Part shown: piece by piece, positions 1 through 49,378 of the stretch
How positions within the stretch are numbered: the stretch's first letter is position 1
How the letters are laid out: the number at the start of each line of letters is the position of its first letter
Assembly (NCBI GenBank): GCA_017621815.1
Contig: JAGASK010000030.1
Location: 1 to 49,378 of the forward strand
DNA: 49,378 bases
Direction of reading: 5' to 3'
From: Lachnospiraceae bacterium
GTDB taxonomy: Bacteria; Bacillota; Clostridia; Lachnospirales; Lachnospiraceae
Position numbers and translations under genes: made by a program
The notes under the pieces: model-generated
The model's database searches: none
The model's input: the letters and a program-made list of their open reading frames with translations, nothing else
Told to the model about the DNA's origin: nothing

Positions 1-2
1 AC

Positions 3-2294
3 GGCTATGTAACAACAGTTAGCGGAACTACGGGAACCAGCAATGTAACCAGTGGAACTATCAGTGAAGATACTGTAGCAGTAGCAGAATTTACAAATAC
101 AAGAAACACTTATGGTAATCTGACAGTCAAAAAGACAGTAGTAGGAAATGCAGCTGATACTAATAAAGAATTCAATTTCAAAGTGACCTTGAGTGATAAA
201 TCAATCAACGGACTTTATGGTGACATGACATTCTCTAATGGTGTGGCAACGTTTAAGTTGAAACATGATGAAAGTTGGACAGCAAACAGCCTTCCTACAG
301 GTGTCAGCTATACTGTTGAAGAAGAGGATTATACTGCAGCCGGATATACAACAAAAAAGACCGGAGAAACAGGAACTATAACTGGTGGATGTAACCTGAC
401 AGCAGCATTTGAGAATACAAGAAATGCAGAAGGAAGTCTGACTATCAGCAAAACACTGGCAGGTAATGATACAGACAAGAGTAAAGACTTTACATTTACG
501 ATTAAGCTGAATGATTCCGGCATTAATGGAACCTACAGTGGAGTTGTATTTACAAATGGAGAGGCGAACCTCATCTTGAAGGGCGGTGAAAACAAGGTAA
601 TAGAAGGACTGCCTAATGGAGTAGGTTATACCATAACTGAGTCGGACTATAGTGGCGATGGTTATGTAACAACAGTCAGCGGAACTACAGGAACGAACAG
701 AGAAGTATCGGGTGTAATTAGCGAAGCAGAATCATTCGTAGCAGCTTTTACCAATACGAAAGATACATACGGTAAGCTGACGGTTAGCAAGACAGTAGCG
801 GGTAATGAAGCTGATTTGGAAAAGGAGTTTAGCTTTACTGTAACCTTGGATAATTCATTAATCAATGGACTTTATGGTGAGATGACTTTCTCTGACGGTG
901 TGGCAACTTTCACATTAAAACATGACGAAAGTAAAACAGCGGAAAACCTGCCGACTGGAGTAAGCTATACTGTAACAGAAACAGATTATACAGCGGACGG
1001 ATATGTTACAACTAAGAGTGATGACACAGGAACCATTACTGCAGGATGTGATTTGACAGCAGCATTTACAAACACCTATGTACCTGCTCCGATTAGCGTA
1101 AGTGGTAAAAAGACCTGGGACGATAACAACAACGAGTATGGTGAAAGACCTGAAGAAATCACGATTAATCTGTTGGCAGATGGTGAAAAGATAGAAAGCA
1201 AGAAAGTAACCGAAGCGGATAATTGGTCATGGAGCTTTACAGACCTTCCTAAGTATAGTGAAAATGGAAATGAAATTACATATACTATTTCCGAGGAAGA
1301 TATAAAGCACTATACGGCAAATGTTACCGGATTTGATGTAACTAATAAATATACTCCTGAAGAAACAGAAGTAAAGGTTACTAAGGTCTGGGAAGATAAT
1401 GGTGATGAAGATGGCATAAGACCTGCTAAAATTATGGTACAGCTTTATGAGGATAGGCTTTTTGATAAAAAGGTTGGAGATCCCGTTGAATTAAGTGTAG
1501 AAAATGGCTGGACTTATGTATGGACTAAGTTGCCCAGAACCAAACTGTTTAGTAATATCAACTATACAGTAAAAGAATTAGGTGCAGTTGATGCAGAGGG
1601 TAAGGTAATTGATATAGAAGGTTATACATGTACTATTTCAGAAGATACTACTAATAATATAGTTATTACCAATAGTCATGAACCTACGCCAAAGCCTACA
1701 CCAACACCGACGGCAACGGCGACACCAAGCGCAACTTCTACAAGTACACCAACAGTAACGCCGACGGCAACACCCAGTGAAACGCCAACAGCGACACCTT
1801 CGGCAACGCCTGCAGAAACACCTTCGGCAACACCGGAAGTGACGCCTGAGAGGACACCTGATAATACACCGGAGGCAACGCCTGACAGCACACCGGAAGC
1901 AACTCCCGAGACAACACCTGAAAGTACGCCTGTACCGTCAGAGACACCGGCAGCAACAGAGGCACCGACAGAAACACCGGCACCGGCAGATGAACCGGAA
2001 ACTCCTGATGACGGACCGGAAAGAACGCCGGAAACCAGACCGGAAAATACACCGGCACCGACACCTGTCAGACAGGTACTTGGCGCTAACCGTGTCAGAA
2101 TCAGGGCTTCAGAAGGTGCTGTACTTGGAGCAAGACGTGGTCTTGATTGTGCGGTACTCGGTAAGAGAAGAAGACCCGGTACGGGAGACAGTGCAAGCAT
2201 AATTATGTGGGTGCTTATGATGTCTGCAGCAGTAGGAGGAGTTCTTACTTCAATCATTATGCTGATTACAGGCAGAAAGCGTAAAAACAGCTAG
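3..2294 (+). CDS. Cna-B/DUF7601-repeat surface protein with C-terminal TGD sorting signal (5' partial)
   Basis: The frame is open from the window edge, so the start lies upstream and only the C-terminal 763 residues are visible. Order of parts: the tail of one pilin-like repeat, three complete repeats of about 100 residues (nt 111-1080), two Cna-B domains (nt 1093-1356 and 1369-1678) with the usual Lys near the start (GKKTW, KVTKVW) and Glu near the end (YTISEE, YTVKE) that could form isopeptide bonds, a Pro/Thr/Ser/Glu-rich wall-spanning stalk (nt 1680-2060), three VLG motifs, an RPGTGDS sorting-like motif, one membrane helix and the basic tail GRKRKNS. This is the architecture of a wall-anchored adhesin or pilus-like stalk displayed outside the cell. 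The repeat family is DUF7601-like from the conserved GLP-GV-YTV-E pattern (recognition by eye). No sortase gene lies in the window. An IR-type hairpin follows the stop. Confidence 0.9.
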   Translation, partial: GYVTTVSGTTGTSNVTSGTISEDTVAVAEFTNTRNTYGNLTVKKTVVGNAADTNKEFNFKVTLSDKSINGLYGDMTFSNGVATFKLKHDESWTANSLPTGVSYTVEEEDYTAAGYTTKKTGETGTITGGCNLTAAFENTRNAEGSLTISKTLAGNDTDKSKDFTFTIKLNDSGINGTYSGVVFTNGEANLILKGGENKVIEGLPNGVGYTITESDYSGDGYVTTVSGTTGTNREVSGVISEAESFVAAFTNTKDTYGKLTVSKTVAGNEADLEKEFSFTVTLDNSLINGLYGEMTFSDGVATFTLKHDESKTAENLPTGVSYTVTETDYTADGYVTTKSDDTGTITAGCDLTAAFTNTYVPAPISVSGKKTWDDNNNEYGERPEEITINLLADGEKIESKKVTEADNWSWSFTDLPKYSENGNEITYTISEEDIKHYTANVTGFDVTNKYTPEETEVKVTKVWEDNGDEDGIRPAKIMVQLYEDRLFDKKVGDPVELSVENGWTYVWTKLPRTKLFSNINYTVKELGAVDAEGKVIDIEGYTCTISEDTTNNIVITNSHEPTPKPTPTPTATATPSATSTSTPTVTPTATPSETPTATPSATPAETPSATPEVTPERTPDNTPEATPDSTPEATPETTPESTPVPSETPAATEAPTETPAPADEPETPDDGPERTPETRPENTPAPTPVRQVLGANRVRIRASEGAVLGARRGLDCAVLGKRRRPGTGDSASIIMWVLMMSAAVGGVLTSIIMLITGRKRKNS
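111..1080 (+). repeat. Alternating A-B-A tandem repeats of about 300-340 bp inside the surface protein
   Basis: Three full units encode two alternating repeat types. Type A (nt ~111-420 and ~772-1080) carries GLYGxMTFSxGVATF and KHDES. Type B (nt ~431-765, plus a partial copy at the window start) carries INGTYSGVVFTNGEANL and GYVTTVSGTTGT. Two A copies are closer to each other than either is to B, so the expansion unit seems to be an A-B pair. Confidence 0.85.
2073..2192 (+). other. 40-residue triple-VLG module ending in RPGTGDS
   Basis: Encodes three VLG motifs ([25 protein letters not shown]) with 15- and 11-residue steps, then PGTGDS directly before the membrane helix. A module of exactly the same length and spacing, 29 of 40 residues identical, ends the unrelated surface protein at 25347-28799. 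By position it is a cell-wall sorting signal; the Leu of LPxTG is replaced by Arg. Confidence 0.75.
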
Positions 2295-2334
2295 ATGTAA
2301 AACTAAGAGCAGTAAAAATAAATAAATAGTAGTT

Positions 2335-2396
2335 CACTTGGGGAAGCGTACTATAATCAGATGTAATTAATCTGATTAGGAAGCTTCCCCAATGTG
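2335..2396 (+). terminator. Long two-part hairpin after the surface protein gene
   Basis: Outer stem CACTTGGGGAAGC with GCTTCCCCAATGTG (one bulge) encloses an inner stem AATCAGAT/ATCTGATT. It starts 40 bases past the stop codon. There is no clean U-tract, so it may be a terminator, a transcript-stabilising end, or both. The stretch up to 2567 is AT-rich and I see nothing else in it. Confidence 0.5.
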
Positions 2397-2567
2397 TTAT
2401 AAAATAAATTTTAGAAAATTAAAGAAAATTGCATCAGAATTTATTTGAAATATCATTGACAAATTATAAATATTTATTTAAGATAAATACATCAGAAAAA
2501 TTCAACATTATGTGCATTTCGCACATTCAGGCAGTTTCTGCCAGATTTTTCTTTTATTACTTTAAAT

Positions 2568-3160
2568 ATGGCAGGAATTGCAAATGGCGGAGCTCTGCTG
2601 CAGCTTTATAATGCACTGAATGGAACAAACTATGAGGATGCATCTTTGCTGCAGGTGGTAACTATTGAAAGCGCTGTGTATGTGGTGATGATGAATGATT
2701 TGGCATTCATAATCGCCGGGACATTGAACCTGTATGAACATCAAAGTTCCGTTAACCCTAATATGCCTGTCCGTTTTCTGATTTATCTGGCACAGGAATA
2801 TCGCTTCCAACACCGCACTGTGTTGTATTTTACAATGGTAGCAAGAATTAACAGTAAGGGTACTGAATATTAATTATGGATATAATGCTGAATTGATGGA
2901 ACAATGTAAAACTCTTGAGGAATATGCGAAATGAAGAGTTTCTTAGAAAAAATCGTGCGGAGGTGCTTGGAATGCTTTTGGAAGAGTTTGACGTAAAGAA
3001 ATATGAACGTTCATTGAGGGAAGAAGGCGAGGCACAATTAGCGGAGCTTTTGAATCATCTGCTTACTGATGCTCGCCTGGAGGATGCCAGGCTTGCAGTA
3101 AATAATAAGGAAGTGAGAGAAAAACTCTATAGAGAGTATGGTATTCAGTCCCGTATATAA
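2568..3160 (+). pseudogene. Remnant of an Rpn-family (PD-(D/E)XK recombination-promoting nuclease/putative transposase) gene
   Basis: Three pieces in different frames match successive parts of the Rpn family as I know it. Nt 2568-2873 gives LYNALNGTNYEDAS, NDLAFIIAGTLNLYEHQSS and NPNMPVRFLIYLAQEY, the N-terminal third. Nt 2860-2931 gives VLNINYGYNAELMEQCKTL, then a stop. Nt 2915-3160 gives FLRKNRAEVLGMLLEEFD and a C-terminal tail ending REYGIQSRI. The roughly 100-150 residues that hold the nuclease core are missing between the first two pieces, and the usual N-terminal start (about 30 residues) is also absent. The intact family is about 300 residues, so this copy should be inactive. It marks an old multicopy element; many Lachnospiraceae carry several copies. 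Confidence 0.8.
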
Positions 3161-3171
3161 ATCTGATAGCA

Positions 3172-3218
3172 GACAATGTAAAAGAGGACAATGTAAAAGA
3201 GAACACAATGCAAAAGAA
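3172..3218. repeat. 15-bp direct repeat, two perfect and one degenerate copy
   Basis: GACAATGTAAAAGAG occurs twice head to tail at 3172-3186 and 3187-3201, followed by a degenerate third copy (ACAATGCAAAAGAA). It lies between the Rpn remnant and the glycosyltransferase gene, just upstream of a weak -10-like TATACT at 3247-3252. Confidence 0.7.
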
Positions 3219-3287
3219 AACTGTCGCTAAATAACGGAAATGGTGTTATACTTGAAAATGATGATGATTTAAGGAGGATGCTCCCCG

Positions 3288-4250
3288 ATGAATAATAAAC
3301 TGTATCTGGTAATTCCCTGTTATAACGAGGAAGAAGTATTGCCTGAGACTGCCAGACGTTTAAAAGAAAAAATATCATTTCTGATTGAAAAAGGAAAAAT
3401 TGATAAGGGCAGCCGCATATTGTTTGTAAATGATGGTTCCAGGGATAAAACCTGGGATATTATCAGTGCCCTGCATGAGGAGAATTGTTTATACAGCGGC
3501 ATTAATCTGAGCAGAAACAGAGGGCATCAGAATGCTTTGCTGGCAGGGCTTATGACAGCTAAAGAGCATGCTGATATGGTAATTTCCATGGATGCCGATT
3601 TACAGGACGATATTAATGCTGTTGATGAAATGGTTGATAAGTATTTAAGCGGCATTGATATTGTATACGGAGTAAGAAGCAGCCGGGCAAAGGATACCTT
3701 TTTTAAAAAAGCTACTGCGGAAGGGTTTTACAAACTGATGAATTCCATGGGGGCTAATACAGTGTTCAATCATGCTGATTACCGTTTAATGAGCAAACGT
3801 GCGCTTGAAGGCCTTGCGGAGTTTCAGGAAGTGAATTTGTTTTTAAGAGGAATCGTTCCTATGATCGGATATTCATGGGATGTGGTTTATTATGAAAGAG
3901 GCGAAAGATTTGCCGGAGAAAGCAAGTATCCTTTAGGAAAGATGATTTCCTTTGCAATAGAAGGAATTACCTCCTTAAGCACGAAGCCTATCCGGTTGAT
4001 TACAGGGTTGGGATTTTTTATTTTCCTGGTCAGTATAGGAATTCTGATTTACAGTCTGGTTCGCCATTTTATGGGAGCAACTATTGTAGGTTGGACAACA
4101 TTAATGGTTTCAGTATGGGCAATCGGAGGATTGATTCTTCTTTCACTTGGAGTGGTCGGGGAATATATAGGGAAGATTTATCTTGAGACAAAAGCCAGAC
4201 CGAGATATATTATTGAACAGTTTTTGAATGAAGAGGATGTGGAAGACTGA
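3288..4250 (+). CDS. Family 2 glycosyltransferase, polyprenyl-phosphate (DPM1/GtrB-like) type
   Basis: Probably transfers a sugar from a nucleotide donor to undecaprenyl phosphate at the inner face of the membrane, making a lipid-linked donor for extracytoplasmic GT-C enzymes. The 320-residue protein shows the GT-A motifs IPCYNEEE near residue 8, VNDGSRDKT near 47 and MDADLQDD near 101 (the metal-binding DxD). Two C-terminal membrane helices at about 240-262 and 268-295 are typical of the GtrB/YkcC subgroup. RBS GGAGG lies 11 bases upstream of the ATG. It stands alone between the Rpn remnant and the helicase promoter. The sugar is unknown; glucose or mannose would be usual for the family. Confidence 0.88.
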   Translation: MNNKLYLVIPCYNEEEVLPETARRLKEKISFLIEKGKIDKGSRILFVNDGSRDKTWDIISALHEENCLYSGINLSRNRGHQNALLAGLMTAKEHADMVISMDADLQDDINAVDEMVDKYLSGIDIVYGVRSSRAKDTFFKKATAEGFYKLMNSMGANTVFNHADYRLMSKRALEGLAEFQEVNLFLRGIVPMIGYSWDVVYYERGERFAGESKYPLGKMISFAIEGITSLSTKPIRLITGLGFFIFLVSIGILIYSLVRHFMGATIVGWTTLMVSVWAIGGLILLSLGVVGEYIGKIYLETKARPRYIIEQFLNEEDVED

Positions 4251-4297
4251 AAGTCAGAAAATGAAGATGAAATATCGGATTTGTAGAAGACTAACGC

Positions 4298-4326
4298 TTG
4301 ACATCCCTTGAGTTTACAGATATACT
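4298..4326 (+). promoter_or_regulatory. Sigma-A promoter of the DEAD-box helicase gene
   Basis: TTGACA at 4298-4303, 17-base spacer, TATACT at 4321-4326. Predicted transcription start near 4333, giving a leader of about 115 bases before the ATG at 4448. Confidence 0.8.
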
Positions 4327-4340
4327 TTAGAAGTTCGTAA

Positions 4341-4378
4341 AAAAGACAGCACTTTTATCGCGAGTGGTGTCTTTTCTA
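4341..4378 (+). terminator. Terminator-like hairpin in the helicase leader
   Basis: AAAAGACAGCACT pairs with AGTGGTGTCTTTT (13 bp, one mismatch) around a 9-base loop, with a U-rich tail. It begins only about 8 bases after the predicted start of transcription from the promoter at 4298, so it would form at the very 5' end of the helicase mRNA. It may also end read-through from the upstream glycosyltransferase gene. Confidence 0.65.
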
Positions 4379-4447
4379 TTGTATATGATAAGTGATATCA
4401 AATGTACAGACATATAAAGACATAGATTTGAAAGACAGAGGTTATAT

Positions 4448-6049
4448 ATGGAACAGGAAATGCAGGTTACCGAAGAAAAAATGAGTTTTAAAGATGCGGA
4501 TATAAACAGCAATATCCTGCGGGCAGTGGAAGAAATGGGATTTGAAACCATGTCGCCGATTCAGGAGCAGGCGATTCCCATATTGCTTGAAGGGAGGGAT
4601 ATTATCGGGCAGGCACAGACCGGAACAGGAAAAACAGCTGCCTTTGGCATTCCGATGATACAAAATGTTGAGCCTTCTATAAAGAAGCTGCAGGGAATTG
4701 TACTTTGCCCTACAAGGGAACTGGCAATTCAGGCGGCTGAGGAAATACGCAGATTGTCAAAATATATGCATGGAATCAAGGTGCTGCCGGTTTATGGCGG
4801 ACAGGATATTTCAAGGCAGATACGGGCTTTAAGCCAGGGCGTTCAGATTGTGGTAGGTACGCCGGGCAGGGTAATGGACCATATGCGGCGTCATACAATT
4901 AAGACAGCCAATATTAAAATGATTGTTCTTGATGAAGCCGATGAAATGCTGAATATGGGTTTTCGTGAGGATATTGAAACTATTTTAAAGGATATGCCAA
5001 AGGAGCACCAGATGGCGCTGTTTTCTGCGACTATGCCGAAGCCCATTTTGGACATAACTCATGAATATCAAAAGGATGCGCAGTATATCAGAGTAACGCC
5101 CGAAGAAATTACGGTAGCCGCCATTAAGCAGGCTTATTACCGTATTTCCAAAAAGGATAAGATTGAAGCGCTTTGCAGGCTTATGGATTATTATCAGCCT
5201 GTCAGAAGCCTGATATTCTGTAATACGAAAAAGATGGTAGATGAACTGACAGAGGTTTTAAAAGACAGAGGCTATCAGGCGGAAGGTCTTCATGGGGATT
5301 TATCCCAGCATCAGCGTGATATGGTAATGAATTCCTTTAGAAGCGGAAGGTGCGCTATTCTGATTGCTACTGATGTGGCGGCAAGAGGAATTGATGTAAG
5401 CGGAGTGGATGCGGTATTTAATTATGATGTTCCGGAGGATATCGAATATTATGTGCACCGTATCGGACGAACAGGGCGCGCAGGCAAGGCAGGGCGCTCC
5501 TTTACCTTGGTTTGTGGAAGAGAAGTATATAAGATTCGTGAAATTGAACGTATTTGCCATACTGAAATCAAAGAAAGAAAGCTTCCGGCGCCTAAGGATA
5601 TCGTGAAGGCCAAGTCAGGAAAGGTATTTGCCGAAGCCATGGAAGTTATGGAGCAGAAAAATCTGGACAGTCTGAAAGCAGTTATTGAGAAGGCTGCGGG
5701 AGAAAATGGTTTCTCAGTACTGGATTTAGCGGCAGCTTTCATGCAGATGCGGATTGGAGATGAACCGGAGGAAATTAAAGAAGAAAGATCGGCGTTTGAC
5801 AGACGCAGCCGTTTAGGACGTCATGATGAAGCCTGGGGCAAAAGAAAGCGTCCGGAGGAGGAACGCAGCCGCAGAGAACGTAAAGCGGGGGAAAGCAAAC
5901 GCCGCAGCTCCAATGAGAAGGAAGACAGAAACAAACGGAGCGGCCGCACTGAGAGAGAAGACAGAAACAGGCGCAGAGAGAGAGAAGAGGGGCGCAGCCG
6001 GGATAAGCGCAGAAATCAAAAAAGCGGTGTGAAGCTTGGAAAAAAGTAA
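4448..6049 (+). CDS. cshA: DEAD-box ATP-dependent RNA helicase
   Basis: Unwinds RNA duplexes, with likely roles in ribosome assembly, RNA decay and cold growth. All core motifs are present: Q motif (SPIQEQ, about residue 36), Walker A AQTGTGKT (about 55), PTREL (about 89), TPGR (about 138), DEAD (about 161), SAT (about 192), ARGIDVS (about 311) and HRIGRTGR (about 337). A low-complexity Arg/Lys/Glu/Ser-rich tail fills residues 440-533, the kind of basic extension that helps such enzymes hold RNA. At 533 residues it fits the CshA/DeaD group; the exact symbol is an inference from the family. AGAGG 7 bases upstream sets the start. It has its own strong promoter and a hairpin leader. The TPR gene follows after 27 bases and is probably co-transcribed. 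Confidence 0.93.
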   Translation: MEQEMQVTEEKMSFKDADINSNILRAVEEMGFETMSPIQEQAIPILLEGRDIIGQAQTGTGKTAAFGIPMIQNVEPSIKKLQGIVLCPTRELAIQAAEEIRRLSKYMHGIKVLPVYGGQDISRQIRALSQGVQIVVGTPGRVMDHMRRHTIKTANIKMIVLDEADEMLNMGFREDIETILKDMPKEHQMALFSATMPKPILDITHEYQKDAQYIRVTPEEITVAAIKQAYYRISKKDKIEALCRLMDYYQPVRSLIFCNTKKMVDELTEVLKDRGYQAEGLHGDLSQHQRDMVMNSFRSGRCAILIATDVAARGIDVSGVDAVFNYDVPEDIEYYVHRIGRTGRAGKAGRSFTLVCGREVYKIREIERICHTEIKERKLPAPKDIVKAKSGKVFAEAMEVMEQKNLDSLKAVIEKAAGENGFSVLDLAAAFMQMRIGDEPEEIKEERSAFDRRSRLGRHDEAWGKRKRPEEERSRRERKAGESKRRSSNEKEDRNKRSGRTEREDRNRRREREEGRSRDKRRNQKSGVKLGKK

Positions 6050-6076
6050 AAGTATTTGTAAGAGGTTTTGGGGAAT

Positions 6077-7423
6077 ATGAAACAGAAAAAAGTGAGAAAA
6101 AATATTGCAAGAGAGGGCGCAAGGGCAAAAAGACATAAGAGAAGAAAGAAAGTTATGTTAATGGAAAAAGCTGCTGTGACATTGATAGCTGTAATAGCGC
6201 TGGCAGCTGTGGGAGTGCTTGCTGTGAAACTGGTGCCTGAAATCAGGATTTCAAGAAAGCTGAATGCTGCAAGCACCTTTATGGAAGAACAGGAGTTTGA
6301 AGATGCCATTGCTTCCTGTGAGGAAGCACTGGAAATCGATTCTACTTCCGTTCAGGCCTATAATGCCATGGCGGGGGTATATCTTACAAAGGAAGATACA
6401 GACTCGGCAGAGCAGGTTTTATATAAAGGCTGGGAGACTACCCAGGATGAAAGCCTTCTTCAGTATTATTGCACAGTTCTGTTAAATGAAGCGGTAGATG
6501 ATATTAATAATCAGAAATGCACCTTGAATACGATGGAAAAATGCGTGGAAGTGCTGGAAGAGGATAGGGATAGTGAGGATGTATTCAGACTGCTGGATGT
6601 ATGCTATGAAAGGTTATTGGAAGATGAACCGGAGCAGACAGGACTATACTGCAGCGTTTTAGCGGATTCCGGGGAAGAAAGCTGCGGTTATGAGCAGTAT
6701 CAGAATTTGATGACCAGGATGATGAATGTTTATGAAGCAAATCCTTCCGAAGAACTGAAAACAGAAATTGGCAAATTTGCGGTTCCGGATTCTTCCGAAA
6801 TGTGGCTGGAGGTAAAGCATTTGCAGGACTACAGGAATTTGCTTGTAAGGGCTGCACAGATTGAAAGCAGTGAAAAGCTAAAGCAGCTGACAGCATGTAT
6901 AGATAAGGCAATTCAGGTACAGGATTATTTTGCGCAGGCTTTTACTATTTTCGAGTCAGGCGATTTTGCTCCCATCAGGGAATTTATGAACAGCAGTGAA
7001 TATATTACAGTCAGGGATGAATTTATTGCGGGAACCATGGAGTATTGGGAAGGAGAGACTTATATTCCCGTAAGCCGTGAGATAATGAAGCTCGTAAACG
7101 AAGAGGGAAGCTTCAAATTTTCTTTTGCAGGCTTTGAAGAAAATCCGGATACCGGCGGAGTAATTAATGTCTGGGGAACAAAACAGGAAGATGCAGGAGT
7201 GCAGCGCGTGTGCATTTCTTATGAACCGGCTTCGGAAAACGGAGAGTATTATCCTCATACGACTTATGAGTTTATTTATTTGTACAGCAATGTCAAAATC
7301 GGAGGGCAGTATGTGCCTCAGATGAATTACCGGTTTGAAACAAGAGTGGCCACTCATGAGGGCACCACAACACAGCTTGTAGGTGACTGGGGTGGAGAGC
7401 ATGAGTGGACCACTGAATTTTAA
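6077..7423 (+). CDS. Membrane-anchored TPR-repeat protein of unknown function
   Basis: A 448-residue protein with a very basic N-terminus (KQKKVRKNIAREG), one membrane helix at about residues 34-54 and an extracytoplasmic or anchored body. Residues about 62-135 look like TPR helices (FMEEQEFEDAIASCEEALEI, AYNAMAGVYL); the remainder is helical and acidic, ending in a beta-rich domain with YVPQMNYRFET. I chose the ATG at 6077 (AGAGG at 6061-6065) over an in-frame TTG 9 bases upstream. It follows the helicase gene by 27 bases. Its stop overlaps the stop of the convergent ABC gene by 4 bases (TTAA). The function is not recognised; a scaffold or envelope role is only a guess. Confidence 0.8.
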   Translation: MKQKKVRKNIAREGARAKRHKRRKKVMLMEKAAVTLIAVIALAAVGVLAVKLVPEIRISRKLNAASTFMEEQEFEDAIASCEEALEIDSTSVQAYNAMAGVYLTKEDTDSAEQVLYKGWETTQDESLLQYYCTVLLNEAVDDINNQKCTLNTMEKCVEVLEEDRDSEDVFRLLDVCYERLLEDEPEQTGLYCSVLADSGEESCGYEQYQNLMTRMMNVYEANPSEELKTEIGKFAVPDSSEMWLEVKHLQDYRNLLVRAAQIESSEKLKQLTACIDKAIQVQDYFAQAFTIFESGDFAPIREFMNSSEYITVRDEFIAGTMEYWEGETYIPVSREIMKLVNEEGSFKFSFAGFEENPDTGGVINVWGTKQEDAGVQRVCISYEPASENGEYYPHTTYEFIYLYSNVKIGGQYVPQMNYRFETRVATHEGTTTQLVGDWGGEHEWTTEF

Positions 7424-9198
7424 ACAGGCAGTACCATTTGTGCCATATGCAGTTTATAGTAGGCGCCTTTCTTTTGAATCAGTTCATGGACGGTTCCTTC
7501 CTCCATAATGCCGCCGTTATCAATCACAAAAATTCGGTCGGCCTTTTGGATAGTGGACAGTCTGTGGGCGATGACAAAGGAAGTGCGCCCTTTTAACAGT
7601 GCTTCTATGCCCTCCTGAACAAGAAGCTCCGTATTGGTATCAATGCTGGAGGTGGCTTCATCCAGAATTAAAATTGCCGGATTGGATACCATAGTTCTGG
7701 CGAAGGCGAGCAGCTGCTTTTGACCAATGGAAAGACCGCCGCCCCTTTCTGAAAGTTCTGTATCATATCCCTTTTCAAGCTTTGAAATGAATTCATGGGC
7801 ATGCACTGCTTTGGCAGCCGCTATAATTTCTTCGTCGGAAGCATCCAGCTTCCCATATCTGATGTTTTCCTTAATAGTGCCGGAAAACAGGAAATTATCC
7901 TGAGTCATTATGCCCATTTGTCCTCTCAGGCTTTCAATGGTAACATCCTTTACGTTGAAACCGTCAATACATACTTTACCCTGCTGTACATCATAAAACC
8001 GGCTGATCAGGTTGACAATCGTTGTTTTGCCGGCGCCGGTAGGCCCCACAAGTGCAATGGTTTCTCCGGGGCTGATATGAAAGGTAACATCATCTAAAAC
8101 ATTTACCGTATTATCATAGGAAAAGGTTACATGTTCAAAGGTGACCTGACCTTTAACCGGTGGAAGCGTACATACTCCTGCAGCATCGGTTATTTCGGCA
8201 TCCGTATCCATGATTTCAAAAATTCTTTCGGCAGCTGCAAGATTGGTAATAATCTGGTTGTAAAAATTACTCAGATTCATAATAGGATTCCAGAACATGC
8301 CGATGTAAGTTCCGAAGGCAAGAAAGGTTCCTATGGATATTTTGTCGGTTCCGATAATGAAAATGCCTGTAAAATAAAGTGCGGCTACCCCTGCGCCCCA
8401 GCAAAAATCAATGGCAGAACCCAAAGAATCATTGATTCGGACTGCATCAATAAAAGCTTTCTTATGTTCTTTTACCAGTGTGCTGAAGGTATTTTCTGTT
8501 TCTTTTTCCGCGGTAAAGCTTTGGATAACACGAATTCCGGACATATCCTCGTGAACGAAAGCGTTCAGGTTGGAGGCTTTTTTTCTGAAAATCTGCCATT
8601 TTTTGTGGGAATAAAACTGTATCAGCCAGAGCAGCAATGCCATAACGGGAAGGCTGCACAGGGCCGCTGCGGCAAGTGCCGGGTTTTTGGCAAACATGAT
8701 AGCTGCCACGGCAGCAACAGTAACAAAATCCGGTATCAGAGTAGTAACAAAATTATTCAGCACATCCTTTAGGGAATTGATATCTCCGATAATCCGGGCG
8801 AGAATTTTTCCCATTGGCCTGCTGTCGAAAAACTGAAAGTCCAGGGTCTGAATGTGAGTATATAATTCCTGCCTGATAGTTACCAGAATACTGTTGCATA
8901 CCTTAGCCATAATGTACATACGTGCCTTGATGCCAAGAATCATCAGAAGATTTAAGGCGGCATCCAATATAATTAATCTGTACAGACCGTAAAAGTCTTT
9001 TTTGGCAATATAGTTATCAATAGCAGCTTCCAAAAAAAGCGGATTTAAAAGCGTAACAAGTACGCAGAAAGCCATAATGAATAAAACGCAGATTATTTCC
9101 CTGCGGTAAGCAAGCAGGTAGGAAAACAGGCGTCCTAATGTTTTCAGCTTGCCGGTTTCCGATGATTTTTCATCATCTTTATAAGAGTTGAAACCCAT
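7420..9198 (-). CDS. ABC exporter half-transporter with canonical ATP site (BmrD-like)
   Basis: Fused membrane and ATPase half-transporter, 592 residues: six membrane helices in residues 1-330, Walker A GPTGAGKTT near 386, signature LSIGQKQL near 488, Walker B ILILDEATSSID near 512 with the catalytic Glu intact, and H-loop AHRLST. With the upstream gene it should form a heterodimeric multidrug or lipid exporter. Only 4 bases separate the two genes, and its RBS (AAGGAGG) lies within the last codons of the first gene, so translation is likely coupled. Expression should depend on the attenuator upstream of the operon. LSIGQ in place of LSGGQ is common in the consensus-site partner of such pairs. 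Substrate unknown. Confidence 0.92.
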   Translation of the reverse strand: MGFNSYKDDEKSSETGKLKTLGRLFSYLLAYRREIICVLFIMAFCVLVTLLNPLFLEAAIDNYIAKKDFYGLYRLIILDAALNLLMILGIKARMYIMAKVCNSILVTIRQELYTHIQTLDFQFFDSRPMGKILARIIGDINSLKDVLNNFVTTLIPDFVTVAAVAAIMFAKNPALAAAALCSLPVMALLLWLIQFYSHKKWQIFRKKASNLNAFVHEDMSGIRVIQSFTAEKETENTFSTLVKEHKKAFIDAVRINDSLGSAIDFCWGAGVAALYFTGIFIIGTDKISIGTFLAFGTYIGMFWNPIMNLSNFYNQIITNLAAAERIFEIMDTDAEITDAAGVCTLPPVKGQVTFEHVTFSYDNTVNVLDDVTFHISPGETIALVGPTGAGKTTIVNLISRFYDVQQGKVCIDGFNVKDVTIESLRGQMGIMTQDNFLFSGTIKENIRYGKLDASDEEIIAAAKAVHAHEFISKLEKGYDTELSERGGGLSIGQKQLLAFARTMVSNPAILILDEATSSIDTNTELLVQEGIEALLKGRTSFVIAHRLSTIQKADRIFVIDNGGIMEEGTVHELIQKKGAYYKLHMAQMVLPV

Positions 9199-9202
9199 AA
9201 TA

Positions 9203-10930
9203 TTATTCCTCCTTTACAAATTCACCATATTGTGCCATGTAGGTTTTGTAGTAGAGTCCTTTCTTTTCAAGCAGGGACTTATGCGTACCTCTTTCTGCAA
9301 TAGAGCCGTTTTCCAAAATAAGAATTTCATCGGCCTGGCAGACAGCACTGATGCGGTGTCCGATAATTATCTTTGTGGTACCTTCAAGCAGATGCAGGGT
9401 TTCCTGTATGCTTTGTTCTGTTTCCATATCAAGGGCGGAAGTGGAATCATCCATTACAAGAATGGGTGATTTCTTTGCAAGAGCCCGGGCAATGGTGATT
9501 CGCTGTTTTTGTCCGCCTGAAAGCCCTACGCCCCGTTCACCGATAACAGTATCATACTTTTGTTCCATTCGTTCAATAAAGCCTCTTGCCTGGGCATCAC
9601 CGGCAGCGTCTATTACAGACTGAAGAGTTAAGGAATCTTTTTTTCCCAGCTTAACGTTTTCCGTAATTGTATCCGAAAACAGAAAAACATCCTGCATTAC
9701 CGGTGATATGGAACTGCGCAGCTGCTGCAGGGACATATCCTTTATGTTAATATCATCCAGGTAGATTTCTCCGTCCGTTGCATCATAAAGCCGCCGCAGC
9801 AGATGGATAATGGAGCTTTTTCCGGCTCCGGTTGCACCCATTATTCCGATAGTTTTGCCGGGTTCCACGGTAAAGGTGATGTCATGAAGAATTTCATGCA
9901 TATCAGCTTTATGGAAAGAAACATGGGAAAACTCTATTTTACCTTCTATGTGATTGAGAATTATGGGGTTTTCCGGTTCAATAATACTTGGCTTCTCTGC
10001 GTAAATTGCTTTCAGCTTTCTGTTAGAGGCGATAGCGGAAGAGAAGCTGTTGGTAAGCCAGCCCAGCATTTCCATGGGCCATACAATGTTCATGGAATAT
10101 TCTATAAAGGCAGTTAATGTTCCAAGAGATATTTCTTTATTCATAACCATCCGTCCGCCAAGCAGAAGCATGGCAATGGGAAGCAGCTTGGTAATCAGCT
10201 GAATATAGGGATAATATCTGACAAAAACCCGGGACTGATCCATATTCAGTTCATAGTATTTTTTATTGTGGGAAAGGAACTTGGCTATTTCATGTTTCTC
10301 CCGTGCAAAAGCCTTTACAGTCCTGACTCCTGCAAGATTTTCTTCGGCTACCGTGTTCAGAACAGCATTTTCTTCACTGATAGCATCATAAACAGCACCC
10401 AGTTTCTTTTCCATGAAAATAGCAATAAATGCCGCAAGGACCATGCAGAAAGTGGGGAATATGGCAAGCTTCCAGTTTAAACTGTACATACAGAATAAAA
10501 CAATGGAAGTGTGCAGTACCACTTCAATCATCAGCATTCCAACAAAGGTAAGACCGTCCCATATTCTGTCCAGATCATCCTTGATGCGGGACATGAGCTC
10601 ACCTGTTCCTGTACGGTCGAAGAAATCGGCGCTTAAGGATTGAATATGATGAAAAAGATTTTTCCGCATATCACCTACAATACCGGCTCCCGTATAATCA
10701 AAAGTGAATTCCTTTGTATATTGAAAAATGCAGCGGCCCACACCGACTCCCAGGATGGCAAGAAGCAGATATTTAAGCATTCCGGTATTTCCGCCGATAA
10801 TGACATCATCCACAATGTGTTTTGTCAGCCGGGGAGACAGCATATCCAATGATACGCTGATAATCATGGAAATAATTGCAAAAAGATAAGCAAATTTATG
10901 TTCCCATATGTAAGCAGATAATTTTTTCAA
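9203..10930 (-). CDS. ABC exporter half-transporter with degenerate ATP site (BmrC-like)
   Basis: First gene of the exporter operon, 575 residues. Six membrane helices precede an ATPase domain with Walker A GATGAGKSS near 364, signature LSGGQKQR near 468, and Walker B ILVMDDSTSALD. Here Asp 495 stands where the catalytic Glu would be. That single degenerate site, paired with an intact one in the next gene, is the hallmark of heterodimeric exporters such as BmrC/BmrD and LmrC/LmrD (established knowledge). RBS AAGGAGGGG precedes the ATG. A leader peptide, an antiterminator and a terminator lie in the 320 bases upstream. Likely a drug-efflux subunit at the plasma membrane. Confidence 0.92.
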   Translation of the reverse strand: MKKLSAYIWEHKFAYLFAIISMIISVSLDMLSPRLTKHIVDDVIIGGNTGMLKYLLLAILGVGVGRCIFQYTKEFTFDYTGAGIVGDMRKNLFHHIQSLSADFFDRTGTGELMSRIKDDLDRIWDGLTFVGMLMIEVVLHTSIVLFCMYSLNWKLAIFPTFCMVLAAFIAIFMEKKLGAVYDAISEENAVLNTVAEENLAGVRTVKAFAREKHEIAKFLSHNKKYYELNMDQSRVFVRYYPYIQLITKLLPIAMLLLGGRMVMNKEISLGTLTAFIEYSMNIVWPMEMLGWLTNSFSSAIASNRKLKAIYAEKPSIIEPENPIILNHIEGKIEFSHVSFHKADMHEILHDITFTVEPGKTIGIMGATGAGKSSIIHLLRRLYDATDGEIYLDDINIKDMSLQQLRSSISPVMQDVFLFSDTITENVKLGKKDSLTLQSVIDAAGDAQARGFIERMEQKYDTVIGERGVGLSGGQKQRITIARALAKKSPILVMDDSTSALDMETEQSIQETLHLLEGTTKIIIGHRISAVCQADEILILENGSIAERGTHKSLLEKKGLYYKTYMAQYGEFVKEE

Positions 10931-10956
10931 AAAGACCCCTCCTTAATTTTAAATGT

Positions 10957-10989
10957 AAAAAAACTGCCATGGAAATTACCATGACAGTT
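10957..10989 (-). terminator. Intrinsic terminator of the attenuator before the ABC exporter genes
   Basis: Read on the minus strand: AACTGTCATGG, loop TAATTT, CCATGGCAGTT (11 bp with one G-U pair), then TTTTT. It lies between the promoter at 11240-11268 and the first exporter gene, so it must be read through for the operon to be expressed. The segment at 10967-10980, spanning the loop and parts of both arms, can instead pair with the leader-peptide coding region at 11108-11123. Confidence 0.88.
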
Positions 10990-11052
10990 AAAATCTGATA
11001 ATGGGAAGTGCGCTGTGCGTACTTTATGTTGTATACCGGGCAGCTTGCAGAG

Positions 11053-11160
11053 CTAAAAGCCATTTAAGCAAGCGGACAGCATCTTATCAGAATAACATAA
11101 GAAGAGAGGTAATTTCATCATGGAATCAGCTATATGGTTGTCAGTAATATAAAAAAGCAT
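11053..11160 (-). CDS. Leader peptide of the ABC exporter operon (BmrB-like role)
   Basis: A 35-residue open frame starting MLFYITDNHIAD and ending LNGF, preceded by a perfect AAGGAGGT (11169-11176) 8 bases from the ATG. It has no recognisable domain; its role is to be translated. Codons 13-18 (SMMKLP) contain CCATGATGAAATTACC, which is complementary to GGTAATTTCCATGG inside the downstream terminator except for a 2-base bulge, so a ribosome on these codons would control whether the terminator forms. A 6-bp hairpin (GCTTGC/GCAAGC, 11043-11073) surrounds the stop codon. This is the arrangement of B. subtilis bmrB upstream of bmrCD, where ribosome-targeting drugs cause read-through. The peptide sequence itself I cannot relate to BmrB. 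Confidence 0.8.
   Translation of the reverse strand: MLFYITDNHIADSMMKLPLFLCYSDKMLSACLNGF
11108..11123 (-). promoter_or_regulatory. Antiterminator arm inside the leader peptide
   Basis: Minus-strand CCATGATGAAATTACC pairs with the terminator segment at 10967-10980 (CCATG, 2-base bulge, GAAATTACC, all 14 remaining bases matched). This pairing and the terminator stem are mutually exclusive because they share both terminator arms. Confidence 0.8.
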
Positions 11161-11239
11161 AATTCGTTACCTCCTTTCTTAAGACTCGTTAACAGTTACA
11201 ATGTAAAAAAGCTTAAAACCATTTTTACAGCACGATACT

Positions 11240-11268
11240 AACATACGACAGGTTTTATAATTTGTCAA
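11240..11268 (-). promoter_or_regulatory. Sigma-A promoter of the exporter leader
   Basis: Minus strand TTGACA (11263-11268), 17-base spacer, TATGTT (11240-11245). Transcription should start near 11233, giving a leader of about 300 bases before the first exporter gene. Confidence 0.75.
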
Positions 11269-11311
11269 CATACAAAATTTCATATACGCATAAAATCTCA
11301 TAAAACCGGAA

Positions 11312-11340
11312 TTGTGTTTTTGAACATAATGCCGTAAAAT
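11312..11340 (+). promoter_or_regulatory. Possible promoter of the CDF transporter gene
   Basis: TTGTGT, 17-base spacer, TAAAAT. The -35 is poor. It diverges from the exporter promoter; no metal-regulator operator is evident in the shared 100 bases. Confidence 0.4.
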
Positions 11341-11382
11341 AGAATGAGTCGATGATTCATATAAAAGGAGATATGCAGGACT

Positions 11383-12555
11383 ATGGTATCATTACTTGCA
11401 AAATTACTGATTACAAATTATAAGGATACAAATGACCCGGAAGTCAGAAAAGCTTATGGGATGCTTTGCGGGGCAGTAGGGATTGTACTGAACATATTTC
11501 TGTTTATCGGCAAGGCTTTGGCTGGTCTTATCAGCGGCTCAATTGCAATTACCGCAGATGCCTTTAACAATTTGTCAGATGCAGGTTCTTCAGTAATTAC
11601 ACTGGCAGGTTTCCGCATGGCAGGTCATAAGCCGGACAGTGACCATCCTTTTGGACACGGCAGAATAGAATATATTTCCGGGTTTCTGGTATCTGTTGTG
11701 ATTCTTATTATGGCATTTGAATTACTGAAAACATCTGTTGATAAAATAATCCATCCCTCTGTGATAGAGGCAAGTCCGTTGATTATAATTATTCTGTTAA
11801 TTTCGATTCTGGTTAAGGTATATATGTCCTTGTATAACAGAGCCATCAGTAAAAAAATTGACAGTGCGGCAATGGACGCCACTGCAAAAGACAGTTTGAG
11901 TGATACAGTGGCAACTTTTGTGGTACTTGGCACTACGCTGCTTGCCGGGGCAACCGGTCTTCAAATCGACGGATACTGCGGTGTCATAGTAGCTCTTTTT
12001 GTATTTTTTGCAGGCTACAGTGCTGCAAAAGAGACTATAAGCCCGCTTCTCGGACAGCCGCCGGAACCGGAATTCGTAAAAAAGATTGAAGAGATTATTA
12101 TGGAATACCGCAGCCAGGGAGTAATCGGACTTCACGATTTGGTTGTACATAATTACGGACCGGGAAGAGTGATGCTGTCCGTTCATGTGGAAGTGCCTGC
12201 ATCAGGAGATATTCTGGCGCTTCATGATATGATAGATACCATTGAACACAGGCTTGCCAGGGAATTGAAATGCAGTGCGGTCATTCATATGGATCCTGTT
12301 TTGCTGGATGATAAAATGACAAATGAAATCAAAGCCAAAGTGGCGGCAATCATTGCCGGTATGGAGGGCAGTGTCAGTTTTCATGATTTCCGAATTGTCC
12401 ATGGTCCCACCCATACAAATCTGATTTTTGATGTGGTAGTGCCTTATGATTACGTTATGACCGACAGTGAAGTGGTGGATTATATTCAAAAAAAGATAAC
12501 GGAAATAGATGAAAATTATTACGTTGTTATTGATGTGGATAAGGCGTATGTTTAG
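11383..12555 (+). CDS. Cation diffusion facilitator (CDF) metal exporter, Mn-type motifs
   Basis: A 390-residue antiporter expected to export a divalent metal across the plasma membrane. It has about six membrane helices followed by a cytoplasmic ferredoxin-like domain (from about residue 215). The two metal-site motifs are N62-x-x-x-D66 (AFNNLSDAGSS) in helix 2 and D170-x-x-x-D174 (KDSLSDT) in helix 5. Zinc CDFs usually have His-x-x-x-Asp in these helices; Asn/Asp variants are typical of the manganese group, so Mn2+ is the best guess. The C-terminal domain is long, with a second ferredoxin-like segment (HDFRIVHGPTHTNLIFDVVVP). RBS AAAGGAG is about 13 bases from the ATG, somewhat far. Confidence 0.88.
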   Translation: MVSLLAKLLITNYKDTNDPEVRKAYGMLCGAVGIVLNIFLFIGKALAGLISGSIAITADAFNNLSDAGSSVITLAGFRMAGHKPDSDHPFGHGRIEYISGFLVSVVILIMAFELLKTSVDKIIHPSVIEASPLIIIILLISILVKVYMSLYNRAISKKIDSAAMDATAKDSLSDTVATFVVLGTTLLAGATGLQIDGYCGVIVALFVFFAGYSAAKETISPLLGQPPEPEFVKKIEEIIMEYRSQGVIGLHDLVVHNYGPGRVMLSVHVEVPASGDILALHDMIDTIEHRLARELKCSAVIHMDPVLLDDKMTNEIKAKVAAIIAGMEGSVSFHDFRIVHGPTHTNLIFDVVVPYDYVMTDSEVVDYIQKKITEIDENYYVVIDVDKAYV

Positions 12556-12575
12556 GAATAAAAGGGAAATATGAG

Positions 12576-13775
12576 ATGAAATGTACGGTAGAAAAACATA
12601 TTAATGTATTGGATGGAATAAGGGCAGCTGCTATTTTATTTGTGGTTTGGTTCCACTTCTGGCAGCAAAGCTGGCTGACGCCGTATATTACCATAGAAGG
12701 TAATCTTGCCCGGTATCTGGGAATTTCCCAGATTAATCTGGCGGGTTTTGCCAGATATGGTTTTGTATTTGTGGATTTATTGATTCTGCTCAGCGCAGTC
12801 TGCAATTTTTTTCCTTATGCGAGAGCCATTTTACTGGGTGAGCCATGGCCGGATATGAAGGAATTTTATCTGAAAAGAATTATCAGAATTTTTCCTTCTT
12901 ATTTTTTGAGCGTATTTACTATGCTGATAATTGCAATTATTGAAAAGTCCTATACAGATGCAGGATTTATGTGGAAGGATATCATTACGCACTTGACTTT
13001 TACCAGTATTTTCAGCAGCGATACCCTGACCGGCACCCGGCTCAATGGAGTGCTTTGGACGGTTCAGCTGGAGGTGATTTATTATATTCTGCTTCCGTGG
13101 ATAGCGCTGCTGTTTAAAAAGCGTCCGGCGCTGACCCTTACGGGAATGTGGGTTTGCGGTATTGTCAGTGCAAATTATTTTGTTATACAGAAATCAGACA
13201 ACATATCTGTTTATGTCAATCATATATTAACCTTTGCAGGATGTTATGCCAACGGTATTTTGATATGTATGCTGTATATTACTTTGAAAAAGAACAGGGC
13301 AGAAAACAGATACACGCAAATGGCGTCAACTGCCGTTGCGGTATTTTGCGTGATAGCGTTTAATCATCTGCTGAAGCATTTTACAGATGGGAATCTGCAG
13401 GAGATACAGTTAAAAAACAGATTTGCTTTTGCTGCTGTATTTGCCTGTTTTGTGCTGGCTGTTATGTTTTCAATGGAGGGATTCCAGTGGCTTTTTGCAA
13501 ATAAAATTATGAGGTTTATCAGTGTTATTTCCTACAATTTGTATATATGGCATCAGGTGATTGCCGTAAAATGCAAGGAATACAGGATACCTTATTGGGA
13601 AGGAGAAGATGCTCCCAATATTACAGGCGACAGAGTCTGGCAGTGGAAGTACCAGATTTTGATTATTGTTTTATCCCTGCTGGCAGCAATCGTATTGACC
13701 TATTGTTTTGAAATTCCTGTGGCGGGATTTTTCAGGGGAAAATTAAAATCACAAAAAAATACAAAAGGCAGTTAA
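12576..13775 (+). CDS. Acyltransferase family 3 (OafA/YrhL-like) membrane protein
   Basis: Polytopic integral membrane O-acyltransferase of 399 residues with about ten helices. The N-terminal NVLDGIRAAAILFVVWFHFW carries the family's D-G-R-A and the conserved catalytic-type His; R and K residues (YLKRIIRIFPSYF) follow as in the OafA family. Such enzymes acetylate or acylate wall and surface sugars using an intracellular acyl donor. It follows the CDF gene by 20 bases, probably without functional connection, and converges with the next gene, overlapping its stop by 4 bases (TTAA). The acceptor is unknown. Confidence 0.88.
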   Translation: MKCTVEKHINVLDGIRAAAILFVVWFHFWQQSWLTPYITIEGNLARYLGISQINLAGFARYGFVFVDLLILLSAVCNFFPYARAILLGEPWPDMKEFYLKRIIRIFPSYFLSVFTMLIIAIIEKSYTDAGFMWKDIITHLTFTSIFSSDTLTGTRLNGVLWTVQLEVIYYILLPWIALLFKKRPALTLTGMWVCGIVSANYFVIQKSDNISVYVNHILTFAGCYANGILICMLYITLKKNRAENRYTQMASTAVAVFCVIAFNHLLKHFTDGNLQEIQLKNRFAFAAVFACFVLAVMFSMEGFQWLFANKIMRFISVISYNLYIWHQVIAVKCKEYRIPYWEGEDAPNITGDRVWQWKYQILIIVLSLLAAIVLTYCFEIPVAGFFRGKLKSQKNTKGS

Positions 13776-15895
13776 TGGCATTCATAAATTTTAATTTCAT
13801 CATTTGAAAACCACAGAGGAAACATTGTATCGAAGGTTTCCTCTGAAATACTATAATTACTTCTTTCCCAGGAGGAAATCATGATATAATCCACATCATG
13901 CTTTTCAAATAATTCTTCAGATGTTTCAGGAGACTCATACATCAATTTTACATCCTGAGCCCTGTCATTGTCATAAATTCCATGGGGTCCCAGATAAATA
14001 CCGGCGCCGCTTACAATATTGCGCCCTGCCAGGGCGGCAACCTCATTTACGTGGCGGTCATTGGTGAGGAAGGTGGCATCTGCGGATGCAGTTTTATCAA
14101 TATATAAAGCTGCTTCCAGATGTGCATTGGAATATACAGTATAATCCGACACCAGCTCTCTTCCCATGGAAAGAATGCCGGAGAAGCAGGAGAGAAACAG
14201 AAAAACGATGCTCCATAGGCGGATTCCTTTGACACCTTTCAGCCTTCGGTAAATGTTATACCCATATTCAGCGCTGATGCAGCAGAAGAACAGATAAGCC
14301 ACATATAACAGCTTATTATTATCATAAGTATTGGGAGAAAATGAAATCAGTTCAATGGTAAACCATATCAGAAAAGATGCCGAAAGAACGGCAAAATTTC
14401 TGCGGCTGCAGTAAAATACTGCAGGAATAAGTAAAAGCAGGATAATGCCCCAGTTTTTGATATAGAACCACAGATAATTATCGCCCTGATTTCCCCAGTT
14501 AAAATGTCCCGTGTTGAAGCCGCTTTGGGTTGTCTGACCAAAAGTCCAGCCAAAAAGCTGGGGAAGTGCAAGCAGCAGAATAATCAGAAGATATAATCCC
14601 CAGGTGGACAGAAGCGTTTTGCAACCATTTGCTTTTATATATTTAATGAGACAATATATTCCTAAAATAACCAGCAGTCCGAGACCTGTCAGACAAAAAT
14701 ACAGCAAGCGGTTTGGAGTAATAAGGTTTTCCAGTTTGGTCAGCAGCTGAATAAGACACATCAATATAAGAAAACCTGTAAAAAGAATTTTGCCGGGCGC
14801 TTTCCATTTTTCTTTGCTGTGTATGCTTTGAAACAGACTCATAAGAAGCCAGGCTGCACTGATAAAAGCCATGGCCAGGAAGGAATGTGTGTGAATCATA
14901 GGAAGAGAGCCTGTGAGCAGTGCCGTTACAGGAAACAAATCCTTTTCATTTCTGAAAACAGCTCTCCATAAGAGCCAGATACAGGTAAACAGCACGGCAT
15001 AACCGAATAGGGTGGCACGCTGGGGCAGGAGCATATCCACGATGATATTAACCCAGCGGATATTTTGGTCTATCAGATTGGTAGGAGTCTGGTAATATTC
15101 TGTAAATATATTTTTAAAATAATAGGTGCGTTCTCTGGACCAGTCAAGGAAGTATACGAATCCCAGTCCGCCGTTATAAAAGAAAAAGAACCATGCAAGA
15201 CTGGCTTTTTTTGTATTTTGCAGCCAGGTATAAGCGATACAGTAAAAACCTGCCATAACCTGTGCAATGGCAAAAAACATGGGAAGCATAAAAGCATAGC
15301 GAAGGGAAGCTCCCCAGATGTAAATGCTGGAAGAAATACTGTCACACAGGAAAGGATAGCATAATTTGTCGCCGGGGGAAATGGAATAATAGGGAGGAAA
15401 TGTCTGCTGTCTGGCAATGCTTGTAATAAAGCCGAGATGCATATTCATGTCTCCATAAGTGCACTGGCCGGTGTGAAGTCCATCCTCCCTGATAACCAAT
15501 GTATGAGAGGAGAGCATGAGACAGAAGACAATAAAGGTAAGTAAAAACAGCGCAAGAAAAACAAAGTGTTTTTTCAAAAAAATCTTCAGACTGTTAGCAG
15601 AGGGCAGTACAAATGTACAGTGCGGGCAGTTCAGGATAAAGAGAATGACGATAAGTATGCCGCAAAATAGTGCCGCCAGTATATGGGCAGTAATGGAGAA
15701 ATTGAAAATAAATGCAAACAGGGCAGGCATCCATTGCAATAAGACAGAGCCAAGGACACTGCCGGCAAGAAGCCGTGTGACAATGTTTTTATTGCGTAAA
15801 AAGAAACAAGTCAGTACAAGGCCTGTTATCTGAAAAAACAAAAAGTACAGTGTTCCGATTAAGTTTCCCATAAGTGAGCCCCATATGGATGTCAT
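13772..15895 (-). CDS. Large polytopic membrane protein, probable GT-C fold glycosyltransferase
   Basis: A 707-residue protein with 12 or more hydrophobic segments and a C-terminal soluble part (about residues 590-707). The first large outer loop has REDGLHTGQCTYGDMNMHLGF, an acidic segment in the place where GT-C enzymes keep their catalytic Asp. The C-terminus (ADATFLTNDRHVNEVAALAGR) resembles the extracytoplasmic domain of YfhO/DUF-type GT-C relatives. It would use a polyprenyl-linked donor outside the membrane. The ATG at 15893-15895 has only a weak GGGGG RBS. It stands alone, divergent from gpmI. GT-C membership is an inference from topology and loop pattern. Confidence 0.7.
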   Translation of the reverse strand: MTSIWGSLMGNLIGTLYFLFFQITGLVLTCFFLRNKNIVTRLLAGSVLGSVLLQWMPALFAFIFNFSITAHILAALFCGILIVILFILNCPHCTFVLPSANSLKIFLKKHFVFLALFLLTFIVFCLMLSSHTLVIREDGLHTGQCTYGDMNMHLGFITSIARQQTFPPYYSISPGDKLCYPFLCDSISSSIYIWGASLRYAFMLPMFFAIAQVMAGFYCIAYTWLQNTKKASLAWFFFFYNGGLGFVYFLDWSRERTYYFKNIFTEYYQTPTNLIDQNIRWVNIIVDMLLPQRATLFGYAVLFTCIWLLWRAVFRNEKDLFPVTALLTGSLPMIHTHSFLAMAFISAAWLLMSLFQSIHSKEKWKAPGKILFTGFLILMCLIQLLTKLENLITPNRLLYFCLTGLGLLVILGIYCLIKYIKANGCKTLLSTWGLYLLIILLLALPQLFGWTFGQTTQSGFNTGHFNWGNQGDNYLWFYIKNWGIILLLLIPAVFYCSRRNFAVLSASFLIWFTIELISFSPNTYDNNKLLYVAYLFFCCISAEYGYNIYRRLKGVKGIRLWSIVFLFLSCFSGILSMGRELVSDYTVYSNAHLEAALYIDKTASADATFLTNDRHVNEVAALAGRNIVSGAGIYLGPHGIYDNDRAQDVKLMYESPETSEELFEKHDVDYIMISSWERSNYSISEETFDTMFPLWFSNDEIKIYECH

Positions 15896-15960
15896 GAGTC
15901 ATACCCCCGTAAATTGTTATTAATTATTAATTATTGTTAACAGTATACCACTATTTATGG

Positions 15961-15989
15961 TTGCAAGAAAAGTGAAAAACGTGTATAAT
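15961..15989 (+). promoter_or_regulatory. Promoter of gpmI
   Basis: TTGCAA (15961-15966), 17-base spacer, perfect TATAAT (15984-15989). Start expected near 15996, leader about 90 bases. AAAAGGAG ends 11 bases before the ATG. Confidence 0.8.
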
Positions 15990-16086
15990 TCGTAGGTGGT
16001 AAGATTGTTATTAAAATAACGAATTGATACAAAGATTATTTGATAATAATGAAAAATAAATATTAAATGAAAAGGAGAAATTAGTA

Positions 16087-17628
16087 ATGAAAAAACCCAC
16101 AGTGTTAATGATTTTAGACGGCTATGGTTTAAATGAAAGAAAAGACGGAAATGCCGTAGCAGAAGCAAATACTCCTGTTATGGACAAATTAATGGCTGAA
16201 TGTCCTTTTGTAAAAGGCTATGCAAGCGGCATGGCAGTAGGACTTCCTGACGGACAGATGGGTAATTCAGAGGTCGGACACTTGAATATGGGCGCAGGGC
16301 GCATCGTATATCAGGAGCTTACAAGAATTACCAAGGAGATTCAGGACGGAACCTTCTTTGAAAATCCTGCTTTGTTAAAAGCTGTCGAGAATTGTAAAGC
16401 AAATGATTCCGCACTCCATATGTTCGGATTATTATCAGACGGCGGTGTTCACAGCCATATTACACATTTGTACGGTCTGCTTGAGCTGGCTAAAAGAAAC
16501 GGTCTTTCCAGGGTTTATGTACACTGCTTTTTAGACGGACGTGACACACCCCCTGCAAGCGGAAAAGGCTACGCAGAAGCTTTGGAAGCAGAAATGGCTA
16601 AAATCGGCGTAGGTGAAATAGCATCCGTTGCAGGACGTTACTACGCAATGGACAGAGATAATAATTATGACAGAGTAAAACTGGCTTATGATGCTTTGAC
16701 CAAGGGCGAAGGTTTAACAGCACAGAGCGGTCCGGCAGGCATTCAGGCTTCTTATGACAGAGATGAGACAGACGAGTTCGTTAAACCTACTGTAGTAATA
16801 AAGGACGGAAAGCCTGTTGCCACAATTGGGGATAAGGATTCCGTAATTTTCTTTAATTTCAGGCCTGACAGGGCAAGAGAAATTACAAGGGCTTTCTGTG
16901 ATGATGATTTCAAAGGCTTTGACAGAGGAGCAAGACCGGATGTCACATATGTATGCTTCTCCGATTATGACCCTACTATTCCTAACAAGGATGTGGCTTT
17001 CCATAAGATTTCCGTTACAAATACTTTTGGAGAGTGGCTGGCAGCAAATCATATGAAGCAGGCAAGAATTGCAGAGACAGAAAAATATGCTCACGTAACA
17101 TTTTTCTTTAACGGCGGAGTGGAGCAGCCTAATGAAGGAGAGGACAGAATTCTTGTTAATTCGCCTAAAGATGTTGCAACCTACGATTTAAAGCCGCAGA
17201 TGAGCGCATATGAAGTTTGCGATAAGCTGGTTGGGGCAATTAAATCTCAGGAATATGATGTAATTATTATTAACTTTGCAAATCCTGATATGGTTGGGCA
17301 TACAGGTGTGGAAGCAGCTGCAATTAAAGCTGTTGAAGCAGTGGATGAGTGCGTTGGAAAGGCTGTAGATGCCATTAAAGAAGTAAATGGGCAGATGTTC
17401 ATCTGCGCTGACCATGGAAATGCTGAGCAGCTGGTTGATTATGAGACAGGCGCTCCGTTTACGGCGCATACAACAAATCCTGTTCCTTTCATCATTGTAA
17501 ATGCAGACCCTGCTTATACTTTAAGAGAGGGCGGATGTCTGGCAGATATCGTTCCTACCCTGATTGAAATGATGGGAATGGAGCAGCCTGCGGAAATGAC
17601 AGGAAAGTCATTGTTAATTAAAAAATAA
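16087..17628 (+). CDS. gpmI: 2,3-bisphosphoglycerate-independent phosphoglycerate mutase
   Basis: Glycolytic enzyme interconverting 3- and 2-phosphoglycerate in the cytoplasm through a phosphoserine intermediate with two Mn2+ ions. The 513 residues match the usual length. Visible motifs are MILDGYGLNE with the first metal Asp, QMGNSEVGHLNMGAGR with catalytic Ser 61, FLDGRDTPP, YYAMDRDNNYDR, NFRPDRARE, NFANPDMVGHTG and CADHGNAE with the C-terminal metal residues. It has its own strong promoter and a terminator. In many Firmicutes it sits directly before eno and secG; here eno is 15 kb away. Confidence 0.98.
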   Translation: MKKPTVLMILDGYGLNERKDGNAVAEANTPVMDKLMAECPFVKGYASGMAVGLPDGQMGNSEVGHLNMGAGRIVYQELTRITKEIQDGTFFENPALLKAVENCKANDSALHMFGLLSDGGVHSHITHLYGLLELAKRNGLSRVYVHCFLDGRDTPPASGKGYAEALEAEMAKIGVGEIASVAGRYYAMDRDNNYDRVKLAYDALTKGEGLTAQSGPAGIQASYDRDETDEFVKPTVVIKDGKPVATIGDKDSVIFFNFRPDRAREITRAFCDDDFKGFDRGARPDVTYVCFSDYDPTIPNKDVAFHKISVTNTFGEWLAANHMKQARIAETEKYAHVTFFFNGGVEQPNEGEDRILVNSPKDVATYDLKPQMSAYEVCDKLVGAIKSQEYDVIIINFANPDMVGHTGVEAAAIKAVEAVDECVGKAVDAIKEVNGQMFICADHGNAEQLVDYETGAPFTAHTTNPVPFIIVNADPAYTLREGGCLADIVPTLIEMMGMEQPAEMTGKSLLIKK

Positions 17629-17650
17629 ATGAATTGTGTATCACTTTGAT

Positions 17651-17692
17651 TTTAAGCACTCAAATTGTATTGTTTGGGTGCTTAAATTATAT
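17651..17692 (+). terminator. Terminator of gpmI
   Basis: TTTAAGCACTCAAA pairs with TTTGGGTGCTTAAA (14 bp, one wobble) 22 bases after the gpmI stop; the A/T flanks may let it work on both strands. Confidence 0.75.
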
Positions 17693-17729
17693 AATAAAAA
17701 CCATATATTGTATGTAAAGGTATATGAAA

Positions 17730-18953
17730 ATGAAAAAAATACAAAAAAGAAGTGAAATTATTGAATATGGAATAATTACAATTTTATCTGTGGTAATGCT
17801 TTTGGGGATGATGGGAGCATTAACAGGGAAATGGTTGTTTGATGGGAATTCATATAACAGTTATGCATTGCAGGCAGATTCCTGGCGTCATGGAAGGTTA
17901 GATTTGGGGCAGGATTATCCATGGCTTGAACTTGCAATTTATGAAGGAAAATATTATGTTAGCTTTCCTCCTTTTCCGTCTTATATATTGTTTCCCTTTA
18001 CGTTCTTTTTTGAAAGCAGCACTCCGGATTATTTTATTCTGCTTGTAATAAATATTATTTCCGTATCTTTTACATATAAAATAGCAGTTAAAGCGGGATT
18101 ATTACCCTTCGATGCAATGATTAGTACTTTTTTTACAACGATAGGCTCAAATATGCTGTTTGTAATGATTGATCCCTCAGTCTGGTTTCTGGCGCAGGCT
18201 CTATGTTTTATGACAACGGTTCTGGCTATTTATTCTGCATTGTCAGGAAAAGGGGGGGCGTTGTTTTTCTGGGCTTGTTCTGTTGGATGCAGACCGATGC
18301 AGGCAGTGTTTTTTCCTGTTTTACTGATGATTTTGTATCGAAAGGAAAAAGATGAGTTTCCGGAAGAAAATTTGCTGAAAATAGTAAAAAGAAGATGGAA
18401 GTGGGTAATACCTGCCGGCATTGTGGCAATGTCTTATATGACTTTAAATTATGCAAGATTTGGAAGTGTTTTTGAATTCGGACATAACTATTTGCCTGAA
18501 TTTGTAAGGGCGGAAAATGGACAATTTCATGTAAGCTATATGTGGGAGAATCTTAAAATCCTGTTTCAGATGCCGGAGTTTACAGAGCAGGGCAGAATGG
18601 TAATTAATAATATGGGAAGTTTGTCGATGCTGATTGTAAATCCAATTGTGTTGTTCTTTCTTATTGAATTCTTTTTTTGCATCATAAAGAGGGATAAACA
18701 TCTTCTGTGTTGGCTGTCAGGCATTTTGCTTATGTCAGTTTTTTATATGTTAATAGTAGTAATGCATAGAACAATGGGAGGCTGGCATTTTGGAAATCGT
18801 TATTCTAATGATATTCTGCCGTGGATTTATCTCGGAACGGTAATTGTACATACAAGGTTTCCACAATTTGTAAAATATCAGATTCCTTTCTGTATTACGG
18901 CAATCGGATTAAATGTGGTTGGTTCTGTTATTGTTTATAATGGTTTGACATGA
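17730..18953 (+). CDS. Polytopic membrane protein, GT-C-like, function unknown
   Basis: A 407-residue protein of about ten hydrophobic helices. After the first helix an outer loop reads DSWRHGRLDLGQDYPWLELA, then YYVSFPPFPSYIL. Acidic residues followed by an aromatic/Pro-rich loop are a common layout in GT-C sugar transferases. Two in-frame ATGs occur; I prefer 17730 because AAAGG lies 9 bases before it, whereas 17724 has only 3 bases of spacing. Codons are AT-rich compared with gpmI. It is flanked by the gpmI terminator and the promoter of the regulator gene, so it appears monocistronic. Confidence 0.7.
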   Translation: MKKIQKRSEIIEYGIITILSVVMLLGMMGALTGKWLFDGNSYNSYALQADSWRHGRLDLGQDYPWLELAIYEGKYYVSFPPFPSYILFPFTFFFESSTPDYFILLVINIISVSFTYKIAVKAGLLPFDAMISTFFTTIGSNMLFVMIDPSVWFLAQALCFMTTVLAIYSALSGKGGALFFWACSVGCRPMQAVFFPVLLMILYRKEKDEFPEENLLKIVKRRWKWVIPAGIVAMSYMTLNYARFGSVFEFGHNYLPEFVRAENGQFHVSYMWENLKILFQMPEFTEQGRMVINNMGSLSMLIVNPIVLFFLIEFFFCIIKRDKHLLCWLSGILLMSVFYMLIVVMHRTMGGWHFGNRYSNDILPWIYLGTVIVHTRFPQFVKYQIPFCITAIGLNVVGSVIVYNGLT

Positions 18954-18999
18954 TGAACATATCTAATCTTAAGATACCCTTAATTATCCGCAGCAGTGA

Positions 19000-19029
19000 T
19001 TGACAGTAATATTTACAGAATGATACTAT
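19000..19029 (+). promoter_or_regulatory. Promoter of the YtrA-type regulator/ABC operon
   Basis: TTGACA (19000-19005), 18-base spacer, TACTAT (19024-19029). Start expected near 19036, just before the operator. Confidence 0.7.
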
Positions 19030-19041
19030 AGGTATGCAATT

Positions 19042-19066
19042 AGTGTATTAACAGTAATAGTACACT
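19042..19066 (+). promoter_or_regulatory. YtrA-type operator AGTGTA-N13-TACACT
   Basis: AGTGTA (19042-19047), exactly 13 bases, TACACT (19061-19066). It lies immediately downstream of the predicted transcription start. As I recall, this half-site pair and 13-base spacer is the inverted repeat recognised by B. subtilis YtrA, so the GntR protein encoded next should repress its own operon. Confidence 0.8.
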
Positions 19067-19110
19067 AGGGTTTTGGCTAGTGATAAGTGAATTCAGGAAA
19101 GGGGAACAGC

Positions 19111-19476
19111 ATGATTCTCATAGATTTAAAAGACAGCCGGCCAATCTATGAACAGGTGGTGGATAAATTCAAAATGCTGATTTTGAAGGGAGCCATAGCG
19201 CCGGATGAAAAATTACCTTCTGTCAGGAATCTGGCAGTTGATTTGTCCATTAATCCCAATACGATTCAAAGGGCTTATGCCGAGCTTGAGAGGCAGGGCT
19301 ATATTTATACCGTAAAGGGAAAGGGAAACTTTGCGGCAGACAGGGATAAGCTGATTGACGGATATAAGGAAGAAATATTGAAACAATTAAGAGAAATCTG
19401 CCAGCTGGCAATTTCCGTAGGCATGACGGAGAAGGAAATTATAAACAACATTAAGGGTGGAGGAGCTTATGATTGA
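19111..19476 (+). CDS. GntR-family transcription regulator, YtrA subfamily
   Basis: A 121-residue repressor: N-terminal winged helix (RPIYEQVVDKFKMLILKGAI, LPSVRNLAVDLSINPNTIQRAY, GYIYTVKGKGNF) and a short C-terminal dimerisation tail of about 45 residues, the size that defines the YtrA group. I start at the ATG at 19111 because AGGAAAGGGG sits just before it; an in-frame GTG at 19087 would run through that RBS. The gene overlaps the ATPase gene by 8 bases and has a matching operator in its promoter. It probably responds to cell-envelope stress or peptide antibiotics, as YtrA does. Confidence 0.93.
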   Translation: MILIDLKDSRPIYEQVVDKFKMLILKGAIAPDEKLPSVRNLAVDLSINPNTIQRAYAELERQGYIYTVKGKGNFAADRDKLIDGYKEEILKQLREICQLAISVGMTEKEIINNIKGGGAYD

Positions 19477-20374
19477 AATAAGAAATGTGAGTAAAACATT
19501 TGATGACAGCAAAGCGGTTGACAATGTAAGTGTTTCCATTAAAGAAAATACCGTATTTGGCCTGATTGGTACCAATGGTGCGGGAAAAAGTACGGTGCTG
19601 CGAATGGTTGCAGGAGTGCTGGAACAGGATGAGGGAGAAATAGCAATAGACGGACTGCCCGTATTCGACAATATGGAAGCTAAGCGGAAGATATATTTTA
19701 TTGCCGATGAACCTTATTTTTTTGCCAATAGCAATGCAGTGGATATGCAGAAATATTTATCAACTGTTTATCCGGAATTTGCTGTCAGTGATTATTATAC
19801 CTATCTGGTTAATTTCGGATTGGATAAGAAACGTAAAATAAATACGTATTCAAAAGGAATGAAAAAGCAGCTGGCGCTTATTTGCGGAGTCTGCAGCGGA
19901 ACGAAATATCTGCTTTGTGACGAGACCTTCGACGGACTGGATCCTGTTATGCGTCAGGGCATCAAAAGTATTTTTGCAGGGGAAATGTCAAAGCGCGGAA
20001 TGACGCCCGTAATTGCATCTCACAATTTAAGGGAACTGGAAGATATTTGTGACCATGTGGGGCTTCTGCACAAGGGAGGCGTGCTTTTGTCCAAGGATTT
20101 AGAAGACATGAAATGTAATATTCAGAAGGTACAGTGTGTTTTTAAAAGTAATGAAGATGAAGCCAGGGTGATTGCTTCACTGGATATTATGAAAAATGAA
20201 AAGCGCGGTTCTTTGAACACGCTGACTGTGCGCGGCAATAAAGCAGAGATACTTGCCATTTTTGCTACTGTAAACACAGTATTTTTTGAAGCGTTGCCTC
20301 TTTCATTAGAGGAAATCTTTATCAGTGAAACGGAGGTAGTGGGCTATGATATCAAAAAACTCATTCTTGGCTAG
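19469..20374 (+). CDS. ABC transporter ATP-binding protein (YtrB-like)
   Basis: A 301-residue ATPase: Walker A GTNGAGKST near residue 36, signature YSKGMKKQLA near 131, Walker B YLLCDETFDGLD near 151 with intact Glu, and H-loop ASHN. The signature is SKGM instead of SGGQ, usual in the YtrB/EcsA-like group. It drives the permease encoded next. The start at 19469 overlaps the regulator gene by 8 bases and uses GGTGGAGGAG as RBS. The 3' end overlaps the permease gene by 29 bases, so the three genes form a coupled operon. Confidence 0.93.
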   Translation: MIEIRNVSKTFDDSKAVDNVSVSIKENTVFGLIGTNGAGKSTVLRMVAGVLEQDEGEIAIDGLPVFDNMEAKRKIYFIADEPYFFANSNAVDMQKYLSTVYPEFAVSDYYTYLVNFGLDKKRKINTYSKGMKKQLALICGVCSGTKYLLCDETFDGLDPVMRQGIKSIFAGEMSKRGMTPVIASHNLRELEDICDHVGLLHKGGVLLSKDLEDMKCNIQKVQCVFKSNEDEARVIASLDIMKNEKRGSLNTLTVRGNKAEILAIFATVNTVFFEALPLSLEEIFISETEVVGYDIKKLILG

Positions 20375-22598
20375 CCTGAAGGAAAACAGTAAAAGAAGAA
20401 TCTGGTTATGGCTTCTTTCGGCTCTGAGTTATCTGGTTATTTTTCCCACAGCTGTGGCTATGGCTATCAGCAGAGGGAAGAGAAGTGAAGAATATCTGAT
20501 AGAATCTCTTGGGGAGGCTTTGGGCAGGCAGGCGCTGCAGGAACAGCTTATAAAAGGAATGGAGCAGTTTTTCGGCATTACAAATCCTGTTATGTGGCTT
20601 GTGATTGCAGCATTTGCAGTAGTCAGCGCTATTCAGGGATTTAGCTATCTTTACAGCAAAAAGAAAATTGATTTTTATATGGGTATGCCGGTAAAGCGCA
20701 GCAGACGTTTTTGCGTGATATGGCTGAATGGTATTTTAATATATTTGATACCGTATTTCACAGGGCTTCTCATTGCCGGATTGATTGCAGCGGTAAACGG
20801 TGTAATGACAGCTTCTGTTTTGAGGGAAGCGGCTCTGGCTTATGGAATTTATCTTTGTTTCTTTTTGGGCGTGTATCATTTAACGATTTTGGCAGTGATG
20901 CTTACAGGTAATGTGATTATAACCTGCTTCGGTACGGCAGTGTTTTTCTTATATGAATGGTGTGTAAGGTTAATTATTCAGAGTTACCAGGCGCTGTTCT
21001 TTAAATTTTATTCTTACAGTGGGAATTCCGCAGAGCCGCTGTTTTCCCCGTTTACTATTTTGCTTCAGTATGCTGGCAAACATGAAAACGGTCAGGGAAG
21101 CGGTTTGTCTGCCGTTGTTTACCTGCTGCTGTTTGCAGTGATTGTGGGAGCGGTTGCCTATATTTGTTACTTGAAACGTCCGGCGGAGGCTGCCGGTAAA
21201 GCAATGGCATTTACCCTGCCCCAGCCCATCATTAAAATTTTGCTTGTAGTTCCTGTTACTTTGCTTGCCGGTTGTCTGGTCAGTGATATTGTGGGATATA
21301 GTCCGATATATGGAGAAGGCAAAGAAGGCTTTATTATTTTTGCAATGGCTGTTGTACTGATAGTTTCCAGCTGCCTGATTCAGATTCTCTATGAATTTGA
21401 TATAAAGGGGATTCTTCATAAGAAGCATCACATATTCATTTCAGCGGTTGCAGTTGTGATTGTTTTCCTGATATTCAGATATGACTTACTTGGGTATGAT
21501 TCCTATATACCAAAGGCTGACAGTGTTGCCAGCGCAGCATTTGTACCGCCTTATGAATACAGGTATTATGGGGGAGATAATTATTTTTCTGAAGATATGG
21601 AACACATAAGTAAAATAAGCTATGTGGAAGAAAACATGTATTTGTCGGATGTAGGCGCTGTGAATAAACTGATGAAGCTGTCTATTGATGAGATGAACAA
21701 ATATGATAATTTATCTCAGCTTTTTAATGAAGAGAATGATGATTCCCTCTGGTATAAGGCAACTGTTATATTCCGAATGGACAATAAAAGAAATGTATAC
21801 AGAGATATTTATGTAAATGTAAATAACCCGGAAGTGGCAGCGCTCCTTGATAGAATCGAGGCTTCCGATGAATATATAAGCGGTATTAATATGGGAGCAT
21901 CAGAATTGCTTGCCAAAATTCTGGCAGATGATGAAAGCAAAGCTGTTGTTTCCTATGGGGACAATTACTACCAGCAGAAATTAAGCAGTCAGGAAGCGGA
22001 AGAGTTTCTTGCTTTATACATAGAGGATGTGAAAGGAATAGGATTTACCAAATTGAGGGAAAGTATTCCGTGCGGAAGTCTCAGGTTTTCTATTGTAAAG
22101 AAGTATCTTACGCACAGCAGTTATTTTGATACGGAGTTTCCGATTTATCCGTTCCATACACGCTGCGTGGAATATCTGAAGGAGCATGGCTATTATAGGG
22201 AAAGCTTTATTAATCCGGAGGATGTGGAGCGGATTCAGGTTACTAACTATAATATGAATATTGCAGCAGAAAAGCAAAAGCAGTGGCAGGAACAGCTGGC
22301 TTTGGACTCCGATGTATCAGTTGTATCAGAAAGCGCATGGAGCAATTTGGAGTACAGCCGTTATGCATCTTATGACAGTCTGGATGATATCAGCGAATTA
22401 TGCAACGCATTATACCCACAAGACTGGCTGAGTCAATCATGGCATATGGGAACAAGCGAAGATACAGACTATAGTATCACTGTTTATTTTAAAAGTGACA
22501 GCCAGCCGGCAAAAGATAATATGAGTGTAGGTACGTACTGTTTTAAGGCAGAAGAGGTTCCGCAGTTTGTTATTGATGATACGGTTTACCGGGAATAA
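20346..22598 (+). CDS. ABC transporter permease with large extracytoplasmic domain (YtrC-like)
   Basis: A 750-residue membrane partner of the preceding ATPase. About eight to ten helices in residues 15-380 are followed by a soluble region of about 370 residues (acidic, Tyr/Ser-rich) to the C-terminus, which ends without a helix. The permease part (KKIDFYMGMPVKRSRRF) has the loop typical of permeases linked to YtrA/YtrB. Substrate unknown; a role in envelope stress or peptide defence follows from the operon context. GGAGG lies about 10 bases upstream of the ATG. A terminator follows the gene after about 70 bases. Confidence 0.85.
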   Translation: MISKNSFLASLKENSKRRIWLWLLSALSYLVIFPTAVAMAISRGKRSEEYLIESLGEALGRQALQEQLIKGMEQFFGITNPVMWLVIAAFAVVSAIQGFSYLYSKKKIDFYMGMPVKRSRRFCVIWLNGILIYLIPYFTGLLIAGLIAAVNGVMTASVLREAALAYGIYLCFFLGVYHLTILAVMLTGNVIITCFGTAVFFLYEWCVRLIIQSYQALFFKFYSYSGNSAEPLFSPFTILLQYAGKHENGQGSGLSAVVYLLLFAVIVGAVAYICYLKRPAEAAGKAMAFTLPQPIIKILLVVPVTLLAGCLVSDIVGYSPIYGEGKEGFIIFAMAVVLIVSSCLIQILYEFDIKGILHKKHHIFISAVAVVIVFLIFRYDLLGYDSYIPKADSVASAAFVPPYEYRYYGGDNYFSEDMEHISKISYVEENMYLSDVGAVNKLMKLSIDEMNKYDNLSQLFNEENDDSLWYKATVIFRMDNKRNVYRDIYVNVNNPEVAALLDRIEASDEYISGINMGASELLAKILADDESKAVVSYGDNYYQQKLSSQEAEEFLALYIEDVKGIGFTKLRESIPCGSLRFSIVKKYLTHSSYFDTEFPIYPFHTRCVEYLKEHGYYRESFINPEDVERIQVTNYNMNIAAEKQKQWQEQLALDSDVSVVSESAWSNLEYSRYASYDSLDDISELCNALYPQDWLSQSWHMGTSEDTDYSITVYFKSDSQPAKDNMSVGTYCFKAEEVPQFVIDDTVYRE

Positions 22599-22669
22599 AA
22601 ATTCTGTAAAAGAGCAGGACAAAATATCTAAAAAAAACATGGTATTTTAGAGTAAAACAAGGTAACATA

Positions 22670-22699
22670 GAGTCAGTATTGTATACTGGCTCTTTTGTT
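22670..22699 (+). terminator. Terminator of the YtrA-type ABC operon
   Basis: GAGTCAGTAT, loop TGT, ATACTGGCTC, then TTTTGTT. Flanking GTAACAT (22662-22668) and ATGTTAC (22700-22706) extend the dyad. Confidence 0.8.
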
Positions 22700-22759
22700 A
22701 TGTTACGGCAGAAGGCTTTTAATATGCAAATATATAAAATGGAAAAAGGAGTATTGGTT

Positions 22760-24826
22760 ATGAAAGTAGTAAGGGAAGGCAGCAGATTGAAAGTAATGAA
22801 CGGTATGAATCAGGTATGGATTGAACCCTGGGGGGAAAATTCCCTGAGAGTCCGTATGACCTGTGAATCTGAAATGGATAAAAATGACTGGGCATTGTCG
22901 GAAAAGCCGGAAGAATGTGAGGCGGTTATTACGGAGGAGGAAGTAGATATTACCGACCCCTGGTATAAAGGGGAAGAGTGGTCAAAGTATCATATGACGG
23001 GGCATATATATACATTGGTAAACGGTAAAATTACGGTTAAGATTAATCCGGAAGGATGGCTTAGTTTTTACAATCAAAAAGGAGAATTGCTGACAGCTGA
23101 ATACTGGAGGAACAGAGACAGGATTAATCGTTATGCAGTGCCTCTGCGTATCGGCGCACGGGAAATGAAGCCGGTACAGGGAACTCAGGATTATGAATTG
23201 ACAGCGCGGTTTGAAGCTTATGATGATGAAAAAATCTTTGGTATGGGGCAGTATCAGGAAAAGAATCTGAACAAAAAAGGCGCAATTCTGGAACTCGCCC
23301 ACAGGAACAGCCAGGCAAGCGTTCCCTTTATGGTTTCAAGCAGAGGATATGGATTTTTCTGGAACAATCCGGCTATCGGAACAGCTGTTTTTGGCGCTAA
23401 CAAAACGGAATGGTATGCAAAGCGTACAAGAAAAATGGATTATTTTATTACAGCAGGAGATACGCCTGCGGAAATCGAAGAACAGTACAGTGCCGCAACG
23501 GGCAGAACTCCAATGATGCCTGAATACGGTCTCGGTTATTGGCAGTGTAAGCTTCGTTACCGCAATCAGGAAGAAATTCTGGAAGTAGCAAGGGAACATA
23601 AGAGAAGAGGCCTTCCCATGGACGCAATCGTTGTGGATTTTTTCCACTGGTCCATGCAGGGAAATTTTGAATTTGAAAAAAGAGACTGGCCGGATCCGGA
23701 TGCAATGGTAAAGGAATTGAAGGAGCTTGGCATTGAAACTGTAGTCTCAGTGTGGCCCACAATTGATGAAAGAAGCAAATACTTCAGTGAAATGAATGAC
23801 AATGGATATCTCGTAAGGACGGACAGGGGAAACGGCAACCATATGACATGGATGGGAAATATAATGTTTTATGATACAACTCATCCGGGAGCAAGGGAAT
23901 TTGTCTGGAATAAATGCAAAGAAAATTACTATAAAAAGGGAATAAGAATTTTCTGGCTGGATGAGGCAGAACCGGAATACGGACCGTATGACTTTGATAA
24001 TTACCGTTATTATGCGGGACCGGCGCTTCAATGTTCCAATATTTATCCTGTTATGTATGCAAAAGGATTTTATGACGGCTTGAAAGCTGAGGGTGAAAAA
24101 GAAGTCATGAGCCTTGTACGATGTGCATGGGCAGGCAGTCAGAAATATGGTGTTTTGACCTGGTCAGGCGATATTCATTCTTCCTTCCGTGCCATGAGAG
24201 AGCAGCTGCAGGCAGGCCTTAACATGGGAATGGCAGGTATTCCATGGTGGACCTCTGATATCGGCGGATTTATCGGCGGTGATATTAAAGACCCCGGTTT
24301 CCGGGAATTGCTTCTGCGCTGGTTTGCATGGGGAGCCTTCTGCCCGGTGTTCAGGATGCACGGAGAGCGCTCGCCGTGGTATGAAAGGGAGCAGGAATTT
24401 ATCGATGGAGTACGCCAGCTGACTTCAGGGCAGGATAATGAAGTCTGGAGCTTTGGGGAAGAAAATTATGAGATACTGAAAAAGTACTTATTTATCAGGG
24501 AAAGCCTGCGTCCATATATCAGAGAATGCATGAAAAAGGCAAGTGAAACAGGAGAGCCTGTCATGAGACCGTTATTCTTTGATTTCCCCGCTGATAAGCA
24601 ATGCTGGGAGACGGAAGATGCTTATATGTTTGGAAGCGACATACTGGTAGCTCCGGTTATGGAAGCCGGAGTGGAGGAAAGAGCTGTATATCTTCCGGCA
24701 GGCTGCAAATGGACAGAAAGCGCTACGGGAAAAGTATACGAAGGCGGCAGAACAATTTCTGCAAAAGCGACGATTGATATTATTCCGGTTTTTATAAAAG
24801 AGGGAACGAATCATAAGGTTTATTAA
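22760..24826 (+). CDS. Glycoside hydrolase family 31, alpha-xylosidase/alpha-glucosidase type
   Basis: A 688-residue cytoplasmic glycosidase (no signal peptide) that releases alpha-linked xylose or glucose from oligosaccharides by a retaining mechanism. An N-terminal beta-sandwich is followed by the TIM barrel. The nucleophile motif is IFWLDEAEPE with Asp 401, and the acid/base motif is WSGDIHSSF with Asp 471. WWTSDIGGF and FRMHGERSPW follow, and a beta C-terminal domain closes the protein. The DEAEPE form resembles alpha-xylosidases of gut bacteria, hence the name; substrate is not proven. I start at 22760 because AAAGGAG lies 8 bases upstream; the longer frame from 22679 would run through the preceding terminator. 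It appears to be a single-gene unit with no sugar transporter nearby. Confidence 0.92.
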   Translation: MKVVREGSRLKVMNGMNQVWIEPWGENSLRVRMTCESEMDKNDWALSEKPEECEAVITEEEVDITDPWYKGEEWSKYHMTGHIYTLVNGKITVKINPEGWLSFYNQKGELLTAEYWRNRDRINRYAVPLRIGAREMKPVQGTQDYELTARFEAYDDEKIFGMGQYQEKNLNKKGAILELAHRNSQASVPFMVSSRGYGFFWNNPAIGTAVFGANKTEWYAKRTRKMDYFITAGDTPAEIEEQYSAATGRTPMMPEYGLGYWQCKLRYRNQEEILEVAREHKRRGLPMDAIVVDFFHWSMQGNFEFEKRDWPDPDAMVKELKELGIETVVSVWPTIDERSKYFSEMNDNGYLVRTDRGNGNHMTWMGNIMFYDTTHPGAREFVWNKCKENYYKKGIRIFWLDEAEPEYGPYDFDNYRYYAGPALQCSNIYPVMYAKGFYDGLKAEGEKEVMSLVRCAWAGSQKYGVLTWSGDIHSSFRAMREQLQAGLNMGMAGIPWWTSDIGGFIGGDIKDPGFRELLLRWFAWGAFCPVFRMHGERSPWYEREQEFIDGVRQLTSGQDNEVWSFGEENYEILKKYLFIRESLRPYIRECMKKASETGEPVMRPLFFDFPADKQCWETEDAYMFGSDILVAPVMEAGVEERAVYLPAGCKWTESATGKVYEGGRTISAKATIDIIPVFIKEGTNHKVY

Positions 24827-25346
24827 TAAAATATAGTATGAATTTATCTTTTGTTAAAAAGTAACAAAAAAATTTGAACTTCAAATAAACTTTGAAGTTG
24901 AATTATATCATTCCACTGCAAGAAAAAGTAATATAATACTAATTTGAATATGAAAGAAGGATTGATATTCAAAAAATTGAACAATATAGTTTTAAAGTTG
25001 CGAATTAAGCAGAACGGGATTAAATTAGTCAGCCCGAATGGAATTAACAAGCAGATAATTTATGAGCAATATATTTTTAAAAATGACTTTCGTTACCTGG
25101 ATTTGATTTCATTTTAAACGCTAAAATGCCGATAAATACTGAGAAAAATGGTTAAGAAGAAAAATGAGCATTATATTTTTAAAAATTAGTTGTACATAAT
25201 TGACAAATCGCAATCAAAGGGGCTTAAAATACTTGAAAATGACATTTTTAAGTGTTAGGATAAAAGTAACATAAAAGGTTAATGATTGCTAAAATGACTG
25301 GAAACTAAATTTGTTTTTATAATGTGTCAAAGGAGAGTAGACAGAT
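24827..25346. other. 520-base AT-rich intergenic region with several dyads
   Basis: No credible gene. It holds a hairpin TTTGTTA/TAACAAA (24850-24868), a 9-bp hairpin AACTTCAAA/TTTGAAGTT (24877-24899) that may end the GH31 transcript, two copies of the palindrome-like ATATTTTTAAAAAT (near 25070 and 25173), and a long hairpin with arms AATACTTGAAAA and TTTTTAAGTGTT (25228-25256). A TTGACA at 25200-25205 lacks a well-spaced -10 (TAAAAT after 19 bases). The surface-protein promoter is probably here. Confidence 0.5.
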
Positions 25347-28300
25347 ATGAACAAAATTTCAAGGAGAATGAAAAGACTGTTGGCTGTATTGCTGGTGGAA
25401 CTTGTAGTAGCAGTTAATGTAATTACAAGCTATGCAAATACTCCGAGTGAAACATCCTACATGGAAACAACAGATGAAGATGGCAATGTATCACTTCAAA
25501 AAGTAGAAACACCAGAACCGGAAAAAAGTGATGCGCCGATTTCCGATTCAACGGAAGAAACAACGGAAAAAAGTGATGCGCCGGCTTCTGGTTCAGCGGA
25601 AGAAACAATTGAGACAGGGAAGACACCTGTACAGGATCCCGGAGCTGAGCAGAAAACTGATGCGGAATCGGCAGATACGCAGCCTGCTGATGCTGTACCC
25701 AGTGCAAATATTCCTGTTGAAACACCTACAGAGGTACCTGCTCCATTGAATGGAGAAGAGCCGTCTTCCACAGATGCAGTTGAATCACCTTCAACAGATG
25801 CAGAGACAACACCTTCGGCAGATGCAGAGACAACACCTTCGGCAGATGCAGAGACAACTCCTTCAGCGGATGCAGAGTCAACTCCTTTGGCAGATGCAGT
25901 TGAATCACCTTCAGCGGAAGCGGCAGCAACATCTTCGGCAGATGCGGTTGAATCACCTGCAGCGGAAGCGACAGCAACACCTTCGGCAGATGCAGCTGAA
26001 TCACCTTCAGCGGAAGTGGTAGAATCATCTTCGGCAGAGACAACAGCAGCACCTTTGACAGATACGGAAGAATCATCTTCGGCGGATGCGACAGTGTCTC
26101 CCTCGACAGATGCAGAGAAATCACCTTCAGCAGAAGCAACAGCAACTCCTTTGATTGATGATGAAACAGCTGTTACGCCTGAACCGACATCGGAAGCAAC
26201 GTCAACTCCTTCGACAGAAGACGAAAAAAATAGTTCACCTGAACCCACGGTAAAACTTACAGCTGAAATGTCTGAGGAAGAAAAAATAGCAGCTGTAAAT
26301 TCTACATTTGAAAGTGAAGGAATGACAGTAACTGAAACCGGAAGCTTTCTGGGAATGTCCTTTTACAAAGTTTCAGCTTTAAGTTTGGAAGATGATGAAG
26401 AAGAGGAAGAAGATGATAAAAAGAGTGCAGAAGAACTGCTGAAAGAAATTAATGATATTACAGATGGATATTCCATATATACTGATACACTTGATTTGAA
26501 CGGTCATATGCAGGCTGATATTGCGGCAAAAGTGTTAAATGCCAATACAACATTAGAGGTTGGCGGCGACAGCCATAATGAATATGATGCAATTGAAAGA
26601 GATTGCTATATTGGAGAAATTAATATCAGCAGTGAAGGAAAGTTGGATTTTGGCAGCGCTACCGGTGATGTAAAACTTGAAAATTCGGTAGTATACACAG
26701 ATGAGGATGGAAGCCAGCATTATAAGTATAAATATTTGGATGATGATGGTAATTATTTAGAATCTTATACTATTGGCGATAAGACATATACGGCTGAGAG
26801 TGGTTCTATTCTTGTTGTGAAGACGGAAGAAGACGGGACAGAAACTGTTTTTTATATGAAGAAGAATGGCGGTCAGACAGTTGATGGAAAGCCTGATTTA
26901 AATATTGTAAATGACAGTATTAATATTGACAAAAATCTGGAAGCTATTGCAGTGGCTGCAACAGAATTAGCACAGCAGAAGAATACAGACGGAGCATTTG
27001 TTGATCTCACGATGAGCAATGAAAATGGTCAAAAGGGAAAGATTGACATAACAAATAGTGAGACAACAGTGACTGTTGTAAATGTAACAATGGGTTCCGA
27101 GAATGGATGGCAGTATATTAAAGATGAGGATGGTAATAAGCATTCTAATGAAGCCGATAAGATTAAAATCTATGCTAATGAGAATCAGGTATGCATTATC
27201 AATGTAAATGTTGATGATGCAGCTGAAGGAACAGTGATTAATCTGATGAAATATTCAATTAATGACAAGGGCTCGGATTCTGCTACAACCTCTGATACAG
27301 CAAGAACTTATGCAGATAAGATAGTTTGGAATTTTGGAAATTATACAGGAACTATTAATTTGGGTGGTAGTATTATCGGACGCGTTATAGCGCCGCTTGC
27401 AACAATTGTTGTTAGCAATACTGGTACCGGTTCATTGGTTGCTGAAAATGTTGAGATTGCTTCAGGTGAATGGCATAGTGTATCAACTCCTACACCAGAG
27501 ATGACACCTACGCCAATGAAAACCCCTGAAGTAACGCCTACACCTGAAGTAACACCTACACCTGAAGTAACACCTACACCTGAGGTGACACCTACACCGG
27601 AACCTACAGCGACACCAACGGCAACGCCTACCGCAACACCAACGGCAACGCCTACCGCAACACCAACGGCAACGCCAACTGCAACACCTACAGCGACACC
27701 AACGGCAACGCCTACCGCAACACCAACGGCAACGCCTACTGCAACACCTACAGCGACGCCGACCGCAACACCTACACCTACAGCTACACCTACGGCAACA
27801 CCTACACCGGAACCTACGGCAACGCCTACACCGGAACCTACAGCAACACCTACACCGGAACCTACAGCAACACCTACACCGGAACCTACGGCAACGCCTA
27901 CACCGGAACCTACAGCGACGCCGACCGCGACACCAACGGCAACGCCTACCGCAACACCTACGGCAACGCCGACCGCAACACCTACAGCGACGCCAACGGC
28001 TACACCTACAGCGACACCTACGGCAACGCCGACCGCAACACCTACAGCGACGCCGACCGCAACACCTACAGCGACGCCAACAGCAACACCTACAGCGACG
28101 CCAACGGCTACACCTACGGCAACGCCAACAGCAACACCTACAGCGACGCCAACGGCTACACCTACAGCGACACCAACGGCAACGCCAACAGCAACGCCGA
28201 CCGCAACACCTACAGCGACGCCGACCGCAACACCTACAGCGACGCCAACGGCTACACCTACAGCGACACCTACGGCAACGCCAACAGCAACACCTACGGC

Positions 28301-28799
28301 AACACCGTCAACAACGCCTACGGAGACACCGTCAGCGACACCTACAGCTGAGGTAACGCCAACACCTGGCACTGAGGAGACTCCAACACCGGAGGTAACA
28401 CCTACACCTGGTACCGAGGAAACTCCTGAACCGGAAACAACATCTACACCTGATGCACCTAATACGCCGGATAACCCGGGAACACCGGATATTCCGAATG
28501 AGCCCGAAACACCTGACGCGCCTGAAACGCCGGATACTCCTGTAACACCTGACTCATTTGATGTACCTGATACACCGACAGCTCAAGTGTTAGGAGCAAC
28601 AAGAATTCGTGAGGGCGGTACAGGCGGAGCAGTGCTTGGAGCTAAACGTGGTGTTGAATGTGCAGTACTGGGTAAGAGAAGAAGACCCGCAACCGGAGAT
28701 AGTGTAGCAATCTTTGTCTGGATGATTGCATTGTTTGCAGCAATTGGCGGAGCACTTACATCAATGGTAATGATGAGAAGTAACAGTAAGAAAAAATAG
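25347..28799 (+). CDS. Giant Thr/Pro-repeat surface protein with choice-of-anchor-A-like domain and TGD sorting signal
   Basis: 1150 residues. Parts in order: signal peptide (about 1-30, basic start then [16 protein letters not shown], cleavage likely after SYA); an Ala/Ser/Asp/Glu/Thr low-complexity region to about residue 310 with SADAETTP-type repeats; a folded domain at about 310-710 ([18 protein letters not shown], then [12 protein letters not shown] and [14 protein letters not shown]), which resembles the choice-of-anchor A family; an almost pure (ATPT)n stalk at about 715-995; a Pro/Glu/Thr/Asp segment; three VLG motifs; RPATGDS; one membrane helix; and the tail RSNSKKK. It should be wall-anchored with the folded domain held far from the cell. 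An RBS (AAAGGAG) lies upstream. A lipoprotein gene follows after 20 bases. Confidence 0.9.
25797..26145 (+). repeat. Degenerate tandem repeats encoding SADAE/ESPSAEA units
   Basis: Units of about 24-30 bases containing TCGGCAGATGCAG and close variants; the three at about 25812-25870 are nearly identical (ACAACACCTTCGGCAGATGC). They encode an acidic Ser/Ala/Thr stalk after the signal peptide. Confidence 0.8.
27600..28325 (+). repeat. 12-bp tandem array encoding (Ala-Thr-Pro-Thr)n
   Basis: About 60 units of a 12-base period (ACxCCxACxGCx), interrupted once by a block encoding EPTATPTP (27780-27915). Synonymous third positions form higher-order blocks, a sign of repeated segmental duplication. 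Any gain or loss of a whole unit keeps the frame. Confidence 0.9.
28584..28703 (+). other. 40-residue triple-VLG module ending in RPATGDS
   Basis: Encodes [15 protein letters not shown] and [10 protein letters not shown], then PATGDS, at the same spacing as the module at 2073-2192. The DNA is diverged apart from GGTAAGAGAAGAAGACCC, so this is long-standing conservation, not a recent copy. Confidence 0.75.
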
Positions 28800-28819
28800 A
28801 ATAAACAGGAGTTCTCGGA

Positions 28820-29455
28820 ATGTGTAAAAGGATTATGATGCTGCTTTTGACGGGAATGCTTATAGCAACTGTCGGATGCGGTAACAAGGCAGATAATTCC
28901 GAAGAGATAACTGGAGAATCAGCAGTGGAGGAGTCCACTGCTGATTCTGATAGTATCGAAACGGAATCTGAAAACGAAGAAGAATTGAATAATGTTGAAG
29001 ATGAAGCAGAAAGTGAACAAACTGTTTTTGAAGAAGCGGAATTAGCTTGCTCGCTGCCGGATGGATTTGAGCCTCATCCTGATGAAGAAGGGCTGTATGT
29101 TTATAAAACTTATCCCAAAGACATATCTACAATCAGTTATGTAATATCTGAAAGTGATGAAGATATTTCAGATATTTCAAAAGAAGCGTTCAAGGAAATG
29201 CTTGAAGCAGATTATATGGAAGCATATGGCGATGAGGTAATAATCAATATTACTGAATTTAAGGATATTAAGGTTGACGGCAGAAAGGGACTGCGTATTA
29301 TGCTTGACTGTGAGTTCAAAGGTCAGGAATATGAGCAGTTAATGTATATGCTTTTTAATGGTAATGAAGCACATATTTTGAATTTTACGCAGGAAAAAGG
29401 CGGAAAATGGATGGATGAATTTCTTGCCTGCGGAGATTCGCTTACGTTTGAATAA
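28820..29455 (+). CDS. Small secreted lipoprotein of unknown function
   Basis: A 211-residue protein with a lipoprotein signal (KRIMMLLLTGMLIATVGC, Cys about residue 20). A Ser/Glu/Asp-rich linker to about residue 80 precedes a folded domain with LACSLPDGFEPHPDEEGLYVY and the ending MDEFLACGDSLTFE. It should be tethered to the outer face of the membrane. It follows the giant surface protein by 20 bases, RBS AGGAG, and a terminator follows it, so the two form an operon and may act together. I do not recognise the domain; the pattern resembles DUF-type lipoproteins that measure membrane stress or assist surface proteins. Confidence 0.85.
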   Translation: MCKRIMMLLLTGMLIATVGCGNKADNSEEITGESAVEESTADSDSIETESENEEELNNVEDEAESEQTVFEEAELACSLPDGFEPHPDEEGLYVYKTYPKDISTISYVISESDEDISDISKEAFKEMLEADYMEAYGDEVIINITEFKDIKVDGRKGLRIMLDCEFKGQEYEQLMYMLFNGNEAHILNFTQEKGGKWMDEFLACGDSLTFE

Positions 29456-29470
29456 TTAATATGATAATAT

Positions 29471-29502
29471 AAGGAACCTTTATATAAAAAGGTTCCTTTT
29501 TT
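29471..29502 (+). terminator. Terminator of the surface protein/lipoprotein operon
   Basis: AAGGAACCTTT and AAAGGTTCCTT form an 11-bp perfect stem, followed by a T-run. Confidence 0.92.
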
Positions 29503-29515
29503 ACAGAGGTATAAA

Positions 29516-30751
29516 ATGGAAGAACGTTTAATTGACAGGTTTTTGAATAAAGAATTTTCTGTGCATAATATAACATTTAAAGTAGTAGATATAGCGTTTA
29601 TTCTTTGTTTGTTTATATTAGCCTTTTTGGTGCGGTTAAAGCTGATGCCGATTGAGTCGGCAGATTATTTTGGATTTTTAAAAGAATGGATGCAGACCAT
29701 AAGGGAAAATGGCGGCTACAGATCTTTATCCATGGAAATATCCAATTATACATCTCCTTATATGTATATAATGACCATATTATCTTATTTTGATGTGAAT
29801 GATTTATATGCATTGAAAATGGTATCTGTTTTTTTTGACTATGTGGCTGCTTTGGCTGTATTTTTGATTTTATATCATATGACAAAAAACGTAAGGAAAT
29901 CTATTCTGGGAATGGGAATATTATTATTGTCTCCAACTGTAGTGATAGACGGCGCTTACTGGTGTCAATGTGATATTATCTATACATCTTTCCTGCTTTA
30001 CTCTTTTTATTTCTTTTTAAAAGATAACAGTAAGAAATCAGCAGTTTTTTTCGGACTGTCATTTATGTTTAAACTGCAGTCTTTGTTTTTGCTTCCGTTT
30101 TTTATTATTATGTGGCTGAAAAGAAGGACGATTAAGCTCAGGCATTATTTAGTTGTTCCTGTTATTTATTTAGTTAGTATTATACCGGCATGGATGATAG
30201 GACGTGATTTTAAAGAACTGATTATGGTTTATTTTAATCAGTCAGGATATTATCCGTGGGGAACGTTGAATTATCCTAATGTTTATGCCCTGCTTGGAGA
30301 AGCAATGCCTGATATGCGCCATGCAGCAGAAGTGAGCGGAGCAGGTATGTTTATGACAATTATAATGCTGGGCTGTATTGCTTATTATTTTTATACGAAG
30401 GAAATAAGACTGACAGACGAGATGCTTGTTACATTAGCAATGTTCACGGTTGCAATCATCGTTTATTCATTACCGCATATGCATGACAGATATGGTTTTT
30501 TGATAGATTTATTTGCTGTTATTTATGGGGTATATAATGTGAGAAAACTGCCGGTTACCTGTGGGTTTATGTTAATATCCGTTTTGACCTTTATGCCGTA
30601 TTTGATAGCTGTGGATATTATGCCTCTGCAGTATATGGCTATGGGACTTTTGGGGCTGATAGTTTATGTGGGTTATGACTTATATAATCAGGTTCAGAAA
30701 AATCTGGTACTGCCCTGCGAACAGGACAGTACCGTAAATTCAGGGGATTAG
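29516..30751 (+). CDS. GT-C family mannosyltransferase-like membrane protein
   Basis: 411 residues, about ten helices. The first outer loop contains PIESADYFGFLKEW (the acidic residue expected in GT-C enzymes), followed by NYTSPYMYIM. Later GAYWCQCDIIYTS, GLSFMFKLQSLFLLP and LPHMHDRYGFLIDLFA match the pattern of bacterial GT-C mannosyltransferase-like proteins, in which HxxHxRY-type motifs are common. It would transfer a sugar from a polyprenyl-phosphate carrier on the outer side. RBS AGAGG. The gene converges on the PMT gene with a 4-base overlap, and its last 45 bases contain the opposite-strand terminator. Confidence 0.8.
   Translation: MEERLIDRFLNKEFSVHNITFKVVDIAFILCLFILAFLVRLKLMPIESADYFGFLKEWMQTIRENGGYRSLSMEISNYTSPYMYIMTILSYFDVNDLYALKMVSVFFDYVAALAVFLILYHMTKNVRKSILGMGILLLSPTVVIDGAYWCQCDIIYTSFLLYSFYFFLKDNSKKSAVFFGLSFMFKLQSLFLLPFFIIMWLKRRTIKLRHYLVVPVIYLVSIIPAWMIGRDFKELIMVYFNQSGYYPWGTLNYPNVYALLGEAMPDMRHAAEVSGAGMFMTIIMLGCIAYYFYTKEIRLTDEMLVTLAMFTVAIIVYSLPHMHDRYGFLIDLFAVIYGVYNVRKLPVTCGFMLISVLTFMPYLIAVDIMPLQYMAMGLLGLIVYVGYDLYNQVQKNLVLPCEQDSTVNSGD
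30698..30733 (-). terminator. Terminator of the PMT gene embedded in the convergent CDS
   Basis: Read on the minus strand: GGTACTGTCCTG, TTCG loop, CAGGGCAGTACC, then AGATTTTT. The 12-bp stem lies wholly inside the last codons of the plus-strand gene; on the plus strand there is no T-run, so it serves the minus-strand transcript. Confidence 0.8.
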
Positions 30752-32430
30752 AGCACTAATATCCAATCCTTTAACCACCGCAGCCGGAGTCCGTATTCTT
30801 TGTAAACAGGGAGCCCGGAGACCACAGGGAAGAAGAGGAAGAAAACAATTATGGCAGTTATCATGTATATGATAACTGCTTTTTTGCCCCATTTAAACCG
30901 GTTGATAATAAAATCCATGGTGTAACCCATCATCAGCATTACAAATAAAATGGCAGGAAAGTAGTGATAGATAAAGGTAATACGGCCTATGCTCATCCAG
31001 GGCACATACTGGGCTAAATAGGAAATGCAAAGGAAGCCTGCTTTTTTATCCCTTTTTATGATCCATCTGAAAATGAGAAAGAAAACGCAGGGAATACCTG
31101 CCCACCAGATAGCGGGGTTGCCCATACAGCTTACGGCGCTTACGTCAGTTGCATTTACCATGTCATTAGCATCCAGAAGCGGCATCCATATGATTGGCCA
31201 TTCATAAAATGGTGAACTGTAGTAATGTTCAGCTACCAGATTGTGGTGGTAATCAAACATGGAGATGGAACCTTGTATTGCCTTGTCAATCAGTCCGTTA
31301 TATTCAGTGTATCCTACAACGGGAATAAATGACAGGGTATAGACGGTTAATGGGATAACAATGAAAAAGGTGCAGCAGAAGAGAAAAAGCTGTCTCACCT
31401 GTCTGGCGGGGAAATGGTCTATAGTATACCAGATAAACAGGATGCCCAAACCTGCACCTGCATAAACTCCTGTCCATTTTGTTGATATGCCGAATGCCAT
31501 GGTTATGCCGGATAATGCCAGGGGTAAAAGGACATCCCTGGGAATTTTTTTATCCTTTTTCGAGGTCTTTAATCTGCGGTATGAGATGTCTTTCTGAAAA
31601 TATTCATACATAAAGTAGTACATTAATAAGATGAAAAATGCAGCAAAAATGTCTATGGTGGCAATTCGCGACAGGGTATAATGCATGCAGTCAAAGGTTA
31701 AAAGTGCAGCTGAAGCTGTGGCAATTATGGTATTGTTAAACAGTTTTTTTGCAAAAACATACATTACGGCAATAATGAGGATGCCGAAAATGACGGACAT
31801 AAAACGCCAGCCAAAAGGATTCATGCCGAATATTCTGATACCAAGAGAAATTAATATTTTACCGAAATGAGGGTGGGTTGTCTCATATGTGGGAAGCTTA
31901 TGAATAAACTCATAGGCGGTTCTTCCGTGATATACCTCATCAAACATGGTGCCGGTCATGTAAGTTGTTACTTCCGGAAACATATCCTGTTCATCAAATA
32001 ATTCAGGATAGTCAGAGGCATTTTCAGGAGTGATAATTGTACCGTCTGTCTTTTGTACTACGAATTCATTAAAAACAGCTTTATCATCAGTGGAAACCAA
32101 ACCAATATAACGTACATAATAATTAATGTCCAGTTTGTTCCAGGCGAAGACAGATTCCACTGCAGCGTCTCCGTTAATCACTTCCCAGCTTCCCGTTACT
32201 TCATTAAAGACGGAGATGGAAAGGTGCCTTGTATTTAAATTTCCAAGAAAAACTGAAATGGAGCCTATATCCGTATATTCCCCGAAGTCCAGAACAATGT
32301 CACGATTTTCGGAGGTAGCGGTATATGAAGTTTCCGGTGCATAAGTGTTTCCCAGTCTGAAAAAGGCCAGAACTGCAAAGATTAGCAGCAGTACGCTAAG
32401 ACAGACATAATCATTTCTTTTCATAAGCAT
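30748..32430 (-). CDS. PMT-type (dolichyl-phosphate-mannose-protein) O-mannosyltransferase
   Basis: 560 residues. After one N-terminal helix comes an extracytoplasmic beta-domain (about 30-130, INYYVRYIGLVSTD, discoidin-like), then the PMT core. GTMFDEVYHGR carries the conserved Asp164-Glu165 pair, the first being the catalytic base in this family. TTHPHFGKILI, SRIATIDIFAAF and STKWTGVYAG are further PMT hallmarks. The enzyme should transfer mannose from polyprenyl-phosphate mannose to Ser/Thr of exported proteins, at the outer face of the membrane. It lies next to a GT-C gene and 2 kb from a surface protein with a (ATPT)n stalk, a natural acceptor. The gene is monocistronic; its terminator lies in the neighbour. 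Confidence 0.88.
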   Translation of the reverse strand: MLMKRNDYVCLSVLLLIFAVLAFFRLGNTYAPETSYTATSENRDIVLDFGEYTDIGSISVFLGNLNTRHLSISVFNEVTGSWEVINGDAAVESVFAWNKLDINYYVRYIGLVSTDDKAVFNEFVVQKTDGTIITPENASDYPELFDEQDMFPEVTTYMTGTMFDEVYHGRTAYEFIHKLPTYETTHPHFGKILISLGIRIFGMNPFGWRFMSVIFGILIIAVMYVFAKKLFNNTIIATASAALLTFDCMHYTLSRIATIDIFAAFFILLMYYFMYEYFQKDISYRRLKTSKKDKKIPRDVLLPLALSGITMAFGISTKWTGVYAGAGLGILFIWYTIDHFPARQVRQLFLFCCTFFIVIPLTVYTLSFIPVVGYTEYNGLIDKAIQGSISMFDYHHNLVAEHYYSSPFYEWPIIWMPLLDANDMVNATDVSAVSCMGNPAIWWAGIPCVFFLIFRWIIKRDKKAGFLCISYLAQYVPWMSIGRITFIYHYFPAILFVMLMMGYTMDFIINRFKWGKKAVIIYMITAIIVFFLFFPVVSGLPVYKEYGLRLRWLKDWILVL

Positions 32431-32486
32431 ATTCCCTCACTTTTTACTTATTACAGTATAACAATTTATGCATCCGAAAACAACAG

Positions 32487-32510
32487 AATTTCTGTGTGAA
32501 TTTCTGTGTG
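32487..32510. repeat. 12-bp tandem duplication upstream of eno
   Basis: AATTTCTGTGTG twice in direct succession, in the 160-base gap between the divergent PMT and eno genes. No convincing eno promoter is visible; a -10-like TATATTAT lies near 32550. Confidence 0.6.
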
Positions 32511-32592
32511 AATGTATGCAGGTTCAGATTAAAGAAAGAAAAACTGGTTATATTATTTGCAAAGGCTTATGAAAATTACAGGAGGAAGTTTG

Positions 32593-33912
32593 ATGAAAAC
32601 CTATATGCAGATTACAAATATACACGGCAGGGAGATTCTGGATTCCAGGGGAAACCCTACAGTTGAAGCGGAAATTACACTGACTGATACCATGACCGGC
32701 AGAAGATATGCCGGAAAGGCGGCTGTTCCTTCAGGGGCAAGTACCGGCAGATTTGAAGCAGTGGAACTGCGGGATGCGGAAACCAGGTATTTCGGACTGG
32801 GGGTAAAAAAGGCAGTCAGCAATATTAACACTAAAATAAAAGAAGCCATAGCAGGCAGAAATGGCCTGAATCAAATTGAGATAGACAGAATTTTAATGGA
32901 AACGGACGGAACTGATAATAAGGGGAATTTAGGGGCAAATGCTACTCTTGCTGTTTCCATGGCGGTTGCAAGAGCAGCGGCGAAGGCTCTCAGCATTCCT
33001 TTGTATCAATATCTGGGCGGTGCATATACAAGGCTTATGCCTGTGCCCATGATGAATATTTTAAATGGAGGGCGCCATGCTTCCAATACAGTGGATTTTC
33101 AGGAATTTATGATTATGCCGGTTCAGGCGGAAAGTTTTTCGGATGCACTTCGAATTTGTGCTGAGATTTATCATTTTCTGAAAAAAATACTGGAGGAAAA
33201 AGGATTGTCAACCGGGGTAGGGGATGAGGGGGGATTCGCGCCGGATCTTCCTGATGCGGAAGCTGTGCTGTCTCTTATTATTGAAGCAGTTGAAAAAAGT
33301 AAATATTTACCAGGACAGGATATCAAAATTGCTCTTGACGTGGCAAGCAGTGAATTATACAATGAAAAAACAGGTATGTATCATTTTCCCGGAGAAAGTT
33401 CTTTAAAGGGAAAAGACATCGTCAGGGACACTTCTGAAATGATAGCCTATTATGAAAGTTTAATCGAAAAATTTCCTATTATATCTATTGAAGACGGACT
33501 GGCAGAAGATGATTGGGATGGCTGGAAGCTTCTGACGCAAAGGCTTGGCAATAAAATTCAGCTCGTTGGGGATGATTTGTTTGTTACCAATACGAAACGT
33601 CTTGATGCAGGAATTAAGCTGCAGGTGGCTAATGCAATTTTAGTGAAGGTGAATCAGATTGGTACTGTTTCGGAGGCTATGGAAGCCATTGAAATGGCAC
33701 AGAAAAACGGTTACAGGGCAGTGATTTCCCACAGGTCAGGAGAAACAGAGGATACTTTTATTGCAGACCTTTCTGTAGCGGTAAATGCCGGACAAATAAA
33801 AACCGGAGCACCCTGCAGGAGTGACAGAGTGGCCAAATATAATCAGCTCCTTCGGATTGAAGAAGAGCTGGGCACGGTAGCCTGTTATAAGGAACCGTTT
33901 AATAAAATATAA
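32593..33912 (+). CDS. eno: Enolase
   Basis: Converts 2-phosphoglycerate to phosphoenolpyruvate in glycolysis, with Mg2+. 439 residues with [29 protein letters not shown], the metal and catalytic region [30 protein letters not shown] and [10 protein letters not shown] start at 32593 with AGGAGG 7 bases before the ATG; the reading frame also contains an upstream ATG that would overlap this RBS. The lysozyme gene follows after 38 bases on the same strand, so a shared transcript is likely. In related genomes eno usually follows gpmI directly. Confidence 0.98.
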
Positions 33913-33950
33913 GATAAATGAAACAAAAGAAAATGTGAGGGGTAATACAA

Positions 33951-35354
33951 ATGAGAAAGAGAAAAACAGGTTTAAGATTGACAGCATTTTTTTTAGCGGC
34001 TGCGGTGCTCTGGATGCTGCCATCATCCGTATCCCATGCAGTAAGTGCGAGCGGGGCTATTGCCCAGGGAGTGGATGTTTCCATGCATAACGGAGCAATT
34101 GACTGGAGTAAGGTTGCAGGAGCCGGAATGAAGTTTACCTTTATTAAAGTAGGAAGCACCAAAAGCGGGATTGATCCCAACTTTGCCGCCAATATTACGA
34201 ATGCCCAGGCGGCAGGCTTAAAGACAGGAGTATACCTTTATTCTTATGCAACCACACCCCAGGCGGCTGCTGATGAAGCCAATCTTGTATTACAGTGGAT
34301 TGACGGATATACGGTGAATTATCCTGTGGTATTTGATATCGAAGATAAATGCCACAAAAACTTAAGTGAACAGCAGCTGATTGATATTATTAATGCTTTT
34401 TGTACAACAATTGATGCAGCGGGTTATTATCCCATGGTTTATTCCAATAAAAATATGTTTGTAAATAAACTCAGTATCTGCGGCTGGGACAAATGGGTAG
34501 CACAGTATAATGACAGCTGCGAATATAATAACAATGTTTGTTTCTGGCAGTATTCCAGCCATGGAAGCGTTAACGGATTTGGCAGCCGTGTGGATGTTAA
34601 TTATCAGTATAAGGATTACAGTCAGCTTATTATTCCTGAGGGATTTATTGAGCACAACGGCAATGTACGTTTTTATCGTAATTGGCGGATGCAGAAAGGC
34701 TTTGTAGATTATAATAATACCCGGTATTATTTAGACGGTGCGGGCAATCTGGTTCGCGGCTGGTTTTCGGATCAGACCGGTACTTATTATCTTTCACCCC
34801 AGGACGGAAGCATTGCAAGAGGACAGTGCGTGGTAGATGGAGCGGATTATTATTTTACTGCCGAAGGCATTAAAATGACAGGCTGGGTGGTGTTGGGTGA
34901 CCAAAGGTATTATTATGAACCTTCTAATAACGGAATTATGAAGCGTGAGTGGTTCAGTGATGCGGAAGGACATTTTTACTTTTTTGACAGAACAGACGGC
35001 CATATGCTGACAGGAGATCAGGTTATTGACGGCGCAAGGTATTTGTTTGGAGCAGACGGAATACGTGTTACGGGAATGACTGAAAGGGAAGACGGAACTT
35101 ACTATTATGACACTGCTACGGGACAGCTTATGTACGGTTTTATTACTTTATCCGATAAAACTTATTATGCAGATGAGGCAGGGCATATTGTTACAGGAGT
35201 ATATACGATTGATAACCAGCCCTATTACTTTGATGCTTCGGGAGTTCTTATTAAAAATCAACAGGTGGTTCTTGACGGAATATCTTACTATACCACACCT
35301 GACGGAATTTTTATGCCGGCAGAAGAACCGGTGCAGGAAGAAGGAGCTGCATAG
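33951..35354 (+). CDS. GH25 lysozyme (muramidase) with choline-binding-like repeats
   Basis: 467 residues: signal peptide (about 1-30, KRKTGLRLTAFFLAAAVLWM), a GH25 domain at about 38-225 and about ten YYLDGAGNLVRGW-type cell-wall-binding repeats from about 230 to the end. Catalytic residues are visible as Asp 42 in QGVDVSMHNG and Asp 129/Glu 131 in FDIEDK. It cleaves the N-acetylmuramic acid-N-acetylglucosamine bond of peptidoglycan and binds the wall by its aromatic repeats. Without a membrane anchor it should be secreted and held by the wall. It lies between eno and secG, an unusual place for a hydrolase; its RBS is GAGGGG. Confidence 0.93.
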   Translation: MRKRKTGLRLTAFFLAAAVLWMLPSSVSHAVSASGAIAQGVDVSMHNGAIDWSKVAGAGMKFTFIKVGSTKSGIDPNFAANITNAQAAGLKTGVYLYSYATTPQAAADEANLVLQWIDGYTVNYPVVFDIEDKCHKNLSEQQLIDIINAFCTTIDAAGYYPMVYSNKNMFVNKLSICGWDKWVAQYNDSCEYNNNVCFWQYSSHGSVNGFGSRVDVNYQYKDYSQLIIPEGFIEHNGNVRFYRNWRMQKGFVDYNNTRYYLDGAGNLVRGWFSDQTGTYYLSPQDGSIARGQCVVDGADYYFTAEGIKMTGWVVLGDQRYYYEPSNNGIMKREWFSDAEGHFYFFDRTDGHMLTGDQVIDGARYLFGADGIRVTGMTEREDGTYYYDTATGQLMYGFITLSDKTYYADEAGHIVTGVYTIDNQPYYFDASGVLIKNQQVVLDGISYYTTPDGIFMPAEEPVQEEGAA

Positions 35355-35393
35355 ATAAACGATTTAAAGAACGTAAAGTTTAAGATAAAATGC

Positions 35394-35422
35394 TTGAATT
35401 CTGGTGTTTTATATGGTACACT
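35394..35422 (+). promoter_or_regulatory. Promoter of secG
   Basis: TTGAAT (35394-35399), 17-base spacer, TACACT (35417-35422); leader about 25 bases to the ATG. Confidence 0.65.
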
Positions 35423-35452
35423 AGTATTTGCTTGGCATTAGGAGGTGTAAAA

Positions 35453-35692
35453 ATGGCAGTTTTCAGAATAATAATTCAGGTTTTATTCATTATAATATGT
35501 ATCGCATTAACCGTGTTAGTATTAATGCAGGAAGGCAAATCAGCAGGACTTGGAGCAATCAGCGGAGCTGCTGAGACATACTGGGGCAAGAATAAGGGCC
35601 GTTCTATGGAGGGTAAGCTTGTTAAGATTACCAAGTATCTGGCGATAGGCTTTATGTTAATCAGTATTATTTTAAATCTTAATGTATTTTAG
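35453..35692 (+). CDS. secG: Protein translocase subunit SecG
   Basis: A 79-residue membrane protein with two helices (about 4-24 and 57-77) joined by a loop with LMQEGKSAGLGAISGAA, the conserved SecG signature. It is part of SecYEG and improves protein export. The ATG at 35453 follows GGAGG by 7 bases; the frame extends upstream to 35390 without a better start. It has its own promoter and a terminator, then rnr. The order secG-rnr-smpB-ssrA is widely conserved in Firmicutes. Confidence 0.95.
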   Translation: MAVFRIIIQVLFIIICIALTVLVLMQEGKSAGLGAISGAAETYWGKNKGRSMEGKLVKITKYLAIGFMLISIILNLNVF

Positions 35693-35698
35693 GACTTA

Positions 35699-35726
35699 AG
35701 GCATTCCTCATTGGAATGCTTTTTTC
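35699..35726 (+). terminator. Terminator of secG
   Basis: GCATTCC, loop TCATT, GGAATGC, then TTTTTT. Confidence 0.85.
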
Positions 35727-35826
35727 ATATCACGGGAAAGTGCTTTGGATAGTTCCGTAATATGAAAAAAGCCGAAAGAATTTTGCAGCGGCTATCAGAT
35801 ATGTCTGTACAGAATGAAAGGGAAAT

Positions 35827-38043
35827 ATGAATTCGGAATTGTATAATAAAAGAAAAAACTTAATATGTGAACTGGTAGAGGATGAATTCTATGTACCGAT
35901 GAAGGAAAAGGAACTTGCTGTTTTTATGCAGGTAAAGCCTGAGGAAAGGGCTGAACTGAAGCAGATTCTTGAAGACCTGTTATCAGAAGGAAAGCTTCAG
36001 ATAACAAAGAGGGGTAAGTATTTAAAAGGAGAGGGCAGACCGGAGGGGCTGACAGGCACTTTCATCAGCAATGCAAGAGGCTTTGGTTTTGTGGAAATAG
36101 AAGGCAGGGAGCAGGATTTATTCATCCCTGAGAATGAAACAGGCGGTGCATTTCATCAGGATAAGGTCCAGGTGGAATTGTTAAAGAGCCAGCATGGCAA
36201 GCGTCAGGAAGCCAGGGTTGTTAAAATACTGGAACATGGAATGAAAAAGGTGGTTGGTACCTTTGAGAGCTCTAAAACCTTCGGATTTGTTATTCCCGAT
36301 AACGGAAAGCTTTCTTCTGATATTTTTGTGCCTGCAGAGCGTTCTAAGGGAGCAGTAACAGGGCATAAAGTAGTAGTGGAGCTTACGGATTACGGTGATG
36401 AGAAGCATAAGCCTGAGGGAAAGGTAGTTGAAATTCTGGGACATATTAATGACCCCGGTGTGGACATTATGTCTGTGGTTAAGGGATTTGAACTTCCGGT
36501 TGAGTTTGAAGAAAAGGTGCTGAATCAGGCGCAGAGGATGAATAAAGAGGTTTCTGAGGCTGATATGTCCGGACGTAAGGACCTTCGTGATGTAATGATG
36601 GTTACCATAGACGGTGAGGATGCCAAGGATCTGGATGATGCCGTAAATGTATATAAAGACGGTGAAAATTACTGCCTTGGCGTTCATATTGCGGATGTTA
36701 CCAATTATGTTCAGGAAAATTCAGCGCTGGACAGGGAAGCTCTGAAAAGAGGAACCAGCGTATACTTGGTGGACAGAGTGATTCCTATGCTGCCTCATGC
36801 ATTATCAAATGGGATTTGTTCTCTGAATCAGGGAGTGGACAGACTTGCTTTAAGCTGTATTATGACAGTGAATCCCAAGGGGGAAGTGATAGACTATGAA
36901 ATTGCGGAATCGGTTATCCGGGTGGACAGAAGAATGACTTATACTGCGGTAAAAAAGATTCTGGAGGATGAGGATGATGAAACAATCCGGGAATATGAGC
37001 AGCTGGTTCCCATGTTCAGGCTGATGCAGGAACTTGCGGTTATTTTAAGGGAAAAGCGGAAGAAACGCGGCTCTATTGACTTTGATTTTCCGGAGAGTAA
37101 AATTATTCTGGACAGAGCAGGAGTACCTCTTGATATCAGGCCTTATGACAGAAATACAGCAACTAAAGTTATTGAGGACTTTATGCTTCTGGCAAATGAA
37201 ACGGTTGCACAGCATTTTTTCTGGCAGGAACTTCCTTTTATCTATCGGACCCATGAAAATCCCGATGCGGAAAAAATATTGAAGCTGGGCACTTTTATTA
37301 ATAATTTTGGCTATAACATTAAAATAAAGAGCGGAGACAATGAAATACATCCCAAGGAAATTCAAAAGCTTCTCTGCAAAATTGAAGGAACAGATGAGGA
37401 AGCTCTAATTGCGCGGTTGACACTCAGAAGCATGAAACAGGCGAGATATACAGTGAACAACACCGGACATTTCGGCCTTGCGTGCCCCTGTTATTGTCAT
37501 TTCACATCTCCCATCAGGAGATACCCTGATTTGCAGATTCATCGGATTATCAAGGAACAGCTGCGTGGGAGACTGAAAGAAGAAAGAATCGAACATTACA
37601 ATGCCTTGCTTCCTGAGGTGGCAAAGCATTCTTCAGAGACGGAACGCCGGGCAGATGAAGCAGAGCGTGAAACGGAGAAACTGAAAAAAGCGCAGTATAT
37701 GGAAGCCAGAATCGGAAACACATATGAAGGTGTCATTTCGGGAATTACGGCATGGGGAATTTATGTTGAGCTTCAAAATACAGTGGAAGGCATGATTCAT
37801 GTGTCAAAGCTGGCGGGAGATTACTATTATTATAGTGAAGAAACTTATGAGATGATAGGAAGAGATACCGGAAAGTGCTTTAAGCTGGGACAGAAGGTGG
37901 AAATAGTCGTAGAAGATGTTGACAGAATATCTAAAGTAATTGATTTTGCACTCGCCTGGCCGTGCGCCATTGGTGAAAGGGAGGATAAAGATGGCGAAGG
38001 AAGAAATGAAGCTGGTTGCCAACAACAAGAAAGCATATCATGA
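35827..38043 (+). CDS. rnr: Ribonuclease R
   Basis: A 738-residue 3'-to-5' exoribonuclease that digests structured RNA; with tmRNA and SmpB it degrades defective mRNA. N-terminal winged helix (about 1-65), two cold-shock-like domains ([25 protein letters not shown]), the RNB catalytic domain with [11 protein letters not shown] near residues 262-272 (metal-binding Asp cluster), and the S1 domain with [16 protein letters not shown] near 640. The basic C-terminal tail seen in some enzymes is short. RBS AAAGGGA. It shares its 3' end with smpB by 53 bases in another frame. Confidence 0.97.
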
Positions 38044-38458
38044 TTATTTTATAGAGGAAAAATATGAAGCAGGTCTTGTGCTGCACGGAACGGAGGTAAA
38101 GTCTCTCAGAATGGGAAAGTGCAGTATTAAAGAGGCTTTTATCCGTATTGAAAATGGTGAAGTCTATATTTACGGCATGCATATCAGCCCCTATGAAAAA
38201 GGAAATATTTTTAATAAGGACCCGCTTCGTATCAGGAAGCTGCTTTTGCATAAGCAGCAGATTCGGAAATTAATCGGGAGCAGCGCTGAAAAAGGTTACA
38301 CCCTGGTTCCTTTGCAGGTATATTTTAAGGACGGAAGGGCAAAAATAGAAATCGGGCTTGCCAGAGGTAAAAAGCTTTATGATAAGCGGCAGGATATTGC
38401 CAAAAAAGACCAGAGGCGCGAAGCGGAAAAAGAGCTGAAAGTAAGGCTCAGGGTTTAG
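37991..38458 (+). CDS. smpB: SsrA-binding protein SmpB
   Basis: A 155-residue OB-fold protein that carries tmRNA to stalled ribosomes. Visible features are [49 protein letters not shown] and the C-terminal [17 protein letters not shown] helix that enters the mRNA channel. I start at the ATG at 37991, with AGGGAGG 8 bases upstream. The gene begins inside rnr and overlaps it by 53 bases. tmRNA follows directly on the same strand. Confidence 0.97.
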
Positions 38459-38475
38459 TTTTTATGCTTTTTTAA

Positions 38476-38503
38476 TTGCTATTTTTTAGATTAATGTTAT
38501 ACT
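38476..38503 (+). promoter_or_regulatory. Promoter of ssrA
   Basis: TTGCTA (38476-38481), 16-base spacer, TATACT (38498-38503), 25 bases before the mature 5' end. Confidence 0.65.
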
Positions 38504-38527
38504 ATCATTGTAAGTACAAATTTATAA

Positions 38528-38873
38528 GGGTTAGTAAAGGTTTCGACAGGGGCCTTGCAGCTGGAGAAGCTATCCGCAGGCGATGCGTCAAATCGCAAAA
38601 ATAAATATAAACGCTGAAGATAATTTAGCATTTGCTGCCTAATGGCAGCTGTCTGACTTAGTGCACCTACACATTAAGACCCAGGCATCGACTATGTAGG
38701 AAACGACACAGGCTAAGCTTTGCGCCTGTGGGCGTAATATGAAGCTACTGAATGAATCGGGGTGTCAGTTTCCTGGTTCAGGAGGGAATGAGGGTTTCCC
38801 GAAATAACTGACTATGATAGTAGAAGGACAGGGAATGGGTCTTTGGACGCGGGTTCGACTCCCGCCTAATCCA
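38528..38873 (+). ncRNA. ssrA: tmRNA (transfer-messenger RNA)
   Basis: Rescues stalled ribosomes and tags their products for proteolysis. The 5' end GGGTTAG pairs with the 3' CTAATCC to form the acceptor stem. AAAGGTTTCGACAGG and GGGTTCGACTCCCGC (T-arm) are the usual signature. The tag frame starts at GCA 38595 and reads AKINI NAEDNLAFAA before TAA at 38640-38642. The terminal CCA is not encoded. Three or more pseudoknot-like segments lie between. Confidence 0.97.
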
Positions 38874-38881
38874 TTTTATGA

Positions 38882-38912
38882 ATGCCCCGCAGTAAGCTGC
38901 GGGGTATTTGTC
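38882..38912 (+). terminator. Terminator of ssrA
   Basis: CCCCGCAG, loop TAAG, CTGCGGGG, then TATTTGTC, 10 bases after the tmRNA 3' end. Confidence 0.85.
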
Positions 38913-38946
38913 AGCCCAAAACGTTTTATTTAAGGAAGGTCAAGGT

Positions 38947-39549
38947 ATGTCAGACAGGGATAATTTGCTGGTAAGCGGATACAGCTTCGGTTCCGTTCAG
39001 GATGCAGAAACAGCCCGGGCGGAAGGAAGAAAGATAGAGTATTTTAAAGAGAAAACGAAGGGCAGAAGTCCGGCGAATCTTTTGGCGCTTTATGATAAGC
39101 TGCTGGATGAAAAAGTATTTAAGACTCCGGTGGGTTATGAATATTTGAGGCAGCTGCAAATACAGCTGCAGCAGGAAGGAATTTCAAAGGAATTAATTCG
39201 GCCTATTCCTTTATATATAAGCTTTTCTTATAATGCAGGGGAAGAAATAGAAAAAGCAGCCGTAAAACAGAGAATCAGGCAGTCAAAGACCCAAAAAGAT
39301 AAAAGCGGCAGGCTTAAGCTTTCCATATACATCAATATTTTATTGGCTGTTTTGGTTGCTGCCATGTTTGTTATTACCTTGAAAAGTGATAATCCCAATA
39401 TCCTGAATTATAAAAAGACTATTGTCAATCAATATGCTGCATGGGAACAGGAACTGACCAGGCGGGAGAATGAAGTGAGGAAAAAAGAACAGGAGCTGCA
39501 GCTTGATGCGGAAGCATCAGATGAAAATATGGAAACAACCGGTCAGTAA
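38947..39549 (+). CDS. Single-pass membrane protein of unknown function
   Basis: A 200-residue protein: cytoplasmic N-terminal part of about 125 residues (SYSFGSVQDAETARAEG, YDKLLDEKVFKTPVGYEYLRQ), one helix at about 127-150 (INILLAVLVAAMFVIT), then a Lys/Glu-rich coiled-coil-like tail (TRRENEVRKKEQELQ). RBS AAGGAAGG precedes the ATG at 38947; the in-frame start at 38908 would cover the tmRNA terminator. It follows ssrA and precedes the response regulator by 59 bases. I do not recognise the family, though this kind of gene is a common neighbour of ssrA in Lachnospiraceae to my impression. Confidence 0.8.
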   Translation: MSDRDNLLVSGYSFGSVQDAETARAEGRKIEYFKEKTKGRSPANLLALYDKLLDEKVFKTPVGYEYLRQLQIQLQQEGISKELIRPIPLYISFSYNAGEEIEKAAVKQRIRQSKTQKDKSGRLKLSIYINILLAVLVAAMFVITLKSDNPNILNYKKTIVNQYAAWEQELTRRENEVRKKEQELQLDAEASDENMETTGQ

Positions 39550-39608
39550 TTTCACAGTTTATACATATTTAAGGGATATACTGTATTGCAGATTGAGGTG
39601 AATGTATT

Positions 39609-40286
39609 ATGGAACAATTAAAAATATTGATGGTTGATGATGAAGCCAGAATGCGCAAGCTGGTGAAAGATTTTTTATCTAAAAGCGGCTATGAGGTGAT
39701 TGAAGCGGAAGATGGCAGCCGGGCACTGGACATCTTTTTTGAACAAAAGGACATTGCCCTTGTTATTTTGGATGTTATGATGCCTAAAATGGACGGATGG
39801 GAAACCTGCCGTGAAATCAGGCAGTATTCTCAGGTGCCTATTATTATGCTGACAGCGAAATCTGATGAACGTGACGAACTGCAAGGCTTTCAGCTTGGCG
39901 TGGATGAGTATATTTCAAAGCCTTTCAGCCCCAAAATACTGGTCGCAAGAGTAGAAGCAATTCTGCGCCGGACGAATCAGCTTGGAACAGCAGAAATGCT
40001 GGAAGCAGGAGGCATTGTGGTGGATAAAGCAGCCCACAGTGTGCAGATAGACGGACAGAACGTTGATTTAAGCTACAAAGAGTTTGAACTGCTTACTTAT
40101 TTTATTGAAAATAAAGGAATTGCATTGTCACGGGAAAAAATACTGAATAATGTATGGAACTATGATTATTTCGGGGATGCAAGAACCATAGATACCCATG
40201 TGAAAAAGCTGCGGAGCAAAATGGGGGCTAAGGGCGACTTGATTAAAACCATTTGGGGAATGGGGTACAAATTCGAGGCGGAATAA
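39609..40286 (+). CDS. OmpR/PhoB-family response regulator
   Basis: 225 residues: receiver domain with acidic pair Asp10-Asp11, phospho-acceptor Asp 55 (VILDVMMPKMDG), Thr at MLTAKSD and Lys of YISKPFSP, followed by a winged-helix DNA-binding domain (residues about 130-225, LSYKEFELLTYFIENKG, RTIDTHVKKLRSKMG). It is the first gene of a seven-gene run. Its likely kinase partner is the histidine kinase at 44459, separated from it by three envelope genes. A weak -10-like TATACT lies at 39577-39582. RBS GAGGTG. Confidence 0.95.
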   Translation: MEQLKILMVDDEARMRKLVKDFLSKSGYEVIEAEDGSRALDIFFEQKDIALVILDVMMPKMDGWETCREIRQYSQVPIIMLTAKSDERDELQGFQLGVDEYISKPFSPKILVARVEAILRRTNQLGTAEMLEAGGIVVDKAAHSVQIDGQNVDLSYKEFELLTYFIENKGIALSREKILNNVWNYDYFGDARTIDTHVKKLRSKMGAKGDLIKTIWGMGYKFEAE

Positions 40287-40310
40287 AAATTTTAACTAAT
40301 GAGGGTGGAC

Positions 40311-41033
40311 ATGAAAAAAACAATAATAGTGATGCCTGTGGCAAATGAAGAAGAGACTATGGGACAGATTCTGGATGAAATTTTAAATCTGCCGTATGAC
40401 AATCTCTATGTATATCCTGTGATTGACAGCTATTCCAGGGACAGAACGGAAGAAATCATCAGGGAAAAGGAAAAGCAAAGCGGCAGGGTAAAATGTATTT
40501 TTTATAAGGAATCAAAGGGCGTTATTACCTGTTATCTGGAGGGCTTCAGGCAGGCTTTGAAGGATGGAGCGGAAAGAATTATCGAAATGGACGGAGGCGG
40601 AAGTCACCTGCCCTCAGAGATTCCCCAATTTATTGAAAAGCTGGACGAGGGTTATGATTGTGTCTGGGGCTCCAGGTTTATCAGCGGAGGAGGTATCAGT
40701 AACCAGCCTTTATACCGCAGAATTTTAAGCGGGGGCGGTACACTTCTTGCCAATATTGTACTGGGGACGAGATTGAAGGATATGACCAGCGGATTTGAAG
40801 GCTTCCAGAGAAAAATACTGGAAAACATGAATTTGAATCAGTTCCTGTCAAAGGGGCATATGTATCAGACGGAAATGCGCTATTATTGCAGAAAATTCCG
40901 TACCGTGGAAGTGCCGATTCATTATGTGGGAAGCTCTTCCAGTTTAAAGAGCAGTTCCGTAACGGAAGCGCTGAAGATTTTATTTCAGCTTCGTAAACAT
41001 GAATCTTTCGTTATGGGAAAGGAAGGATTCTAA
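40311..41033 (+). CDS. Family 2 glycosyltransferase, DPM1-like, with altered DxD motif
   Basis: 240 residues without membrane helices, like soluble dolichol-phosphate mannose synthases: MPVANEEETMG, VIDSYSRDRTEE, KGVITCYLEGFRQAL, MDGGGSHLPSEI, WGSRFISGGG, LKDMTSGFEGFQ. It likely makes a polyprenyl-phosphate sugar on the inner side of the membrane. The DxD-type motif (usually DADxxH) reads DGGGSH: the second Asp is Gly, so metal binding may differ. I start at the ATG at 40311 after GAGGGTGG; an in-frame ATG at 40299 is also possible. It lies 24 bases after the response regulator gene and 5 bases before the FAD gene. Confidence 0.85.
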   Translation: MKKTIIVMPVANEEETMGQILDEILNLPYDNLYVYPVIDSYSRDRTEEIIREKEKQSGRVKCIFYKESKGVITCYLEGFRQALKDGAERIIEMDGGGSHLPSEIPQFIEKLDEGYDCVWGSRFISGGGISNQPLYRRILSGGGTLLANIVLGTRLKDMTSGFEGFQRKILENMNLNQFLSKGHMYQTEMRYYCRKFRTVEVPIHYVGSSSSLKSSSVTEALKILFQLRKHESFVMGKEGF

Positions 41034-41038
41034 GATAA

Positions 41039-42256
41039 ATGGAACATGTGAAATATTTGATTTTAGGTGCCGGTCCTGCAGGACTGAGCTTTGGAAGGGC
41101 CCTGAAAGATAAAGGTGAAGATTCCTTCTTAATATTGGAAAAAGAAATGACTGCCGGCGGCTTGTGCCGTTCTACTGATGTAGACGGCAGCCCTTTTGAT
41201 ATTGGAGGCGGGCATTTTCTGGATGTTAAGCGCACTGCTGTCAATGAATTTTTGTTTCGATTTATGCCAAAGGAGGAATGGAAGTTTTTTGAGCGTGACA
41301 GCAGAATAGAAATAAACGGCATGACAATCAGCCATCCCTTTGAGGCAAATATCTGGCAGATGGATGTGGATAGTCAGGTGGCATACTTAACATCTGTTGC
41401 AAAAGCAGGCTGCAACAGGGATGAGGCCATGCCTGAAAAGTTTGTGGACTGGATTAAATGGAAGCTGGGGGATAAGATTGCGGAGGATTATATGATTCCC
41501 TACAATCAGAAAATGTTTGCTGATGAACTGAATGAGCTTGGAACCTATTGGCTGGAAAAACTGCCGGCTGTCAGTTTTGAAGAAACTTTGTTATCCTGCC
41601 TGACTCATAAGCCTTACGGAACACAGCCGGGACATGCATCTTTTTACTATCCTGAAAAATATGGCTACGGTGAAGTGTGGCTGCGCATAGCTGATACCAT
41701 GGCATCTCATATCTTATATGACAGACAGGTATCGGCCATTGATATTGAAAATAAAACGGTATCAACGACCTTGGAAGAGGATTTCAGGGCAGATATGATT
41801 ATTACCACGATTCCCTGGGCAGAGTTTAAAGTGATTTCGGGAATGCCGAAGGAACTTGCCGATTCTGTAAAAATGCTGAAGCACAGTTCGGTGGAAACCA
41901 GATATGTGCCTGAAAATCTGGAAACACAGGCACAGTGGATTTACATACCGTCTCCTGAAACCCCTTATCACAGAATTCTTGTAAGACATAATTTCTGTAC
42001 AGGCAGCAAGGGATACTGGCTGGAAACCAGGAAGGAAAAAACGGGAAGCTACGAGGATGATAATTATCATTATCTGAATGAATATGCGTATCCTTTAAAT
42101 ACAGTGAAAAAGCCTCGGATTATGAGAAAACTTCTGGAATTCTGCAGCTTGCGGCAGGTGTATGGGCTGGGACGCTGGGGAGAACATGCTCATTATAATT
42201 CTGATGTGGTGGCAGAGCGCGCCATGAAGCTTGCAGGGGAGATAACCGGAAAATGA
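41039..42256 (+). CDS. FAD-dependent oxidoreductase, UDP-galactopyranose-mutase/protoporphyrinogen-oxidase superfamily
   Basis: 405 residues with a Rossmann FAD site GAGPAGLSFGRAL near residue 10 and LEKEMTAGGLCRS. FDIGGGHFLDV then matches the position of the mutase His loop, and the segment NGMTISHPFEANIWQM mimics the Pro-rich loop of UDP-galactopyranose mutase. Further parts are YNQKMFADELNELGTYWLEKLP and a C-terminal GLGRWGEHAHYNSD. In this neighbourhood it may isomerise or oxidise a sugar nucleotide or a lipid-linked sugar; protoporphyrinogen activity is unlikely from context. It is 5 bases from the GT2 gene, and its stop overlaps the GT-C start (ATGA). Exact reaction unknown. Confidence 0.8.
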   Translation: MEHVKYLILGAGPAGLSFGRALKDKGEDSFLILEKEMTAGGLCRSTDVDGSPFDIGGGHFLDVKRTAVNEFLFRFMPKEEWKFFERDSRIEINGMTISHPFEANIWQMDVDSQVAYLTSVAKAGCNRDEAMPEKFVDWIKWKLGDKIAEDYMIPYNQKMFADELNELGTYWLEKLPAVSFEETLLSCLTHKPYGTQPGHASFYYPEKYGYGEVWLRIADTMASHILYDRQVSAIDIENKTVSTTLEEDFRADMIITTIPWAEFKVISGMPKELADSVKMLKHSSVETRYVPENLETQAQWIYIPSPETPYHRILVRHNFCTGSKGYWLETRKEKTGSYEDDNYHYLNEYAYPLNTVKKPRIMRKLLEFCSLRQVYGLGRWGEHAHYNSDVVAERAMKLAGEITGK

Positions 42257-44448
42257 AAAGGAAATATGTGTTAAAAGGAATTTATATTGTATTTGTTCTG
42301 GCAGTGCTCGGAGCAGCAATGCTGGTTTTAAATCATACCGTAAAAAACGGAAGACAGACAGAAAGTGTGTTGCCGGCAGTAACCGATACTCCTGTTTATG
42401 TTGAATGCGGGGAAGGAAAGCCCCTGGAGGTTTCCATGCTGGCGAAAGAGAATTTTTCCGTCAGCGGTTTCAGGCTGCTTTTGGTTAACATATCGGATGA
42501 AAGCAGGGGAACTGTTCATATTACTGTAAAAGACAGCGCCCGGAATCTGCTGATGGATCAGGTAATACCGGTGGATACCATTACACCGGGAGAATGGTTT
42601 ACCGTTTCTGCCGATATCAGCTTTATGGAAGGGGAAGAATATGTCCTTACTTTGACCGCTGATGGCAGCGAACCTTATTTTATGCAGCTTTCAAGGGATG
42701 ATATTAATGCGCTGCTGCCTTTTGAGGAAACGGTTATTAACGGGGGAGAAACCGTGGAGAACGGTATTTCCCTTGGAGTTGATATGGTAACGCCGGTGGC
42801 GGTTACTTTTGGGGAAATTTTTTATTATTCTGTTCCTTTGTGCATTTTTACAGCGATTATTTTGATTATTATCATTTTGTTCGGATGTGAAAAAACACTG
42901 TCATGTATAAAGAAAATACCTTTCACTGCCTTTTTGGAAAGATTCGGCAATGAATTATTTTTAGTGCTTTTATTTGTCAGTATCTGTATCAGTATTTATT
43001 CCAGGGCGTATCTGAAAGGCGTTTATATCACTTCGGATTCGGCAGGTTATCTTCGTGAAGCTGTCAATCTTGTAAATGGGCATGGTTTCAGCTATGACGG
43101 TATGGCGGGGTTCAATTCATGGTTTGCTAACTGGCCCATTTTATATCCGGCGTTGATAGCATTTGTAATGCTGGTTACAGGAACAAACGCTTATCTTGCC
43201 TCCAAAATTCTTTCTATGATAATAGTGGGTCTGATTCTTATTGTAATCCGCATTTGTTATAAGAAGGACGCATGGGTATATGCGCTTTGCCTGACAAATA
43301 TCGGATTTTTAAGCCTTACGTATTATACATGGAGTGAGATTCCGTTTATCTTGTTTATGCTGTGTTTTGCACTTGTGCTTGCCAGAATATTAAAAGAGGA
43401 AAAGCCGGGGAAAAAGTGGTATGTGCTTCTTGGAATGGCAGGACTTTGCTGTTTCCTTATGAGATATTACGGAATTTATGTATGGATTGTGGCAGGGCTG
43501 TATTTGCTGCTTTTACTTAATAATTACAGAAAAGAAAAAGATAAGAGGGTGCTTGGCAAGGCCCTTGGAATAATGATAACGGCTTTCGTTACCGGATGCT
43601 TGTCGCTGGCCTATCTTTTGATGAATAAGATTATGAACGGAATGGCATCGGGGGTCAGCCGCAGCCTTTGGTGGGATGATTATGAAAAGCTTACCAATGA
43701 TTTGATTGAATCGCTGCTTACGGAATTTTTTAATGTATTTTCCCTGCAGATTCCCCAGCTGATTGAAAATTTCCCTTTCAATATGAAGGTGCCGGTTCTG
43801 GCAGTTATTCTGATTGGATTCGTTTTACTGATAAAGAAAAACTGCCGCCATTTTACGAGAGAATCCGTCATGATTACTATGGCAGTTATGTATTATGTTA
43901 TTTTTATAGGAATACGCTATGTTTCTTCCATGGATACCTTCTATTTCAGATTTTTTGAACCGGGAAGTTTTTTGTTCTGTATGGGAATCATTGGTTTACT
44001 CCTGCCTTTCCTGAGGGGAAAAAGAGGATTGCGTTATTTTGGCGGGGCAGTAACCGCATTGACAGTGATAGCGGTGTTATCTGTATTTGAAAACGGAGGA
44101 ATGGATACAACTGATTCTTATTATGAAAGCCTGACAAAAACATGGGATGCGGCTTATGCCGAGATACCGGAAAAATCGGTTATTATATTTAATGATATAG
44201 ATTTCCGTTCTTCTTATTACAGGCCGGATGTAGTAGATGGAACGATAAATCCTGAAGATACTTTTGAAACGCTTGAGGCCAGGTATTATGGTTCTGATTA
44301 TTTATGCATTCGGGCAGAGTTTGCAAAAACCATGCTGGAAGAGGGGGATTATGATATAAGTATTAGCAGACAGCTTGAAAGCGGACTTAATGATTTGGGG
44401 GAGAATAATGAATTTGTAGTGCTTTCATTAAAGCAGAAGGAACAGTGA
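42253..44448 (+). CDS. GT39-like GT-C glycosyltransferase with outer beta-domain
   Basis: 731 residues. One N-terminal helix (about 9-30) is followed by an extracytoplasmic beta-rich domain of about 150 residues (VYVECGEGKPLEVSML, VHITVKDSARNLLMDQ), a helix at about 195-215, then the polytopic GT core. YITSDSAGYLREAVNLV contains the Asp residues of the first outer loop of ArnT/GT39-type enzymes, and NSWFANWPILYPALIAF follows. A soluble C-terminal segment closes the protein (YAEIPEKSVIIFNDIDFR). It would use a polyprenyl-phosphate sugar on the outer side. It starts on the ATGA stop/start overlap with the FAD gene. Confidence 0.85.
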   Translation: MKRKYVLKGIYIVFVLAVLGAAMLVLNHTVKNGRQTESVLPAVTDTPVYVECGEGKPLEVSMLAKENFSVSGFRLLLVNISDESRGTVHITVKDSARNLLMDQVIPVDTITPGEWFTVSADISFMEGEEYVLTLTADGSEPYFMQLSRDDINALLPFEETVINGGETVENGISLGVDMVTPVAVTFGEIFYYSVPLCIFTAIILIIIILFGCEKTLSCIKKIPFTAFLERFGNELFLVLLFVSICISIYSRAYLKGVYITSDSAGYLREAVNLVNGHGFSYDGMAGFNSWFANWPILYPALIAFVMLVTGTNAYLASKILSMIIVGLILIVIRICYKKDAWVYALCLTNIGFLSLTYYTWSEIPFILFMLCFALVLARILKEEKPGKKWYVLLGMAGLCCFLMRYYGIYVWIVAGLYLLLLLNNYRKEKDKRVLGKALGIMITAFVTGCLSLAYLLMNKIMNGMASGVSRSLWWDDYEKLTNDLIESLLTEFFNVFSLQIPQLIENFPFNMKVPVLAVILIGFVLLIKKNCRHFTRESVMITMAVMYYVIFIGIRYVSSMDTFYFRFFEPGSFLFCMGIIGLLLPFLRGKRGLRYFGGAVTALTVIAVLSVFENGGMDTTDSYYESLTKTWDAAYAEIPEKSVIIFNDIDFRSSYYRPDVVDGTINPEDTFETLEARYYGSDYLCIRAEFAKTMLEEGDYDISISRQLESGLNDLGENNEFVVLSLKQKEQ

Positions 44449-44458
44449 AGCCGGAAAT

Positions 44459-45943
44459 ATGAAATATTCAATCAGAAATCAATTTGCAGCAGTTTTTTGT
44501 ATTTTAATGATGGGAACTATTTTACTGTGCTGGTTTATCAATAATACTTTTTTGGAAAAGTATTATCTGAGGGATAAGCAAAAAGCACTTATGAGCGCTT
44601 ATGCTGTGATGAACGCTGCGTCAAATGCAGGAATTATAAGCACAGATGAATTTGATATTGAGTTCCAGAAAATATGCGCGAAATACAATATCAATTTTAT
44701 ATTGCTTGATGCCAAGTCAAAGACGCTGAAAACGTATACCCATGATTATGATGTGCTGAGCAGGCAGCTTTTAAGCAACCTTTTTGGACGGAAAGTGACT
44801 CCCGATATACAGATTCTTGAAGCAGGGGACAATTATGAAATCAGAATTACAATAGAGGAAAAAACCAATACGGAATTTGTGGAAATGTGGGGAATTCTTG
44901 ATAATGGAAACCTGTTTCTTTTCAAAAGTCCGTTGGAAAGCATTAAGGAAAGTGTAAAACTGGCAAACCGGTTTCTGGCTTATGTAGGAATCGGCTCGGC
45001 GGTCTTCAGCGCACTTGTTATTTTGTGGGTATCGAAGAAAATTACAGAGCCGGTTATGGAGCTGACCAAAATATCAGAACGTATGATACACCTTGATTTT
45101 GATGCAAAGTATACAGGAAAAAGCAAAACGGAAATTGCTCTTTTAGGACAGAACATTAATGAATTGTCCTGTACATTGGAACAGACTATTTCGGAATTGA
45201 AAAGCGCTAATAATGAGCTGCAAAGGGATATTGAAAATAAAAATAAAATAGATGAAATGCGGACGGAGTTTTTATCCAATGTTTCCCATGAACTGAAAAC
45301 ACCCATAGCGTTGATACAGGGCTATGCAGAAGGGCTGAAGGAAGGGATAACTGACGATGAAGAAAGCAGGAACTTTTATTGTGAAGTGATTATGGATGAA
45401 GCTGCGAAAATGAATAATATGGTAAAAAAGCTTTTAACCCTGAATCAATTGGAGTTTGGCAGCAATACTGTAACCATGGAACGATTTGACATAGCAGCTC
45501 TGGTTAAGAATTATTTGCAGTCTGCAGACATTTTGTGCAGGCAGAAGGATGTCAAATTAATTATGGGTGAGTATTCACCTGTATATGTATGGGCTGATGA
45601 ATTTTTGATAGAGGAAGTTTTCGGAAATTATTTCAGTAATGCCATGAATCATGTTGCAGGAGAACGAGTAATTGATGTAAAATTAAGTGTAAAAGATAAG
45701 ATTGTCCGGGTTTCGGTATTTAATACAGGGCAGCCCATACCGGAAGATAGTCTTGAACACATATGGGAGAAATTTTATAAAGTCGATAAAGCCAGAACAA
45801 GGCAATACGGCGGCAGCGGCATAGGATTATCAATTGTGAAAGCAATTATGGAATCTATGAACCGGGAATATGGTGTTAGGAATTATGATAACGGTGTTGA
45901 ATTTTGGTTTGAATTAGAAACAGCGGGAGAAAATAATGAATAA
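44459..45943 (+). CDS. Sensor histidine kinase (HAMP type)
   Basis: 494 residues: helix (about 8-28), an extracytoplasmic sensor of about 140 residues, helix (about 173-195), HAMP, a coiled coil, HisKA with His 277 in FLSNVSHELKTP, and HATPase with NYFSNAMNHV, DSLEHIWEKFYK and GGSGIGLSIVKAIM. It should phosphorylate the response regulator at 39609; the two genes bracket the GT2-FAD-GT-C block. It lies 10 bases after the GT-C gene and overlaps the next gene by 8 bases. Signal unknown. Confidence 0.95.
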   Translation: MKYSIRNQFAAVFCILMMGTILLCWFINNTFLEKYYLRDKQKALMSAYAVMNAASNAGIISTDEFDIEFQKICAKYNINFILLDAKSKTLKTYTHDYDVLSRQLLSNLFGRKVTPDIQILEAGDNYEIRITIEEKTNTEFVEMWGILDNGNLFLFKSPLESIKESVKLANRFLAYVGIGSAVFSALVILWVSKKITEPVMELTKISERMIHLDFDAKYTGKSKTEIALLGQNINELSCTLEQTISELKSANNELQRDIENKNKIDEMRTEFLSNVSHELKTPIALIQGYAEGLKEGITDDEESRNFYCEVIMDEAAKMNNMVKKLLTLNQLEFGSNTVTMERFDIAALVKNYLQSADILCRQKDVKLIMGEYSPVYVWADEFLIEEVFGNYFSNAMNHVAGERVIDVKLSVKDKIVRVSVFNTGQPIPEDSLEHIWEKFYKVDKARTRQYGGSGIGLSIVKAIMESMNREYGVRNYDNGVEFWFELETAGENNE

Positions 45944-48155
45944 TATTAATAATGGAATGAAACAGGATATGGATGGATTTTCCAGGGCACAGCAACTGCG
46001 TGAAGCAGCCGATGCGCTGGAAAAGAAGGAAAAGATGAAAATCCGGCTTTTGCAGCTGATAGAAATTTCAGAAGATCCGTATTATGACCAATATCTGAAT
46101 CAGATGCTGAAGGATCTGGAATCAGGAAAAGCGACTCCTGAGCAGGTAGGCAGGGAAGCTGACAGAACCTACAGACTGTATCAGCAGAGAATGCGGCAGG
46201 GTGCTGTGCAAAATACTGTGCAGCATGTTGGACAAAATGCAGCGCAAAAGGAAGCAGGCAGGGAAGTTTCCGGAAGTAATATGGAATTCAAAATCGGTGC
46301 AGGCATTTTCAGTACGGTGGGAGCCGTATTTGTACTTGTAGCATTCGTAATTTTTGGATTCAATTTTCTGAATGGGATATGGCAGGGAGTTTGTCTGTAT
46401 GCCGCATCGCTTGCAGTTCTCTTGATTTCTGAATGGGTTGTAAAGAGATTAAACAGAACTTTTTCGCTTGTTATAACGGGAATCGGAATCAGCTGTCTGT
46501 TTATTTCAACAGTGATTAATTATCTGGTATTAAAAACAATAAATGGAGCGGCGGCAGCAATTATAACCTTTATAATCGCTCTTCTTTCCATTTTGCTCAG
46601 CCGGAAAAAGGATGCGGCCTCTATCAGACTGATTAGTTTTTTCGGGTGTTATATCAGTTTCCTTCCGATAAGAGGTTTTGAATCAGAACTCAGTTTTTTG
46701 ATTATGGCAGGAATGCTTTTAATTATTAATCTGGTAAGTGTATTTTTACCTAATCAGAAGAACAGGGCAGTTATCGGCTCAGTTCATATTATTGCTCATA
46801 CTGTTTTCACCGGCATTGTAACGGGAAGAGTATTGGCAGACGGAATGAGTGCGGTATATCCTGCCTGTTTCGTTGTTACTTCGCTTATTTTGCTGAATAT
46901 TATTTATCTGCGGCAGAAACAGGATAATAAGCTGTGGTTTACGATTATTTTTTCCATAGCAATCGGATTTTGCGCAGTGTTTCTGATTAGTGTTTCAGGT
47001 TTCAGCCACGGAGTGGAAAATGAAAAACTGGTATTGTTTTATAAGCTGCTGACAGAAATGATGGCAATTGTTTCGGCTGTTGTATTTTTTGTTCTTTGGG
47101 AGAAGGATAAATACAGATGGTTTCAATATTATTTTATTGCGTCCATTGTGGTATTGTTTAACGGGTTCAGTGATTATGAATTGGAAACTACAATTGGTAT
47201 TCTGGCAATATTTATTTTGACTAAGCTGCTTTCAAATGTAAAGGAATTAACAGTACTTGACTGCGTTCTTACTGTTATTACCGCATTGTGCGGACTTTAT
47301 ATGACAGGGCAATGGTATGTATGGCCTTTTGCGGCGGTTATTCTGCTTTCCGTTATCAGAATAAAACGTATGGCTGTTTTCCATGAAATTGTGATTACAC
47401 TGTTTTTTATTTTAGGTATATTACTTCAGTTTGACAGTAATTGGACGTTGCCGGGCTGTATGGGAACATTGCTGATGCTTTTTCTTATTTTTAATCATCT
47501 GCCGATGCTTAAAGGCCAAAAGCAGCTTCCATATAATATAGTCAATGTTGTTTTAGCCGGATGCTTCCAGTTATGCACATTATTTTGTGAAGAGTACACG
47601 ATTAATTCTGTTGCAATGCTGATAGGAGCATTAGCTGTTATTATTATGTTCAGTGCAAGGTATGGAATGGCTGTCAGGAGGAAATATCTGATATTGGCAG
47701 GATATCTGATTTTTATGATATTAACAGCAAATTTTAAAACCCCGGTTATAGTCAGTATCCTTTTGATGATAGTTGCCATAGGCTGTGTGGGGATTGGATT
47801 CAGGCTGAAGGATAAGGTGTACCGGATTTGCGGTCTGGTGATGGCAATCTGTGTTTGTATAAAATTGATTGTATATGATTTCAGGGAATTAGAAACATTG
47901 CCTAAAGCAATTCTGTTTCTGGTTGTAGGAATTATTGCCCTCGGCATATCTTTCCTGTACATTTATCTGGAGAAAAAAGAAAACAGGGAAGAAATGAGAA
48001 AAGAAGAAACAGAAGCAATAGAAAATGACAAAACAGCAGAAGGTGAAAAGCCGGAAGCAGAAAATGTCAAAATGGCAGAAAATGAGAAAACGGAAATTGA
48101 AAATAAAACGGAAATGCCTGAAGAAAGCATTGAGGGAGGGATTACAGAAGAATGA
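45936..48155 (+). CDS. Very large polytopic membrane protein, DUF2157/DUF2339-like
   Basis: 739 residues. The N-terminus (about 1-120) is a hydrophilic helical region (AQQLREAADALEKKEKMKIR), followed by about 19-20 closely packed short helices (residues about 125-685) and an acidic tail of repeated Glu/Lys/Thr segments (ENDKTAEGEKPEAENVKMAE). The dense helix packing resembles DUF2157 and DUF2339 proteins, whose function is unknown. The start overlaps the kinase gene by 8 bases and the end overlaps the lipoprotein gene by 4 bases, so it is translationally coupled to both. Family assignment is tentative. Confidence 0.75.
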   Translation: MNNINNGMKQDMDGFSRAQQLREAADALEKKEKMKIRLLQLIEISEDPYYDQYLNQMLKDLESGKATPEQVGREADRTYRLYQQRMRQGAVQNTVQHVGQNAAQKEAGREVSGSNMEFKIGAGIFSTVGAVFVLVAFVIFGFNFLNGIWQGVCLYAASLAVLLISEWVVKRLNRTFSLVITGIGISCLFISTVINYLVLKTINGAAAAIITFIIALLSILLSRKKDAASIRLISFFGCYISFLPIRGFESELSFLIMAGMLLIINLVSVFLPNQKNRAVIGSVHIIAHTVFTGIVTGRVLADGMSAVYPACFVVTSLILLNIIYLRQKQDNKLWFTIIFSIAIGFCAVFLISVSGFSHGVENEKLVLFYKLLTEMMAIVSAVVFFVLWEKDKYRWFQYYFIASIVVLFNGFSDYELETTIGILAIFILTKLLSNVKELTVLDCVLTVITALCGLYMTGQWYVWPFAAVILLSVIRIKRMAVFHEIVITLFFILGILLQFDSNWTLPGCMGTLLMLFLIFNHLPMLKGQKQLPYNIVNVVLAGCFQLCTLFCEEYTINSVAMLIGALAVIIMFSARYGMAVRRKYLILAGYLIFMILTANFKTPVIVSILLMIVAIGCVGIGFRLKDKVYRICGLVMAICVCIKLIVYDFRELETLPKAILFLVVGIIALGISFLYIYLEKKENREEMRKEETEAIENDKTAEGEKPEAENVKMAENEKTEIENKTEMPEESIEGGITEE

Positions 48156-48913
48156 AGAGAATAATATGCTTTTGCAGTTGTTTGCTTATGGCATCAGTTT
48201 TTCTTGCAGGCTGTGGTAATGCTATACCGGAAATGGATGAAGCCACTGAAGAAATGGTGGTGGAATATGCTGTAAGTATTGTAAAAAAATATGATCAGAA
48301 CTATACGGGAAAGCTGAAAACATTGTCAGAGCAGACAGAAGATGAAATGACTGAAAATGACCTGCAGGAAGAAAATTTGTCTGCACCTGTTGAAGAAGGA
48401 GAACTTATGGAAACTTCAAACGAAAATTCATCGTTACAGCCTGATCCGAATGTAGCGATTAATGATAATACAGAAGTGCAAACGACAGCAGCAGCTTCAT
48501 CAATTGAAGATTTCCTGAATCTTGATGCTGTTAGTTTCAGCTATGAAGGATATGAGATTGCGGATTTTTATCCGTCACAAGAAACAGGGACTTATTTTGT
48601 AATGAATTCCACAGAGGGAAATGATTTGCTTGTTTTGAAGTTTACAGTACAGAATCTTGCGCAGACAGAAACATTATTGGACATGATAAACACCGGAGTC
48701 AGGTTTAAAATTATTGTTAATGGAGAAACTAAGAATGCACTGACGACTATGTTATTAAATGACATTGCAAGTTATCAGGGAACACTGGAAGCAGGGGGGA
48801 GCACAGAACTGGTAGCTGTGTGTGAAATACCGGAAAATTCAGCCGGAACAATAGAGTCATTGTCGATTATTGTAAAAAATGAAGGTGCAACAGCTACAAT
48901 TTCACTAAATTAA
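48152..48913 (+). CDS. Lipoprotein with C-terminal beta-sandwich domain (DUF5067/DUF4352-like)
   Basis: 253 residues: lipoprotein signal with LMASVFLAGC (Cys about 21), a Glu/Ser/Thr-rich linker to about residue 115, and a C-terminal domain with YEGYEIADFYPSQETG, LVLKFTVQNLAQTE and ELVAVCEIPENSAG, an Ig-like pattern seen in DUF5067/DUF4352 lipoproteins. It should sit on the outer membrane face as the last product of the two-component/glycan operon. The start overlaps the preceding stop by 4 bases (ATGA). A terminator follows. Confidence 0.85.
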   Translation: MKRIICFCSCLLMASVFLAGCGNAIPEMDEATEEMVVEYAVSIVKKYDQNYTGKLKTLSEQTEDEMTENDLQEENLSAPVEEGELMETSNENSSLQPDPNVAINDNTEVQTTAAASSIEDFLNLDAVSFSYEGYEIADFYPSQETGTYFVMNSTEGNDLLVLKFTVQNLAQTETLLDMINTGVRFKIIVNGETKNALTTMLLNDIASYQGTLEAGGSTELVAVCEIPENSAGTIESLSIIVKNEGATATISLN

Positions 48914-48949
48914 AGTGATAAACAAGAAAATTACATATTTTATTTTACA

Positions 48950-48976
48950 AAAAAAGCCCATAAAATGGGCTTTTTT
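48950..48976 (+). terminator. Terminator closing the two-component/glycan operon
   Basis: AAAAAGCCCAT, loop AAA, ATGGGCTTTTTT; symmetrical A/T flanks make it usable on both strands. Confidence 0.92.
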
Positions 48977-49027
48977 GGGTAAAAAGGAAAGTGTGTGAAA
49001 AAATTCTACAATTTTTTCCAAAAACCA

Positions 49028-49056
49028 TTGACAATAATAAATTAGGGTGGTATAGT
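49028..49056 (+). promoter_or_regulatory. Upstream promoter P1 of a probable rRNA operon
   Basis: TTGACA (49028-49033), 17-base spacer, TATAGT (49051-49056). Confidence 0.75.
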
Positions 49057-49110
49057 ATGTTTCGTTGCAGGTGATACAGCAACATAGTAAAAAAGAAAAT
49101 AAAAAAAGTC

Positions 49111-49139
49111 TTGACAGTAAAAAACGCCTGTGATATTAT
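49111..49139 (+). promoter_or_regulatory. Downstream promoter P2 of a probable rRNA operon
   Basis: TTGACA (49111-49116), 17-base spacer, TATTAT (49134-49139), preceded by an A-rich stretch that could act as an UP element. Two tandem near-consensus promoters 83 bases apart are typical of rRNA operons. Confidence 0.8.
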
Positions 49140-49378
49140 ATCAGAGTTGCGTCTGGGAAAGACGAAACAGCTTCCGGGTAAAAAGGAAGCATGCACCTTG
49201 ACAAATAAACAGTAATGCAACCCTGAAAATTCTAAATGAGTAAGCATCCAAAACGGATGCGCCTCTGAAGAAGATTCAGAGTACACATGGCCATAAAAGG
49301 CCATGGGAACAGTCATAAATGACTGTTTGGAAAACTGTCCATGACAGTTTTTTGTGAACAACCTTAAAAACAGTAAAC
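49140..49378 (+). other. Structured leader with five successive hairpins, probably upstream of 16S rRNA
   Basis: After a conserved-looking segment (CTTGACAAATAAACAGTAA) the sequence holds five local stems: GCATCC/GGATGC (49244-49260), CTCTGAA/TTCAGAG (49263-49281), CATGGCC/GGCCATG (49286-49305), AACAGTCA/TGACTGTT (49308-49327) and AAAACTGTC/GACAGTTTT (49331-49351). No open frame is present. The style matches Lachnospiraceae rRNA leaders as I know them, but the 16S gene itself is outside the window, so this is an inference. Confidence 0.55.
49331..49353 (+). terminator. Terminator-like hairpin within the leader
   Basis: AAAACTGTC, loop CAT, GACAGTTTT, continuing as TT. It is the last of the five leader hairpins and the only one with a U-run. 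Confidence 0.6.

Follow-up and report, generated by a model that had tools for sequence, protein, structure and literature searches.

Ribosome-controlled switches of resistance genes are already known, among them bmrB, vmlR, cplR, tlrB and ermD. The bmrB leader of bmrCD in Bacillus subtilis is induced by lincomycin, erythromycin and chloramphenicol and needs translation of the leader (Reilman 2014, PMC4191407); according to that paper, induction was lost and expression fell when the leader was not translated, the terminator lies inside the 53-aa ORF, and three structures are placed in nucleotides 60-162 of the ORF. In vmlR of B. subtilis a stalled ribosome prevents the anti-antiterminator; the system has a three-codon uORF, a Shine-Dalgarno (SD) sequence in a single-stranded stretch before the anti-antiterminator and an ABCF target (PMC9226507). 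The cplR leader of Clostridioides difficile and other clostridia is a uORF-controlled attenuator with an ABCF target; its uORF, of three codons, is hidden by a 5' hairpin, and the main gene's SD by the terminator (PMC10201436). Short leaders with the macrolide arrest motif R/K-X-R/K (hereafter +X+) and a structural switch precede the rRNA methyltransferase genes tlrB (yxjB) of B. subtilis (PMC6851288) and ermD (leader ermDL, PMC8298421); for tlrB no overlapping antiterminator was identified, and direct blocking of the terminator by the ribosome is proposed instead (PMC6851288).

The DNA analysed here (the window) is a stretch of 49,378 nucleotides from a 3.5-Mb Lachnospiraceae assembly, and the leader locus lies on its minus strand. 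A sigma-70-type promoter with 10 of 12 matches precedes the leader and comprises a -35 box TTGACA (11268-11263) and, after a 17-nt spacer, a -10 box TATGTT (11245-11240); the simple promoter scan found 4 promoters against 3.8 expected on both strands, which is the chance level. The promoter is followed by an SD region, TTAAGAAAGGAGGTAA (11182-11167), enclosing a strong ribosome binding site, AAGGAGGT (11176-11169), and by a predicted leader ORF of 35 aa, MLFYITDNHIADSMMKLPLFLCYSDKMLSACLNGF (11160-11053), with its ATG at 11160 and its stop codon ending at 11053. An intrinsic terminator (10989-10957; hairpin of -15.6 kcal/mol) begins 63 nt after the leader stop, the family median of this distance being 54 nt, and consists of an 11-bp stem (10989-10962) with a 6-nt loop and of a T tract reaching 10957. 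An earlier note, made from the letters alone, had described this promoter, the 35-codon leader, its SD and the 11-bp U-tailed terminator, and all four were recovered where it had placed them. On the plus strand, a divergent cation diffusion facilitator gene (11383-12555; TIGR01297, above cut-off) has its ATG about 115 nt from the -35 box of the leader promoter.

Two half-exporter genes, also on the minus strand, lie downstream of the terminator. The first (10930-9203) has a TTG start preceded by an SD-like AAGGAGGGG, a degenerate Walker B motif (Asp 495) and the signature LSGGQ, and the second (9198-7420) has the Walker B residue Glu 514 and the signature LSIGQ, which agrees with the pair of degenerate and intact ATP sites that the earlier note had read. 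The Walker B Asp of the first gene is kept in all of the 92 orthologs (of 98) that cover the position. The BmrD chain 7m33_D matches the second gene with an E-value of 6e-97, ranked below the TM288 and Sav1866 chains, and no BmrC chain occurs among the matches listed for the first gene, which cover 60 of 213 sequences. As at bmrB, a short leader ORF with its SD stands directly before a pair of ABC exporter genes, one ATP site being degenerate.

The leader ORF contains a strand with two possible partners. Its first part, the antiterminator strand CCATGATGAAATTACC (11123-11108), can pair with the terminator segment GGTAATTTCCATGG (10980-10967). In this helix of -14.7 kcal/mol a 2-nt bulge separates stretches of 5 and 9 bp, and its p is 0.010 when the leader is dinucleotide-shuffled 400 times. 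Both the complementarity of a leader segment to the 5' arm and loop of the terminator and the position of the antiterminator arm within codons 13-18 had been claimed before and are borne out. A third partner had been overlooked: the anti-SD strand TTACCTCTCTTCTTA (11112-11098), which overlaps the antiterminator strand by 5 nt, can pair with the leader's own SD region (11182-11167) in a helix of -16.3 kcal/mol (p 0.005, 400 dinucleotide shuffles). The word GGTAA is common to the terminator segment and the SD region. The minimum-energy fold of the whole leader beats its shuffles (z -2.91, 1 of 200), and the SD is paired in this predicted fold. In attenuation terms the modelled SD-strand helix is the anti-antiterminator, with the SD region as its 5' arm and the anti-SD strand as its 3' arm, and it is also predicted to hide the leader start.

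Orthologs of the first exporter gene, with 44-82% identity to the window's protein, were taken from 37 genomes of the genus (25 with one), from 200 family genomes (best matches) and from 77 loci of named genomes, namely uncultured Lachnospiraceae, Eisenbergiella, Kineothrix, Anaerocolumna, Mobilitalea, Herbinix and one Roseburia MAG; distant named-genome loci (Fictibacillus, Flavobacterium and others) were left out. The final set of 109 loci (at least 40% identity, upstream sequence present) excludes L025 (orientation), 12 duplicates, 12 loci without usable upstream sequence and five below 40% identity. In 98 of the 109, the exporter is preceded by an SD, an ORF of 15-60 codons and an intrinsic terminator, in this order. 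The 11 orthologs that fail this mechanical pattern were each read individually: the pattern is wholly or partly present in L079 (ambiguous bases), L138 (wrong terminator picked) and L128 (contig end), and eight have no leader, two of which, L118 and L053, have just 211 and 394 nt of upstream sequence. At L022 and L091 an upstream gene reaches the terminator, the leader being absent and the terminator retained. The leaders have a median length of 31 codons (range 18-56 aa), and 71 of 95 (three of the 98 left out) have an upstream promoter that matches at 10 or more of the 12 positions, against 6.2 expected in shuffles. Under a strict rule the arrangement occurs in 69/109 orthologs and 0/20 paralogous exporters, and under a loose rule in 96/109 and 1/20, the paralogs (37-41% identity, family genomes including the window's) having been chosen from a longer list. 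Judged by sequence, the arrangement is restricted to one exporter group among those compared.

Two members were also noted by eye. L008, a genus member from the same genome region as L062, has a GC-rich insertion with repeated units between the terminator and the exporter start. The more distant exporter L161, at 43% identity, lies behind an SD, a leader that carries an anti-SD strand and whose peptide opens with MMIKLR, hence with an early +X+, and a hairpin resembling a terminator. When 299 family genomes were scanned with a DNA pattern for the SD/anti-SD pair, 24 of them yielded 26 hits, five of these upstream of the exporter group (L158, L159, L161, L175 and L180), and the reversed pattern, used as a control, yielded more; tblastn with the two exporter proteins at the pattern hits revealed no other gene using the switch, although looser versions may exist elsewhere.

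Pairing was scored for compact helices against 400 dinucleotide shuffles per leader, the terminator being represented by its 5' arm and loop. At p 0.05, 64 of the 98 leaders have a significant SD pairing and 43 a significant terminator pairing, and in the most distant identity band 7 of 28 leaders reach this level for the terminator. With full duplex energies of the leader against the whole terminator, the terminator signal is weak (22/98 at p 0.05, against 74/98 for the SD). The two pairings share at least 5 nt of the strand in 74 of the 98 leaders, where 14.9 are expected from shuffles. Furthermore, swapping partners among 75 thinned leaders weakens the pairing for the SD (z 10.3, 0/5000 permutations) and for the terminator (z 8.9, 0/5000); in the window's identity band (23 leaders) the corresponding permutations are 0/5000 and 111/5000. 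Since relatives are not independent, nearest-relative pairs were compared: the own SD pairs better in 27, worse in 9 and equally in 13 of 49 pairs (sign p 0.004), and the own terminator better in 24, worse in 12 and equally in 13 (sign p 0.065, Wilcoxon 0.027), its advantage being not significant in close pairs.

The SD side can be followed base by base. Leaders close to the window typically combine the SD extension TAA or TAATTT with the strand (AAA)TTACC, whereas distant members have the extension CAG with CTGCC; overall, TAA accompanies the strand TTACC in 51 of 59 leaders, and CAG accompanies CTGCC in 9 of 12. Among 87 leaders (the 90 with a recognised strand core minus 3), the first base after GAGG pairs in 78, against 68.8 in permutations, as T-A, C-G or T-G, the third in 81 against 72.0 and the fourth in 35 against 26.1; position +2 is invariant, and +5 and +6 show no excess pairing. 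Single-position tree tests, with 6 changes each in the SD base, gave median sign p of 0.5 and 1 and are underpowered. In the genus members L076 and L065 the leader SD reads GGAGA instead of GGAGG, and the L076 strand TAACATC matches its GGAGA SD, a natural compensatory case. Words shared by the SD and the terminator are barely longer than in permutations (4.61 against 4.14, sd 0.10), so that imitation of the SD by the terminator is strong near the window and weak family-wide. For the co-variation that the earlier note had proposed as a check on its stems, the sequences give good support between SD and strand, and support between terminator and strand that is weaker. The terminator of another unit, a spurious ORF and fortuitous complementarity could together have produced the window's own p-values, merely 0.005 and 0.010, but such a coincidence is contradicted by the recurrence of the arrangement, its restriction to one ortholog group, the recurring promoter and the co-variation, and it can practically be dismissed.

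In the main fold model, transcripts end just past the terminator loop and, when a ribosome is present, only the RNA downstream of it is folded. Across the family, the free RNA has 2.9 expected strand-terminator pairs, with at least 5 in 19 of 98 leaders, and a ribosome at codon 5 raises this to 12.3, with at least 5 in 89 of 98; the rise is similar for codons 3, 7, 9 and 12, and 188 codon-shuffled controls have 6.8 pairs. In the window the value goes from 2.0 pairs in the free RNA to 13.0-13.8 with the ribosome at codons 3-9, and is 3.8 at codon 12. The value of this model for a ribosome at the stop codon is zero by construction and is no evidence on the fully translated state. A milder model, in which only the ribosome footprint is masked and the SD may pair across the ribosome, leaves the window unaffected (2.03 against 1.99 pairs) and acts less strongly on the family, where the value rises in 52 and falls in 6 of 97 leaders (1 of the 98 left out). 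The switch logic therefore requires the ribosome to keep the SD from reaching the strand, a reasonable assumption of the modelling. When full-length window RNA is co-folded, a calculation that the earlier note had also suggested, a ribosome at codon 3 makes the antiterminator fold the lowest (-44.4), and one at codons 5 and 7 the terminator fold (-44.2); given this near tie, the antiterminator could prevail only by forming before its competitor. The former claim that the position of a ribosome decides which fold forms thus stands in silico, but its two folds were too few, since three structures compete.

The best explanation of the locus, to which we assign a probability of about 80%, is a three-state, ribosome-controlled transcription attenuator that turns the pump on through an early stall in the leader. 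It builds on the parts, their recurrence, the SD-strand co-variation and the exporter-group restriction, all of them properties of sequence. The strand 11123-11098 would pair with either the leader's own SD or the terminator's 5' arm and loop. When no ribosome is present, the models let SD and strand pair, which would hide the leader start and allow the terminator to form (off). Under unhindered translation, the ribosome would cover the strand up to the stop codon and the terminator would again form (off). An initiated ribosome stalled on early codons would, in the models, separate the SD from the strand, and the freed strand would capture the 5' arm of the terminator, so that transcription continues into the two exporter genes (on). 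Translation inhibitors would, by analogy, supply the stall, and the exporter would presumably remove toxic compounds.

The RNA appears to be kept while the peptide is free to vary. Counts of codon phase, of frame openness and of +X+ were made on 90 leaders, the 8 of 98 without a recognised strand core being left out. The core is not tied to one codon phase: the three phases account for 49, 18 and 23 of the 90, a quick tree of the exporters implies 11 or more shifts between them, and the core is read as Lys-Leu-Pro in the window and as Ile-Thr-Ser or Val-Cys-Leu in others, which argues that the RNA rather than the peptide is conserved. On leader conservation, a further check of the earlier note, the ORF is found at most orthologous loci (98/109), but its peptide is not conserved. 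That the leader frame is open to 9 nt past the strand core follows from the selection of the data; the same stretch is open in the +1 frame in 4 and in the +2 frame in 9 of the 90 leaders, so the open leader frame is not simply a consequence of composition. These mostly closed frames also speak against a ligand- or protein-binding riboswitch with an incidental ORF. The competing helices would suit such an element, but no Rfam family fits the window's leader at gathering score (two hits, E up to 1, fall far below it) and no conserved core outside SD, strand and terminator was noticed by eye in the printed leaders, which makes a riboswitch very improbable.

A variant of the attenuator, in which the switch reads the occupancy of the SD by an initiating ribosome (with drugs that freeze start complexes as inducers) and elongation is minor, draws on the fact that the clearest co-varying pairing involves the SD. 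The leaders, at 18-56 aa, extend past the strand, which initiation alone would not need, and the other frames are rarely open that far (just 4 and 9 of 90), so we regard this variant as rather unlikely.

As to the signal read by an elongating ribosome, 43 of 90 leaders have +X+ ahead of the strand, where residue shuffles give 27.4, and a stall there would leave the strand free in 37 of the 43 cases. After thinning, the counts are 34/65 against 21.3, and after harder thinning 23/52 against 16.4 (p 0.016); in the window's identity band they are 7/15 against 4.8 (p 0.13), and with leaders grouped by exporter identity the excess has z 2.6 (68 groups), 1.4 (38), 1.9 (17) and 1.7 (5). No clear excess is seen in the 90 leaders for basic residues at neighbouring spacings or in the other two frames; acidic residues at the +X+ spacing, a control class, are in excess too (7 against 3.1, sd 1.5). 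Because the excess shrinks upon grouping, enrichment of this macrolide-arrest motif in the leaders of relatives is suggestive at most. The motif is absent from the window's own 35-aa leader. Codons 24-26 of that leader (11091-11083, minus strand) encode Ser-Asp-Lys, which fits the XDK macrolide arrest type named in PMC8298421; this tripeptide is downstream of the switch strand, and a stall there would not obviously free it.

The same RNA switch might instead report a general slowdown of translation, as in amino-acid shortage or ribosome damage, rather than antibiotics in particular. The variable peptide, with which any early stall might suffice, and the lack of +X+ in the window leader are in keeping with this. 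However, the target is an exporter, the relatives show the modest excess of a macrolide arrest motif, and there is no shared regulatory amino-acid run: runs of at least three of one amino acid are absent from the window leader and occur in 12 of 98 leaders, with mixed residues. We regard this signal as rather unlikely; it is a variant whose odds overlap those of the attenuator reading. For that preferred reading, an antibiotic response of the window's switch is what the analogy with the known systems and the modest +X+ excess in relatives would suggest.

Set beside the described systems, the window shares with bmrB a leader ORF, a terminator, an antiterminator and a predicted anti-antiterminator before a two-gene ABC exporter, a multidrug one in B. 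subtilis (PMC4191407). Unlike bmrB, where both terminator and anti-antiterminator are described within the ORF, the terminator of the window follows the leader stop and its anti-antiterminator uses the leader SD. Because these two layout features of the bmrB description were not found, the window switch was placed outside the bmrB family; it appears to work like bmrB but to be built differently, and the leader is likely an independent or strongly diverged version, as the earlier note had proposed. With vmlR it shares anti-antiterminator, antiterminator and terminator logic set by a ribosome stalled on a uORF (PMC9226507), and its models likewise contain three mutually exclusive structures under uORF control; it differs in that its SD is paired in the predicted fold and its target is an exporter, not an ABCF gene. 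As modelled, the logic of off without initiation and on upon stalling is the same as in bmrB and vmlR. The cplR leader resembles it as a uORF-controlled attenuator with a hidden uORF, and differs in its three-codon uORF, in the terminator hiding the main-gene SD and in the ABCF target (PMC10201436); tlrB and ermDL are comparable as short leaders with a structural switch of a resistance gene, but their described targets are methyltransferases and the window leader is without +X+ (PMC6851288, PMC8298421).

No Lachnospiraceae exporter attenuator of such build appeared in titles and abstract openings among the literature matches listed, a search of incomplete coverage. From the known systems it differs in having its terminator behind the leader, the leader SD in the anti-antiterminator, a long variable leader and a tie to one exporter group. 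A broader proposal, held tentatively and at somewhat below even odds, is that throughout Lachnospiraceae the leader's own SD would be the anti-antiterminator, the terminator would be partly SD-like and a single anti-SD strand would toggle both initiation and termination, with the RNA fixed and the early codons serving as an exchangeable sensor, often +X+, that retunes the inducing drug.

If the attenuator reading is right, many Lachnospiraceae, from the gut and other habitats, carry an exporter that can be induced and probably responds to drugs, and its switch is recognisable in the sequence. The 98 leaders, with a shared RNA logic and varying peptides, would then be a natural series on nascent-peptide arrest by ribosome drugs, and may help to ask how gut commensals sense macrolides or lincosamides.
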